DNA of 54,987 bases, from contig CADCHO010000017.1 of assembly GCA_902801255.1 (NCBI GenBank), positions 1-54,987 of the forward strand, given 5' to 3'. Positions 1 to 54,987 of this stretch are shown piece after piece. Each line of letters starts with the position of its first letter. Position 1 is the stretch's first letter. Under the pieces are notes generated by a model, which was not told where the DNA came from, did no database searches, and saw nothing but the letters and a program-made list of their open reading frames with translations. This stretch comes from an uncultured Eubacteriales bacterium. GTDB taxonomy: Bacteria > Bacillota > Clostridia > Peptostreptococcales > Anaerovoracaceae. The position numbers and the translations under genes are program-made.

Positions 1-76
1 TCTCGGAACTTTTGCTGATCTCCTCAACTATCATCTGATTATAGTTGCTGTTGTCATTACCGTTTCTGTCAAACAT
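1..76 (-). CDS. Unknown protein, N-terminal 25 residues only
   Basis: The reading frame starts at ATG 76-74 and runs off the left edge of the window. The start is preceded by a purine-rich AAAGGA ribosome-binding site, itself next to a GGAGAG. The visible peptide begins MFDRNGNDNSNYNQMIVEEI and is rich in Asn and Asp. It lies 53 nt downstream of folC on the same strand, so it is probably the next gene of the valS-folC series. Too little is visible to name a family. Confidence 0.5.
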   Translation of the reverse strand, partial: MFDRNGNDNSNYNQMIVEEISKSSE

Positions 77-129
77 ACGCCGATCCTTTCTCTCCTTTTT
101 GAGATAAAACAATAAGGTTAATATATATA

Positions 130-1335
130 TTACAGTGATTTATGATCCTGCAAATACAGACTCCTCAACTCACCGGCAAGATAAATCGAGCCGGTCACAA
201 GCACACACTCATAGTTGCCGTCTTTAGAGATCTCATATGCTTCTGCTGCCGAGTCGCAGACGATGCAGCTTTTGCCGCATGCTGCAAACATCTCTCCCAG
301 ACGCTCCGGATCTTCTGCCCTTCCGTAATCTACGGCAGCCGTTGCGTAGGTGCAGCCCTTCATATTGCCTGTCAATAATTGTATCATACGAGTGTAATTT
401 TTGTCTTTCATACATCCAAAAATCACAAAAATTCTTTTGATCTTATGTCCGCGTACGAAAGCTGTCAGTGTTTCTGTCAGTGCATCTATCGCATCCGGAT
501 TGTGCGCGCCGTCAATTATGAAAAACGGTTCTCCGCTGCCCGCGCTTTCCTCATTCAGGATCTCAAATCTCCCCGGAAGATAAGCATTTGCGAGGCCGAT
601 AGTGACAGCTTCATCTGAGACTTCAATGCCTGCCGCTTTTATCGCTTCAGCAGCCGTTGCCGCATTCCTTATCTGATGCTCGCCCTTCATTGACAGCACC
701 ATTCCCCTGTATTTGTCATATACAGCAGATACGTCAATGAATTCACAGCCCTTTTCTTCGGCTGTCCTTCTGAAGACATTTTTGACGTTAAGATCAGGTG
801 TCTGGGAAACCACAGGGACTCCCGGTTTTATGATGCCGGCCTTCTCGTGAGCTATTTTGAATATGGTGCTTCCAAGTTCGGCGGTGTGATCGAGTCCTAC
901 CTGTGTGATCACGGTAACAAGAGGTCTTTCGAGGGTATTTGTCGAATCCAGCCTGCCTCCCAGCCCGGTCTCGAGCACCACGTAATCAGGGCGCATCTCT
1001 GCAAAGTACAGATAAGCTGCTGCTGTATATACCTCGAACACAGTCGCCTTATCCCCGATTGCCCTCACCCTGTCTTTCAGTTCATCGAAATGAGCCTGAT
1101 CTATCATATGATGAGTGCCGTCCCAAATCTGGACTCTCTCGCATTCGTCTTCAAGATGCGGAGAGGTATACAGGCCGACAGTGAAACCGGCCTCCTCTAA
1201 TATGGAAGCCGTCATCACCGCGGTCGAACCCTTTCCGTTCGTTCCCGCTATATGGATCGCTCTGAAGTCCGCCTCCGGGTTTCCCAGTGCGGACAGCAGT
1301 GCATTCATTCTGTCCAGTCCGTCAAAACTTGCCAT
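130..1335 (-). CDS. folC: Folylpolyglutamate synthase / dihydrofolate synthase
   Basis: Adds glutamate residues to folates with ATP, keeping them in the cell, and in many bacteria also joins glutamate to dihydropteroate. The 401-residue protein has the Mur-ligase-type P-loop GTNGKGST at residues 31-38, the following LYTSPHLE folate-site segment, and the second-domain motif FIIDGAHNPDA. Length is normal for the family. Its ATG lies 1 nt after the valS stop codon, so it is translationally coupled to valS. folD lies three genes upstream in the same series, giving the unit a one-carbon/folate theme. No terminator is visible after it before the next start at 76. Confidence 0.95.
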   Translation of the reverse strand: MASFDGLDRMNALLSALGNPEADFRAIHIAGTNGKGSTAVMTASILEEAGFTVGLYTSPHLEDECERVQIWDGTHHMIDQAHFDELKDRVRAIGDKATVFEVYTAAAYLYFAEMRPDYVVLETGLGGRLDSTNTLERPLVTVITQVGLDHTAELGSTIFKIAHEKAGIIKPGVPVVSQTPDLNVKNVFRRTAEEKGCEFIDVSAVYDKYRGMVLSMKGEHQIRNAATAAEAIKAAGIEVSDEAVTIGLANAYLPGRFEILNEESAGSGEPFFIIDGAHNPDAIDALTETLTAFVRGHKIKRIFVIFGCMKDKNYTRMIQLLTGNMKGCTYATAAVDYGRAEDPERLGEMFAACGKSCIVCDSAAEAYEISKDGNYECVLVTGSIYLAGELRSLYLQDHKSL

Positions 1336-1336
1336 T

Positions 1337-4000
1337 TTATTTCAGTGATTCCAGACGTGCAATGACAGTTGCGAGCATTTCACGATACTTCTCGCCTTTT
1401 GCTCTCTCTTCATCAACCAGCTTCTGAGGTGCTTTGGCAACGAAACCCTGATTTGCAAGCTTTTTCTCTACACGCTGTACTTCGCTCTCAAGCCTTGCTT
1501 TTTCCTTTGTCAGTCTTTCGATCTCGGCATCTCTGTCTACGAGATCATCAAGTTTAACTGCGATCTCAGCACCGTCAATAACTGCTGTCATAACATCTGA
1601 CGGCATTTCGAAGTCAGTTCCCCTGATGTCTATGTCTACGACATTTGCAAGCTTTCTGATACGTTCTGCTACCGCTTCGATGTCTGAGCCGAGCGTATCC
1701 GTCTTTATGATGAGATTGAGCTTCCTTCCCGGTGCAGCATCGGCTTCAGCACGGATATTACGTACAGCCTTGATCACTGCCATAGCTGTCTCGATCCTGC
1801 GTACAGAATCGGAGTAATCCATAGAAGCATCATATACCGGCCATTCAGCCCTTATAAGCATTGCATCGCGGCCTGTCTTATCGCCATCCTGAGGCAGCAC
1901 ACCCCAGATCTCCTCTGTGATGAACGGCATGAACGGATGGAGGAATCTCAGAAGGTCTTTCAGTACTTTTGTAAGTACTGCTCTTGCGACCTTCTTATCC
2001 TCTTCATCGTCGCCATAGAGTCTGCCCTTGACCATCTCGATGTACCAGTCACAGTAAACATCCCAGATGAGCTCATAGACTCTCTGTCCCGCAAGACCCA
2101 GTTCGAATTTATCGAGCATCTCGGTGATGTATTTTGCTCCTTCATTCGTCATCTGAAGGATCCATTTATCCTCGTCCCTGAGATCTGCCTCTTCATATCC
2201 CATAGGCAGCCACTCGCCGGATTCGTCCTGCAGGTTCATTATTGTAAATCTGGAAGCGTTCCAGAGCTTGTTGGCAAAATTACGCGCAGCCTCGATTCTC
2301 TTCGGGATATAACGCGTATCATTTCCCGGGGAGATACCCGTGCAGAGCATGAATCTCAGAGCATCAGCTCCGTACTGATCTATCGATTCAAGCGGATCCA
2401 CGCCGTTTCCGAGAGATTTCGACATCTTACGGCCGAGCTCATCCCTTACCAGCCCATGAACGAAAACATAGTCAAATGGCGCGTCTCCCATGCACTCATA
2501 GCCGGAGAATACCATCCTGACTACCCAGAAGAATATGATGTCATATCCTGTTACCAGAACGCTGTTCGGATAGAAGTAGTCAAGAGATTCGGTCTTTTCA
2601 GGCCAGCCTAATGTTGAGAACGGCCAGAGTGCCGAGCTGAACCATGTGTCGAGCACGTCTTCATCCTGTGTAAAGTGCCTGCATCCGCACTTAGGGCATA
2701 CTTCAGGCATTCCGGCTGCAACTACGATCTCACCGCAATCATCACAGTAGTATGCAGGGATCCTGTGTCCCCACCAGAGCTGTCTCGAAATACACCAGTC
2801 ACGGATCTCATAGAGCCACTTCAGATATACCTTGCTGAATCTTTCAGGAACGAACTTCATACGTCCGGATTCAACAGCTTCGATTGCAGGCTTAGCAAGT
2901 TCTTTCATCTTTACGAACCACTGATCGCTCATCATCGGTTCAACTGCGCTGTGGCATCTGTAGCACTTGCCGACCGGGATCACCATGTCTTCAGTCTTGA
3001 CGAGGAATCCTCCCTCTTCAAGATCTTTTACCCATGCTTTTCTGCACTCGTATCTGTCCATGCCGGCATACTTGCCTGCATATTCGTTCATCGTGGCATC
3101 ATCATTCATGCACGAGATCATCTCGAGATTATGTCTCTGTCCGACTTCGAAGTCGTTAGGGTCGTGCGCAGGAGTGATCTTTACAGCTCCGGTTCCCTTT
3201 TCAGGATCCGGATACTCATCGGCGATAACAGGGATCTCTCTTCCGACTATAGGAAGTATGACAGTCTTGCCAACGAGGTCCTTATATCTTTCATCACTTG
3301 GATGGACTGCGATCGCGATATCTCCGAACATTGTCTCAGGTCTGGATGTAGCTACTGTGATGCCTTCGCCTCCGTCCTTAGCCGGGTATCTGAAGTACCA
3401 GTATTTTCCGTTCTCATCTTCATGCTCAACTTCTGCATCAGACAGTGAGGTCTTACAGCACGGGCACCAGTTGATGAGGCGGTTTCCCTTGTAGATCCAG
3501 CCCTTCTCATATAAATTGATGAAAAATCTTACTACGGCCTTGTTGCATGTCTCGTCCATTGTAAAACGCTCGCGTCTCCAGTCGCAGGAGTCTCCGAGCT
3601 TGCGGCACTGCTTTGTGATGCGTCCGCCGTATTCTTTCTTCCATGCCCATGCGTGCTCAAGGAATTCTTCTCTGGTGAAGTCCCTCTTGTCACGGCCGGT
3701 CTTCTCTCTCAGCTCATTTGCTACCTTGACCTCTGTAGCGATGCTGGCGTGGTCGGATCCCGGAAGCCATAGAGCACTGTATCCCTGCATCCTTTTCCAT
3801 CTTGTCAGAACGTCCTGCAGAGTCTGGTCAAGAGCATGTCCCATGTGGAGCTGACCTGTGATATTCGGAGGCGGCATAACGATCGTGAAAGGTTTTTTAT
3901 CCCTGTCGACCTCTGCATCAAAAGCGCCTTCTGTCTCCCACATCTCATATATGCGGTCCTCAAAATCCTTCGGGTTATAAGTCTTTGCAAGATTCTTCAT
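1337..4000 (-). CDS. valS: Valyl-tRNA synthetase
   Basis: Class I synthetase that charges tRNA-Val in the cytoplasm. The 887-residue length fits. The ATP-site HIGH motif appears as HMGH at residues 52-55 after PPPNITG, and the KMSKS loop is present exactly (GRKMSKSLGN). The inserted editing domain and the C-terminal anticodon-binding region ending in a coiled-coil arm (ERLTKEKARLESEVQRVEKKL) are visible. It starts 17 nt after the small alarmone synthetase gene. No T-box leader is seen directly upstream, so any tRNA-dependent control must act elsewhere in the series. Confidence 0.97.
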   Translation of the reverse strand: MKNLAKTYNPKDFEDRIYEMWETEGAFDAEVDRDKKPFTIVMPPPNITGQLHMGHALDQTLQDVLTRWKRMQGYSALWLPGSDHASIATEVKVANELREKTGRDKRDFTREEFLEHAWAWKKEYGGRITKQCRKLGDSCDWRRERFTMDETCNKAVVRFFINLYEKGWIYKGNRLINWCPCCKTSLSDAEVEHEDENGKYWYFRYPAKDGGEGITVATSRPETMFGDIAIAVHPSDERYKDLVGKTVILPIVGREIPVIADEYPDPEKGTGAVKITPAHDPNDFEVGQRHNLEMISCMNDDATMNEYAGKYAGMDRYECRKAWVKDLEEGGFLVKTEDMVIPVGKCYRCHSAVEPMMSDQWFVKMKELAKPAIEAVESGRMKFVPERFSKVYLKWLYEIRDWCISRQLWWGHRIPAYYCDDCGEIVVAAGMPEVCPKCGCRHFTQDEDVLDTWFSSALWPFSTLGWPEKTESLDYFYPNSVLVTGYDIIFFWVVRMVFSGYECMGDAPFDYVFVHGLVRDELGRKMSKSLGNGVDPLESIDQYGADALRFMLCTGISPGNDTRYIPKRIEAARNFANKLWNASRFTIMNLQDESGEWLPMGYEEADLRDEDKWILQMTNEGAKYITEMLDKFELGLAGQRVYELIWDVYCDWYIEMVKGRLYGDDEEDKKVARAVLTKVLKDLLRFLHPFMPFITEEIWGVLPQDGDKTGRDAMLIRAEWPVYDASMDYSDSVRRIETAMAVIKAVRNIRAEADAAPGRKLNLIIKTDTLGSDIEAVAERIRKLANVVDIDIRGTDFEMPSDVMTAVIDGAEIAVKLDDLVDRDAEIERLTKEKARLESEVQRVEKKLANQGFVAKAPQKLVDEERAKGEKYREMLATVIARLESLK

Positions 4001-4017
4001 TGTTGTTACGTTACTCC

Positions 4018-4719
4018 TTAATAATCGTTGTATTTATTGCCGGTCTTAAGTACTTCATGACGTACTCTCGACATTGTTTCATCCACTTCATGCAGGTTCT
4101 CTGCGCATTCCTTCAATGTGTCTACGATCTCCTGCGCCAGATTGCCCTTATTTTTATATCTGAGCTCGTGCTCGAGGCTCGCCCAGGCATCCATCATGAC
4201 GCTCCTGAACTGTATCTCGACCGGCACCATTTTCCTTTTGTTTACGAGGTATACCGGTACAGCCACAACCACGTGCATGCTGCGGTATCCGCTCTCTTTC
4301 GGATTGTCGCAGTAATCCTTGACCCTAATCATCTCGATATCTTCCTGTGAAAGCAGGAGGCTTGACATGGTCGACAGATCCTCTTCATAGTTGCATACGA
4401 CCCTGATTCCTGCAATATCGAGTATCTCGCGCCTTACCGTATCAAGGTTGTTGAGCGGGTCCTCAATGCCGTACCTCGTAGCCTTTTCTATGATGCTCTC
4501 AAATGTTTTGAGCCTTGAGTGTACGTGATGTATCGGCATGTACGAATGCTTCTTGTCAAAGTCATCTGAGAGAATGTCGAGTCTGGTCTTCAGTTCTTTG
4601 ATGGCTGAGTTGTACAGAAGACTTATCTCGTCGATCGCAGACTGAAGCTCCTCATCAGTGCCCTTAAATCCCGGCATCTTTTCACGTATTCTGTCTGCGT
4701 AATAGTATCTGAAACCCAT
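4018..4719 (-). CDS. Small alarmone synthetase (RelA/SpoT-type (p)ppGpp synthetase)
   Basis: A 233-residue protein made only of a RelA/SpoT synthetase domain; there is no HD hydrolase, TGS or ACT domain, so it matches the single-domain small synthetases (RelQ/YjbM-like). Key segments are IAGIRVVC (about 103-109), the CDNPKESGYRSMH substrate loop (137-149) and EIQFRSVMMDAWASLEHEL (168-186), which carries the conserved Glu-Gln-Arg group. It would transfer pyrophosphate from ATP to GDP or GTP in the cytoplasm. It sits 2 nt after folD and 17 nt before valS, so it is made together with a tRNA synthetase and folate genes. The SD AAAGG is 6 nt before the ATG. The exact subfamily is not certain. Confidence 0.9.
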   Translation of the reverse strand: MGFRYYYADRIREKMPGFKGTDEELQSAIDEISLLYNSAIKELKTRLDILSDDFDKKHSYMPIHHVHSRLKTFESIIEKATRYGIEDPLNNLDTVRREILDIAGIRVVCNYEEDLSTMSSLLLSQEDIEMIRVKDYCDNPKESGYRSMHVVVAVPVYLVNKRKMVPVEIQFRSVMMDAWASLEHELRYKNKGNLAQEIVDTLKECAENLHEVDETMSRVRHEVLKTGNKYNDY

Positions 4720-4721
4720 TT

Positions 4722-5585
4722 CTAACCTTTCTTTGCTGCTTTAATAATGTTACGGAGCAGTATAGCTGTAGTCACTCTTCCTATACCTCCCGGTACCGGT
4801 GTGTAGTCAAGATCGCTGATCTCTCCTTTTTCCATGATCTCTTCTATGTCAAGATCGCCGTGCATCTTTCCGTCTCTGCCGGTCCCGGTACCTACATCGA
4901 GGATCACCTGTCCGTCTCTGAAAAACCTGCTTCCATAGGCCTGAGTGCGTCCCGTTGCAAGGACTACGATGTCAGCATCCCTGCACGCCTTTATCTGATC
5001 TTCTTCAGGGGTGCGGGAGTGGCATACAGTTACAGTGGCATCTGCATTCAGCATCATTATAGCCAGCGGCTTGCCTACTGTAAGGCTTCTGCCAAGTATA
5101 GTTACCCTGCGTCCCGCCGGATCTATGCCGTGATAGCGCATAACCTCCATGCAGGCTTCCGCCGTGCAGGCGAAAAAGGCATCATCCTTGCCCGCGAAGA
5201 GTTCAGCTATCGAGATATCAGTAATGGCATCTACATCTTTGACCGGATTGAGCATCGTGCGAAGCTTTTCGCTGTTGATACCGTCCGGAAGAGGTCTGAG
5301 AAGAATGATGCCATGCACACTTTCATCCTCATTTACGGCCTGCAGCGTTACTTCGATCAGCGTCTGGCCGATATTGCTGGTAAAGTTGATCGCCTGGGTC
5401 TCTATACCATAAGCATTGCTCTGCCTGAGTATCGCATTTTCGTAATACTTCTGGCCGTCATCATCCCCGGCTCTTATCACAGCAAGCTTTGGAACTATGC
5501 CTTCAGCGGCAAAGCTTTTTACTGACTCCCTGATATAGGCATCTATTTCTTTTTTTACTCCATCGCCGGATAGTTCCCTGAACAT
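4722..5585 (-). CDS. folD: FolD-type methylenetetrahydrofolate dehydrogenase/cyclohydrolase, divergent active site
   Basis: The family interconverts methylene-, methenyl- and formyl-tetrahydrofolate. The 287-residue length, the cofactor motif GRSLTVGKP and the C-terminal TPVPGGIGRVTT segment support the call. By gapless eye alignment to E. coli FolD (recalled), Tyr48 matches Tyr50 and Asp119 matches Asp121, but the catalytic Lys54 position is Ile52 and the Gln98 position is Leu96; GVGPMT is also changed to GIGRVT. Lys is needed for cyclohydrolase activity in studied enzymes, so this one may be dehydrogenase-only or have another role. It is followed within 2 nt by the alarmone synthetase gene. 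Confidence 0.85.
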   Translation of the reverse strand: MFRELSGDGVKKEIDAYIRESVKSFAAEGIVPKLAVIRAGDDDGQKYYENAILRQSNAYGIETQAINFTSNIGQTLIEVTLQAVNEDESVHGIILLRPLPDGINSEKLRTMLNPVKDVDAITDISIAELFAGKDDAFFACTAEACMEVMRYHGIDPAGRRVTILGRSLTVGKPLAIMMLNADATVTVCHSRTPEEDQIKACRDADIVVLATGRTQAYGSRFFRDGQVILDVGTGTGRDGKMHGDLDIEEIMEKGEISDLDYTPVPGGIGRVTTAILLRNIIKAAKKG

Positions 5586-5644
5586 TCTGTATATTTATCC
5601 CTTCAATTCAAAAATAGCTGTTATGTAAAGTGTTCTTTACGTTA

Positions 5645-6439
5645 TTATACTGCAGATCTTGCTGACCTGAGTTTCTCTGCCTTATCATGCCTGAAATTGA
5701 CCGTCAGCAGCACTACCAGCGCCACTACGAAAATGATGGTCGACAGCGCAAATAAGCTCGGTCTGATACCTACCTTGACCTCGCTGTAGATAAGCGTTGA
5801 TATCGTATTTATGCCGGCCCCTCTTGTGAAATAAGTGATTATAAAATCATCCACTGACATCGTAAAACTCAGAAGGAATCCGGACATAATTCCCGGTTTG
5901 AGCTCCGGCAGCACTATCTTGCGGAATGCGTATCTCTCTGATGCGCCAAGATCGAGCGCCGCTTCAAACAGTCTGTCCGTGTTTTTGTTCACGCGAGGCC
6001 TGACCGACAGTATCACATATGGTATGCAGAAAGTGGCATGGCTGAACAGTATAGTCATGTATCCGCGCGGTGCCCCCACCATAAGGAAGAACAGCATGAG
6101 AGCGATACCGGTAACAATGTCGGCATTCAGCATCGGAATGTTATTCAGCCCCAGCAGAACATTCTGTGTACGTGGCTTCATGGCTGCCATTCCCAGCACT
6201 GCAAATGTTCCCACAATGGTCGCTATCAGCGCAGCCAGAATGGCGATCGAGAATGTGTTGGCAATAGCTCCCATCATGATCCTGCTTCGGAAGAGTTCCT
6301 GATACCAGCGCAGGCTGAAGCCTCCCCATACCGACATCGACTTTGACTCATTGAATGAAAGCACAATGAGCGCAAATATCGGCAGATACAGGAACAGCAT
6401 AATTATTAAAATGTAGATGCGTCCTAAAGTCTTCTTCAT
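5645..6439 (-). CDS. potC: Spermidine/putrescine ABC transporter permease PotC
   Basis: A 264-residue inner-membrane permease with six predicted hydrophobic segments. The cytoplasmic EAA loop that docks on the ATPase is visible as ALDLGASERYAFRKIVLPEL followed by KPGI. Order potA-potB-potC with close spacing (6 nt after potB) and the start LGRIYILIIMLFLYLPIFALIVLSFNESK-like region are typical of PotC. The expected substrate-binding protein gene potD does not follow; the next gene is folD 59 nt away. The substrate (putrescine, spermidine, or another cation) cannot be settled without PotD. Confidence 0.88.
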   Translation of the reverse strand: MKKTLGRIYILIIMLFLYLPIFALIVLSFNESKSMSVWGGFSLRWYQELFRSRIMMGAIANTFSIAILAALIATIVGTFAVLGMAAMKPRTQNVLLGLNNIPMLNADIVTGIALMLFFLMVGAPRGYMTILFSHATFCIPYVILSVRPRVNKNTDRLFEAALDLGASERYAFRKIVLPELKPGIMSGFLLSFTMSVDDFIITYFTRGAGINTISTLIYSEVKVGIRPSLFALSTIIFVVALVVLLTVNFRHDKAEKLRSARSAV

Positions 6440-6445
6440 TATTCT

Positions 6446-7261
6446 CTAAATAAGATTGGCACCGCCGGTTTTGTCAAACTTCTGAAGCATAAGCATGCTC
6501 AGGATGATGAATACCATCATTACCAGCGACAGGCCCGAGCCGAGATACCAGTTTGAATTGACCGTAAACTCCTGCTCGATTATGTTTCCTATAAGATTTA
6601 TTTTTCCTCCGCCCAGCATGTTCGAGATAACGAAGGTCGTCAGTGCAGGTATGAATACCATGGTGATGCCGCTGACTATTCCCGGTACTGAAAGCGGTAA
6701 TATGACTTTTGTATAAACCTTGCCTTTTGTAGCGCCAAGATCGTATGCAGCCTCTATAAGGTGATTGTCTATCTTGGACACAGTGTTATATATCGGAAGT
6801 ATCATGAACGGCAAAAAGTCATATACCATGCCGAGCACGATTGCTCCCGGCGTATTCATCATCTCCTGACGCGGAAGTCCTATCGCTGTAATGAGCGCGT
6901 TTATCACACCCTGTCTTTCGAGCAGAACCTGCCATGCCATCGTACGCAGCAGGAAGTTCATCCACATAGGTAAAATGATTACAAATATCAGGAATCCCTG
7001 TTTGCCGTACTTGCTCTCCCTGAGGATCATAGCCATAGGATATGCAAGCAGAAGACATATAACGGTGCTTATGAAGGCAAGCAAAAGCGACAGGCCAAGC
7101 GCCTGCAGGTGATCGCCCCTGAACATTGCCATGACGTTATCAAAAGTAAAGTTCCCCTCTCTGTTCGTAAAGCCATAAAACGCAATAGAAGCGAGCGGGA
7201 TTATGGTCCCGGCGATTATCCATATTATGAACGGAATTGAATATGATTTCTTTGCTATCAT
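6446..7261 (-). CDS. potB: Spermidine/putrescine ABC transporter permease PotB
   Basis: A 271-residue membrane permease, partner of PotC. Hydrophobic segments are spread over the whole length and the EAA loop reads AAYDLGATKGKVYTKVILPL, then SVPGI. The start codon overlaps the potA stop codon (ATGA, 7261-7258), showing translational coupling inside the transporter unit. Family membership comes from the loop sequence and from the neighbouring PotA-type ATPase. Confidence 0.88.
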   Translation of the reverse strand: MIAKKSYSIPFIIWIIAGTIIPLASIAFYGFTNREGNFTFDNVMAMFRGDHLQALGLSLLLAFISTVICLLLAYPMAMILRESKYGKQGFLIFVIILPMWMNFLLRTMAWQVLLERQGVINALITAIGLPRQEMMNTPGAIVLGMVYDFLPFMILPIYNTVSKIDNHLIEAAYDLGATKGKVYTKVILPLSVPGIVSGITMVFIPALTTFVISNMLGGGKINLIGNIIEQEFTVNSNWYLGSGLSLVMMVFIILSMLMLQKFDKTGGANLI

Positions 7262-8343
7262 AGATCTAGTTCTATAGCGTGTTCTGCCTCACTCTTAGGC
7301 TTGTGCATTATCTGTATGTTCTCAGGATCGACATACATGCCGATCTTCTCTCCTACATCGTGCTGGTCATAGTTCTGCAGCAGCCATTCCACCTTGCCGT
7401 GCTCGCTCTGCACCAGCATTTCATAGTGCACGCCTATAAAGAGCTTTGAAACGATGGTCCCGTTCCAGAGTCCTTCTCCATATGGCACTATGTCGATATC
7501 TTCAGGCCTTATAACCACATCGACTCTGCGCCTAGGAGGGAATCCTTCCTTAGTTCCGTCGATGCATGGGTAATCGACACCGTCAATGCGTACGACTTTC
7601 TCATCCACCATCTGGCCTGAAAGTATGTTGCTGTCGCCTATAAAGTCAGCGACGAAGGCATTTACCGGTTCATCATAGATCTGCTGAGGAGTGCCCTCCT
7701 GCTGTATGTAACCCTCATTCATTACCACGACCTTATCAGACATCGTAAGCGCCTCTTCCTGATCGTGTGTAATATAGATGAATGTGATGCCGAGTTCCTT
7801 TTTAAGGCGCACCAACTCGTACTCCATCTCCTGACGGAGCTTAAGATCCAGTGCACCCAAAGGCTCATCGAGAAGCAATACTCTCGGTTCATTGACAATA
7901 GCTCTTGCCATCGCGATCCTCTGCTGCTGACCGCCCGAGAGCTGGTCTATGCGCCTGTTTTCAAAGCCTTTGAGGTTCACGAGCTTGAGAGCATTCGCAA
8001 CTTTTTTCTTTATCTCGGCCTCAGGCCTGTTTTTTACCCTAAGACTGAAAGCGATGTTCTCACCCACTGTCATGTGCGGGAACAGCGCGTAATTCTGGAA
8101 CACTGTATTGACCGGGCGCTGGTTTGCCGGAAGATCCGTGATATCCTTGCCCTCAAAATACACCCTTCCTTCGTCAGGCTTCTCAAAGCCGGCGATTATG
8201 CGGAGAGTCGTCGTTTTTCCGCAGCCCGAAGGCCCCAGCAGTGTGACGAATTCATTTTCGTCTACGCTGAGATCGATACCGTTCAGAACTACTGTATCGT
8301 CAAAACTCTTTACTATTCCTTCAAGTCTAATCAGTTCTCCCAA
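7258..8343 (-). CDS. potA: Spermidine/putrescine ABC transporter ATPase PotA
   Basis: A 361-residue ABC ATPase that powers import through PotBC. Walker A GPSGCGKTT lies at residues 37-45, the Q-loop after VNTVFQNYALF, the signature LSGGQQQR near residue 137, and Walker B VLLLDEPLGALD. The C-terminal third is a regulatory TOBE-type domain (VVIRPEDIDI). The start codon is TTG at 8343, preceded by GAAAGGG at a spacing of about 8 nt; no ATG in frame fits better. It begins 41 nt after the mrp stop codon. Confidence 0.92.
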   Translation of the reverse strand: MGELIRLEGIVKSFDDTVVLNGIDLSVDENEFVTLLGPSGCGKTTTLRIIAGFEKPDEGRVYFEGKDITDLPANQRPVNTVFQNYALFPHMTVGENIAFSLRVKNRPEAEIKKKVANALKLVNLKGFENRRIDQLSGGQQQRIAMARAIVNEPRVLLLDEPLGALDLKLRQEMEYELVRLKKELGITFIYITHDQEEALTMSDKVVVMNEGYIQQEGTPQQIYDEPVNAFVADFIGDSNILSGQMVDEKVVRIDGVDYPCIDGTKEGFPPRRRVDVVIRPEDIDIVPYGEGLWNGTIVSKLFIGVHYEMLVQSEHGKVEWLLQNYDQHDVGEKIGMYVDPENIQIMHKPKSEAEHAIELDL

Positions 8344-8384
8344 TGAAGTTTCCCTTTCTTTAAGAAAACGTGTGTCAGCTTATA

Positions 8385-9281
8385 CTATTCTGCTTTGAGG
8401 CCGAGTTCGTCGAGTACTCCGAGTATGGATTCCATCTGAGTGCCCTCGTTGAATTCGATTTTTCCCATATCCGCTTCCTGTGAAAGGATCGGATCTATCG
8501 GGAGCTGTTCAAGAAGCTTGATCCCGTATTCGGCAGCTACTGCTTTGGCCTGGCTAGGTCCGAACATCTCGATCTTCCGTCCGCAGTCAGGGCAGGTAAT
8601 ATAGCTCATATTCTCAACAAGTCCGAGAACAGGGATGTTCATCAGATTTGCCATTTTGACTGCTTTTCCGACTATCATGGATACGAGATCCTGAGGCGAT
8701 GTGACAACGATGATGCCGTCGATAGGGATCGACTGGAATACTGTCAGAGGCACGTCGCCTGTCCCAGGAGGCATGTCTATGAAGAGAACGTCAAGATCTC
8801 CCCAATACACTTCTGTCCAGAACTGCTCTACAACTCCGCCGATAACAGGGCCTCTCCATACTACAGGGTCAGTCTCGTTCTCAACAAGCAGGTTGATGGA
8901 CATCAGCTTGATATTCATCGGTGTTTCTTCCGGAAGGATACCGTAATCGCTTCCGTAAGCTTTTGTATGCACTCCGAACATCTTTGGGATCGAAGGTCCT
9001 GTGATATCCGCATCCATGATGCCTGTCCTGAATCCGTCCCTGGTAGCAGCGAGTGCCGAAAGAGCTGTAACCATCGACTTTCCGACTCCGCCCTTGCCCG
9101 AAACTACACCTATCACCTTTTTGACAGAGCTGTATGGATTGAGCTGTGCTTTCTGGATACCGCCTTCTCTTGATGCGCAGTCTGCACCGCAGGTGCTGCA
9201 GTCATGTGTGCAGTCCTCCGGAGCTGCTCCGCCTTCATGTCCGCCCTCATGCATGCAAAAGTTTCTGTACTTGTTGATCAT
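8385..9281 (-). CDS. Mrp/NBP35-type iron-sulfur cluster carrier ATPase
   Basis: A 298-residue ParA-like P-loop protein that in this family holds and delivers Fe-S clusters. The deviant Walker A SGKGGVGKS is at residues 61-69 and a C-terminal CPDCGRK CxxC pair is present, which in Mrp/ApbC proteins binds the bridging cluster. The N-terminus has an extra Cys set (C9, C24, C28, C31, C35), resembling the N-terminal cluster site of Nbp35. A longer frame begins upstream, but ATG 9281 is chosen because GGAGG stands 6 nt before it. It lies 22 nt after the lipoprotein gene. Confidence 0.9.
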   Translation of the reverse strand: MINKYRNFCMHEGGHEGGAAPEDCTHDCSTCGADCASREGGIQKAQLNPYSSVKKVIGVVSGKGGVGKSMVTALSALAATRDGFRTGIMDADITGPSIPKMFGVHTKAYGSDYGILPEETPMNIKLMSINLLVENETDPVVWRGPVIGGVVEQFWTEVYWGDLDVLFIDMPPGTGDVPLTVFQSIPIDGIIVVTSPQDLVSMIVGKAVKMANLMNIPVLGLVENMSYITCPDCGRKIEMFGPSQAKAVAAEYGIKLLEQLPIDPILSQEADMGKIEFNEGTQMESILGVLDELGLKAE

Positions 9282-9303
9282 TTCATTCCTCCAAAATGTT
9301 TTT

Positions 9304-9897
9304 TTATTCTGCAGCAAGCGCTTTCATCTCGCTCATCATGCCGCCGAAAATGGCATCCTGCAGTTCTTCATTTTCTTTTATGTTTGCGATCCACTCCCCA
9401 TTATTCAGCGGATCGATACATACTATCTGTATAGTTTTTATATAGTCTTTTTCCACCGGTGAATTGAGTCTTGCGAACAGCAGCTCATAAAAAACTGTAA
9501 GATCATCCGGTTTTGCTTCTTCATTTGCCTTCAGATACTCGGTCCATGCCGCAAGATACTCTCTTCCGAAGTCACAGGTCTTTATCTTTACATTAACAAG
9601 AGTATGACCATCGTCTTCCTCACTGCCGGTGATCTGAAAGTCAAATCCTTTGAGTTTTTTCATGAATCCGTCAAAGTTTTTTCTGCCTTCATCTGACAGG
9701 GAATCTCTGAGATTTATTACTTCACTGCCTAAAGTATCCGACTCCTGAAGCGCTTTGAGCTCTTTTGACACTTTTTTTTCTGCATCATTCATCGAGCTGC
9801 ATCCTGCAAGCATCAGCAAACACAGCAAGACAGCGAGCCCTGCCGCAATTGTCTTTATTATATGTGTGTTTACCAATAACTTTTCTCTGCTTCTCAT
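9304..9897 (-). CDS. Predicted lipoprotein of unknown function
   Basis: A 197-residue protein with a clear type II signal: basic start (MRSREK), hydrophobic stretch, then the lipobox LAGC with the lipid-modified Cys at about residue 33. The mature part is charged, mixed alpha/beta by composition, and has no motif I recognise; it resembles the small clostridial lipoproteins that carry an average-sized extracellular domain. It begins 5 nt after selB and ends 22 nt before mrp, so it is co-transcribed with selenocysteine genes, although nothing ties it to selenium. The ribosome-binding site is weak, suggesting coupling to selB. Confidence 0.75.
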   Translation of the reverse strand: MRSREKLLVNTHIIKTIAAGLAVLLCLLMLAGCSSMNDAEKKVSKELKALQESDTLGSEVINLRDSLSDEGRKNFDGFMKKLKGFDFQITGSEEDDGHTLVNVKIKTCDFGREYLAAWTEYLKANEEAKPDDLTVFYELLFARLNSPVEKDYIKTIQIVCIDPLNNGEWIANIKENEELQDAIFGGMMSEMKALAAE

Positions 9898-9902
9898 CTT
9901 TT

Positions 9903-11798
9903 TTACTTTACTGTGCTTCTTTTTTCTCCGTCGAATACTGTAATTCCGGCTTTATCCATGGCCGGAAGGAATTCGGCAGCATACTTTCTTGATGTACCGA
10001 GTCTGTCTCTGTACTCCGCGAGAGTGAAATCTCCTTCAATTTTTCTTGCTGCATCGACAGCCTGATTCCAGGCATTCATATCGATGTAGTAAGACGGATT
10101 GACCTTATATATCACCCCTTCTGACTCAAGATCTTCGAGTATGGCCCTTACTATCCTGCCGTCTTTGTAAAGAGCAAAAATATCGTCATTTTTTATCATC
10201 TCAATGCCTGCACCGGTGTACATAGCTTTGATTTTCTCTTTCAGCGCCTTCTGCTCGTCAGTGTATTCAATGCTGAATCCGCTGATGGCAATGCTTTTTC
10301 CTCTGTCTTCGATGAACCCCAGTGTTAACAGGTACTTAAGAACTGCCTGTACGAGCCTGTCATCATCGGTGAACCATCTCTCCTTAAGTCTTGAAAGGAG
10401 CTCCTGACGCGGTATCCCGTCAGCGAGCGGATTATCCGCGTGATAATCATTTATGATTCTCTCAGTGTCTTCCTTGAGGCGGGTGAATTTGGAGTCACTC
10501 AGGATCGTGTCATCAGGCAGTACCACCAATGACCCGTCCGCTATGCCGCCCTCTGCTGCTGATGACATTTCGTGATCGAGCAGTCCCAGTTCAGAAGCAA
10601 GTTCTTTCTGTTTTACGAATCGCCTTTCACATGACTTAGCGTAGATGACCTCGCTGATGGAGCCATTTGAGAGAACATCCATGCCTGAGAGGATCTCCGG
10701 TTTGTTTCTTTTATGTTTTGCAGGAAGCGCATCGATTATGCGGCCTCCCCCTATAGTTATTATTGGCGAGTAGAACCTTATGATAAATCTGTCTCCGCGC
10801 CTTACGGCAGCCGGTTCCTCCAGCCTCAGCTGTGCATAGGCCGTCTCACCTGCCGAAAGTGCATCTCTGTCGAGGAGTATGACTTTGCACAGCACTTCAT
10901 CGGAACCGCAGTACAGATGCACCCTGCTGTTATTAAGCACTACTCTGTCCGTAGAACTGAATACGCTCAGCTCTGCATCTATCATATTGGTGACTGTCAC
11001 CGCGTCAGTATACGCAACTACGTCGCCTCTGTCGATATCTTCTTTTGAAACACCGGACAGGTTTATGGCAGTCCTCTGACCGGCGACCGCTATATCTGTA
11101 TCTTTTCCGTATGTTTGTATGCCTCTTACCTTTGCTTTGGTACCTTCAGGATAGATGAACACATCATCGCCCGTCCTTACATTGCCGTCCATCAGGGTAC
11201 CGGTCACGACTGTGCCGAACCCCTGCATAGTGAACACCCTGTCGACCGGAAGTCTGAAAAGCTCCTTTTCTTCGCGGCGCTTGTTTTCTCTGTCGCATTT
11301 AGCAATGATCGCTGATTTGAGCTCATCTATACCTTCGCCCGTAACAGCACTTACCGGTATGACCGGCTTTCCTTCAAGGAATGACCCCCTGAAATAATCA
11401 TTGACTTCTTCGAGAAGCATTTCGAGCCACTCTTCCTCTACCATGTCCGTCTTTGTTACGGCTATTATGCCGTCATCTATTCCAAGCGAGTTCAGGATCT
11501 CAAAATGTTCTCTGGTCTGAGGCATTATGCCTTCATCGGCAGCAACTACAAAGAGAACGAAGTCGATTCCTCCGATACCGGCAAGCATGTGCTTTATAAA
11601 TTTTTCATGCCCCGGAACATCGATGACTCCGATGTTGTATCCGGCATCATTCGGAATGTGAGCAAAGCCGAGCTCGATAGTGATGCCGCGTTTTTTCTCC
11701 TCTGTGAGCCTGTCAGTGTCGATACCGCTGAGCGCTTTGATCAGCGTTGTTTTACCATGATCGACATGGCCGGCTGTGCCGATTATTATGTTTTTCAT
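9903..11798 (-). CDS. selB: Selenocysteine-specific translation elongation factor SelB
   Basis: GTPase that carries Sec-tRNA to the ribosome at UGA codons marked by a SECIS hairpin. The 631-residue protein starts with the G1 motif GHVDHGKT (10-17), G2 region [16 protein letters not shown]3 DVPGHEKF and G4 TKTDM, followed by beta-barrel domains and a C-terminal region of winged-helix type (ending [20 protein letters not shown]) that binds the SECIS. It starts 2 nt after selA. Its expected substrates here are the tRNA-Sec upstream and the TGA in selD at 27079-27081. Confidence 0.97.
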
Positions 11799-11800
11799 TC

Positions 11801-13261
11801 TTACTTTCTGAGCGCCTCTGCCACTGTCTCTATCTCGTCATCCGCTATGGTGCGGACGCAAAGCAGAAGCCTGTCTTCATTTATTCTGGCAATCACCGGT
11901 ATATCTGCCTTGCGGAGTTTTCTCTCCGTTCTGTCCGCCGACTTGTTGCCGACTCTGACGGATACGGCCCAGCCCGGTAACCTGACCATAGGTGCAGAAC
12001 CGCCGCCGATCTGATCCTCAACAGGCACGATCTCCAGTGAGATGGACGGATCCACCCTCTTGATGGCATCGGCGAGGCTCTCAGCCTTTTTCCGCATCTC
12101 CTGATTAGATGCGGATATCATTCTAAGCACCGGTATGTCTCTGAGAGCAGTCTTGCGGTCTCTGTATTTCATCAGCGTCGCCTCAAGAGCTGCAAAGGTC
12201 ATCTTGTCTACCCTCATGGCTCTCGCGAGCGGATGCTTTTTCATTGCCTTGATGTATTTTTTCTTTCCTACGATTATGCCTGCCTGAGGTCCTCCCAGAA
12301 GCTTGTCGCCGCTGAAAAGCATCACATCTATGCCGGTTGCAAGCGATGCCGGGATATTAGGCTCATTGAGCCCGAATTCAGACATGTCGAGCATAAGGCC
12401 GTTGCCCATGTCAAAGATGACAGGAAGGTCGTGTTTTTTACCGATATCCACGAGTTCTTCGAGCGTAGCTTCTTCTGTAAACCCAACTATATCGTAGTTG
12501 GATTTATGCACCTTCATGAGAGCTCCGGTCTCGAAGTGTTTGCCATGGCGCGGATCCGCATCATACCAGTCGCCCTTCTCCAGCATGGCACGCGTCATAA
12601 TGGCATTTTCATAATCTGACGCCTTTGTTTTATTGCTTGTGCCTACTTCCTGAAGGAACGCTCCGGACTGCATCATGATGTCAGGGATCCTGAATGCTCC
12701 GCCGATCTCTACAAGCTCGCCTCTGGAGACCACGATCTCCTTTCCTTTACCAAGAGTAGCAAGCACTATCATAGTGGCGGCAGCATTGTTGTTTACTACC
12801 ATTGCATCTTCAGCTCCGGTTAGCCGGGCAATCAGGTCACCCACCAGATCATGGCGTGAGCCGCGCTTGCCCTTCGGCACGTTGTATTCAAGGTCGGAAT
12901 AGCCCTTTGACACTCTCGCGACATTCTCTACAGCATCCCTGCAAAGAGGCGCCCTTCCGAGATTCGTGTGAAGTATGGTTCCGGTCGCATTTATGAGCGG
13001 ATAAAGATTGAGTTCTTCCTCCCGGAAGATCCTTGCTTCAGCAGCCTCTGCGACAGCTCCGGTTTCAAGTACGGATGCATCGAAGTTCTCTGCCTCTCCA
13101 TCTTTGAGATCCAGAATAGATGCCCTCAGAGCTGCGATAACGGCGCGGACAGCATCCGTTACAAGAAGATCCCCTTTCTCTTCTGACAATACAACAAGAG
13201 ACTCCTGCTTCATCACTTCGTCGATCTTAGGGAGTCCTCTCAATAATTCTTTCTTTGTCAT
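11801..13261 (-). CDS. selA: L-seryl-tRNA(Sec) selenium transferase
   Basis: PLP enzyme that converts Ser-tRNA(Sec) to Sec-tRNA(Sec) using selenophosphate from SelD. The 486-residue protein contains the family's N-terminal NATGTILHTNLGRAPL segment and the PLP-lysine motif SGDKLLGGPQAG. The frame stays open upstream to 13363, but that extension runs through the tRNA-Sec gene; ATG 13261 is chosen, with GGAGG 9 nt upstream. tRNA-Sec lies only 25 nt upstream and selB 2 nt downstream, forming selC-selA-selB. Confidence 0.97.
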   Translation of the reverse strand: MTKKELLRGLPKIDEVMKQESLVVLSEEKGDLLVTDAVRAVIAALRASILDLKDGEAENFDASVLETGAVAEAAEARIFREEELNLYPLINATGTILHTNLGRAPLCRDAVENVARVSKGYSDLEYNVPKGKRGSRHDLVGDLIARLTGAEDAMVVNNNAAATMIVLATLGKGKEIVVSRGELVEIGGAFRIPDIMMQSGAFLQEVGTSNKTKASDYENAIMTRAMLEKGDWYDADPRHGKHFETGALMKVHKSNYDIVGFTEEATLEELVDIGKKHDLPVIFDMGNGLMLDMSEFGLNEPNIPASLATGIDVMLFSGDKLLGGPQAGIIVGKKKYIKAMKKHPLARAMRVDKMTFAALEATLMKYRDRKTALRDIPVLRMISASNQEMRKKAESLADAIKRVDPSISLEIVPVEDQIGGGSAPMVRLPGWAVSVRVGNKSADRTERKLRKADIPVIARINEDRLLLCVRTIADDEIETVAEALRK

Positions 13262-13285
13262 GGCATCCGACCTCCGTAATCTATT

Positions 13286-13383
13286 TGGCGGGAGTACGTG
13301 GGAATCGAACCCACCCGGGAGGCTACTAACCCCCTGCAAACGGTTTTGAAGACCGCGAGGCACACCAGCACCTATCTACCCCC
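13286..13383 (-). tRNA. selC: tRNA-Sec (anticodon TCA)
   Basis: Read on the minus strand it folds as a selenocysteine tRNA: 5' GGGGGTAG, a 6-bp D stem (AGGTGC/GTGCCT) closed by a four-base loop, anticodon loop CTTCAAA with TCA, a long variable arm (GGGGG/CCTCC), a T arm GTGGG-TTCGATT-CCCAC and an encoded CCA (13288-13286). The acceptor 3' strand is GTACTCCC, giving seven pairs and a G-G apposition at the expected eighth pair. Position directly before selA and selB confirms it. The length of 98 nt with CCA is typical. Confidence 0.95.
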
Positions 13384-13431
13384 AGGTCGCGGTGAAACCA
13401 GCACTCCAGATGTGCTGACCGCACTCAAAAA

Positions 13432-13460
13432 ATTGTATCAAAAAAGCGCCGCTGTATCAA
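13432..13460 (-). promoter_or_regulatory. Predicted sigma-70-type promoter of tRNA-Sec-selA-selB
   Basis: On the minus strand: -35 TTGATA (13460-13455), 17-nt spacer, -10 TACAAT (13437-13432). The expected start is about 13425, giving a leader of about 42 nt before tRNA-Sec that contains a small hairpin CAGCAC/GTGCTG. The -35 box lies inside the loop of the cysE terminator and the spacer crosses its 3' stem and T-run, so termination and initiation share the same bases. Confidence 0.7.
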
Positions 13461-13472
13461 TACCGCGGCGCT
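13440..13472 (-). terminator. Rho-independent terminator after cysE
   Basis: AGCGCCGC/GCGGCGCT stem (13445-13452 with 13465-13472) with a partly paired interior, followed on the minus strand by TTTTTT. It closes the udk-to-cysE unit, 15 nt after the cysE stop. Confidence 0.85.
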
Positions 13473-13486
13473 CATTTTACACAGTT

Positions 13487-14389
13487 TCAGATGAACCATT
13501 CTATTGAATCATCAGGGTCCAGCTGGTCGGTCGACATTGCCTGTCCACTCGGCTTTGTCACTATTGATACTCCAGGGTCCAGCGAGTGTGTGAGCCATAC
13601 GTTACCGCCGACAACGCAGTCATCACCGATCCTGGTATCACCACCGAGTATCGTAGCTCCGGCATAGATGACGACCCTGTCGCCTATATCAGGATGACGT
13701 TTGATACCCTTGACAGGTGCCCCGTCGGGTCCGACCGGGAAGCTCTTCGCACCAAGTGTTACATGCTGATACAGCTTTACATGTTCGCCGATAGTAGTTG
13801 TTTCACCAATGACGACGCCCGTACCGTGATCGATAAAGAAATATTTCCCGATCTTTGCGCCCGGATGAATATCTATACCTGTGACCTCATGAGCCTGTTC
13901 TGTCATGACCCTCGGGATCATCGGGACTCCCAGCTCATACAGTCTGTGAGCGATCCTGTATGTGAATATCGCAATAAATGCCGGATATGTCATTATGACC
14001 TCATCAAGGCTCTTCGCCGCAGGGTCCCCGACATACCCCGCCTGAACATCTGTCTTGAGTACCTCAAGGATATCAGGCAATGAATTTATAAGCGCTTCGG
14101 CCTTTTCTGCCGCCTCTTCAGGATCCTTGTAGACCAGTTCGAGCGTCAGTGCAAGAGCATCGTAAGCCCTCATCAGCTCATATGTCCTTTTCTCAGTTTC
14201 AGCGAACCTTGCGCGCGATTTACCGAAATGATATGGGAACATTGCCCTTCTCAGGTGGTCCAGCGCTTCTGCGACTTTCTCCTGCATGCCAAGCAGATGA
14301 CCGTCGATTGGCCTGGTGTCTATCTCCGTCATTCGCGCTGCAAGTTCTTCGAGGTGGGCGGCTTTAACACCCTGATTCTCTATCGTCAT
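13487..14389 (-). CDS. cysE: Serine O-acetyltransferase
   Basis: Makes O-acetylserine from serine and acetyl-CoA, the first step of cysteine synthesis. The 300-residue protein has an N-terminal helical domain (about 1-170) containing the conserved DVQAGYVGDPAA segment, then a left-handed beta-helix of hexapeptide repeats with the catalytic His region IDHGTGVVIGETT and QHVTLGA. The longer N-terminal region is like the EpsC-type enzymes. It is the last gene of the udk unit, 34 nt after the TSCPD gene, and is followed by a strong terminator. Cysteine is also the sulfur donor for LarE and Fe-S proteins encoded nearby, but that link is inference. Confidence 0.93.
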   Translation of the reverse strand: MTIENQGVKAAHLEELAARMTEIDTRPIDGHLLGMQEKVAEALDHLRRAMFPYHFGKSRARFAETEKRTYELMRAYDALALTLELVYKDPEEAAEKAEALINSLPDILEVLKTDVQAGYVGDPAAKSLDEVIMTYPAFIAIFTYRIAHRLYELGVPMIPRVMTEQAHEVTGIDIHPGAKIGKYFFIDHGTGVVIGETTTIGEHVKLYQHVTLGAKSFPVGPDGAPVKGIKRHPDIGDRVVIYAGATILGGDTRIGDDCVVGGNVWLTHSLDPGVSIVTKPSGQAMSTDQLDPDDSIEWFI

Positions 14390-14422
14390 GTTCTCTCCCC
14401 GTGTTCCTTATCTTTTCTGATT

Positions 14423-14686
14423 CTAGGCCTTAGCTTCATTCAGAGCCTGCCTGAGTGCCTTGCTGAGCTGATCCGGACATGAAGTATCTTTAAATCCGCA
14501 TCTGGTCCCCTCAAGTTTTTCTATCACCTCTTCAGCATTCATTCCTTTGATGAGCTTGGAGATGCCGCTCAGATTACCATTGCAGCCGCCTGTAAAAACG
14601 ACATCCTTAATGATTTCACCCTCAAGCTCTATCTCGATCATCATCGAGCAAACGCCCTCAGGATAAAAAGTAAACATTTTCGACAT
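14423..14686 (-). CDS. TSCPD-domain protein (TIGR03905-like)
   Basis: An 87-residue protein holding the diagnostic KDTSCPDQLSKAL segment near its C-terminus and Cys residues in EGVCSMM, GGCNGN and TRCGFK. The domain also occurs at the C-terminus of some class II ribonucleotide reductases, but stand-alone copies such as this one have no settled function; the four spaced cysteines suggest metal or nucleotide binding. It lies 23 nt after the HD-domain gene and 34 nt before cysE in the same unit. Confidence 0.85.
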   Translation of the reverse strand: MSKMFTFYPEGVCSMMIEIELEGEIIKDVVFTGGCNGNLSGISKLIKGMNAEEVIEKLEGTRCGFKDTSCPDQLSKALRQALNEAKA

Positions 14687-14709
14687 TATACGTCCTCTAT
14701 CTAATTTAT

Positions 14710-15285
14710 TTACAGTCCGATTTCATCGGCAATCTCTCTCATTGCCTCAAGCGAGACATCTACGAACTCGTCCCACTCCATGCCTGCCTTTTCGATCAGG
14801 CTCATAAACTGCCTGTTAGCACCTGCGGCAAAACGTGTCTCTTTGAATCTCTTGTTAACTGATTTATGTTTTACACTTGCAATCTTTTTGTCCGGATAGA
14901 TCTGTGCGATTGCTTTCAGGAATCCTGACATCGGGTCTGCAGCTATGAGTGCATATTCGAGCTGGGTTTCAGGGTTTTTGCCGCATGCCGGGTTGTGTGA
15001 CATGATAGCATTCTCCATGACCGGATCTCCGAAGCCCTCTTCCCTGAGGATCTTTGCGGAGGTTGGACCGTGAGTTCCGAAATCGTCTCTCCACGGAGCA
15101 GTCTCTTCATCGAGGTCGTGCAGCAGTCCGCAGATGCCCCAGTATTCGACATCATCCGGTGCCAGTTTCTTTGCAAGTCCTCTCATTATAGCTTCAACAG
15201 CATAGCTGTGAGTTATGTAATTTTCACCTTTAACGTATTTGTGCAGGAGCTCATTAGCCTGCTCTCTAGTAAGTTTTGCTTCCAT
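14710..15285 (-). CDS. HD-domain hydrolase of unknown substrate
   Basis: A 191-residue protein with an HD phosphohydrolase signature: His26 in THSYAVEAIM, the His56-Asp57 pair in GLLHDLDEE, then a later His in MSHNPA and an Asp in IAADPMSG. This pattern fits small metal-dependent phosphohydrolases of the YfbR/YqeK sort, acting on nucleotides or related compounds, though the substrate cannot be read from sequence. GGAG lies rather far (13 nt) from the ATG. The gene is between purine nucleoside phosphorylase and the TSCPD gene, consistent with a nucleotide-related role. Confidence 0.82.
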   Translation of the reverse strand: MEAKLTREQANELLHKYVKGENYITHSYAVEAIMRGLAKKLAPDDVEYWGICGLLHDLDEETAPWRDDFGTHGPTSAKILREEGFGDPVMENAIMSHNPACGKNPETQLEYALIAADPMSGFLKAIAQIYPDKKIASVKHKSVNKRFKETRFAAGANRQFMSLIEKAGMEWDEFVDVSLEAMREIADEIGL

Positions 15286-15324
15286 TTGGGGTTATTATCT
15301 CCTTTAACTGATTAATAGTGCTTT

Positions 15325-16158
15325 TTATATCTCAATCGCCATGTCTACTACTTCAGCGAAAGTATCTTTTATACGCATGGCAGCTTCAGTGACTTCCGCA
15401 CCGGTCAGCGGCTTATCCAGCACTCCGGCAGCCATGTTCGACAGGAACGATATGCCTATTATTTCGCGTCCTGCGTGATTTGCAATGATCGCTTCAGGAA
15501 CAGTTGACATCCCTGCAGCATCTGCGCCGATCGCTCTGGCAAATCTGATCTCAGCAGGTGTCTCAAAGCTCGGGCCTGTAAACATCGCGTAAACTCCCTC
15601 GCGAAGCTGTATTCCCTTTTCGGACGCCGCTTTTTTGAGTTTTTCTCTTAGCTCCTTGTTATATGTATAAGTCATATCAGGGAACCTCGGGCCGAACTCA
15701 TCCAGATTCTTTCCTATAAGCGGATTATTGCCTGAAAGGTTGATGTGGTCACTTATGAGCATGAGCTCCCCGGCATTCCAGTCAGTATTGACACATCCGG
15801 CTGCATTCGTGATGATGAAGCGTTTCACTCCCAGCGACACCATGACTCTTGCAGGAAACGCCGTCTTGTCCATGTCACGGTTCTCATAGTAATGGAACCT
15901 TCCTGCCATTATGATGATCCTTTTGCCCTTGTACTCTCCGTAAACCACCTGTCCTCTATGGTCGGAGACCAGGCCGGCCTCCATGTGAGGCACGTCGTTA
16001 TATGAAATTATAAGCGGATTTTTTATTCTGTCAGCGAAGTCATTCAGTCCCGATCCGAGAATGATGCCGATTTCAGGTTTAAGTACACCTTTGCCGTAAA
16101 GATAAACTGCAGCTTCTCTTACGCGCTCACTAAGTGGTCTTATCTTATCTGCTGCCAT
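15325..16158 (-). CDS. Purine nucleoside phosphorylase
   Basis: Splits purine nucleosides with phosphate to give base and ribose-1-phosphate. The 277-residue protein matches the trimeric guanosine/inosine class: GIILGSGLNDFADRI near the start, MAGRFHYYE (phosphate-loop region), ITNAAGCVN, and the base-binding TGPSFETPAEIR and SFLSNMAAG segments. A GTG at 16173 extends the frame by five residues, but ATG 16158 is preferred because GGGAGGGAG lies just upstream. It overlaps no neighbour and follows the LarC-like gene directly; uridine kinase two genes upstream suggests a nucleoside-salvage unit. Confidence 0.93.
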   Translation of the reverse strand: MAADKIRPLSERVREAAVYLYGKGVLKPEIGIILGSGLNDFADRIKNPLIISYNDVPHMEAGLVSDHRGQVVYGEYKGKRIIIMAGRFHYYENRDMDKTAFPARVMVSLGVKRFIITNAAGCVNTDWNAGELMLISDHINLSGNNPLIGKNLDEFGPRFPDMTYTYNKELREKLKKAASEKGIQLREGVYAMFTGPSFETPAEIRFARAIGADAAGMSTVPEAIIANHAGREIIGISFLSNMAAGVLDKPLTGAEVTEAAMRIKDTFAEVVDMAIEI

Positions 16159-16173
16159 TTGTCTCCCTCCCAC

Positions 16174-16611
16174 TCATTTCAATGATCCGGCAACCAGCTC
16201 GCGCGCTTCGGCAATACTTATTCCGTGTTCGCGGGCTATGCGGGCCAAATCTTCATATTCCAGCTTGTACCTGTCTGTACCGTATCCACTTACCCTTTTG
16301 CATCTGACAGTACCGTAAACAGTATCAAGGATTTCTTCTCTCCGCTCCAGGATATACCTTTCAGATATGAGTTCGCGGATACCGATCGTCGTAGTGTATT
16401 TGAATATCAGGCGCACAAAGCGCTCCTTCTCGGCCTCTTCATCAGAGCACATGACAGTCAGCAGAGTAGCAGGCCTGCCTTTCTTCATCTGGACCGGTGT
16501 AAGTGTAACGTCTTTTGCACCCTCTTCCATCAGCCTTTCGGCAGCGAAAGCAAGTTCCTCGGCCGTCATGTCATCTATATTGCATTCAAATTCACATATC
16601 CTGTCTTTCAT
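16174..16611 (-). CDS. LarC C-terminal domain protein (LarC2-like, nickel-pincer cofactor)
   Basis: A 145-residue protein corresponding to the C-terminal part of LarC, the CTP-dependent nickel insertase for the nickel-pincer nucleotide cofactor of lactate racemase. The diagnostic segment CNIDDMTAEELAFAAERL, then LTPVQMKKGRPATLL, is complete. No LarC1 sequence precedes it: udk ends 3 nt upstream. In Lactiplantibacillus LarC1 and LarC2 are joined by a ribosomal frameshift; here the second part stands alone with its own ATG. LarE is encoded 1.5 kb upstream, so the pathway is present; LarB, LarC1 and the client enzyme are not in the window. Confidence 0.85.
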   Translation of the reverse strand: MKDRICEFECNIDDMTAEELAFAAERLMEEGAKDVTLTPVQMKKGRPATLLTVMCSDEEAEKERFVRLIFKYTTTIGIRELISERYILERREEILDTVYGTVRCKRVSGYGTDRYKLEYEDLARIAREHGISIAEARELVAGSLK

Positions 16612-16614
16612 TTG

Positions 16615-17235
16615 CTAATAAATCTGCTTTTGCAGGTGCGAAAGTATCTTGACCTTTATAACGTCAAATACTACATCGTTCATGCCGCTGTTCAGCACGA
16701 TATCCGCAAGATACTTTGTAGGCTCAACGTAAATATAGTGCATAGGCTTGACCGTGGTCAGATACTGCTGGGCTATACCCTCAACATCTCTGCCGCGGTA
16801 CTTTACGTCACGTATCACACGGCGGAGTATCCTCTCATCGGCATCCGCCTCTACATAGATCTTTATATCCAGAAGATCTCTGAGCTCCTCGTTCTGGAGC
16901 ACCATGATGCCCTCAACTATGATAACCGGTGACGGCTTTATCGTAACAGTCTCATTGCTCCTGTTGTGGATGGTATAGTCATATACAGGACACTCTACAG
17001 ATTCGCCGTTTCTGAGCTTTCTGAGGTGCTCGATAAACAGGTCTGTTTCGAAAGCATCCGGATGGTCGTAGTTGATGAGCTTGCGCTGCTCGAACGGTAT
17101 ATCGTCGTGAGCCCTGTAGTAGTTGTCATAATATATGACAGTGACGCGGTCGCCGAACTCATCTTTGATGCGGTTTGTAAAAGTTGATTTGCCGGAACCG
17201 GTTCCGCCGGCAACGCCTATAATCAAGCAATCCAT
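16615..17235 (-). CDS. udk: Uridine kinase
   Basis: Phosphorylates uridine and cytidine with ATP or GTP in pyrimidine salvage. The 206-residue protein begins with the P-loop GVAGGTGSGKST (7-18), has the NYDHPDAFE substrate segment and the EGIMVL Walker B strand, and ends in the normal family length. GGAGGGAT lies before ATG 17235. It is the first gene of the unit that continues through the LarC-like gene, PNP, HD, TSCPD and cysE, and has a good promoter in the 99-nt gap upstream. Confidence 0.95.
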   Translation of the reverse strand: MDCLIIGVAGGTGSGKSTFTNRIKDEFGDRVTVIYYDNYYRAHDDIPFEQRKLINYDHPDAFETDLFIEHLRKLRNGESVECPVYDYTIHNRSNETVTIKPSPVIIVEGIMVLQNEELRDLLDIKIYVEADADERILRRVIRDVKYRGRDVEGIAQQYLTTVKPMHYIYVEPTKYLADIVLNSGMNDVVFDVIKVKILSHLQKQIY

Positions 17236-17290
17236 CAGGATATCCCTCCGATTTTAAACACAAAAAATGACGAAAGCCCATACCTGTTTA

Positions 17291-17320
17291 ATAATATAAT
17301 TTTGAGGCGGCTCCGGTCAA
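17291..17320 (-). promoter_or_regulatory. Predicted promoter of the udk-to-cysE unit
   Basis: Minus strand: -35 TTGACC (17320-17315), then TATATT at 17298-17293 (spacer 16) overlapping TATTAT at 17296-17291 (spacer 18). It lies 15 nt after the larE stop and about 55 nt before the udk start, where no terminator is seen. Confidence 0.6.
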
Positions 17321-17334
17321 TGATTATGGGCGAA

Positions 17335-18087
17335 TCAGCCTGATATACGCGGGCTCCCGTCTATATTTACTTCATCATAGAGCTCTGACAGTGCGCCCTT
17401 TATCTCTCCTTCACGTCTGAACGCCTCAGCGAGCTGATCCGAGGTGAACTGACAAAGAGCGTTGTTTCCTCTCATCCTCACTCTGAAATCTCTGAATCCC
17501 ATGTCAAACAAGATGCTCTCTGCATTTTCTGTGATTGCGAGCTTTTCCTCAGTGATTTTTTCTCCGGTAAGGATGCGTGTAGCGAGGCACGCGTAAGCAG
17601 GCTTGTTCCAGGTCGGCAGGCCTGCCTCTTTCGATGCTTTTCTTATATCCTGTTTCGTCAGTCCGCACGCCCTGAGAGGAGACATTATGCCATACTCTGC
17701 AAGCGCTTTAAATCCCGGCCTGTCATCGGCATCATCTGAAGCATTCGTTCCGTCGCATACGATGTCATATCCGTCATCCGCTGCAGCTTTGATTATGGAA
17801 CTCATTATATGCTGTTTGCAGTAGTAGCATCGGTTCCCGGGATTTGCCGTTACTTTTTCATCGGAAAGAACATCAGCGTTTATCACGCGAAGCGGACAGC
17901 CGACCATGCCTGCTACCGCTTTCGCATCTTCAAATTCAAACTCCGGCTGAAATGCTGATTTCATATAGTAAGCCTTAACATCCGCTCCTGCTTTTACTGC
18001 AGCATAAAGCAAATACGCAGAATCGACGCCTCCGGAAAAAGCGATTGCGAGCTTTCTGTTCACTTCAAAAAATTCTTCAATCGTCAT
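17335..18087 (-). CDS. larE: ATP-dependent sulfur transferase LarE (three-Cys type)
   Basis: LarE adenylates the pyridinium dicarboxylate precursor and gives it sulfur during nickel-pincer cofactor synthesis. The 250-residue protein has the PP-loop SGGVDSA (18-24) and the conserved GTNASDDADDRPG segment. Cysteines at 87 and 90 (CYYC) and 167 (AYACLATR) form the pattern reported for LarE proteins that hold a [4Fe-4S] cluster and can turn over, unlike LarE proteins with a single sacrificed Cys. It follows the deoxyinosine glycosylase gene by 88 nt. The LarC2-like gene is two genes downstream. Confidence 0.92.
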   Translation of the reverse strand: MTIEEFFEVNRKLAIAFSGGVDSAYLLYAAVKAGADVKAYYMKSAFQPEFEFEDAKAVAGMVGCPLRVINADVLSDEKVTANPGNRCYYCKQHIMSSIIKAAADDGYDIVCDGTNASDDADDRPGFKALAEYGIMSPLRACGLTKQDIRKASKEAGLPTWNKPAYACLATRILTGEKITEEKLAITENAESILFDMGFRDFRVRMRGNNALCQFTSDQLAEAFRREGEIKGALSELYDEVNIDGSPRISG

Positions 18088-18175
18088 GTATTATACCCCT
18101 GTTTTACCCTTCTTCTCCGCCGGAATGTCCTTTGATCACTTCCTCGATTTCTTTCCAGCATATCGATCAGAATGA

Positions 18176-18685
18176 TCAAACTTCTTCCTCTCTGATTTGT
18201 TCCTTTAAAGTTATTACCGACCAGGCTTTGATCAGTTTTTCCAGCGTCCACTGTGCATTCGCCGGACTTGTCGACGGCAGGCATATTGCCTCACGGCCGG
18301 TCTGCGGCTCAATATATTTGCAGTATAGCTCATGAGATTTGCGCCCGTTGCAGCAGATCCGTTCTATATTGCAGTTATCCAGTATTATGCTTATGTCATT
18401 GGCGCGGGCATTTTTTATGCTTGCGTCAGAGGAGCCTGTGATCTCACAGCTTGCGATCGAATCCCACAGCGCTAAGCCATTGTTAAGTATGAGCTGCTTT
18501 TTCTCTTCTATGCTCTGAGGAACGGGCTGCCCGAATACGGCTGCTACGACCTTCCAGAATCTGTTCTGCGGATGACCATAAAAAAAATGCTGTTCCCTCG
18601 ATTTAACAGATGGAAACGAACCGAGTATCAGGACCCGGCTTCTATTGTTGTACAATGGTCCGAATGGATGCTGTAAGCTGCTCAT
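18176..18685 (-). CDS. DNA-deoxyinosine glycosylase (hypoxanthine/uracil-DNA glycosylase superfamily)
   Basis: A 169-residue protein of the uracil-DNA glycosylase superfamily, closest to the hypoxanthine-DNA glycosylase group that removes deaminated adenine. Markers are VLILGSFPSVKSREQ near the start, FFYGHPQNRFWKV, ALWDSIASCEITGSSD and the C-terminal LPSTSPANAQW motif. It would act on DNA in base-excision repair. It is the first gene before larE; upstream is a 7-bp-armed inverted repeat and then the opposite-facing structured-RNA unit. Confidence 0.88.
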   Translation of the reverse strand: MSSLQHPFGPLYNNRSRVLILGSFPSVKSREQHFFYGHPQNRFWKVVAAVFGQPVPQSIEEKKQLILNNGLALWDSIASCEITGSSDASIKNARANDISIILDNCNIERICCNGRKSHELYCKYIEPQTGREAICLPSTSPANAQWTLEKLIKAWSVITLKEQIREEEV

Positions 18686-18719
18686 ATAACACCTGCCTCA
18701 CAAGTACTGTAACGCACAT

Positions 18720-18741
18720 ATGATACCATAAATAGTATCAT
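18720..18741. promoter_or_regulatory. Operator-like inverted repeat ATGATAC-N8-GTATCAT
   Basis: Perfect 7-bp arms separated by 8 nt, 35 nt upstream of the glycosylase start and about 100 nt upstream of the divergent RNA promoter. The spacing and symmetry fit a dimeric repressor site; no regulator is known from this window. Confidence 0.4.
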
Positions 18742-18844
18742 TTTGTTCACAACAGCATACAAAACGCTCGATTATTGTTAACCTACACAAAAAATCAAGA
18801 GTTTTTTTGTATTCTTTTAATACATTAAGTTTTTCCAAAAAGTA

Positions 18845-18872
18845 TTGCATTTTGTTTTTATATCAGTACAAT
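18845..18872 (+). promoter_or_regulatory. Predicted promoter of the 18.88-19.23 kb RNA
   Basis: Plus strand: -35 TTGCAT (18845-18850), 16-nt spacer, -10 TACAAT (18867-18872), preceded by A/T-rich DNA with A- and T-runs. The predicted start is near 18879. Confidence 0.6.
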
Positions 18873-18984
18873 AAAGACAACAAGAGAGAAAAAGAGCCGG
18901 ACGGAAGTAAAAAGAAAACGAAGTCAAAGAAGTGATCCGGCAAAAGAAAAGCGCGCAGCGCGCAGAATATAGGAGGACAGACCA

Positions 18985-19020
18985 ATGGGAGCATTTGAGA
19001 AAGGGGCTGTTCCGCTATAG
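18985..19020 (+). CDS. Possible 11-residue peptide inside the structured RNA
   Basis: ATG 18985 is preceded by AGGAGG with an 8-nt spacing, the best ribosome-binding site in the neighbourhood, and encodes MGAFEKGAVPL then TAG. The last five codons overlap the 5' strand of the 11-bp long-range helix (19005-19015), so translation would open that helix. It may be a leader peptide, or the purine run may be only part of the RNA fold. Confidence 0.4.
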   Translation: MGAFEKGAVPL

Positions 19021-19197
19021 AGACACTGCAAGGCAGGCCGACTTACAGGCAACCCGGAGGTGACGAATAACGGGACACCAAATCATTATCAGCAGATGTG
19101 ATCGCGGGGCAGCCTGGAAAACCAACTTAAAGAAATCTTTCGAAGCTGTATTGAAGATATGTACAGCGGAGACACAACAGAATATATGATGTTTCGA

Positions 19198-19230
19198 GGG
19201 ACGGGTAAAATCCGTCCCCTTATTGTTGTT
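19198..19230 (+). terminator. Terminator of the structured RNA
   Basis: GGGACGG (19198-19204), 7-nt loop, CCGTCCC (19212-19218), then CTTATTGTTGTT on the plus strand. Confidence 0.75.
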
Positions 19231-19241
19231 CCAAAAGCAAT

Positions 19242-19265
19242 GCCCCGCTGCCTTTGCAGCGGGGC
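19242..19265 (-). terminator. Terminator of hom-lysC-asd (possibly two-way)
   Basis: GCCCCGCTGC-CTTT-GCAGCGGGGC, a 10-bp stem, 31 nt after the asd stop. The T-run is modest on both sides (ATTGCTTTTGG on the minus strand). Confidence 0.7.
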
Positions 19266-19296
19266 TGTTTAATGCATTTCCTGTTCAATCACAAGT

Positions 19297-20334
19297 TTAT
19301 TCTTCGATGAGGAGCTCTGCGATCTGTACTGCGTTTGTTGCAGCGCCTTTGCGCACCTGGTCACCGCAGCACCAGAGGTTGATGCCGTTCTCGTTAACGA
19401 GGTCGCGGCGGATCCTGCCGACATAGACTATATCCTGGTTGGATGTCAGGATCGGCATCGGATAGATCTTCTCGGACGGCTCATCATACAGTCTGCATCC
19501 CGGAGCCTGCTTAATGGCAGCTCTTACTTCAGAAAGATCAAGCTTCTTTTCCGTGATAACATCTATCGATACGGCATGTGATCTTTCTACAGGAACTCTT
19601 ACGCATGTGCAGCTGACCTTGAGATCAGGCAGGTGCATGATCTTGCGTCCCTCGTTCTGCAGTTTCATCTCTTCGGATGAGTACAGATTCTCGCCGAATC
19701 CGCCAATCTGAGGGATAACGTTGTATGCGATCTGGTACTGGAATACCTTCGGCTCAATGTCTGCTCCGTATGAGTTGCCTTCGCCGCCTGCTGCCCTTGC
19801 CTTCAGAACAGCTTCGGACTGATCGTACATCTCTACAGGACCTGCAGCACCTGCACCGCTTGTAGCCTGATACGACGAAGCATAAATGCCTTCGATCTTT
19901 GACAGCTTGTTGATCGCGTTGATCGCAACCAGCGAGATGATAGTTGTGCAGTTTGGATTACTTATGATTCCATTGTTCCATTCAACATCTTCAGGGTTGA
20001 TCTCCGGAACCACCAGAGGAACGTCATCATACAGTCTGAATGCTGATGAATTGTCAACGAATACCGCTCCGGCCGCCTTGATGTGAGGAGCCATTGCTTC
20101 TGCTATATCATTTTCAGATGCACCAAGCACGATGTCGAGTCCATCGAAAGCAGTCTCACATGTCCTCTTGATAGTGATATCACCAAAAGGTGTGCTGAGG
20201 ACCTTGCCTTCAGATCTTTCACTTGCCAGACATCTGAGCTCGCCTACAGGGAAGTTTCTCTCTGCGAGGACCTTGATCATCTGCTGTCCGACTGCTCCGG
20301 TTGCACCCATTACTCCAACGTTGTACTTCTTCAT
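19297..20334 (-). CDS. asd: Aspartate-semialdehyde dehydrogenase
   Basis: Reduces aspartyl phosphate to aspartate semialdehyde, the branch point to threonine, methionine and lysine/diaminopimelate. The 345-residue protein has the NADP-binding GATGAVGQQM start, the catalytic Cys in SNPNCTTI, and the C-terminal substrate His region RVPVERSHAVSI. GGAAGGG precedes the ATG. It is the third gene of hom-lysC-asd, 42 nt after lysC. Confidence 0.96.
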   Translation of the reverse strand: MKKYNVGVMGATGAVGQQMIKVLAERNFPVGELRCLASERSEGKVLSTPFGDITIKRTCETAFDGLDIVLGASENDIAEAMAPHIKAAGAVFVDNSSAFRLYDDVPLVVPEINPEDVEWNNGIISNPNCTTIISLVAINAINKLSKIEGIYASSYQATSGAGAAGPVEMYDQSEAVLKARAAGGEGNSYGADIEPKVFQYQIAYNVIPQIGGFGENLYSSEEMKLQNEGRKIMHLPDLKVSCTCVRVPVERSHAVSIDVITEKKLDLSEVRAAIKQAPGCRLYDEPSEKIYPMPILTSNQDIVYVGRIRRDLVNENGINLWCCGDQVRKGAATNAVQIAELLIEE

Positions 20335-20376
20335 GTCTACCCTTCCTTTTCCTTGTTACTTCCTATATTTACATTA

Positions 20377-21702
20377 TTATTTCGCAAAGCTGTCATAGAG
20401 CACGCGTATCGTCTTGTTAAAGTCTTCATCATAGACTCCTACCATGATGTTGATCTCGTCAGCGCACTGCTCTATCGTTCTGATATTGATTTTATTATCT
20501 CCGAGAGTCTTGAAGATCTTACCTGAAATACCTGTTCTGTAAGCCATCTGCCGTCCCACGATCGCTATCAGACTGACTCCCTCAGTGAGCGTGCAGTTGT
20601 CGATGCTCTCAAACTCTGAAAGTTCCTGCATGAGCTCATGCTTTCTGCCTCCGAGGCTGCTGCTCGGGAATACAACAGAAAAGCTGTCTACACCGCTAGG
20701 TATCTGTTCTACCGGGATCTCATAATCAGCGAATACCTCGAGCACCTCTCTCAGCAGTCCGAGCTTCTCCTCTCCTATCCTGCTCTTATAGATGCTGATG
20801 ATCGAGAAGTTGCGCTTTCCGGCTATTCCGGTTATGAACCTTTCGGTTTCCTCCTTAAGTTCATCGTCGAAATGCTCCCTGATAATAGTGCCAGGATCGT
20901 CAGGAGCGTTCGTGTTGCGGATATTGACAGGAATGTCTCTTATCCTTACAGGGAACACCGTATCCTCATGCAGTACGGATGCGCCCATGTAGCTGAGCTC
21001 TCTCAGCTCGTCATATGTAACTCTTGCAATGGTCTTCGGATTCTCAACGATCCTCGGATCAGTCATGAGGATGCCTGACACGTCTGTCCAGTTTTCATAT
21101 ACGTCAGCGCCAAGATATGCTGCCGCAAGAGCTCCTGTTATGTCAGATCCACCCCTCGGGAATACACGTATTTCACCGTTTGGCATTGCTCCGTAGAATC
21201 CCGGAGTTACGATCCTGCCGTATTCATTCTTTAGCTTCCTGAGCTTTTCTTCTGACTTTTCCGCGTTCACCTTTCCGTTGTACTCGAAGCAAAGCCAGTC
21301 GACAGCGTCAACAAACTGATATCCGAGATACTTCGCCATCAGTAATGCGCTGAAATACTCTCCTCTTGAGGCTATGAAATCTACCGGTGTCTTTTTGTTT
21401 ATACCGGCAAATGTTTCGTCTACTATAGACTCAATGTTGATCTCAATCCCGCAGCCTTTTCTTATCTCAGAGTATCTCTTCTTTATCATTGAGAGGACCC
21501 CGTCATGCGCTACTCCATAGCGGAGATGAGCGTGGGTCAGATAGAGCAGGTCTGTTATCTTATTATCCTCACTGTCCCGCTTTCCCGGTGCCGATACTAT
21601 GACCACCTCGCGGGAGCTGTCAGATTCTACGATCTCTTTTACCTTGGCGAACTGTGAGCTGTCTGCCAGACTTGATCCTCCGAATTTCAGTACTTTTAAC
21701 AT
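20377..21702 (-). CDS. lysC: Aspartate kinase
   Basis: Phosphorylates aspartate, the first step of the pathway shared with asd and hom. The 441-residue protein starts with the kinase motif VLKFGGSSLAD, contains the substrate segment FIASRGEYFSA and the GGSDITGALAA loop, and ends in two ACT domains (FSIISIYKSRIGEEKLG and VSLIAIVGRQMAYRTG) that normally bind the feedback amino acid. Which amino acid inhibits it (threonine or lysine) cannot be told by eye; the threonine gene setting suggests threonine. It lies 20 nt after hom. Confidence 0.94.
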   Translation of the reverse strand: MLKVLKFGGSSLADSSQFAKVKEIVESDSSREVVIVSAPGKRDSEDNKITDLLYLTHAHLRYGVAHDGVLSMIKKRYSEIRKGCGIEINIESIVDETFAGINKKTPVDFIASRGEYFSALLMAKYLGYQFVDAVDWLCFEYNGKVNAEKSEEKLRKLKNEYGRIVTPGFYGAMPNGEIRVFPRGGSDITGALAAAYLGADVYENWTDVSGILMTDPRIVENPKTIARVTYDELRELSYMGASVLHEDTVFPVRIRDIPVNIRNTNAPDDPGTIIREHFDDELKEETERFITGIAGKRNFSIISIYKSRIGEEKLGLLREVLEVFADYEIPVEQIPSGVDSFSVVFPSSSLGGRKHELMQELSEFESIDNCTLTEGVSLIAIVGRQMAYRTGISGKIFKTLGDNKINIRTIEQCADEINIMVGVYDEDFNKTIRVLYDSFAK

Positions 21703-21722
21703 TTATCCTTTTCCCTTCCTTT

Positions 21723-22886
21723 TTATTCATCAAGTGCAGCAAAGAACATCTCCTTGCCCCTTTCCTTCCGGTGATGTCCCATCTCATGCATCTTCTCTAC
21801 CGGGATCGGCTTTGAGATGCAGTAATAAATACCGTCCTTTTCTTCATAAGTGTCCACGAGCGGTTCCATGTGTTCGCACATGCGGTCATGCCTTATGTAA
21901 TATCTGTGTATGGCATTGCTGTTGTCTGCCTTCAGTACTTTTGTGCTTTTGCTGATGTACTGTTCTTTATTGTCGCGAATGTCGATCACATCCTGTATAA
22001 CAGACTGTCCTGTCGGCATCATGCCTGCGCCCTGTCCGTAGAAGCTCTGTGTGCCGATATATTTTGCAGTCAGCGTGATCATATTGTTATTCAGCTTCAC
22101 GTTTGCCTCAAGCGAGTCTGCCGAAAATGCAGTCGGTTCTACATAAACTTCTACAGCACCGTTCTTTTTCTCCGCCTTCATCATCAGCTTGCACGCAAGA
22201 CCTTTTGATTTCAGATATGCGATATCACAGGCCTGTATGGTATCTATTCCGTAACAGAGCACATCCTCTTCCTTTACGACTGCATCGAAGGCAAGATTTG
22301 TGCTTATTACTGTCTTTCTCAGTGTATCAGTACCCTCAATATCTGCTGACGGATCAGATTCAGCGTAGCCGATCTCCTGCGCTATCTTAAGCATCTCACC
22401 GAAATCAGCTCCCTTATCATACATTGCATCGAGAATGTAGTTGCACGTCCCGTTCACAATGCCCTTTACCTGAAGTATCTCATCACAGCGCTTAGTCCTC
22501 AGAAGATTGAAAAGCCATGGAATACCGCCTCCTACAGTAGATGTGAATCTCAGTTTGACGCCGTTTGCCTCGGCCTCCTCCATGAGCTCACTGTAGCAGG
22601 CACTGATAAGATTCTTGTTAGGAGTCACCACATGTTTTCCTGCTCTGAGGCATTTCAGCACATACTCTCTTGCAGGCTCTACACCGCCCATGGATTCCAC
22701 TACGAGTTCGATATCCGGATCTCCGGCAATATCGTCAATATCAGGCGTTATAATGCTGTTCAAAAATTCATATCCTTCTCTGCCGTGTCTTGCAAGTATC
22801 TTTACTACTTCTATGCCGCCGGCTATCCTCGCTGATTCATAAGCGCCGCTTCCGACGGTTCCGAAACCCATTATAGCGATTTTCAT
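21723..22886 (-). CDS. hom: Homoserine dehydrogenase
   Basis: Reduces aspartate semialdehyde to homoserine. The 387-residue protein has the Rossmann motif GFGTVGSGAYE at its start and the catalytic region EIGYAESDPSADIEGTDTLRK. It is shorter than the B. subtilis-type enzyme and I see no C-terminal ACT domain; the last ~40 residues (YYCISKPIPVEKMHEMGHH) do not match one. That implies no direct threonine feedback through an ACT domain. GGAGGAG precedes the ATG. First gene of hom-lysC-asd, divergent from thrC. Confidence 0.94.
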   Translation of the reverse strand: MKIAIMGFGTVGSGAYESARIAGGIEVVKILARHGREGYEFLNSIITPDIDDIAGDPDIELVVESMGGVEPAREYVLKCLRAGKHVVTPNKNLISACYSELMEEAEANGVKLRFTSTVGGGIPWLFNLLRTKRCDEILQVKGIVNGTCNYILDAMYDKGADFGEMLKIAQEIGYAESDPSADIEGTDTLRKTVISTNLAFDAVVKEEDVLCYGIDTIQACDIAYLKSKGLACKLMMKAEKKNGAVEVYVEPTAFSADSLEANVKLNNNMITLTAKYIGTQSFYGQGAGMMPTGQSVIQDVIDIRDNKEQYISKSTKVLKADNSNAIHRYYIRHDRMCEHMEPLVDTYEEKDGIYYCISKPIPVEKMHEMGHHRKERGKEMFFAALDE

Positions 22887-23022
22887 CTAAAGCTCCTCCA
22901 ACGTATATTCTTTAGCGATTCTGCGTTTTGTATGGAAAAACATGCAACTTGTTTTGCCGTTATTATTCATCAAATTGTTTTATTTTTTGTTCAATATTAC
23001 AATTTTTCTTGAAATTCTTTGT

Positions 23023-23070
23023 CGCATTCCGTGACAGGAGGACAAATACTTTGTCTGTGTCCGTAATGCG
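23023..23070. promoter_or_regulatory. Long imperfect dyad between hom and thrC
   Basis: Outer arms CGCATT (23023-23028) and AATGCG (23065-23070), inner arms GACAAA (23041-23046) and TTTGTC (23050-23055) around TAC, with partial pairing between. It ends 8 nt before the -35 box of the thrC promoter, so it is better placed for protein binding than for transcript attenuation of thrC. Confidence 0.5.
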
Positions 23071-23095
23071 AAAACACTTGTCTTTATGACAGGAG
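23032..23095 (+). repeat. Direct repeat TGACAGGAG (two copies) upstream of thrC
   Basis: Exact 9-nt copies at 23032-23040 and 23087-23095, 55 nt apart. The second copy lies inside the spacer of the predicted thrC promoter and the first inside the dyad. Confidence 0.5.
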
Positions 23096-23106
23096 TAATG
23101 TATCAT
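23078..23106 (+). promoter_or_regulatory. Predicted thrC promoter
   Basis: -35 TTGTCT (23078-23083), 17-nt spacer, -10 TATCAT (23101-23106). Start expected near 23113, giving a leader of about 65 nt with a small AGGGG/CCCCT hairpin at 23142-23156. Confidence 0.6.
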
Positions 23107-23178
23107 AATCATTGTCGTAATTCAACAATTTGTTACTAATCAGGGGTTCTGCCCCTTATAGTGTGAAAGGCAATAAAA

Positions 23179-24666
23179 ATGATCGAATATGTAAGTACAA
23201 GAAACCCATCAATCAGAGTCAGATCGAGCAAGGCCATCCTTGACGGCCAGGCTGATGGAGGCGGACTTTACGTTCCATCCGATCTTGATCTGGTAAAGAC
23301 TGATTATCACGATATTATAAAAGGCGATTTCAGGAGCATGGCGAAGGCTGTCTGGAACATCTTCTTTGACGACTACGGTGAAGGCCTCATTGATGAACTT
23401 GTCGAAAGGAGCTATAAAAACAAATTTGCTTCCGATGACATCACACCGCTGGTCAGTACACACAGCAGCAAGCATGAAGCCTGTGTATTGGAGCTTTACC
23501 ACGGACCTACATCGGCTTTCAAGGATGTAGCACTCTCTGCCCTGCCTAATCTGATGAGCGCAGCACGCAGCATGAATGATTTCAGTGATGACATTATGAT
23601 CCTGACAGCTACATCCGGCGATACGGGAAGCGCAGCTATTCAGGGGTTCCGTGACGTTCCGGGTACAGGCATCATAGTTTTCTATCCGCATGGCGGCGTT
23701 TCTGATACACAAAGGCTGCAGATGGTGACTCCTGACAGCCCGAATGTCACAGCCTGTGCTATACGCGGCAATTTTGACGATGCGCAGACGGGAGTAAAAC
23801 GTCTTTTCAGAGAGATACCGAAGCCGGTCAAAGGGGTATCGCTTTCCAGTGCCAATTCGATAAACATCGGAAGGCTTGTTCCACAGATCGTTTACTACTT
23901 TTCGGCATATGCTCAGCTGCTGAATGCGGGAGCTATAGCTGATGGTGATAAAATAGATTTTGTAGTACCTACAGGCAACTTCGGCGATATCATGGCCGGA
24001 TGGTATGCACTTAAGATGGGGCTTCCGATCCGCAGACTCGTATGCGCTTCCAACAAGAACGACGTGCTGACCGAGTTCCTCAATACAGGTCATTATGACA
24101 GGAAGCGTGAGTTCTACAAAACCACCTCTCCTTCCATGGACATCCTCGTGTCGAGCAACCTTGAACGTCTGCTCTATTATATCTGCGGCCCTGAGCACAC
24201 AGTTGAGTATATGAAACAGCTCGAGCAGACCGGAGAATATACAATTACTGCAGATGAACTTTCAGAGATCAGATCGGTCTTCACGGGAATCTATGCATGT
24301 GATGATGACGGAGCTTCTGCAATAAGAGACGTATTTGAAGCTGACAGATATCTGATGGATACTCACACTTCGATCGCCTGGGCCTGCATGGAGAAATATA
24401 AGGAGGATCCTGATTATTCAGATGCTCCTGCTGTAGTTCTGTCTACTGCTTCACCTTATAAATTCTCCGCCGCTGTTCTGGAAGCTCTTGGAGAAGATCT
24501 GACAGGAAGCGATGAAGGCAACATGAAGAAATGCCACGAGATCACAGGTGCTGAAATTCCTGCAGGGCTTGCCGGGATATTCAAAAAACCTATAGTTCAT
24601 AATGACGTTATCGAAATATCGGATATGAAGTCCTACGTTATTGAAAAGAGCAATGACAGAGGTTAA
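23179..24666 (+). CDS. thrC: Threonine synthase
   Basis: PLP enzyme converting O-phosphohomoserine to threonine. The 495-residue protein is of the long type: YVSTRNPSIRVRSSKAIL start, PLP lysine in YHGPTSAFKDVALSA, phosphate-binding ATSGDTGSAAIQGF, and VPTGNFGDIMAG. The SD AAAGG is 8 nt before the ATG. The homoserine kinase thrB is not in this window. It is followed after 6 nt by the HTH-ACT gene, so pathway enzyme and probable regulator are made together. Confidence 0.96.
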   Translation: MIEYVSTRNPSIRVRSSKAILDGQADGGGLYVPSDLDLVKTDYHDIIKGDFRSMAKAVWNIFFDDYGEGLIDELVERSYKNKFASDDITPLVSTHSSKHEACVLELYHGPTSAFKDVALSALPNLMSAARSMNDFSDDIMILTATSGDTGSAAIQGFRDVPGTGIIVFYPHGGVSDTQRLQMVTPDSPNVTACAIRGNFDDAQTGVKRLFREIPKPVKGVSLSSANSINIGRLVPQIVYYFSAYAQLLNAGAIADGDKIDFVVPTGNFGDIMAGWYALKMGLPIRRLVCASNKNDVLTEFLNTGHYDRKREFYKTTSPSMDILVSSNLERLLYYICGPEHTVEYMKQLEQTGEYTITADELSEIRSVFTGIYACDDDGASAIRDVFEADRYLMDTHTSIAWACMEKYKEDPDYSDAPAVVLSTASPYKFSAAVLEALGEDLTGSDEGNMKKCHEITGAEIPAGLAGIFKKPIVHNDVIEISDMKSYVIEKSNDRG

Positions 24667-24672
24667 CATTAT

Positions 24673-25110
24673 ATGGAAGGTAAATACTTGATCGTAGATA
24701 AGGCTCTTTTGCCTTCATATTGTGAGAAAGTCTCCCTCGCCAAAGAACTGCTGGAAGAGGGCAAGGCTGCTGATGTAAGTGAAGCCGTCCGTATGGTCGG
24801 CATTTCACGCAGCACTTTCTATAAGTATCGTGACATGGTCAGAGACATAAGCACAGTCTCCATGGGCCGTCATGCTATTATTTCGATGATGATGAGTCAC
24901 AGTGTCGGTACTCTTTCTACTGTACTCAGCATCATCTCACACTATGGTTACAGTGTTTGGACCATAACCCAGAATCCTCCCGTAGACTCCAGGGCGAACG
25001 TGGTCATCACGCTTGAGCTTGGAGAGGATGCCGGTAGTCTGGACAGCATGCTGAGAGACATCACAGAAGCGCCCGGACTTTCAAGGGTTCAGTTGCTTGG
25101 AATGGACTAG
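24673..25110 (+). CDS. HTH-ACT domain protein (UPF0735/PheB-like)
   Basis: A 145-residue protein with an N-terminal helix-turn-helix (AKELLEEG, then EAVRMVGISRSTFYKYRDMV, residues about 23-55) and a C-terminal ACT domain (AIISMMMSHSVGTLSTVLSII, residues about 70-145). ACT domains bind amino acids, so the protein looks like an amino-acid-sensing DNA-binding regulator. In relatives it follows hom or thrB genes. Here it lies 6 nt after thrC and 8 nt before a LysR gene. Regulation of the hom/thrC divergent region is the natural inference; its ligand is unknown. Confidence 0.88.
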   Translation: MEGKYLIVDKALLPSYCEKVSLAKELLEEGKAADVSEAVRMVGISRSTFYKYRDMVRDISTVSMGRHAIISMMMSHSVGTLSTVLSIISHYGYSVWTITQNPPVDSRANVVITLELGEDAGSLDSMLRDITEAPGLSRVQLLGMD

Positions 25111-25118
25111 GAGGATAA

Positions 25119-26006
25119 ATGGATTTCAAACAGATAGAAGCTTTTGTCAATGTTGTAAGATATAAAAGCTTCAGCAAGGCCGCCGACGCGACATTTTTCA
25201 CACAACCCACCATCAGTACACACATTCGCAATCTGGAAAAAGAGCTCGGGGTTAAACTGCTCGACCGCAAGAGCAGAGTCGTTGAAATGACTCCTCAGGG
25301 CAGCAAGTTTTATAAGTATGCCGTTGAAATGATCAACGCGCGGGCTCAGGCTTTCGATGCTCTGAATGACAACAGTGAGAATATCGGAGGAATACTCGAG
25401 ATACAGACTTCCTCCATCCCTTCTGTCACTTTCCTGCCATCCCTTTTAGCGGGATTCAGGACGACACACCCGGGGATCCAGTACTATGTTTCGGTATCCG
25501 ATACGCAGACTGTTATTGACAACATTACAGAGCGCAGAGGCGAGATTGGTTTTATTGGTGAGAAGATCAACTCTTCTTCAATAGAATGCACTCAGGTAGC
25601 GGTAGACAAATCAGTCCTTATCGCTCCTGCCAATTATGACATCCCTTCGACGATCAATCTGACCGATGCCATCCAGTATCCTTTTATCTGGCGCGAAACC
25701 GGTTCTGCGACACGCAGGACTTTTGAGCAGGCAGCGCTGAAGAGGGGCTTCGAAAAGGATGAGTTTGAGGTAGCCGCTTTGGTAGATGATATGGATACTA
25801 TGATCCGTTCGGTCGAAGCAGGACTCGGTGTTGCCATTATCTCGGAAAAGATAGCTTCATCACTTGGAGGAAGAATGAAAACTGCAGATATCAAAGATTT
25901 CAATGAGGACCGAGTCTTCTTCATGATCAATCTTAAAAGCATATCCTTCTCTCCTGCTGCCGAAGCTTTCAGCGGATACGTCAAGGCAAGCATGAATGTT
26001 AAATAG
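25119..26006 (+). CDS. LysR-family transcriptional regulator, probably selenium-metabolism-associated
   Basis: A 295-residue LysR protein: winged HTH at residues 1-60 (FSKAADATFFTQPTISTHIR) and a periplasmic-binding-like effector domain from about 90 onward. A LysR group found next to selD and other selenium genes is known in Clostridia, and this gene is convergent with selD, with a shared terminator between. The same gene is also 8 nt after the HTH-ACT gene and is therefore transcribed with thrC. Good ribosome-binding site AGGAGG before ATG 25119. Its effector is unknown. Confidence 0.88.
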   Translation: MDFKQIEAFVNVVRYKSFSKAADATFFTQPTISTHIRNLEKELGVKLLDRKSRVVEMTPQGSKFYKYAVEMINARAQAFDALNDNSENIGGILEIQTSSIPSVTFLPSLLAGFRTTHPGIQYYVSVSDTQTVIDNITERRGEIGFIGEKINSSSIECTQVAVDKSVLIAPANYDIPSTINLTDAIQYPFIWRETGSATRRTFEQAALKRGFEKDEFEVAALVDDMDTMIRSVEAGLGVAIISEKIASSLGGRMKTADIKDFNEDRVFFMINLKSISFSPAAEAFSGYVKASMNVK

Positions 26007-26027
26007 CCTTCGAATCAGGCAATATAA

Positions 26028-26059
26028 AACGGTGTCCCATAATGGGACACCGTTATTTG
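26028..26059. terminator. Two-way terminator between the LysR gene and selD
   Basis: AACGGTGTCCC (26028-26038), loop ATAAT, GGGACACCGTT (26044-26054): an 11-bp perfect stem with ATTTGT on the plus side and TTTATATT on the minus side. Confidence 0.85.
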
Positions 26060-26061
26060 TA

Positions 26062-27225
26062 TCAGTCGTGTATTTCTACGCAATACCTGCTGTTTCCCGG
26101 CTTGAAGCATCCGATTACTGCAGTTTCGCAGCCTTTCTCGCCCAGTTGTTCTGTAAGCCTCGGGATCTCACTTTCCTTTACGGCAATCAGGAGGCCTCCT
26201 GATGACTGTGGATCGTAAAGACAGTCTATGCGAGCCCTGAGATCCGGATCCCGGTCCGGATCCCTTGAAAGGAACTCCATGACATCAGGTCTTACATACT
26301 CCATATTACGGTATGCCCCCGCAGGGATGATCCCCATCGATGCTATCTCGAGCGCCCTTGGGAATATCGGTACCTTGTGGCTGTACAGCTCAAGAGTAAC
26401 GCCCCCTGCCCTTGCCATCTCGGCAGCATGTCCCATGAGACCGAATCCGGTTATGTCGGTACATCCGTCTACCTTGACTCCCTGCATCGCTTCCCAGGCA
26501 TATTTGTTGAGGAAAGCCATTGTGGCTTCGACTTCTGCGTTCTCCTCTTCAGTGAGCAGATCCACCTTTGCAGCTGTAGTCAATACGCCCGTTCCTATCT
26601 TCTTTGTAATAACCAGAAGATCTCCGGCGCTCGCGCTGTTGCTGAGTATATCGTTCGGATGAGCAAAACCAGTCACGGAAAGACCGTACTTCGGCTCCTT
26701 GTCATCTATGCTGTGTCCTCCGACGATCGTAGCTCCTGCTTCACAGACTTTGTCGTTTCCTCCTTCAAGAATGCCTTTGACCGCATCGAGAGGAAGCTTT
26801 CCGTTCGGGAATGTCAGGAGGTTCATCGCAAGTTTAGGCTGCCCTCCCATCGCATAGACATCGCTCAGGGCGTTCGCAGCAGCTATCTGCCCGAACATGT
26901 AAGGATCATTTACTATAGGCGGGAAGAAATCCACGGTATTTATGATCGCGATATCGTCGGTAAGCTTATAGACACATGCGTCATCACTGCTTTCAAAACC
27001 GACGAGTATACGCGGGTCACTTATTTTCGGCAGACCCGCCAAAAGACTTGATAGGACTCCCGGCCCTATTTTGGCGCCTCAACCACCGGCAGTAGTCATC
27101 TGCGTCAGAAGGACCTTGCCTGTATGGTCAACAAAATCAGGAGCCTTCGGCTTAGGAGGCTCTATATGACAAGCAAGTTTCTCTTTTGCTTCCTGTAAAG
27201 TTTTATCGTCTATCTCTTTACCCAT
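26062..27225 (-). CDS. selD: Selenophosphate synthetase SelD, itself a selenoprotein (Sec49 at TGA)
   Basis: Makes selenophosphate from selenide and ATP for SelA. The frame is continuous from ATG 27225 to the stop at 26062 except for one in-frame TGA at 27081-27079. Around it the protein reads LLTQMTTAGG-U-GAKIGPG, matching the catalytic Cys/Sec loop of SelD, so TGA codes for Sec49 (387 residues in all). Downstream, FESSDDACVY and VGGHSIDDKEPKYGLSVTG are family motifs. A bacterial SECIS-like hairpin follows at once. About 35 extra N-terminal residues precede the usual start; ATG 27243 is an alternative start with a slightly better (AAGAAG) ribosome-binding site. Read without recoding, the gene looks falsely truncated to 326 residues. 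Confidence 0.95.
27037..27078 (-). promoter_or_regulatory. Bacterial SECIS-like hairpin in selD
   Basis: Directly after the TGA on the minus strand: outer 8-bp stem CGCCAAAA (27076-27069) with TTTTGGCG (27044-27037), inner stem ATAGG (27069-27065) with CCTAT (27055-27051), and a G-rich apical loop with CCGGGAG about 18-24 nt from the UGA. Position and two-part shape fit SelB recognition in bacteria; the inner and outer stems share one A, so one pair would open. Confidence 0.75.
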
Positions 27226-27284
27226 ATATGTGTATAATATCATTTTTCTTCTTTATTTAATACAAGATATTGTGTTTTTTTCTA

Positions 27285-27313
27285 TTGTCATCACAATTGC
27301 GTGTTTGTATAAT
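27285..27313 (+). promoter_or_regulatory. Promoter of the uracil permease gene
   Basis: -35 TTGTCA (27285-27290), exactly 17 nt, -10 TATAAT (27308-27313); near-consensus. Predicted start about 27320, leader about 38 nt. Confidence 0.8.
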
Positions 27314-27357
27314 CATTCATAATGAATTTTTTGATATCCTAATGAAAGAGAGACATT

Positions 27358-28689
27358 ATGGCTAAGCAAAGACAGATCATCCAGATCCAGGAAAAAGTAC
27401 CTCTGAGCAAAGGTATTCCCCTCTCCATCCAGCACACATTCGCTATGTTCAGTGCTTCTGTACTCGTTCCTTATATTCTTGGGATAAGTCCTTCCATCGC
27501 CCTCCTCATGAACGGCATCGGAACACTTATCTTTATTTTTGTCACCAAAGGCGGAGCACCTGCATATCTCGGTTCATCATTCGCGTTCATATCGCCTGCT
27601 CTGATAGTCATAGCACAGCCTGATCTGGGCTACAGATATGCTCTCGGCGGATTCGTCGTTACGGGTCTGCTGATGTGCCTTGTTGCAGGGATCATCAAGT
27701 TTGTCGGGACAAGATGGATAGATGCCATTCTGCCTCCTGCAGCCATGGGTCCTATAGTAGCGCTTATCGGTCTCGAGCTCGCAGGAAGTGCTGCTCAGAC
27801 AGCCGGTATCCTTAACGGAGACGGTTCGATGGTTGAGGATCTTGATCCGAAAGTACTGATAGTATTTCTCGTAACACTGCTGCTGGCAATATTCGGCGGC
27901 GTTCTCTACAGAGGATTCGCAAGCGCTATCGCCATCCTGATCGCGATCGTATCAGGATATGTACTCGCCCTCATTTTCGGACTCGTTGACTTCAGCTCGG
28001 TAGGCACTGCAAGCATCTTCGAGCTGCCTGCATTCCAGACTCCGAAGTGGAGCGCACAGGCAATCGCAGTAATAATACCGGCAACTCTCGTTGTAGTTTC
28101 CGAACATATCGGACATCAGGTGGTAACTTCAGAGGTCGTAGGCAAGAATCTCCTTAAAGATCCGGGACTCCACAGATCCATGTTTGCAGACGGATTCTCG
28201 ACTGCACTCTCGGGTTTCTGCGGATCCTGCCCTACAACTACATACGGCGAGAATATCGGTGTTATGGCCATAACAAAGGTATACAGCGTATGGGTCATCG
28301 GAGGAGCTGCGGTATTCTCCATCCTTCTCTCATTCATCGGCAAAGCTTCTGCACTTATCCAGACCATTCCCGGTCCTGTAATGGGCGGTGTAAGCTTCCT
28401 GCTTTACGGAATGATCGGAGCTTCAGGTATCAGACTCATGGTCGACTCCAAGATCGACTACTCCAAGGCACGCAACCTTGCAATGACTTCCGTGGTATTT
28501 GTAGTCGGGCTCTCCGGCATAGCCATAAACCTCGGACAGGTCCAGCTCAAAGGAATGAGCCTGGCTGCCGTAGTCGGCATGCTGCTCGGACTCATCATGT
28601 ACCTTCTCGACAAGTTCAAGCTTACAAACGAGTATGATGAAGTCGATGAAGATCAGGAAAAACTGAAAACATTTGCTTCCAGCAGATAA
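27358..28689 (+). CDS. uraA: Uracil permease (nucleobase-cation symporter-2 family)
   Basis: A 443-residue membrane protein with about 14 hydrophobic segments, importing a nucleobase with protons. Family residues are visible in GSSFAFISPA, VVSEHIGHQ (Glu and His that contact uracil in UraA) and the NCS-2 motif region TTTYGENIGVMAITKVYS, where the second substrate Glu lies. The EHIGHQ pattern favours UraA over xanthine permeases, which usually differ there. It is a single-gene unit between its own promoter and terminator; purine or pyrimidine riboswitch features are not seen in the short leader. Confidence 0.9.
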   Translation: MAKQRQIIQIQEKVPLSKGIPLSIQHTFAMFSASVLVPYILGISPSIALLMNGIGTLIFIFVTKGGAPAYLGSSFAFISPALIVIAQPDLGYRYALGGFVVTGLLMCLVAGIIKFVGTRWIDAILPPAAMGPIVALIGLELAGSAAQTAGILNGDGSMVEDLDPKVLIVFLVTLLLAIFGGVLYRGFASAIAILIAIVSGYVLALIFGLVDFSSVGTASIFELPAFQTPKWSAQAIAVIIPATLVVVSEHIGHQVVTSEVVGKNLLKDPGLHRSMFADGFSTALSGFCGSCPTTTYGENIGVMAITKVYSVWVIGGAAVFSILLSFIGKASALIQTIPGPVMGGVSFLLYGMIGASGIRLMVDSKIDYSKARNLAMTSVVFVVGLSGIAINLGQVQLKGMSLAAVVGMLLGLIMYLLDKFKLTNEYDEVDEDQEKLKTFASSR

Positions 28690-28704
28690 TACAGGGTTTA
28701 TCAG

Positions 28705-28740
28705 AAGTGAGCCGTCTTCACAAACGGCTCACTTTTATTT
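28705..28740 (+). terminator. Terminator after uraA
   Basis: AAGTGAGCCGT (28705-28715), 8-nt loop, ACGGCTCACTT (28724-28734), then TTATTT. Confidence 0.88.
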
Positions 28741-28749
28741 ATTATTTTG

Positions 28750-28787
28750 TGATACAATTTTCAGGTAAATTAGTTTAAATTAACTAA
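28750..28787 (+). promoter_or_regulatory. Butyrate kinase promoter with operator-like palindrome
   Basis: Extended -10 TGATACAAT (28750-28758) without a good -35. Just after the expected start is TTAGTT-6 nt-AACTAA (28770-28787), whose arms are perfect. A repressor bound there would block the transcript start. Confidence 0.5.
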
Positions 28788-28802
28788 ATCGTGGAGGGAA
28801 TA

Positions 28803-29948
28803 ATGGCAGCAGAAAGAATATTGGTTATGAATCTGGGATCCACTTCCAGCAAGATCGCAGTCTATGACGATGACAAGGAAGTATTTAATGATACGATACG
28901 TCATGCAACAGAAGAACTCGCACCATTCGGGGATGTAACGGAACAGTATGAGTTCAGATACAACAAGATCAAAGAATCACTGGCAGCGAATGGAGTAAGA
29001 ATGGAATCTCTTACAGCTGCGGTATCCAGAGGCGGCAATATCGTACCTTGTCCTCACGGAGCCATCGGCATTGATCAGGCTATGATCGATTTTCTTACCA
29101 GACCTGAAGACCTCGCAAAGCATCCTTCACTCATCGGAAGCATGATCGCATTCGATCTGCACAAAGAGCTTGGAATACCTGTGTGCATTTACGATGCGAT
29201 CGGGACAGACGAAAAGATGCCGGTTGCAAGAGTCAGCGGAGTACCTGAACTTCCTCACTTTACAGTAGGCCACACTCTCAACACCAGAGCCATGGCCATC
29301 AAATGCGCAGAAGAAAAGCTGGGAAAGAGTTTCGATGAGTGCACTTTCATCGTTGCTCACCTCGGCGGAGGCAGTTCGATCAGACTGTATAAAGACGGTG
29401 TCAATATCGACAGTGTTAACGACGACGAAGGCAACTTCACACCTGAAAGAGGCGGCGGAGTAAGTGCGAAGCGTCTTGTAGATCTTTGCTACAGCGGAAA
29501 GTATTCATATAAAGAAGCAATGAAGCTCTTCCATGGCAAGGGCGGTCTGATCGCCCACCTCGGAACGGCAGATGCACGTGACGTAGAAAAGATGGTCTCC
29601 GACGGTGACAAATATGCTGCGATAGTATATGAAGCTATGTGCCTTAATGTAGCGAAGGATATCGCTAAGCTCGCTGCTACTGTTTGCGGCAAAGTAGACC
29701 GTATAATCCTGACAGGCGGCATTTCTTATTCTAAATACGTTTCGGAATATATCAAGGAACACGTCGAGTTCATCTGCCCTGTTGAGATCATGCCGGGCGA
29801 ATTCGAGATGGAGGCTCTGGCTGCAGGTTGCCTCAGAGTTCTCAGAGGTGAAGAGGAGCTGCAGGATTTCGGTGAGATAGCAGCTTCAGCGGAAGACAGG
29901 ATAAGCATCGTTCCGGGAGTAAAACCGGGTACTGTTCCTGCACGCTAG
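28803..29948 (+). CDS. buk: Butyrate kinase
   Basis: Interconverts butyryl phosphate + ADP and butyrate + ATP, the last energy-yielding step of butyrate fermentation; acts in the cytoplasm. The 381-residue ASKHA-fold protein has the phosphate motif MNLGSTSSKIAVYDD at its start, AHLGGGSSIR in the middle and the adenosine motif ILTGGISYSK. ATG 28803 follows GGAGG by 5 nt; the GTG at 28791 is rejected. The usual partner phosphotransbutyrylase (ptb) is not adjacent, so the kinase is a single-gene unit. A related branched-chain fatty-acid kinase role is possible. Confidence 0.94.
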   Translation: MAAERILVMNLGSTSSKIAVYDDDKEVFNDTIRHATEELAPFGDVTEQYEFRYNKIKESLAANGVRMESLTAAVSRGGNIVPCPHGAIGIDQAMIDFLTRPEDLAKHPSLIGSMIAFDLHKELGIPVCIYDAIGTDEKMPVARVSGVPELPHFTVGHTLNTRAMAIKCAEEKLGKSFDECTFIVAHLGGGSSIRLYKDGVNIDSVNDDEGNFTPERGGGVSAKRLVDLCYSGKYSYKEAMKLFHGKGGLIAHLGTADARDVEKMVSDGDKYAAIVYEAMCLNVAKDIAKLAATVCGKVDRIILTGGISYSKYVSEYIKEHVEFICPVEIMPGEFEMEALAAGCLRVLRGEEELQDFGEIAASAEDRISIVPGVKPGTVPAR

Positions 29949-29981
29949 AATATAGTGATCTGTAAAACGGACTAATAAGAC

Positions 29982-30027
29982 AATATCACGTTTTGATAAA
30001 CATTCTGCCAAAACGTGATATTTTTCA
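29982..30027 (+). terminator. Terminator after buk
   Basis: AATATCACGTTTTG (29982-29995), 13-nt loop, CAAAACGTGATATT (30009-30022) then TTTC: a 14-bp perfect stem. Confidence 0.85.
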
Positions 30028-30059
30028 GTCCATTATATTTAAAAGTGTATTCTTTATTA

Positions 30060-31256
30060 TTAGATCAGTCCGAACTTTCTGCCGAGGTTCATCCACGATT
30101 CCTTTGATCTGAGGATGGTGGAATTCTTTCCGCAGAAAGAAGCTCTTACCCATCCCGGTCCGTCGAACGCGCGTCCCGGAGTTATGAGTATCCTCTCCTC
30201 CTTGGCCGCCTGTACGAATTCACGCTCGTCCTCCACAGGTGACTTGATCCACATGTAGAAAGCACCCTGAGGATAAAGGGCTTCAAGTCCGGCTCCTGTA
30301 ACGATCTCATAAAGATCCTTCGCGTTCATCTTGTAATAATCCAGATCCGATCTGCATTTCAGGCATCTTTCCACTATGAGCTCCTGAATCGTAGGGGCGT
30401 TTGTTCCTCCGAGAACTCTTCCTGCCACGACCAGAGCAGCAGCCAGCTCATCATGCCCCTCAGCACACTTAGGAACAGCTACGTAGCCGATGCGGTCGCC
30501 CGGCATAGACAGTGACTTTGACCACGAATAGGCTATCAGCGAATCTTCATAATAGTCTCCCGGGAAAGGTACGTCCTGATCTGTATATACGAGTTCCCTG
30601 TATGGTTCATCGCATATCAGGTAAATAGTATGTCCGAATTTCTCCTCTGCCTCTCTGAGCACATCTGCTACTTTGTCCAAAGCTTCTCTGGAGTAGATCT
30701 TGCCCGTAGGATTGTTAGGGTTGTTGAGCATGACACCCTTGACTTCCGGAACGAGCAGCTTCCTTAATGCATCCGCATCAGGGTCAAAACCCAGCTCTTC
30801 ATTTGCCGGTACTACTATGGTATCAGCTCCCCAGTTACGTGCCCAGTTACCGTACTCAACGAAGTACGGAGCAAATACGACCAGTTTATCGCCCGGATCG
30901 AATATGCACTTATTGATCATATTTATGGAGTATGCCGCTCCGCATGACATGATTATATGGTCAACGTCGAAGAACTCTCCCCCTGCCCTGTCATTAAGAT
31001 CGTCAGCTATGGCCTTTCTGGTTGATTCATAGCCGGCATTCGAAGGATAACCATGTACATAAAGAGGATCGAGTTCATGGTTGATCTCGTCTATAGCGTC
31101 AAAAACCTCCTGCGGAGGCTTGAGCCCCGGATTGCCTATGCTGAAGTCATAGACATTCTCAGCACCATATACTTTAGCCATTTTTTTGCCTTCCTCAAAC
31201 ATCGCTCTTATCTGAGAGCTGCCGGCAAGGAAAGGCTCCATTGCTTTTGAAATCAT
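30060..31256 (-). CDS. PLP-dependent aminotransferase (class I/II)
   Basis: A 398-residue fold-type I aminotransferase. Visible motifs are DFSIGNPGLKPP, the PLP-binding NNPNNPTGK with its Asn, DEPYREL with the pyridine-N Asp, and the Schiff-base Lys in SWSKSLSMPGDRIGY. Substrate cannot be read; aspartate, alanine or aromatic amino acids are all possible. It is clearly paralogous to the aminotransferase at 48589-49782, sharing the same start region, SWSKSLS-PG-RIGY and C-terminal PG-FG/PG layout. AGGAGG precedes the ATG. It is divergent from the DUF1015 gene. Confidence 0.92.
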   Translation of the reverse strand: MISKAMEPFLAGSSQIRAMFEEGKKMAKVYGAENVYDFSIGNPGLKPPQEVFDAIDEINHELDPLYVHGYPSNAGYESTRKAIADDLNDRAGGEFFDVDHIIMSCGAAYSINMINKCIFDPGDKLVVFAPYFVEYGNWARNWGADTIVVPANEELGFDPDADALRKLLVPEVKGVMLNNPNNPTGKIYSREALDKVADVLREAEEKFGHTIYLICDEPYRELVYTDQDVPFPGDYYEDSLIAYSWSKSLSMPGDRIGYVAVPKCAEGHDELAAALVVAGRVLGGTNAPTIQELIVERCLKCRSDLDYYKMNAKDLYEIVTGAGLEALYPQGAFYMWIKSPVEDEREFVQAAKEERILITPGRAFDGPGWVRASFCGKNSTILRSKESWMNLGRKFGLI

Positions 31257-31329
31257 TGAAAAACCTCCTAAGCGAAAGCATATTATAAGATTTTTATCCA
31301 GCCTCCTGAATGCCCTTTTTATTGTTTTA

Positions 31330-31376
31330 ATTGTATCATATATGAACTTGCAAAATGCCCATTTTTGTTCGATAAT
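31330..31376. promoter_or_regulatory. Back-to-back promoters for the DUF1015 gene and the aminotransferase
   Basis: Plus strand: TTGCAA (31348-31353), 17 nt, GATAAT (31371-31376). Minus strand: extended -10 TGATACAAT ending at 31330, whose upstream region overlaps the plus-strand -35 box. The two promoters occupy opposite faces of the same 47 bp. Confidence 0.55.
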
Positions 31377-31456
31377 TAGAGCAACAAACAGCGCTCATTT
31401 TTTATAACTGCGAGCGTCTGTTACCCTATTGTTTCATTTAATTTGGAGGAATACCT

Positions 31457-32767
31457 ATGTCAAAATATGATTGGAGCAAATTTGGTCTTCACGTCCCTGA
31501 GATCATGCTGCCTAAGGAAGGCACAGACTATTTCAAATGGGCTGTCGTAGCATGCGACCAGTTCACTTCCGAGCCTGAGTACTGGGACAAGGTTGAAGAG
31601 ATCGTAGGCGATGCACCTTCGACTCTCAGGCTGATGCTTCCTGAGCTTTATCTCGACAAGCCGGGTGAAGCTGAAAGGATCAAAGATATCCGCGCGACTA
31701 TGGATAAATATCTTGAGGACGGCACTCTCAGAAAGATGGCGCCTGGCTGCATGCTTATCAAGAGAACAGCTGAAGGACGCTCCCGCCTTGGTCTCGTTAT
31801 CGCTACAGACCTCGAAGCATATGACTACAACAAAGGTTCAACATCACTCACAAGAGCAACAGAGGGCACAGTAGTAGAGCGTATACCGCCTCGTCTGAGA
31901 ATCAGAGGAGACGCTCCTATCGAGATGCCTCACATTCTTATCCTGATCGATGATCCTGACAAGTCTGTTATCGAGCCTCTCGCTGATGCGCCTAAAGAAG
32001 TCATTTACGACACTGACCTCATGATGGATGGCGGTCACATCACAGGCTGCTTCATTGCAGAGAAAGATCTTGAGGGTGCAAAAGAAGCTCTTTCGGCCCT
32101 TTACGACAAGGCCGAGGAAAAGTACGGTGCAGGCCATGTTATCTTCCAGGCCATGGGAGACGGCAACCACTCCCTCGCTACCGCAAAGACTGCATGGGAA
32201 AACATCAAGAAGACTCTTACTCCTGAAGAGATCGAAGGACATCCTGCAAGATACGCTCTCTGCGAGATCGAAAACATCCACGATGACGGCATCGTATTCG
32301 AGCCTATCCACAGAGTCATCTTCGCTAATCAGGGACAGTCGGGAATGGATCTCGTAAACAAGCTCGTTGATCACCTTAACAAGCTCAACGGCAAGGCATA
32401 CCTCGCTGATGCTGATGCAGCTGTACCAGAAGGCGCATTTGAGATTCCATATATCACAGGAGCTCAGAGAGGAAAGATCATAATCGAGAAGCCTGAAAAC
32501 AAGCTTGAGGTAGGCGCTCTGCAGGCAGCCCTTGATATTATGGTCAAGGAGGAAAAAGTCTGTGATATCGACTATATTCACGGCACAGCGGCTGTTGAGA
32601 AGCTGTCTGTAAGAGACGGCAATGCAGGATTCATGCTTCCTCCGATGGATAAGTTCATGCTCTTCCCTGCTGTAGCAGCAGACGGAGCACTTCCGAGAAA
32701 GACATTCTCGATGGGCGAAGCAAACGAGAAGAGATACTACATCGAATCCCGCTACATCGCTAAATAG
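31457..32767 (+). CDS. DUF1015-family protein
   Basis: A 436-residue cytoplasmic protein with the family's conserved segments: WAVVACDQFTSEPEYW near the start, the central MGDGNHSLATAKTAW and NIHDDGIVFEPIHRVIF. The family is widespread in anaerobic bacteria and archaea and has no established activity; the conserved Asp-Gly-Asn-His and His-Asp patterns suggest an enzyme site. In other genomes it often stands beside serine biosynthesis genes; here it is a single-gene unit. GGAGG precedes the ATG. Codon use is strongly regular, suggesting good expression. Confidence 0.88.
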   Translation: MSKYDWSKFGLHVPEIMLPKEGTDYFKWAVVACDQFTSEPEYWDKVEEIVGDAPSTLRLMLPELYLDKPGEAERIKDIRATMDKYLEDGTLRKMAPGCMLIKRTAEGRSRLGLVIATDLEAYDYNKGSTSLTRATEGTVVERIPPRLRIRGDAPIEMPHILILIDDPDKSVIEPLADAPKEVIYDTDLMMDGGHITGCFIAEKDLEGAKEALSALYDKAEEKYGAGHVIFQAMGDGNHSLATAKTAWENIKKTLTPEEIEGHPARYALCEIENIHDDGIVFEPIHRVIFANQGQSGMDLVNKLVDHLNKLNGKAYLADADAAVPEGAFEIPYITGAQRGKIIIEKPENKLEVGALQAALDIMVKEEKVCDIDYIHGTAAVEKLSVRDGNAGFMLPPMDKFMLFPAVAADGALPRKTFSMGEANEKRYYIESRYIAK

Positions 32768-32799
32768 GAGCATATCTAACATTAACAACAAATTAAAAA

Positions 32800-32826
32800 C
32801 GGCGGCCATCCGGCCGCCGCTTTTTC
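32800..32826. terminator. Two-way terminator between the DUF1015 gene and the C39-like gene
   Basis: CGGCGGCC (32800-32807), loop ATCC, GGCCGCCG (32812-32819), then CTTTTTCT on plus and TTTTTAATTT on minus. Confidence 0.88.
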
Positions 32827-33758
32827 TATTCAACAACGAACGGTTTATTCACCAGCACCAGTTCCTGCACACTGTCAGTTGCGATTACCTGGAATGAATA
32901 AAGACCTTTTCCCAGTTTGCCGAATTTGAACTTTGATTTTAGTTTCCTGATATTGTACGATTTCGATTTAGGTTTTTTAGTCACTGAAACGACCTTGTTG
33001 CCGTTACCGTCCAGTATCCTTACCGTCACTTTCTTAATTTTCTTATTTGATTTTACCGTTCCCTTTATAGTGAACCCCTTACCCTTCTTTATTGTTTTAG
33101 GAGCCTTGAGGGATTTGATCCTGAGAGTACTTGTTCCATTCTTAGTGGTTTTGCTTGCCTTAGTTGTGGTGGAAGCACTTATTTCACTTATATACCAATA
33201 TTTTGTTACTTTGCCGGGAGCCAGCATCGTAGTGTCTTCCCATTTCTGTATGCCTTTGTTATAAAGTCCGGTATTACGCGAAGAATCAGCAGCATAAGGG
33301 ACCCCGTTCACAACACTGACAACCAGGACACCGTGTGTTCCTGAGCTTGCAGCATTTGTTCCATGAACGACTATTCCTTCCGGATGTGCATTCAGCAGCA
33401 TCGCAAATTCATTTATCCTTGCAGCATCACCCTGTCCTGTAAACAGGCCGCTGTCCACCTTGTATACAAGGCCTTCCGCATCTACTACGAAACTGTTCTT
33501 AAGAAGGCCTGATATTGTCGCAGGCGTCCGTACCATTTCATTGGTGATTTTCGACCAGTCACCGACATTTCTCATGATGACAGCCCTTCTTATCATCATC
33601 TTGGTTGCCGTAAGAATACAGTCTCCGCTTTTATAATCCGATGCCGGTGTATAGTATACTGCCGGATCATCCAGTGATGTAGCTGCGAACACCGGTACAG
33701 GTATGACAGTGATGACGAGTGCAAAAGTAACAAGCAGTGCAACTATTCTTTTCTTCAT
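32826..33758 (-). CDS. Secreted C39-like protein with C-terminal Ig-like domain
   Basis: A 310-residue exported protein. Residues 1-26 are a Sec signal peptide ending VFA-AT. The next ~165 residues contain GDCILTATKMMIRR with Cys47, GTHGVLVV with His142 and ADSS with Asp158, an order that fits papain-like C39-type peptidases, though activity is unproven. A Thr/Lys-rich linker (about 193-210) leads to a basic Ig-like domain (KTIKKGKGFTIKGTVKSN onward), likely for wall or polymer binding. ATG 33758 is chosen because GGAGG stands 9 nt before it. It aligns without gaps over about 190 residues to its upstream neighbour. Confidence 0.8.
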   Translation of the reverse strand: MKKRIVALLVTFALVITVIPVPVFAATSLDDPAVYYTPASDYKSGDCILTATKMMIRRAVIMRNVGDWSKITNEMVRTPATISGLLKNSFVVDAEGLVYKVDSGLFTGQGDAARINEFAMLLNAHPEGIVVHGTNAASSGTHGVLVVSVVNGVPYAADSSRNTGLYNKGIQKWEDTTMLAPGKVTKYWYISEISASTTTKASKTTKNGTSTLRIKSLKAPKTIKKGKGFTIKGTVKSNKKIKKVTVRILDGNGNKVVSVTKKPKSKSYNIRKLKSKFKFGKLGKGLYSFQVIATDSVQELVLVNKPFVVE

Positions 33759-33803
33759 AATCCGATTCCTCCGCATTATAAAGAATATTCACATATCATA
33801 TGC

Positions 33804-34588
33804 ACGTAAACCAACCTAAACACTTGTTATGCCAGCCTTAATATTTTAAAATCGTATTCCTTCAGAGGATTCTCTATCAAAGGGCTTGTATTCTGCACAC
33901 TGCCTCCGCCTTCTATATCGCTTATGTACCAGTAATCCGTGACAAGGCTGGGATCAAGCATAGTGGTATCTGTCCACTTCTGGATCCCTTCACTGAACAT
34001 TCCCATGTTATATGACGAGTCCATTGCGTAGACTTCACCGTTTTCGACCTTAACAACAAGGACTCCATGTGTACCTGTGCTGGCAGCATCGACACCCCAC
34101 ACTACAATACCTTCAGGATGATCTTTCAGCAGGCTTTCAAATTCATTTATCCGCGCTTGCCTGCCTCCTCCTGAAAAAGACCCGCAGGAAATACTGTACT
34201 CAATTCCGTCAGCTTCATAGCAGAAGCTGTACAGGAGAAGCCCGTCCACCGTGGCCTCCGGTCGCAGTGATGCATTTGTGATATCTGACCAGCCATCGTT
34301 GTTTCGCATGATCGCTGCCCTTCTTATCATCATTCTTGTTGCCGTCAGAACACAATCCCCATCCATATAATCGGACTCCTCTGTGTAGTATACAGCTTTG
34401 CTCTCAATCAGGTCTTCTGCGTACACTGCGGGTGCTGCAGTCGCTGTCATCACAGCCAGTGCTAATAATACGGTAATGATTCTCTTTTTCATGGTTTTAT
34501 CCTCCATTTTTAAAGCAAACAATCCCCCACTGTGCCACAGAATAATCCAGCTGTCTCTATACGTAAATAAATCTAAATGCCTGTTATG
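33804..34588 (-). repeat. Shared 28-nt element upstream of both C39-like genes
   Basis: Copies at 33804-33831 and 34561-34588 match at 22 of 28 positions, with common cores ACGTAAA, CTAAA and TGTTATG on the plus strand. They lie about 45 and 68 nt upstream of the two start codons; the first also covers the stop of the upstream paralogue. The pattern suggests a duplicated binding site with its gene. Confidence 0.55.
33827..34492 (-). CDS. Secreted C39-like protein, short paralogue
   Basis: A 221-residue exported protein with a signal peptide (residues 1-25, ending VYA-ED). Cys47 (GDCVLTAT), His142 (GTHGVLVV) and Asp158 (AMDSS) occupy exactly the same positions as in the downstream paralogue, so the putative catalytic triad is kept. 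It lacks the Lys-rich Ig-like domain; the end is a short tail after YWYISDIEGGG. ATG 34492 follows GGAGG by 8 nt. Function is unknown: a secreted peptidase or a C39-fold inactive relative are both possible. Confidence 0.78.
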   Translation of the reverse strand: MKKRIITVLLALAVMTATAAPAVYAEDLIESKAVYYTEESDYMDGDCVLTATRMMIRRAAIMRNNDGWSDITNASLRPEATVDGLLLYSFCYEADGIEYSISCGSFSGGGRQARINEFESLLKDHPEGIVVWGVDAASTGTHGVLVVKVENGEVYAMDSSYNMGMFSEGIQKWTDTTMLDPSLVTDYWYISDIEGGGSVQNTSPLIENPLKEYDFKILRLA

Positions 34589-34671
34589 GTCATTCTTAAC
34601 AGATTGAAATAAATCGGGATATGTTGGAAATGCAAAGGAATAAACCGCTTACGCTTTTGTGAAATAAAAAA

Positions 34672-34697
34672 AGATGCAGGCCCGACGGCCTGCATCT
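34672..34697 (-). terminator. Terminator after the proline symporter gene
   Basis: AGATGCAGGCC/GGCCTGCATCT, loop CGAC, followed on the minus strand by TTTTTTTATTTC; 25 nt after the stop. Confidence 0.9.
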
Positions 34698-34722
34698 ACG
34701 TTATTCTGATTATCGGTCTGTA

Positions 34723-36237
34723 TTATTCAGCAACTGCGTCTCTTTGTCTTGCCTTGTCGAATACCGCTCTCTCCTTGTCGAGTGTCGGTGTTACCTTTGC
34801 AACGATGAATGCTACGAGTCCGCCGCAGATGAATCCAGGCAGCAGCTCATAAACGCCTGTCGATGCGGAGAGTCCGCCGAACAGCCATCCGAGGTCAACG
34901 ATGAAGCCTGCGAGGATACCTGCAATAGCTCCCTTATAGTTGAACTCTCTCCAGAAGAGTGACAGGATGATAACCGGTCCGAATGAAGCACCGAATGCGC
35001 CCCATGCGTTCTCTACCAGGTTCATGATAGCCTGAGCACCTGCTCCCTTTGATGATGCGATCAGGTAAGCGATGATTGCGATAACTACTACTACGATACG
35101 TCCTACAAGAACAGCTTCCTTTTCACTTGTGTTCTTCTTGAACTGTGCGTAGAGGTCAGCAGTGAACGAGCTGGATGCTACGAGCAGCTGTGAGTCTGCT
35201 GTCGATACCGAAGCAGCAATGATGGCTGCGAGAAGCAGTCCTGAAAGAGCTGCCGGGAAGTACTTTCTTGCCATTGCGATGAAAACGATCTTCTGCATGC
35301 CGATTGGGAGAAGCTCATCTGCTACAAGCATACGGCCCATATAAGCTATGAGGCATGCGCATCCGAGAGAAATAAGTACCCATACGATAGCAATCGTTGA
35401 AGATTTCTTGATCTGCGAAGGCTTCTCGATCGACATGAATCTTACGATGATGTGCGGCATACCGAAGTATCCGAGACCCCATGCCATACCGGTTGCGATA
35501 TCCTGCCAGCTTGCGCTGAAAAGTCCGCCTCCGAAGTCGCATGTAACTACAGCACCACTTGCGTCTGTGTACTCATACACCTTCGAAAGAAGCGAAGTAT
35601 CGAGTGTCTGATGTGTAGCAATGACCGCAATAGGAACTGCCATCAGTGCGATCATCATCAGCATGCCCTGGAAGAAGTCTGTCCAGCATACAGCAGTGAA
35701 TCCGCCGAAGATCGTGTAGAATACGATCAGCAGAGCGAAGATAACCATCGCTGTTGTTGTAGAGATGTTCGGGAACAGTGTTCCGAATACTGTTGTACCG
35801 GCAACGAATGCGGAAGCAACGTAGATAGTGTATGCAAACAGGAAAATCAAAGCGCAGATTACCTGCAGCGTCTTGCTGTCAGCATCAAATCTGTTGGCAA
35901 GGAACTGCGGGATCGTGATTGAGTCATTAGCTTCTTCAGAGAATACTCTAAGTCTTCTTGCACAGAGGATCCAGTTGAGCGCAGTACCAAGAGCAAGTCC
36001 GATACCGATCCACATCTGTCCGAATCCGAATGCGAGGATCGATCCAGGGAGTCCCATCAGCAGCCACGCTGACATATCGGATGCCTGTGCTGAAAGAGCC
36101 GCTACCCAAGGTCCCATCGCACGTCCGCCGAGGAAGTAATCCTCCTGGCTTTTCTGCTTGTCCTTGATGTAGAAGTATATTACTACTCCCATCAGGGCCA
36201 CAAAGTACAGAATAAAGGTTAACATTTCAGAATTCAT
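34723..36237 (-). CDS. putP: Sodium/proline symporter
   Basis: A 504-residue membrane protein of the sodium:solute symporter family with about 13 transmembrane segments. Markers are GGRAMGPWVAALSAQASDMSAWL near the start (sodium and proline site), FANRFDA, and the family signature region AGLLLAAIIAASVSTADSQLLVASS. The match is to PutP rather than to pantothenate or sugar symporters. ATG 36237 follows AAGGAG by 6 nt; a GTG 24 nt upstream is rejected. It is a single-gene unit with its own promoter and terminator. Confidence 0.93.
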   Translation of the reverse strand: MNSEMLTFILYFVALMGVVIYFYIKDKQKSQEDYFLGGRAMGPWVAALSAQASDMSAWLLMGLPGSILAFGFGQMWIGIGLALGTALNWILCARRLRVFSEEANDSITIPQFLANRFDADSKTLQVICALIFLFAYTIYVASAFVAGTTVFGTLFPNISTTTAMVIFALLIVFYTIFGGFTAVCWTDFFQGMLMMIALMAVPIAVIATHQTLDTSLLSKVYEYTDASGAVVTCDFGGGLFSASWQDIATGMAWGLGYFGMPHIIVRFMSIEKPSQIKKSSTIAIVWVLISLGCACLIAYMGRMLVADELLPIGMQKIVFIAMARKYFPAALSGLLLAAIIAASVSTADSQLLVASSSFTADLYAQFKKNTSEKEAVLVGRIVVVVIAIIAYLIASSKGAGAQAIMNLVENAWGAFGASFGPVIILSLFWREFNYKGAIAGILAGFIVDLGWLFGGLSASTGVYELLPGFICGGLVAFIVAKVTPTLDKERAVFDKARQRDAVAE

Positions 36238-36377
36238 ATAATACTCCTTTTCTATTGTCACCTCTTAGCTTATTTCGAGTTTTTATTTTTTACGGCATGT
36301 TCAAATCCGGGTTATCTTTATTGATTCGAATTATCGCCATAAGAATGGGGTTGGTGACAATAAACAATTATGTACAT

Positions 36378-36406
36378 ATTATTACTCGAACAGTTCTTTA
36401 AGTCAA
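36378..36406 (-). promoter_or_regulatory. Predicted putP promoter
   Basis: Minus strand: -35 TTGACT (36406-36401), 17 nt, -10 AATAAT (36383-36378). Start near 36371, leaving an untranslated leader of about 130 nt. Confidence 0.6.
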
Positions 36407-36670
36407 TCTTAAATTGATATTTAGTTATCGTTTAAGCAAGACGATTGTTAACTTTGAAAGGAAGTGTTATATTAGGCATTCATTGAAATTTCAACGTTTT
36501 CAGCATTATGCTAAATGTGCAGAAAGGCAAAAAGTGTGTTATTTAATTAACACACTTGTACTTCCCTTATGGCATATAGATTTATAATTTCCAATTTTAA
36601 CTAATAAATAAACACTTTTGCTTTATTAATACATAACCATACGTTCTGCAATACCCTGGCTATATATAAA
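36407..36670. other. A/T-rich intergenic stretch with two palindromes
   Basis: No plausible gene. It contains the perfect 12-nt palindrome TTGAAATTTCAA (36483-36494) and a 10-bp perfect hairpin AAGTGTGTTA-tttaat-TAACACACTT (36532-36557) without a T-run on either side, so operators are more likely than a terminator. Confidence 0.5.
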
Positions 36671-36710
36671 GAACATCCCCGCATCATTTACGCGGGGATG
36701 TTCTTGTTTT
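36671..36710. terminator. Terminator after the YitT-family gene
   Basis: GAACATCCCCGC (36671-36682), 9-nt loop, GCGGGGATGTTC (36692-36703): a 12-bp stem, 8 nt after the stop, with TTTATATA on the minus strand and TTGTTTT on the plus strand. Confidence 0.88.
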
Positions 36711-37610
36711 CTAGGTATTATCTGCTTCGGTGATGTCCTGGAAGCGTTTGCCCCAGACATTTGTCAGGGACATGACCGTAGCGAACGCATCAGGATCAAC
36801 TTCAGCGAGGTATTTTTTTATTTTTATACTCTCTGCCGGAGTGCAGATCGTACTGATCGTTCTTCTCTCCTCTTTAGTGTACTCTCCTCTCGAAACGTGT
36901 GTTGTTACTGCACGGTTTACATCTTTCAGTATGTATTCAGTGATCTGCTCGCGCTTTTCCTTTGAGCTCGTGATTATATCGAACTGAACGAATTTTCCAC
37001 CATATCCGACAGTGATAGCGGAAATTACCCTTGCTGCTACGACAGCTGTTACTATTGCGTACACAGCGATATTAGTATCGAATACGAAAGCCGATACTGT
37101 GATTATGGCTACATCAAGTGCCATCTGTATGTCTCCGGTACGCAGATGATTGAGGAATTTGAACTTTATGACTCTTGCAAGAGTGTCTGTTCCGCCTGAG
37201 GAATATCCTCCGATGTAGCCTACTCCGGTCGCAATGCCATAGAAAATGCCGATTAAAAGTGCCGCCAGGAACGGATCCGGCGATCTGAGGAATTCATAGT
37301 CGATATGCTCAAATATAAACAGCATTATCGGGTAAGCGAACCCCAATGCGATGATTCGCCTGACTTCGGCTTTTCCCATAGCAAAATAGGCTATGATCAG
37401 CACTACCATGGAAAGAGTGTAGTATACGAGCGAATAGCTCACCGGGAAAAAGTGTGTGATCAGCCTTGCGATACCCGGCATTCCTCCTGAAGTCATACCA
37501 TTTGGTATCATGACGAATATCTGCACTGATGAACCGAAAAACGCCGACGTCAGAACGATCAGCGTTTCTCTTATGAATCTGCCTATTTTTGTTTTTGGTG
37601 ATCTGAACAT
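36711..37610 (-). CDS. YitT-family membrane protein
   Basis: A 299-residue protein: five or six hydrophobic segments in the first ~200 residues with the family's GMTSGGMPGIARL and GGYSSGGTDTLARV glycine motifs, then a soluble C-terminal DUF2179 domain (GKFVQFDIITSSKEKREQIT). Transport has been suggested for the family but no substrate is settled. ATG 37610 lies 7 nt after the stop codon of the upstream gene, whose end supplies GGAGG (spacing 12), so translation is probably coupled. A TTG further upstream is rejected because it lies inside the preceding gene. Confidence 0.87.
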   Translation of the reverse strand: MFRSPKTKIGRFIRETLIVLTSAFFGSSVQIFVMIPNGMTSGGMPGIARLITHFFPVSYSLVYYTLSMVVLIIAYFAMGKAEVRRIIALGFAYPIMLFIFEHIDYEFLRSPDPFLAALLIGIFYGIATGVGYIGGYSSGGTDTLARVIKFKFLNHLRTGDIQMALDVAIITVSAFVFDTNIAVYAIVTAVVAARVISAITVGYGGKFVQFDIITSSKEKREQITEYILKDVNRAVTTHVSRGEYTKEERRTISTICTPAESIKIKKYLAEVDPDAFATVMSLTNVWGKRFQDITEADNT

Positions 37611-37617
37611 TATTGCG

Positions 37618-38631
37618 TTAAGCCTCCGGATCCCAGTCGACCTGATCACGGTAGCTGCCAAATGGTGTCACAGGAAGGTAAACCTGCATATCGAATCCGA
37701 ATTCACCATATGTGTCATATACCGGGAACATGGTTATGCATAATGACCAGCCGTTTTCAAATGCCAGCTGCAGTGTGTCCCTTGAGATCTCGCCGTATTT
37801 ACCGGTAGCAAATCTGACATCCATAAGTTCCGAAGGAAATCCTGTTTTAGGTGTCTTCAGGTTTTTATTGTTCGGCATGCGTCCGAGATATCCACGTGCA
37901 TTTACACATCCGATACGGGTCACTTTCAGCTCTTCTATAGGTTTAATAAAGTAATAATCGATCTTACCATAGAAGTAATCATACAGTTTCTGCGGTGCTT
38001 CAGGATGGAACTTCATTACACGAGGAAGTTCGCGACCGATTGCTCTGAGCATTGGTGTGATCAGCGATCCATATACAAAGCTTTCATCCTTGATTAGATC
38101 TGCCCAGTTTTCAGAATCACGAGGTGCAATATTCATGAGTATTTCGTTCACATCATCAAAGTACTCATTTGAGCACGGGATGCCGAAAATACGGTCACCG
38201 AAATCGTCGATGCCGTTGAACGAGTTCATGATCTTATCCTGGTTCATATCGAGCTGACGGTCCGCAACGGGCAAAGCCGAAAGGATCTTCGCATCGTTCT
38301 TAACTGAAATGGCGAAACGCCAGTCAAGATCAGGACGTTCAAGCATGATCTCTCCGAATGAGTCTCTTTCAAGCTTTCTGTCAAGATAATTCAGTCGGAT
38401 GCACAGCGGCTCGCCATCTGTTTCGAAAATATACGGTTCATGTGATGCTATGCGCTCCATAGCAGGTGCGGCCTGTCTGTATGCAAGGTCTTTTTCCTCG
38501 TCAGTATCTTCCCAAAGATGAAAGAAGTAACTGGATTCTTCGTCATCTTTGATCACATATGGAACGTTCTCTCTCTCAAAGATGGTTTTGAGTGCTTTTA
38601 CGCATGCTTCGACAAGTATTTTATTTATCAT
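37618..38631 (-). CDS. Protein of unknown function, 337 residues
   Basis: I do not recognise a family. The protein is soluble, acidic, without signal peptide or membrane segment. Distinct segments are DEESSYFFHLWEDTDEEKDL near the start, repeated Asp-rich loops, ENWADLIKDESFVYG, and a Trp/Tyr-rich end (PVYDTYGEFGFDMQVYLP). ATG 38631 is preferred over an earlier in-frame start because GGAGG lies 8 nt before it. It is the first gene of a pair with the YitT-family gene. The region before it contains tRNA-Glu on the same strand, 180 nt upstream, with a terminator between. Confidence 0.7.
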   Translation of the reverse strand: MINKILVEACVKALKTIFERENVPYVIKDDEESSYFFHLWEDTDEEKDLAYRQAAPAMERIASHEPYIFETDGEPLCIRLNYLDRKLERDSFGEIMLERPDLDWRFAISVKNDAKILSALPVADRQLDMNQDKIMNSFNGIDDFGDRIFGIPCSNEYFDDVNEILMNIAPRDSENWADLIKDESFVYGSLITPMLRAIGRELPRVMKFHPEAPQKLYDYFYGKIDYYFIKPIEELKVTRIGCVNARGYLGRMPNNKNLKTPKTGFPSELMDVRFATGKYGEISRDTLQLAFENGWSLCITMFPVYDTYGEFGFDMQVYLPVTPFGSYRDQVDWDPEA

Positions 38632-38779
38632 CTCGAACTCCTCCTTCGGGAAATCAAATTCATTTTGTCCGGCCGGCCGGGCCGAAAACATCCGTATATA
38701 TTATATCCTATGCAATACAAAAAAACATCTGGTTTTGATAATAAGACGACATTGTTCAGGGGCATAAAAACAAGTAAAG

Positions 38780-38806
38780 AAAAGAACGGCCCAAAGCCGT
38801 TCTTTT
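38780..38806. terminator. Terminator after tRNA-Glu
   Basis: AAAAGAACGGC (38780-38790), loop CCAAA, GCCGTTCTTTT (38796-38806), followed on the minus strand by CTTTACTTG. Confidence 0.85.
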
Positions 38807-38813
38807 CTTTTCG

Positions 38814-38888
38814 TGGTAGCGCATCAGGGAATCGAACCCTGGATTCCGCCGTGAGAGGGCGACGTCTTGACCTCTTGACCAATGCGCC
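38814..38888 (-). tRNA. tRNA-Glu (anticodon CTC)
   Basis: Minus strand: acceptor GGCGCAT/ATGCGCT, D arm beginning TGGTCAAG as in tRNA-Glu, anticodon stem CGCC/GGCG with loop CTCTCAC (anticodon CTC), T arm CAGGG-TTCGATT-CCCTG, discriminator A and encoded CCA (38816-38814). It reads GAG codons. Confidence 0.95.
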
Positions 38889-38996
38889 ACATTTTTACAT
38901 GCGCAAGAGTATTATAAACAAAAGGCTTGGTCTTGTCTACAAAATTTTGAAAAAAGTTATCATGTTTTATAGTCCCCTATATGATATCATTTGACT

Positions 38997-40025
38997 ATGG
39001 AAAAGAAAAAGATCCTCATCATTCATACAGGCGGTACGATCGGCATGGTCCGTACTGCAAACGGTTTTGCTCCAAAAGCAGGAGCTATTATTGAAGAGCT
39101 GCAGCAGATCCGCGACCTCAACTCTCCGTACATGCCGGAATGGGATATCATTGAGTTTGATCCTCTGCTTGACTCCACCAACGTCAGATATGAGCAGTGG
39201 AATTCCATAGCCGATGCGATCGCTCTTTATTATGACAAGTACGACGGATTTGTAGTGCTTCACGGAACCGATACTCTCGCCTACAGCGCCTCTGCCCTGT
39301 CATTCATGCTTGAGGGGCTGGATAAGCCTGTGGTCTTTACAGGCGCACAGATACCTCTCTGTGAATTGAGAAGTGACGGACGCGACAATCTCATAACGTC
39401 TATGATGATAGCTGCTGACGGAGTCATTCGTGAAGTAAGCCTGTGTTTCGGAGACGCGATCCTGCGGGGCAACCGTGCGATCAAGTATTCAGCTGACGGT
39501 ATGGTCGCTTTCACATCGCCTAACTATAATATGCTCGCTGACGCAGGGATCAGCATAGAATATAATCATGCATGCATAAACGATTATGTAAAGAGCACTT
39601 TACATTCCGATTCTCTTAATGCTGTCAGATTAAAAAAGAGCCGGATCGCTGTCATAAAGGTCTTTCCGGGTATTCAGTTTGAGATATTCGAGCCTATTAT
39701 GTGCGAGACTCTTGACGGACTGGTGCTTGAAACGTTCGGTAAAGGCAATATACCGGATTACGACCCTGCCCTTTCACGCATTATTTCCGAAGCCAGCAGA
39801 TGCGGCACAATTGTTGTGGTCTGCACTCAGTGTCCGGCAGGCACCGTCAGCCTTGGCGCTTATGAAGCAGGTTCTGCGCTGGTCAGGTCCGGTGCGGTCA
39901 GCGGCGGCAACATGACCACCGAAGCTGCTATAACCAAACTCACCTATCTTTTGAGTAAAGATCTGCCAAAAGATGAGATACGAAGACTGATGCAAACCGA
40001 TCTCAGAGGCGAATTGACAAAATAA
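38997..40025 (+). CDS. ansA: L-asparaginase, type I (cytoplasmic)
   Basis: Hydrolyses asparagine to aspartate and ammonia. The 342-residue protein has the first catalytic Thr in IIHTGGTIGM (residues about 9-18) and the second set in VLHGTDTLAYSASALSFML, which carries the Thr-Asp pair; Lys follows later. There is no signal peptide, so it acts in the cytoplasm. ATG 38997 is chosen over the TTG at 38991, but no ribosome-binding site is visible before either, so the start is less certain. It is convergent with glpK and shares its terminator. Confidence 0.92.
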   Translation: MEKKKILIIHTGGTIGMVRTANGFAPKAGAIIEELQQIRDLNSPYMPEWDIIEFDPLLDSTNVRYEQWNSIADAIALYYDKYDGFVVLHGTDTLAYSASALSFMLEGLDKPVVFTGAQIPLCELRSDGRDNLITSMMIAADGVIREVSLCFGDAILRGNRAIKYSADGMVAFTSPNYNMLADAGISIEYNHACINDYVKSTLHSDSLNAVRLKKSRIAVIKVFPGIQFEIFEPIMCETLDGLVLETFGKGNIPDYDPALSRIISEASRCGTIVVVCTQCPAGTVSLGAYEAGSALVRSGAVSGGNMTTEAAITKLTYLLSKDLPKDEIRRLMQTDLRGELTK

Positions 40026-40056
40026 AAGATTCCCGGCCGAACCGGGAATCTTTTTT
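40025..40056. terminator. Two-way terminator between ansA and glpK
   Basis: AAAGATTCCCGG (40025-40036), loop CCGAA, CCGGGAATCTTT (40042-40053), a 12-bp stem; the ansA stop codon ends within its first base. Confidence 0.9.
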
Positions 40057-40064
40057 ATTTACTT

Positions 40065-41552
40065 TTATGCTTCGCGGAAAGCTATTGTTGCTTTTACCGC
40101 CCTATGCCATCCATCCAGCTTTTCTTTTCTTTCCTTTTCCCCCAGAGAAGGCTTGAAGGTCTTCGCGATCTCCTTGCTTGCAACGATATCCGCAAGACTG
40201 TCGTAATATCCTACTGCCAGGCCTGCCAGATATGCTGCACCAAGTGAAGTTGACTCGATCGAAGCGTATCTGACGATATCCACATCAGAAATGTCTGCCT
40301 GGAACTGCATCAGCAGATTGTTCATCGCAGCACCGCCGTCGACCTTCAGTGCAGTGATCTCTTTTCCGGTATCCGCTTTCATTGCTGACAGAAGGTCTTC
40401 GTTCTGATAAACCAGCGACTGGAGAGTTGCTCTTACGATATGCTCACGCGTTGTTCCTCTGGTGATTCCGAACATTGCGCCTCTTGCTTCAGGATCCCAG
40501 TATGGAGCTCCGAGCCCTACGAACGCCGGTACTACGAATACACCGCCTGCATCAGGGACCTGCTTTGCGATCTCCTCTGATTCAGATGCATCGCGGAAGA
40601 ACCTCAGCTGGTCTCTCAGCCACTGAACAGCTGCGCCGCATACGAAGACAGAACCTTCAAGTGCGTATGTGACCTTGCCGTCAAGACCCCATGCGATAGT
40701 GGTAAGCAGACCGTTCTTTGAATATACCGGTTTATCCCCTGTATTAAGGAGAAGGAAGTTTCCGGTTCCATATGTACTCTTTACATCGCCTTCTCCGTAG
40801 CATGCTTCTCCGAAGAGAGCGGCCTGCTGGTCTCCCGCAGATCCCGTTATAGGTATCGGGCCTCCGAAGATCTCATCTATGGTATCTCCATAGTGATGTG
40901 AGCACTCTACAGGCTCAGGCAGCATGCACATCGGTATGTTGAGCAGACTGCAGAGTTCTTCATCCCACTTGAGAGTGTTGATATCGAAAAGCATCGTTCT
41001 GCAGGCGTTGGAATAGTCAGAGACATGCACCTTTCCGCCGGTCAGTTTCCAGATGAGCCAGCATTCGATGGTTCCGAAAAGGACTTCTCCCTTTTCTGCC
41101 TTTGCCCTCACTCCCGGTACGTTCTCAAGTATCCACGCGAGCTTTGTTCCGCTGAAATAAGGGTCGGCAAGCAAGCCTGTCTTCTGCTTTATCATCTCTT
41201 CATGAGGTTTCAGTTTAGCTGCATAGTCAGCCGTTCTGCGGCACTGCCACACGATGGCGTTGTATACAGGGATGCCTGTCTTTTTATCCCAGACTACCGT
41301 AGTCTCTCTCTGATTGGTGATGCCGATGGCGGCGATATTCTTGTATGTAAGTCCGGCTTTCAGCAGCGCCTCCTGCGCAGTACCCATCTGGGATGCCCAT
41401 ATCTCCATGGCATCATGCTCCACCCAGCCCTCATGAGGGAATATCTGCGTGAATTCTCTCTGGACGACGGATTTGATATTGCCCGCCTTGTCATAGATGA
41501 TGGTTCTTGAGCTCGTTGTGCCCTGGTCAAGCGCCATTATGTATTTTTCCAT
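40065..41552 (-). CDS. glpK: Glycerol kinase
   Basis: Phosphorylates glycerol with ATP to glycerol-3-phosphate. The 495-residue FGGY-family protein has the ATP motif [15 protein letters not shown] at its start, the substrate segment [13 protein letters not shown], the [13 protein letters not shown] loop and the signature [18 protein letters not shown] region. ATG 41552 is chosen with AAAGGAT upstream rather than the TTG at 41573, which lies in the hemW end. It follows hemW on the same strand; a glycerol facilitator is not adjacent. Confidence 0.96.
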
Positions 41553-41565
41553 GCTGCTATCCTTT

Positions 41566-42816
41566 CTATACAAAAAGCGACATTATTGAATTGCTTATAT
41601 CGATGCCATGCTCAGTGAGCTTAAGGCCTTCATTATCGATTATCAGGAGCCCTCTTCCGGCATACCCCATGGCTTCTTCTTTTGCCTCAGCAAATATGTC
41701 CCAGAAAAAGTTTCTGAAATCACATGATTCCGCAGGAGCCTTTTTCTCCCCATCATCTGCTTCCAGATATGCGCGGACCGCATCCTCATAGCTTATGCCC
41801 TCGCGCCGTCTGAGACCTGTGAAAACAGCCTCGCTGATATTATCAAAAGCGGTGTTCCTGTGCTCTTCTGCTATAGGGAGCCTGCCCTCACTGAGAGCAG
41901 AAAGGTATTCATTAAGATCTGAAGTGTTTTTATACCTTATGCCATTTATGAATCCGCTCGCACCGAGTCCCAGACCGATGTATTCATCCATGTTCCAGTA
42001 GAGGCTGTTGTGACATGACCTGTACGGACTTGGAGAATCCGAATCATCGCCCTTTTTTGCAAAATTGCTGATCTCATAGTGCTCATAGCCGGCATCTTCA
42101 AGCCTGCGGCAGATCCTGTGATAAGTCTCTCTATCCTCTTCATCGGGAACTTCCGTCAGTTCACCCGCTTCAGCCATTTCGCCGAACGGCGTGCCCTCTT
42201 CTATCTGGAGACTGTAGCAGGATATATGCTCAGGACCGAATTCAAGTATCTTTTCCAGATCGCTCAGCGCATCGTCGCCGCTCTCACCCGGAACAGAAAA
42301 CATCAGATCGAGATTGACATTGTCAAATCCCTTCCTGCGGATCATATCCATATCTCTGGCAACATTTTCCGCCGTATGTATGCGCCCCAGAAAGTGCAGC
42401 CTGTCGTTGTCCATCGACTGCACACCCATCGAAAAGCGGTTTATCCCCATAAACTTATATGCCTGGAGCTTGGCCAGCATCACGCCGTCCTTGCGTCCCA
42501 GAGTTGCAGGGTTTGCCTCCATCGTGAATTCGGCATCCGGATCAACCTCGAAAGATCTCCTAACAGTCTTTATCATCTCCGACATGGACGAGATATCCAT
42601 TACAGAAGGAGTTCCACCGCCTATATAGATGGTATTTACAGGCTTGTCTGTCCCGTTCTTCTTTTCCTGTGCAGCCCTGAGTTTTATCTCTTTTTCGAGG
42701 GCATCGGTATATTCCTTCCTCGGCGAGCCTTCCGCGTCGAAGGAAAGGAACGCACAGTATCTGCACTTCTTTACGCAGAAAGGCATGTGGATGTATATGC
42801 CTCTTTTTTTGTCCAT
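41566..42816 (-). CDS. hemW: Heme chaperone HemW (radical SAM, coproporphyrinogen oxidase-like)
   Basis: A 416-residue radical SAM protein of the HemW group, which binds heme and hands it to target proteins. The cluster motif CVKKCRYC lies at residues 14-21, followed by the SAM-binding glycine stretch YIGGGTPS and later [11 protein letters not shown] 42816, 1 nt after the lepA stop, is chosen; an ATG at 42831 overlaps lepA but leaves a less usual N-terminus. lepA-hemW order is common in Bacillota. Confidence 0.93.
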
Positions 42817-42817
42817 A

Positions 42818-44626
42818 TTACCTGCCGTCATCGAGCTTAAGCACCTCAGTGAACGCCTCCTGCGGCACGGTCACGGAACCGAACTGTCTCATTCTCTTCT
42901 TTCCTGCCTTCTGCTTCTCGAGGAGTTTTTTCTTTCTTGTAATATCTCCACCATAGCACTTGGCGAGAACGTCCTTGCGGTAAGCTCTTACAGTCTCACG
43001 AGCGATTATCTTCTGACCTATCGCGGCCTGGATAGGCACCTCGAACTGATGACGAGGGATTATTTCCTTAAGCTTTTCGCAGATACCTCTTCCCTTCGCC
43101 ATCGCCTCCTCTTCAGGCACAATGGTCGAGAGAGCATCTATCGGTTCACGGTTGAGAAGGATATCAAGTTTGACTAGCTTCGCAGGCTGATACCTCAGGA
43201 ACTCATAGTCAAGTGAAGCATAACCCCTGGTGCGCGATTTCAGCGCATCAAAGAAGTCATAGATAACCTCGTTCAACGGCATCTCATAATGGAGCTGCAC
43301 TCTGGTCTTTGTCAGATACTCCATATGTATCATGTTGCCGCGTCGGTTCTGGCATAGTGTCATGATGCTTCCGACATATTCATTTGGCGTCATTATATCC
43401 GCCTTGACTATCGGCTCCTCTATGTGCGCGATGAGCGCTGCCGGCGGAAGATTAGACGGGTTCTGTATATCCAGTACCTGCCCGTCCTTCATCACGACTT
43501 TATATACTACCGATGGCAGTGTCGTGATCACATCGAGGTCAAATTCTCTTGCAAGTCTCTCTGTTATTACATCCATGTGAAGCAGTCCCAGAAAACCGCA
43601 CCTGTATCCGTATCCGAGAGCTGCGGAATTCTCCGGTTCAAAGTTGAACGCCGCGTCGTTGACCTGAAGCTTTTCGAGAGCATCCTTAACGTTCTCGTAC
43701 TTTTCTCCCTCTGCCGGGAATATTCCGCAGTAAACCATTGACTGCGCTTTTTTATAGCCTTTCAGAGGTGCGTCTGCAGGAGCATTCGCCAGTGTGATGG
43801 TATCACCGACGCGCGCGTCAGCTACCTGCTTGATGCTTCCGCATATATATCCTACTTCTCCGGCTTTGAGTTCATCGGCAGGAACAGTGCCCGGTATGCA
43901 GTAACCTACCTCTGTGACCTCGTAGTTCTTGCCGGTATTCATCATGCGTATCGTGTCTCCCCTTTTGACTCTTCCGTCAAAGATACGGGTGTAAATGATA
44001 ACACCCTTGTAACTGTCATAGTATGAGTCAAAAATAAGCGCTTTCAGCTTACCGTCCGGGTCGCCCTGCGGAGGCGGGATAACCTCTATCAGTTTCTCAA
44101 GCATTTCATCGATGCCCATGCCCGTCTTTGCGGATATCTCAGGAGCTTCAGATGCATCGAGACCTATTATGTCTTCGATCTCGGCTCTCGCATCATCAGG
44201 ACGCGCGGAATCAAGATCCATCTTGTTGAGTACAGGGAGGATCTCAAGATCCTCATCGAGAGCAAGATACACATTTCCGAGAGTCTGAGCTTCAACGCCC
44301 TGAGTAGCATCCACTACAAGAACAGCACCGTCACAGGCAGCCAGCGAACGTGATACTTCGTAATTGAAGTCCACATGTCCCGGAGTGTCGATCAGATTGA
44401 GGATATACTCCTGACCATCCTTAGCCTTGTACTGCAGGCGGGTCGTCTGAAGTTTGATCGTGATGCCGCGCTCACGTTCGATATCCATGTTGTCGAGATA
44501 CTGCTCCTTCATGTCGCGCGCCTCGACAAGCCCCGTCTTTTCTATCAGACGGTCAGCAAGGGTCGATTTTCCGTGATCGATGTGGGCAATTATGCTGAAA
44601 TTTCTAATATTGTCCAGATAACTCAT
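42818..44626 (-). CDS. lepA: Elongation factor 4 (LepA)
   Basis: Ribosome-associated GTPase that can back-translocate or aid assembly. The 602-residue length is exact for the family; G1 AHIDHGKST is at residues 14-22, G2 [10 protein letters not shown]3 DTPGHVDF, G4 NKMD, and the C-terminal LepA-specific domain ends [15 protein letters not shown]. It begins after the rpsT terminator and is followed directly by hemW. Confidence 0.97.
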
Positions 44627-44711
44627 TTTTTCCTATTCCTTTTAGAACATTATCCATTTAATTATAAAGAAAAACGGGACCTTTTACGAGGGTTTCCCCG
44701 GATTTGGGCGT

Positions 44712-44740
44712 AAAAAAACAGCCGGGAGACACTCCGGCTG
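44712..44740 (-). terminator. Terminator after rpsT
   Basis: CAGCCGG/CCGGCTG stem (44719-44725 with 44734-44740), followed on the minus strand by TTTTTTTACG. Confidence 0.82.
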
Positions 44741-44782
44741 AAGGCGCATTTAACTTATACGCAATGTGGGGACGGGTGAGAA

Positions 44783-45052
44783 TTACTTTGCGCTGAGCGC
44801 GTTGAGCTTCTTCTCGAATCTGGAAATCTTACGAGCTACTGCGTTCTTGTGGAACGTACCCTTTGCAGCTGCCTGCATCAGCTTCTTTTCAGCATGCTGG
44901 AATGCTGCCTTTGCTGCTTCTGCATCACCGGACTCAACCGCTGCGAGGAATGCCTTCTCAGCTTCCTTGATGTGGTTCTTTACTCTGATGTTGCGTGCTG
45001 TCTTCTTGTCGATAACCTTGATTCTTTTCTTTGCGGATTTAATGTTTGCCAT
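44783..45052 (-). CDS. rpsT: Small-subunit ribosomal protein S20
   Basis: An 89-residue basic protein that binds 16S rRNA. It starts MANIKSAKKRIKVIDKKTAR and contains the helical KNHIKEAEKAFLAAVESGDAEAA core and KGTFHKNAVARKISR near the end, all standard for S20. It stands alone between a strong promoter and a terminator, as is usual for rpsT. Confidence 0.97.
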   Translation of the reverse strand: MANIKSAKKRIKVIDKKTARNIRVKNHIKEAEKAFLAAVESGDAEAAKAAFQHAEKKLMQAAAKGTFHKNAVARKISRFEKKLNALSAK

Positions 45053-45098
45053 TATTTATACCCCACTTTCATTTTTAATGCATTAATTCGCAACGCGT

Positions 45099-45127
45099 AT
45101 TATATGACATAGCATTTTATAATACAA
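45099..45127 (-). promoter_or_regulatory. rpsT promoter
   Basis: Minus strand: -35 TTGTAT (45127-45122), 17 nt, -10 TATAAT (45104-45099). Start about 45092, leader about 40 nt. Confidence 0.75.
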
Positions 45128-45176
45128 GCAAAAAATTCAGATAAACAGAAAAAATTTTGCTGCCTTGATTTATGCC

Positions 45177-45428
45177 CTAAAACCCCGGTGGTTTTGATAT
45201 TGTATTGAACATTGCCAGGCTGAATATCAGCTGTTTTACATCATCAGCGGAAGATAGCTTAACCGGTCCGAAGTCGGTATTTTTCAGTCTTTTTTCCAGC
45301 TCTCCATCGAGGATCTCATCATAAGACAGTCTCGGTATTATGTCTGTGAGGAGACTGATGAGCTCTTTGTTTTTGTGGTCCAGGTCAATTGATATTTTAT
45401 ACCCGTCGTGTGTTATAAACTTATGCAT
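45177..45428 (-). CDS. Small protein of unknown function, 83 residues
   Basis: The frame starts MHKFITHDGYKISIDLDHKN and ends AMFNTISKPPGF. AAGAGGTG stands 5 nt before the ATG, a good ribosome-binding site. The composition is mixed and soluble, with no motif I know. It lies 38 nt after exoA on the same strand and may be its last operon member. A real gene is likely from the ribosome-binding site and spacing, but the function is open. Confidence 0.6.
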   Translation of the reverse strand: MHKFITHDGYKISIDLDHKNKELISLLTDIIPRLSYDEILDGELEKRLKNTDFGPVKLSSADDVKQLIFSLAMFNTISKPPGF

Positions 45429-45466
45429 TCTAACACCTCTTTCTTTTCAGGTGCTTAGTGTTTGCA

Positions 45467-46225
45467 TTAAAAACTCATTATCACAGATACCGGACAGTGA
45501 TCGCTGCCAAAAATGTCTGTCAGTATCACGGCATCCTTAAGCTTTTCCGTAAGGCGATCCGAAATGATGAAGTAGTCTATGCGCCACCCGGCATTCCTTT
45601 CCCTGGCTTTCATGCGGTATGACCACCAGGAGTACGTAACAGTGTCCGGATAAAGATATCGGAAAGTGTCGGTGAAGCCCGCGCCGAGGAGCTCTGTCAT
45701 TTTACCGCGCTCCTCATCCGAAAAACCTGCGTTGCCCCTGTTAGGTCCCGGATTCTTCAGATCGATCTCATTATGAGCCACATTGAGGTCTCCGCAGTAG
45801 ATGACAGGTTTTACGCTGTCAAGTTCTCTCATGTACTCTCTCATCGCATCTTCGAACTCACATCTGTAATCTATGCGTTTGAGCCCGTCCTGAGCATTAG
45901 GCACATAGCAGCATATAAGATAGAACTCCGGGTATTCAAGAGTGATCACCCTTCCTTCGTCATCGTGCTCTCCTTTTATACCGTATGCTACTGAAAGAGG
46001 CTCACCCACTGATTCTTTTACAAATACAGCAGTACCCGAATAACCCTTTTTTTCTGCACAGTTGTAATATTCAAAGTAGCCTTCCGGATGAAAGTCGGCC
46101 TGACCTGCCTGCATCTTGGTCTCCTGCAGGCAGAAGAAGTCCGCATCCAGATCATTGAAGATCTCTTCGAATCCTTTTTTAAGCACGGCCCTGAAGCCGT
46201 TGACGTTCCAGCTGACGAATTTCAT
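45467..46225 (-). CDS. Exodeoxyribonuclease III / AP endonuclease
   Basis: A 252-residue exonuclease-endonuclease-phosphatase protein that cuts DNA at abasic sites. Motifs in order: FVSWNVNGFRA, CLQETKMQ (metal Glu), YCGDLNVAHNEIDL (catalytic Asp/Asn), the recognition GFTDTFRYLYPD, YSWWSYR and the C-terminal GSDHCPV with the Asp-His pair. It resembles ExoA/Xth of Bacillota. GGAG lies 7 nt before the ATG. It could complete base-excision repair begun by the glycosylase at 18.2 kb. Confidence 0.95.
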   Translation of the reverse strand: MKFVSWNVNGFRAVLKKGFEEIFNDLDADFFCLQETKMQAGQADFHPEGYFEYYNCAEKKGYSGTAVFVKESVGEPLSVAYGIKGEHDDEGRVITLEYPEFYLICCYVPNAQDGLKRIDYRCEFEDAMREYMRELDSVKPVIYCGDLNVAHNEIDLKNPGPNRGNAGFSDEERGKMTELLGAGFTDTFRYLYPDTVTYSWWSYRMKARERNAGWRIDYFIISDRLTEKLKDAVILTDIFGSDHCPVSVIMSF

Positions 46226-46244
46226 GCTTTTTCTCCGATCTTTC

Positions 46245-47354
46245 TTATTCTATCGTGAACGGTACTGCGATCCAGTCCTTATATTTGCCTCTGCCGCGCA
46301 CTATGGCATAACCGGTGCCTGACTCGGTATTCTTTACGAAGGACAGTATATAGTCTTTGCCTTTACGCAGCCTTTTGTCCTCGCAGGTTACTGTCACTTC
46401 CGGCTTTGCCCTGTGGTTTTTCAGTTTGCAGCTGCTCTCATCAAAGTCTATACTGCACTCTCCTATAGATGTAGGGTTCTTTTTGCCTTTGGCTGATGTG
46501 CTGTAGACCCGGCCCGGTTCTATATACCAGATATCATGATCAACATTACCTTCGATACCGCCGACAGCCGCGTCCTCCGCACACTGCCAGTAACGGTAAT
46601 TGCCCTTGACATCGCAGGCTCCTCCATACTGTGCAGCCCAGATGACCGCCTCATCATCCAGCAGGGTCGAATCCATGTAATTAGTCAGCATGTCGTAGTT
46701 GGCATAAACTGCAGATTCGTAACCGGCTTCCTCAACCTTGCGGCAGAATGCAAGCACTACATCATGATACATCGATGAAGCAGGCATCTCCCCTGCTTCC
46801 ACTTTCTGCTGCAGCCTGCCTCCGTTGTATAATTCGTAGTCGATAACGAGCGGCATTTCTATGTCGTATCGTTTAACAAGCTTCAGAAGGTATTCCGCTT
46901 CCTCGACCGCTTCGGCTTCGTTCAGTGCCTGGGAGAAGAAATATGCTCCGCACATGACGCCGGCTTTGTTAGCTTTCTTCATGTTGGTCCTGAAGTTTGC
47001 GTCCTCATTGAGTTCTCCGCTTTCAGCACTTCTGTATCCAGCACGGATGAAAACAAAATCGGCTCCGCTCGACTTCACCTTTTTCCACTTTATTTTGTTC
47101 TTATGCTCTGATACGTCTATACCGTGCACCAGCACGCATTCTTTAAAACGATCAGAATGTGTCAGACCCTCGTCGCTGAGCTTTATGCGTGAGATACCCC
47201 CTATGTAGAAAGCCAGCTTAAGTATACCCACCAGAACGAACAGCGTAAGCACAGCAGCGGTTATCATCCGCACCATTAATATGTATGAACGTTTCTTCTT
47301 TACACTCTTTAAATCTTTCTTTACTATCTCGTTTTTTACTTCTTTATCTGCCAA
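46245..47354 (-). CDS. Membrane-anchored GH25 lysozyme
   Basis: A 369-residue muramidase that cuts peptidoglycan. A basic cytoplasmic tail (about 1-25) and one transmembrane segment (MITAAVLTLFVLVGILKLAF) anchor it outside. The GH25 domain runs about 80-270, with the catalytic Asp in HGIDVSEH and the DYE pair in LVIDYELYNGG; a C-terminal all-beta region (about 280-369, TVTCEDKRLRKGKDYILSF) resembles Ig-like repeats. TTG 47354 is taken as start because GAGGTG lies 6 nt before it; GTG 47363 has no such site. It follows the desulfhydrase-like gene by about 11 nt. Confidence 0.88.
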   Translation of the reverse strand: MADKEVKNEIVKKDLKSVKKKRSYILMVRMITAAVLTLFVLVGILKLAFYIGGISRIKLSDEGLTHSDRFKECVLVHGIDVSEHKNKIKWKKVKSSGADFVFIRAGYRSAESGELNEDANFRTNMKKANKAGVMCGAYFFSQALNEAEAVEEAEYLLKLVKRYDIEMPLVIDYELYNGGRLQQKVEAGEMPASSMYHDVVLAFCRKVEEAGYESAVYANYDMLTNYMDSTLLDDEAVIWAAQYGGACDVKGNYRYWQCAEDAAVGGIEGNVDHDIWYIEPGRVYSTSAKGKKNPTSIGECSIDFDESSCKLKNHRAKPEVTVTCEDKRLRKGKDYILSFVKNTESGTGYAIVRGRGKYKDWIAVPFTIE

Positions 47355-47365
47355 TTGGCGCACCT

Positions 47366-48412
47366 CTAAAATTCATCAATATGCATGTATGGCATGAGCT
47401 CACGCTCGAGTTCAACTCTGTGATGCCTGGTATAGATCCCCGGAAGTCCTCCGGTATGCATGAATATTACATCAGATCCCTTTTTGATGCTTCCGCTCTC
47501 TGCTCCGTCAACGACCGCCTCAAAGGTCTTGCCTGTATAGCAAGGATCGATGATTATGGCCTCCTTGCGCGCAAGATAATACATGACATCACGGACTGTA
47601 TCTACAGCGTTGTTATATGCTCCGTGGATATAATGTGTAACGATGTTGAAGTCTTCTGGCGTTATGTTCCAGCTGTCGCTGTATTCCGGGAAGAAATCAC
47701 ATACTCTTTTATAATACTCACTTAGAGCTTCCCGGAGTGCTGTCTCGTTGCCGGCCTCATCTGCTGCATCCTCTGCATATGGCAGAACATTGATGCCCAC
47801 AAGACTGAGGTCTGATCCGCACTCCTTAAGTCCGATCAGCATTCCGAGATACGTACCCATGCTTCCGACCGTAACATAGACTGACGCATCACCGATGCCC
47901 AGGCCCCTTGCCTGTTTATCAAGTTCCATAGCGCACTCTACGTATCCGAGCATTCCTATCTCATTGGAGCCGCCCATCGGGACATAATATACCTTTTCGC
48001 CCTCGGCCGTATACTTGTCTATGACAGCCTGTCTGCCTGTCTCCATATCCTTCACGAAGTAGACCGGGCAGCCCAGCATTCCGTCCAGAAGCAGATTTGC
48101 GCTGATTTCGCCCGGATACTTATCCTCAGTGACGATCGCGCATTTAAGTCCGAATTTTGCAGCCACAGCGGCAGTCAGTCTGCCGTGATTGGTCTGAGCG
48201 CCGCCTTCGGTAATAAGCATCGTAGCGCCCTTATCCTGAGCGTCCTTCAGGAAGTACTCCAGTTTGCGGAGCTTGTTGCCTCCGGTTGCGAGATTTGTAA
48301 GGTCATCTCTTTTACAATATACATTAATGCCGAGATCCTCCGATACGTTGTTAAGACGCTCAAGAGGAGTCGGCAGATGAAGTATCTCCACTTTATCGTG
48401 TCCGAATATCAT
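47366..48412 (-). CDS. D-cysteine desulfhydrase-like PLP protein (ACC deaminase family)
   Basis: A 348-residue fold-type II PLP enzyme. It begins with LPTPLERLNNVSEDLGINVYCKRDD, then the PLP Lys in GGNKLRKLEYF, and the GGAQTNHGRLTAAVAAK and GSMGTYLGM phosphate-binding segments. The ACC deaminase/D-cysteine desulfhydrase family releases ammonia, pyruvate and H2S or related products; ACC deaminases proper need extra residues that I cannot check by eye, so D-cysteine desulfhydrase is favoured. AAGGAG is 5 nt before the ATG. The GH25 lysozyme gene follows. Confidence 0.85.
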   Translation of the reverse strand: MIFGHDKVEILHLPTPLERLNNVSEDLGINVYCKRDDLTNLATGGNKLRKLEYFLKDAQDKGATMLITEGGAQTNHGRLTAAVAAKFGLKCAIVTEDKYPGEISANLLLDGMLGCPVYFVKDMETGRQAVIDKYTAEGEKVYYVPMGGSNEIGMLGYVECAMELDKQARGLGIGDASVYVTVGSMGTYLGMLIGLKECGSDLSLVGINVLPYAEDAADEAGNETALREALSEYYKRVCDFFPEYSDSWNITPEDFNIVTHYIHGAYNNAVDTVRDVMYYLARKEAIIIDPCYTGKTFEAVVDGAESGSIKKGSDVIFMHTGGLPGIYTRHHRVELERELMPYMHIDEF

Positions 48413-48588
48413 GTTGTCTCCTTCCCTTTGATCGATCTCTGATCCGACATCTCATTTTAGCATACCGGGGCGCAAGCCGAAATAAATACATTCAGGTACA
48501 ATGCAATGTGTTAAAATAATATTAATAACGGGGAGGCTACTACAGCCTTCAGCGTGAATTATTAAATCGTTATAAAAGGAGAACGGCT

Positions 48589-49782
48589 ATGGTTAATGAA
48601 AAATATTATGGCTATGGCACAGCGCCAAGCATCATCCGCGAACTCTTCGCCTACGGACTGGAGCAGGCCAAGAAACTCGGAAGAGACAAAGTCTATGACT
48701 ATTCACTGGGTAATCCGAGTATACCTGCTCCTAAAAAGGTAAACGACACAATCAAGAAACTCGTTGACGAAGAAAGTTCCATCCTGCTGCATGGCTATTC
48801 GATGGCTCCGGGATTTGAGAGCACAAGAGAATCCATTGCGGCAAATCTGAGAGAAAGATTCAATACTAACGCTCAGGCAAGCGAGCTCTTTATGACTTGC
48901 GGATGTGCACCTGCCCTTGTTTCTGTAGCGTGCGCGCTCACAACCAAACCTGATGACAACTTCGTTGTTATTGCACCTTATTTCCCGGAGTACAACGTAT
49001 TCTTCAAGGCCGGCGGCGGCAAGGTAAGAAGAGTTGATCCTGATATTCCGGATTTCCAGATAAACCTGGAAGCTCTTGAAACAACCATCAACCACGATAC
49101 CGTGGCTATAGTTATAAACTCCCCGAACAATCCTTCCGGAGTAGTATATACGAAAGAGACCCTTGAGAAGATCGCTGCAGTCCTCAAAAGAAAAGAGGTA
49201 AAATACGGTCATCCTATCTATATCATCGCTGACGAACCTTACAGAGAACTCGTTTACGGCGATGCAGTAGTCACATTTATCCCTGAAGTATACGACAACA
49301 CTATCGTTTGCTATTCATGGTCCAAGAGCCTGTCACTTCCTGGCGAACGTATAGGATATGTATATGTTCCTGCAAAATGTCACAACCAGCACGAAGTACT
49401 CAGTGCAGTTGCCGGCGCAGCAAGAGAGATCGGTTCTGTATGCCCTCCTACTCTCATCCAGAGAGTCGTTGAGGAGTGCGTTGACTGCATGCCTGACCTC
49501 GTAGCCTATGACGAGAACAGAAATGACCTCTACAACGGTCTGACAGAGATGGGATATGAATGCGCTAAGCCTGACGGAGCGTTCTACCTGTTCATGAAGG
49601 CTCCTAACGGTGATGACATGGCATTCAGTGAGGCTGCAAAACTTGAAGAAAACATTCTGATCGTTCCTGGAACAGGCTTCGGATGCCCTGGATATCTCAG
49701 ACTTGCATACTGCGTATCTAACGAAACCATTAAGAATTCAATGCCTGGATTCAAACGTCTGATTGAAAAATACGGTAAATAG
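48589..49782 (+). CDS. PLP-dependent aminotransferase (class I/II), second copy
   Basis: A 397-residue aminotransferase closely like the one at 30060-31256. It has DYSLGNPSIPAPKKV, INSPNNPSG with the PLP Asn, ADEPYREL, the Lys in SWSKSLSLPGERIGY, and the C-terminal Arg for substrate carboxylate near GYLRLAYC. Substrate unknown. AAAGGAG precedes the ATG at 7 nt. It is a single-gene unit divergent from the desulfhydrase-like gene, and a shared terminator closes it against lon. Confidence 0.92.
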   Translation: MVNEKYYGYGTAPSIIRELFAYGLEQAKKLGRDKVYDYSLGNPSIPAPKKVNDTIKKLVDEESSILLHGYSMAPGFESTRESIAANLRERFNTNAQASELFMTCGCAPALVSVACALTTKPDDNFVVIAPYFPEYNVFFKAGGGKVRRVDPDIPDFQINLEALETTINHDTVAIVINSPNNPSGVVYTKETLEKIAAVLKRKEVKYGHPIYIIADEPYRELVYGDAVVTFIPEVYDNTIVCYSWSKSLSLPGERIGYVYVPAKCHNQHEVLSAVAGAAREIGSVCPPTLIQRVVEECVDCMPDLVAYDENRNDLYNGLTEMGYECAKPDGAFYLFMKAPNGDDMAFSEAAKLEENILIVPGTGFGCPGYLRLAYCVSNETIKNSMPGFKRLIEKYGK

Positions 49783-49812
49783 CTCGTTCTACCGATATAA
49801 TATTATCGTAAT

Positions 49813-49846
49813 AAGACCGGTGCGTCATATACGCACCGGTCTTTTC
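49813..49846. terminator. Two-way terminator between the aminotransferase and lon
   Basis: AAGACCGGTGCGT (49813-49825), loop CATAT, ACGCACCGGTCTT (49831-49843), then TTCT: a 13-bp perfect stem. Confidence 0.9.
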
Positions 49847-49874
49847 TATTATTTCTTCTTTATTATCATGTTTT

Positions 49875-52172
49875 CTACGCCTGTTTTCCTTCTGCAGCGA
49901 GTATGCCGACTGCCACAAGCACCTCTCCGACCTTTGAGACCGTTCTGATTTCGATCTTCTCCTTGACTTCATCAGCAACATCCTTGAGATCGTACTCGTT
50001 TTCTTCAGGTATGAATACTTTTGTGATACCTGCTCTTTCAGCAGCCATAAGCTTCTCCGGAAGGCCTCCTATCGGTGTTACAGCACCTCTTAGGGCTACC
50101 TCCCCCGTCATCGCTATATGAGGGTCAACAACGCATCCGGTCACAAGTGATGAAAGCGCTGTAGTCAGAGCGATTCCTGCAGACGGGCCGTCCTTTGGCA
50201 CCGCTCCCTCAGGTACATGTATGTGCAGATCGTTCTCGCTGAACTTAGAAGCCTTATCAGGGAAAAGCGTTTTTACAAGGCTCACCGCTATCCTTGCTGA
50301 TTCTTTCATAACATCACCAAGCTGGCCTGTTATGATGATCTCTCCCTTGCCTTTGGTGAACATTGTCTCGATATACAGTATTTCTCCTCCTACAGGTGTC
50401 CAGGCCAGGCCTGTTACTACTCCGGCTTTAGGTTCAGGAAGTATCTTGCTGTGCTGCACAGGTCTTGCGTCGATCTCCTCATCAACTATATCCGGAGTGA
50501 CAATCACTCTGCGGTCAGGCTCACTTGCAATTTTCACAGCCAGAACACGGCATAGGGTGTCTATACGCTTTCTGAGTCCGCGCACTCCGGCTTCCATCGT
50601 GTAGTCCGAAATTATCTTTCTGAGCGCTTCATCAGTGATCTCCATTTTCTGCGTATCGATACCCATGGCTTCCATTGACTTCGGAACGAGGTGCTCACGT
50701 GCGATGGAAAGCTTCTCTATAGGTGTATATCCGCTGAACTGTATGACTTCCATGCGGTTCAGAAGCGGCTCAGGTATAGTGTCTGTCGTATTTGCAGTGC
50801 ATATGAACATCACGTCTGAAAGATCGTACGGTACGTTCATATAGTGATCTGTAAACGTATTGTTCTGCTCAGGATCAAGCACTTCCAGAAGAGCGCTTGC
50901 CGGACTCCCGTGATATGAAGCCGAAAGCTTATCGACCTCATCAAGAACCATTACCGGATTGGACACTCCGCTCTTGTGAATGCCGTCCATTATACGGCCG
51001 GGCATCGCGCCGATATAGGTTCTGCGGTGTCCGCGGATATCCGATTCATCGTGTACGCCTCCCAGGCTCACTCTCACATATTCACGCCCGAGTGCCCTTG
51101 CGATGCTCTTTCCAATGCTGGTCTTCCCTGTTCCCGGCGCACCCACAAAGAGAAGTATCGATCCCGACTGCTCTTTTTTGAGATCCATAACTGCTATCTG
51201 CTGTATAATGCGGTCCTTCACCTTGTTGAGCCCATAATGGTCCTCATCAAGCACCTTACGCGCATTGTCAAGATCTATATATGACGCTTCTTCTTTTTTC
51301 CATGAAAGTCCTGTCACAAAATCAAGATAATCATACAGCATTCCGGATTCTGCACTCTGGCTGCCCTCCTGTTTCAGGCGGTTGAGGACTTTTTCAGCCT
51401 CTTTCCTTGCCGTCTCGTTCATGCCGGACTCAGCGATTTTCTGCTCGAATTTCCGTATATCTGTTATATTTTCAGGATGCATCTCATCGAGTTCCTTTTG
51501 AAGGTGCTCCATCTGACGCTTTATGGCCTGCTCACGGTACATCTTCTGATGCTCTTCCTGCTGTGATGTCATAGCCTCATTGGTTATGCGGCCTACTTCC
51601 ATGAAGCCGTAGAGTGCCTCCTCAATGAGCTCAGCCCTTTTTATGCGGCTGTCCTCTGCAAGTATCGCGTATCTTTCCGCATTTGAGATATCCATCCATG
51701 GCGACATGACGCATGCAGCCCTTTCAAGCGAATCAATCTGCTTGAGCCAGTATTCCGCTGAGTCAGCCCACTCAAATCCGGATGCGAACCTGCGCATCTC
51801 TGCGAGCATACCGTCAAGCTTTTCTTTCTCAACACTTCTGCTCATATCGTCTATGTCGCTTCTTCTGGTCATAGTGAGTCTTATGGAATCATCCGTTCCT
51901 ATTTCGATGTTGTCCACATCGACACGGTAACCGGTATGAATAACGACATAACCCTGATGGTTTATTTCCTTTATTTCTCCGGATATTCCTATCGGATAGA
52001 AACTTTCCGGAGTGAGGTCCCTGTAGCTCTCATTATCTCTTGCTACTATCAGGACCACTCTCTCTCCTACCACGAGTCCTTTGTCACCCGCGTTCCTTCG
52101 CACCTGATTGATGTTGAAATATATATTCGCGTCAGGCGCGAGTATCATGTTATATACAGGTACTACTATCAT
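49875..52172 (-). CDS. lon: Lon protease (endopeptidase La)
   Basis: ATP-dependent cytoplasmic protease for damaged and short-lived proteins. The 765-residue protein has an N-terminal substrate domain (1-~200), a coiled-coil linker (about 205-265), the AAA+ module with Walker A GAPGTGKT (344-351) and Walker B VMVLDEVDKL, and the protease domain with the Ser664 (DGPSAGIA) and Lys707 (LPEKL) pair. AAGGAG lies 7 nt before ATG 52172. It follows dnaK and dnaJ on the same strand, after a hairpin, grouping protein-quality genes. Confidence 0.96.
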   Translation of the reverse strand: MIVVPVYNMILAPDANIYFNINQVRRNAGDKGLVVGERVVLIVARDNESYRDLTPESFYPIGISGEIKEINHQGYVVIHTGYRVDVDNIEIGTDDSIRLTMTRRSDIDDMSRSVEKEKLDGMLAEMRRFASGFEWADSAEYWLKQIDSLERAACVMSPWMDISNAERYAILAEDSRIKRAELIEEALYGFMEVGRITNEAMTSQQEEHQKMYREQAIKRQMEHLQKELDEMHPENITDIRKFEQKIAESGMNETARKEAEKVLNRLKQEGSQSAESGMLYDYLDFVTGLSWKKEEASYIDLDNARKVLDEDHYGLNKVKDRIIQQIAVMDLKKEQSGSILLFVGAPGTGKTSIGKSIARALGREYVRVSLGGVHDESDIRGHRRTYIGAMPGRIMDGIHKSGVSNPVMVLDEVDKLSASYHGSPASALLEVLDPEQNNTFTDHYMNVPYDLSDVMFICTANTTDTIPEPLLNRMEVIQFSGYTPIEKLSIAREHLVPKSMEAMGIDTQKMEITDEALRKIISDYTMEAGVRGLRKRIDTLCRVLAVKIASEPDRRVIVTPDIVDEEIDARPVQHSKILPEPKAGVVTGLAWTPVGGEILYIETMFTKGKGEIIITGQLGDVMKESARIAVSLVKTLFPDKASKFSENDLHIHVPEGAVPKDGPSAGIALTTALSSLVTGCVVDPHIAMTGEVALRGAVTPIGGLPEKLMAAERAGITKVFIPEENEYDLKDVADEVKEKIEIRTVSKVGEVLVAVGILAAEGKQA

Positions 52173-52208
52173 TTTTGCTCCTTTTTTACCCTTTTTTGAT
52201 ATAAGAAT

Positions 52209-52236
52209 GGCGCATCACAGAGAATTGCGATGCGCC
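52209..52236 (-). terminator. Terminator or partial terminator after dnaJ
   Basis: GGCGCATC (52209-52216) pairs with GATGCGCC (52229-52236); on the minus strand it is followed by ATTCTTATAT, a weak T-run, so read-through into lon is possible. Confidence 0.6.
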
Positions 52237-52258
52237 TCTTCTGTAATTGTTATTTCAT

Positions 52259-53416
52259 TCAGAATTTCAGCTTACTGAACCTTTCCTTTTTCGGATATGA
52301 TTCGTTTCCGATCTTCTGGGCCATCTCCTCGATAGCCTTCTTCTCCTTGCGGTTCAGATGTGTCGGTACTTCAACTACCACCTTCACATAAAGATCTCCC
52401 TTGCGGCCTGTCCTTACATTAGGCACGCCTTTTCCCTTTAATCTGAACGACGATCCGGTCTGTGTACCAGGAGTGATGGTGTAACTGTAGCTCTCACCAA
52501 ATCCCGGCACCTGCACTTTGCCGCCAAGAGCCGCCATATCGAATGTGATAGGCATCTCGAGATAAAGATCATCTCCTCTTCTCTTGTAAGTGCTGTGCGG
52601 TCTCACGTTCACAACGATGTAGAGATCTCCGTCCGGTCCGCCGTTGACTCCCGGCTCGCCCTGACCTCTTACGGTCACGATGCTGTCAGTATCAACTCCG
52701 GCAGGAATATCGACCTTGATCTTTACATTCTTGCGGTTGACTCCGGCTCCACCGCAATCCGTACACGGATTCTCGATCATCTGGCCGGTGCCTCCGCACT
52801 TAGGGCAGGTCGTAATGTTCTGGAACCTTCCGAAAGGCGTGTTACTTACCTGTGAGATCTGGCCGCTTCCGCCACACTGATCGCAGGTCTTTTTTCCGGT
52901 ACCCGGTTTTGCTCCGCTTCCGCCGCAGGTCTTGCACTTGACGTTCTTTGCTATCTCGATCTGCTTGCTGCATCCGAATAGTGCATCGGTGAAGTCGATG
53001 GTGATCGTCTTCTGAAGGTCTCTGCCCTTCTGTGGGCCGCCTCTTCTGGAAGATCTTCTGGCGCCGCCCATTCCTCCGAACATGTCAAATATGTCGTCAA
53101 AATTCATTCCGGCTCCGCCGAAGCCTCCTCCGAAGTTGCCGAACCCGCCGAATCCGCCGAATCCGCCCTGGCCTGCTCCGAAGTTCGGATCTACACCTGC
53201 AAACCCGAATCTGTCATATTTGTCCTTTTTGTCGGGATCCGAGAGAACTTCGTAAGCCTCGTTGACTTCCTTGAACTTCTCCTCTGCCTCCTTGTCACCG
53301 GGATTTTTATCAGGGTGATACTTCATGGCAAGCTTATGATAAGCCTTCTTTATCTCAGCATCCGATGATCCCTTGTTGACCCCGAGGACCTCATAATAAT
53401 CCCTCTTGTCTGCCAT
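52259..53416 (-). CDS. dnaJ: Chaperone DnaJ
   Basis: Hsp40 co-chaperone that delivers clients to DnaK. The 385-residue protein has a J domain with HPD at residues 34-36, a long Gly/Phe-rich stretch (about 75-120), four CxxCxGxG-type zinc repeats ([32 protein letters not shown]) and the C-terminal client domains. AAAGG lies 11 nt before the ATG. It begins 43 nt after the dnaK stop. Confidence 0.97.
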
Positions 53417-53459
53417 ATGGGTAATTACCTTTCACGTTTTTTTGAATTATTTCAGGCGA

Positions 53460-54987
53460 TTAGTCGTCAACTACCTCATAATTTGCATCCACAGTCCCGT
53501 CGTTAGGTGCTGAATTTCCGCCGTTGCCAGGGTTGAATCCGCCCATGTTGTTAGGGTCGAATCCGCCCATGTTAGGGTTGAATCCCTGTCCGCCTGCAGC
53601 TCCCTGCTGTGCAGCCTGGGCTTCCTGATAGATCCTTGTGGAGATCGGATAGAATGCGTTGGTGAGTGCTTCCATCTTTGCCTTCATGTCGTCAACATTG
53701 CCTGCATCGACTGCCTTCTGGAGCTCTTCCTTTGCTGCTTCAACTGCAGCCTTCTCGGAATCCGTGACCTTGTCGCCGAGTTCCTTGAGCTGCTTCTCGA
53801 TCTCGAAGATCATTCCTTCGGACTGGTTCTTTGTCTCAACTGTCTCTTTCTGCTTCTTGTCCTGCTCTGCGAACTGCTCAGCTTCCTTGATCTTTGCGTT
53901 GATCTCATCATCTGACAGCTTTGTCGAAGAAGTGATGGTGATCTTCTGCTCTTTTCCTGTAGCCATATCCTTAGCGCTTACATTTACGATACCGTTAGCA
54001 TCGATATCGAATGTAACCTCGATCTGAGGGATTCCGCGAGGAGCCGGAGCAATGCCTGTGAGCTGGAATCTGCCGAGTGTGATGTTTCCGGCAGCCATTT
54101 CTCTCTCACCCTGCATTACGTGGATGTCAACTGCAGTCTGGTTGTCTGCTGCTGTTGAGAAGATCTGGCTCTTCTTTGTAGGAATAGTAGTATTTCTCTC
54201 GATGAGTCTTGTAGCAACTCCGCCGAGTGTCTCGATGGACAGCGACAGCGGTGTAACGTCGAGGAGCAGGATGTCATTGACTTCACCTGTGAGTACTCCG
54301 GCCTGGATAGCAGCTCCGATAGCTACGCACTCGTCAGGGTTGATGCCCTTGAACGGCTCCTTGCCTGTTACGTTCTTTACTGCTTCCTGAACAGCCGGGA
54401 TTCTTGTGGATCCGCCTACCAGGATGACCTTCTCGAGATCAGCAGATGTAACGCCTGCGTCCTTCATGGCCTTGTGCATAGGCTCGATCGTTCTGTCTAC
54501 GAGGTTCTTTGTCAGCTGCTCAAATCTTGCTCTTGTTACGTCCATATCCATGTGGAGCGGACCAGATGCGTTTGCAGCGATGAACGGCAGGTTGACCTTT
54601 GTGGTCTGAGCTGTCGAAAGCTCCTTCTTTGCCTTCTCTGCGGCCTCTTTCAGTCTCTGGAGAGCCATCTTGTCCTGTCTGAGGTCGATGCCGTTCTCCT
54701 TCTGGAAGCTGTCTGCGAGGAAGTTCATCAGTGCGTTGTCGAAGTCATCTCCGCCGAGGTGTGTATCGCCGTTTGTAGCGAGTACTTCAAATACTCCGTC
54801 GCCGAGCTCAAGCACGGATACATCGAATGTGCCGCCGCCCAGGTCGTAAACCAGGATCTTGTGGCTTCCTGTATCCTTATCAAGTCCATATGCCAGTGAA
54901 GCAGCTGTAGGCTCGTTGATGATTCTCTTTACTTCGAGACCTGCGATCTTGCCTGCATCCTTTGTAGCCTGCTTCTGAGCATCGCTG
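53460..54987 (-). CDS. dnaK: Chaperone DnaK, C-terminal part (N-terminus beyond window)
   Basis: Hsp70 ATPase. The frame runs off the right edge; visible residues start [20 protein letters not shown] and continue [18 protein letters not shown], so roughly the first 140 residues are missing. Later motifs are [11 protein letters not shown] (ATP), [13 protein letters not shown], the substrate-domain start [13 protein letters not shown] and the Gly/Asn-rich tail ending EVVDD. It heads dnaK-dnaJ(-lon); any grpE, hrcA or CIRCE operator would lie beyond the window. Confidence 0.97.

Follow-up and report, generated by a model that had tools for sequence, protein, structure and literature searches.

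A structured RNA found in most genomes of a gut-bacterial genus joins a ribosome-binding site and a minimal reading frame to a long-range helix

A structured RNA of about 350 nt, encoded on the plus strand of a 54,987-nt stretch of DNA from an uncultured Eubacteriales bacterium (the window), very probably represents a real class that is not yet listed; it is common in one gut-bacterial genus, absent from Rfam, and couples a ribosome-binding site and a minimal reading frame to a long-range helix. As for its role, we tentatively propose, at somewhat less than an even chance for the proposal as a whole, a new class of dual-function RNA in which a minute mRNA would capture or sense ribosomes; comparison of relatives supports the structure well, and the function is inferred from sequence.

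Regarding the locus (Table 1), the stretch 18879-19230 lies between two minus-strand genes, each assigned by an NCBIfam equivalog model above its cut-off: a DNA-deoxyinosine glycosylase on the left (18176-18685) and an aspartate-semialdehyde dehydrogenase (asd) on the right (19297-20334). Most relatives come from draft MAGs; their length was estimated at roughly 250-700 nt, and 12 of them (L002-L013) had 74-91% identity to the window RNA across about 385-430 nt by blastn. The promoter and the terminator put forward in an earlier note on this DNA were both found in place: direct reading gave the two promoter hexamers, a pair absent from the list of a mechanical promoter scan and with a -35 element matching at only three of six positions, and the terminator hairpin was followed by CTTATTGTTG. 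A simple promoter pattern of the TTGCAT-16-TACAAT form occurred 5' of the core in 40 of the 41 rows compared, window included, a count that has no chance control; the row missed was L049, and in L010 a neighbouring hexamer was caught instead. At the terminator position, L020, L021 and L043 had other terminator-like hairpins by eye.

Table 1. Predicted features of the RNA locus, in window coordinates
Feature	Position	Strand	Remarks
Promoter TTGCAT-16-TACAAT	18845..18872	+	read from sequence; TTGCAT 18845-18850, TACAAT 18867-18872, spacer 16
Whole RNA	18879..19229	+	putative start about 7 nt past the -10 element; putative end within the U-rich tail
5' closing helix	18896..18941	+	GCCGGA 18896-18901 with UCCGGC 18936-18941
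Hairpin GCGCG-CAG-CGCGC	18951..18963	+	both sides changed in 5/5 pairs, 40 rows
GGAGG-ACA-GACC-A, Shine-Dalgarno and conserved GACC motif	18972..18984	+	GGAGG 18972-18976
Tiny ORF MGAFEKGAVPL, then stop	18985..19020	+	AUG 18985, ten further codons, UAG 19018-19020
Long-range helix, 5' strand GGCUGUUCCGC	19005..19015	+	inside last codons of the tiny ORF
Hairpin GCC/GGC	19037..19050	+	GCC 19037-19039, GGC 19048-19050; 3' of CACUGCAAGGC motif
Pseudoknot	19053..19079	+	CCCG 19053-19056/CGGG 19071-19074 interleaved with GGUG 19059-19062/CACC 19076-19079
Long-range helix, 3' strand GCGGGGCAGCC	19104..19114	+	pairs with 19005-19015
3' hairpin GCUGUA/UACAGC	19145..19167	+	by eye from rows
ACAACNGAAUA motif ahead of terminator	19174..19184	+	with variations in most rows shown (by eye)
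Intrinsic terminator GGGACGG...CCGUCCC and U-rich tail	19198..19228	+	hairpin 19198-19218, then CTTATTGTTG

The gene for asd, homoserine dehydrogenase or purine-nucleoside phosphorylase adjoined the RNA, in either orientation, in 32 of the 41 rows (with a flank of up to about 1.5 kb in most of them), and none of the three was beside it in G005 nor, by eye, in G034 and G095. Between clades, the RNA gene was inverted relative to asd (L001 vs L016, L048, L088 and L089), though the same genes stayed adjacent, and relative to purine-nucleoside phosphorylase (L022 vs L088). A cis-acting role, as leader or attenuator of an adjacent gene, would account for the frequent presence of aspartate-pathway genes, and a tiny ORF with a terminator recalls leader-peptide attenuators; however, the asd of the window is on the opposite strand and faces the RNA, which excludes this role for that gene, the RNA occurs in either orientation to asd, and it has a predicted promoter and terminator of its own. 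The varied orientation and the absence of the usual neighbours from some genomes make a cis-leader role unlikely, and we regard it as very improbable. The promoter pattern, the terminators and the differing contexts and orientations point instead to a separate gene. Elsewhere in the window, 11801-13383 and 26062-27042 hold the selenocysteine genes selA, selD and tRNA-Sec.

As for the fold, the stretch 18879-19230 had a folding energy of -98.4 kcal/mol. The mean of 100 shuffles was -78.4 (sd 4.67, z -4.28), and none of them did as well. The long-range helix of the earlier note was confirmed as 11 contiguous pairs between GGCUGUUCCGC and GCGGGGCAGCC, two of them G-U, and the covariation check on homologues also went in its favour. 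In alignment A2 (40 rows, 39 distinct), which was fitted to the structure and so leans towards it, 89.4% of cells paired, 15 of 23 pairs had changes on both sides, and both strands of the long helix changed together; the covariation score, from a test other than R-scape, was 0.244 vs 0.131 in shuffles, above 500 of 500 of them, and slid partners reached at most 0.052. Alignment A1 (23 rows, MAFFT) was made without structure and scored with helices drawn by eye from its rows: 14 of 27 pairs were changed on both sides (shuffled mean 6.3, 0/500 as high), and further pair types were no more than chance (131/500). RNAalifold gave a much weaker consensus on this plain alignment than the A2 score, with 15 pairs, four of them changed on both sides, and a covariation term of -0.5, a result that we attribute to misaligned divergent rows.

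A duplex test between the 3' half of the ORF and the downstream region was applied to the 41 rows, two of which were too short; in 37 of the 39 tested, the duplex beat at least 192 of 200 shuffles. The duplex of L017 was weak (10/200 shuffles as good), and in L021 the test did not recover the helix (110/200). Examples from relatives are GGUUAUCCUGGUAU/AUAUCAGGAUAACC (L020) and GGUUAUCUCGAUA/UAUCGGGAUAACC (L047).

Among the other elements, the pseudoknot of the window member is of the H type, as the earlier note had it, but its geometry, with a loop 2 of 8 nt and a loop 3 of 1 nt, departs from the textbook form ascribed to it, which occurs in the tandem relatives described below. In A1, both sides were changed in 4/4 and 2/4 pairs of its two stems, with 77.5% and 68.5% of cells paired; the window-type pseudoknot is thus supported in the close group, and by eye several divergent clades lack it, L020, L022 and L043-L048 having different pairings at its site. 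The 5' closing helix reads GCCGGA/UCCGGC in short members; long ones have GCCGAC/GUCGGC, both strands being changed between clades. It was not seen in L014, L015, L017, L021, L024, L038 and L044. The hairpin at 19037..19050 had 98.1% of cells paired and one of three pairs changed on both sides in A2, and the 3' hairpin was GCCGUA/UACGGC in L010, L011, L013 and L042 by eye.

Long members carry 276-434 nt of 5' sequence that contains AAGUAC repeats, with 2-7 copies vs shuffle means of 0.2-0.4 in nine of ten members tested; the pattern AGUA-C/G-N3..7-GGAA had 1-3 copies vs about 0.1 in shuffles, again in 9/10. AAGUAC/GGAAGAAG repeats were seen 5' of the core in L020, L022, L043, L045, L047, L048, L069, L088 and L089, with AAGUAC at about 5-30 times the shuffled mean, and L041, also long, had no enrichment. 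They resemble what we take to be the sarcin-ricin motif AGUA/GAA, a reading that was considered and found too loose to claim.

The earlier note had found no named class, and cmscan against Rfam bore this out, with no family at gathering score at the RNA locus; within 18700-19320, at E up to 10, there were only ten Rfam matches, all far below gathering score. In L117, three sub-gathering Rfam matches all lay away from its RNA-like unit. The fallback identity offered in that note, raiA RNA (RF03072), had to be abandoned: it gave no match at the locus up to E 10, and the same genome has a separate raiA gene above cut-off (G000:C20:33397-33559). The raiA RNA of the host genus is about 160 nt long, vs about 200-218 nt where genomes from other families of the order had raiA. 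No match to RNase P RNA (RF00010/RF00011) was found at the RNA locus; the host genome had two sub-cut-off pieces of class A at the edge of contig C16 (best E 9.8e-11) and none of class B. Similarly, tmRNA (RF00023) had no match at the locus and ARAGORN found none in the window; 33 of 47 genus genomes had it above cut-off, always on a contig different from that of the RNA where both were found, and the host genome had only sub-cut-off matches. Rfam searches for 6S and SRP RNA gave nothing at the locus (E up to 10), and CsrA (PF02599) was found in 0/47 genus genomes and in 3/14 of the control rings, which removes a Csr/Rsm sponge from consideration. A divergent member of one of these families, or a CsrB-type sponge, would fit the 350-nt size, the tmRNA-like pairing of pseudoknot and tiny ORF and the many GGA motifs; against it stand the raiA and partial RNase P RNA elsewhere in the same genome, the tmRNA on other contigs in those 33 genomes (the host genome not among them), the missing CsrA, and the cmscan of the RNA for Rfam families, 6S and SRP included. 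We consider this most improbable.

Regarding distribution, blastn found the RNA in 22 of 36 same-genus genomes, host included, among 60 genomes searched; a match in another family (G039, L023) extended over 41 bases (E 6e-4) and was set aside. R1, a covariance model for the core of 165 positions, matched in 38 of 47 host-genus genomes, and in 36 after rejection of G005:C3 and G019:C176 (L091, L092), which, like the second G006 match, C57 (L090), were by eye coding or unrelated. In an even draw from the order, R1 matched in 32 of 393 genomes: 23 of the genus, one being the rejected G005, and nine weak others, eight of which (L050-L057) were judged by eye coding or unrelated; G320 and the second G136 match were left out of this reading. 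In L053 and L057, codons resembling the GACCAAUGGGANNAUUUGAG of the RNA gave weak covariance-model matches, presumably the phosphoglycerate kinase motif GPMGVFE. A second model (R2), built from 40 rows and therefore matching in the genus partly by construction, found 39 of 349 family genomes, 36 of the 47 in the genus and three outside. G095, which is 99% complete, of another genus and not among the sequences used for R2, reads as a relative (E 2.3e-5); the matches in G289 and G340 fall in the same places as L057 and L050, already judged coding.

On our reading, the core is absent from 11 of the 47 genus genomes, some of them at least 90% complete (G252, G408, G020 and also G005, which has just a divergent unit). 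Its absence from near-complete genomes indicates that the RNA is not essential to the lineage. Two genomes carry two diverged copies each (G008: C5, C63; G373: C3, C76). One exact core pattern occurred in 18 stretches of named records, MAGs labelled Mogibacterium sp. or Clostridiales bacterium, and several of the 18 record titles name sheep or goat gut. A mobile origin was rejected, with no viral-contig match to two exact RNA patterns and no blastn match among the plasmids and phages searched.

The earlier reading stands for the structured RNA, promoter, long helix, pseudoknot and terminator; it had missed the 5' closing helix, the tandem relatives and the conserved ribosome-binding site with its tiny ORF, which share the 5' strand of the long helix. 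In the window, the Shine-Dalgarno (SD) sequence has a predicted anti-SD duplex of -11.2 kcal/mol, stronger than seven of the ten gene starts tested there, and the AUG stands 8 nt past GGAGG. An in-frame stop after 10-12 codons was present in 41/41 rows (38 distinct loci, 36 genomes), 38 of them by script and three with differing SD letters (L017, L019, L044) by reading; L097, L100 and L104 appear to duplicate L042, L063 and L038. The rows cluster into 16 groups at 85% identity, and each representative has its frame-0 stop at codon 10-12; the chance of a stop within 12 codons in such A-rich RNA is 59%, and the rows are related, their independent events being uncounted. By sequence, all 41 rows thus have the small ORF with a ribosome-binding site that marks dual-function small RNAs.

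The 5' strand of the long helix coincides with the last four to five codons of the ORF, and the stop codon stands just behind it. In a clade that lacks one base ahead of GGCUGUUCC (L017, L018, L019, L042, L044, L093, L097), the shifted frame reads UAA or UAG where other rows have CUAU or GUAU. The peptide varies (MGAFEKGAVPL, MGTFEREVILL, MGIFKKGLFR, MGYSNREVDPA, MQNRFIREGILR), its conservation being limited to an N-terminal MG-x-F-E/K-K/R, with a C-terminal half that tracks the RNA helix. As the peptide is loose while the stop stays in frame, the frame rather than its product appears to be kept. This bears on the view of a conventional small mRNA for a functional peptide of 10-12 amino acids with structured untranslated regions, which the recurring N-terminal pattern would suit, as would the start codons of L014, L015 and L038, only about 35 nt past the putative transcription start, as in an ordinary mRNA; yet the peptides change freely, the C-terminal half goes with the helix, and the frames of divergent relatives give MDR, METFRS or MGKFEG, so that we hold such a product to be improbable.

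Two further observations concern the start site. The pattern GGAGGACRGACCRAUG also opens two long frames, one in the host genome and one in G373 (L072, L075), which we take to be MgtE-like and DtxR-like; patterns of this type had 18 matches, seven within the RNA itself, four others that were read and seven left out. L112 (G408:C37:6518, minus) has a GGAGGACAGACC start and then a frame of 35 codons with many Phe and Gly, with a promoter-like stretch 5' and a hairpin 3' by eye; it may be a small protein that is unrelated. In L001-like members, GGACAG and CUGUUC can form an alternative hairpin that would mask the SD. It is not claimed, the alternative pairing of SD and ORF, on which a switch would rely, being non-significant in most clades (p 0.02-0.54, 15 rows).

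Two genomes, G095 and G034, carry tandem GGAGG-NNN-GACC modules, the outer ones with an AUG and a short frame and the inner ones without. The G095 unit (L122) spans 589 nt from promoter-like start to terminator and has five copies of RGRGG-N2..3-RGACC on one strand; the rest of a 7.5-kb stretch has no further copy, whichever strand is read. An AUG is present in copies 1 and 5, with the frames MGKFEG and MGNVKEGIRK, each closed by a stop, copies 2-4 have no AUG, and the three inner modules have anti-SD energies of -11.6 to -17.7. Its last frame pairs with a downstream strand (7/500 shuffles as good). The G034 unit (L049) is cut short by the end of its contig. Five of its six copies fit the same pattern, and the sixth fits a looser version; an AUG is present in the first copy and in the last, with the frames METFRS and MQNRFIREGILR, again up to a stop, and the four inner modules have anti-SD energies of -9.3 to -11.0. 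Four of the seven inner copies precede short pseudoknots of the H type, two of which, CAGAU-A-GGCUA-AUCUG-AAACA-UAGCC and CAGAC-A-GGCU-G-GUCUG-AAAUAA-AGCC, have different letters in both strands; 2 to 9 of 300 shuffles reach each, on stretches chosen by eye, and of the remaining copies one is marginal (31/300), one at chance (175/300) and one without pseudoknot. Finally, G005 (99% complete) has a short unit, the only relative found there, with the frames MDR, MDR and MNTIRTVY (by eye), each with its stop, and then a terminator-like hairpin; it scored 13.4 bits with R1, and its kinship is unsure. The tandem relatives extend the single-module form to a natural series with one, five and six modules, to which G005 may add a form with three.

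The same modules bear on an untranslated structured RNA, in which GGAGG-NNN-GACC-A-AUGGG would be a protein-binding or tertiary-contact motif and the frame a by-product. GACC is conserved yet not paired with the anti-SD, so GGAGG-NNN-GACC could be such a motif; GACC and AUGGG are conserved beyond the needs of a ribosome-binding site, the inner modules of L122 and L049 keep the motif without AUG, and the AAGUAC excess of the long members points the same way. Translation is favoured by the frame-shifted clade, which again has a stop at the same place, by the outer tandem modules with their AUG and stop, and by the two long frames opened elsewhere (L072, L075); the untranslated RNA is accordingly a serious alternative that we think rather unlikely.

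In the preferred reading, that of a minute mRNA that captures or senses ribosomes, the RNA would be transcribed from its own promoter and GGAGG would recruit a ribosome to the AUG eight bases downstream, where 10-12 codons would be read. The last four to five codons would double as the 5' strand of a long-range helix of 10-15 bp; since the end of the ORF is that strand, a translating ribosome and the closed helix would exclude each other, and occupancy of the site would set the fold of the remaining RNA. The RNA may in this way capture and report free or initiating ribosomes, loading and translation, not the peptide, being what is kept, and 30S subunits may also bind the modules without AUG. 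If ribosomes do set the fold, the cell would encode an RNA for sensing or storing ribosomes, a task that, to our knowledge, is otherwise held by proteins and small molecules. A further version, which we judge unlikely, is a polyvalent ribosome trap: tandem modules and compact structure would bind small ribosomal subunits, AUG and minimal frame would be confined to the outer modules, and the RNA would count or store free ribosomes and refold on loading.

As for known systems, the RNA was not described in the open-licence PMC literature (titles and abstract beginnings). It resembles raiA RNA, which has pseudoknots, as a structured orphan RNA of related genomes. In tmRNA, a short frame of about 10 codons ends in a helix next to pseudoknots; the present RNA may work in a like manner, with a frame of about 10 codons ending in a helix beside pseudoknots, and differs in having an SD and an AUG. 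The dual-function small RNAs SgrS/SgrT, RNAIII and SR1 likewise combine a regulatory RNA and a small ORF, but their peptides are longer and kept as proteins, whereas in the present RNA the main helix takes in part of the frame and the peptide can change freely; homology to them was judged by Rfam only. According to PMC12286853, GOLLD, ROOL and OLE are large bacterial RNAs whose structure is complex and whose function is poorly understood; phages and prophages encode GOLLD and ROOL, and the ROOL studied there came from cow rumen. In contrast with GOLLD and ROOL, the present RNA had no match to the viral contigs, phages and plasmids searched, and none in Rfam. Finally, whereas most members have 10-12 codons and neither drop-off nor toxicity is claimed for them, minimal frames behind an SD, such as MDR in G005, recall the lambda bar minigenes named in reference titles of PMC8012679.
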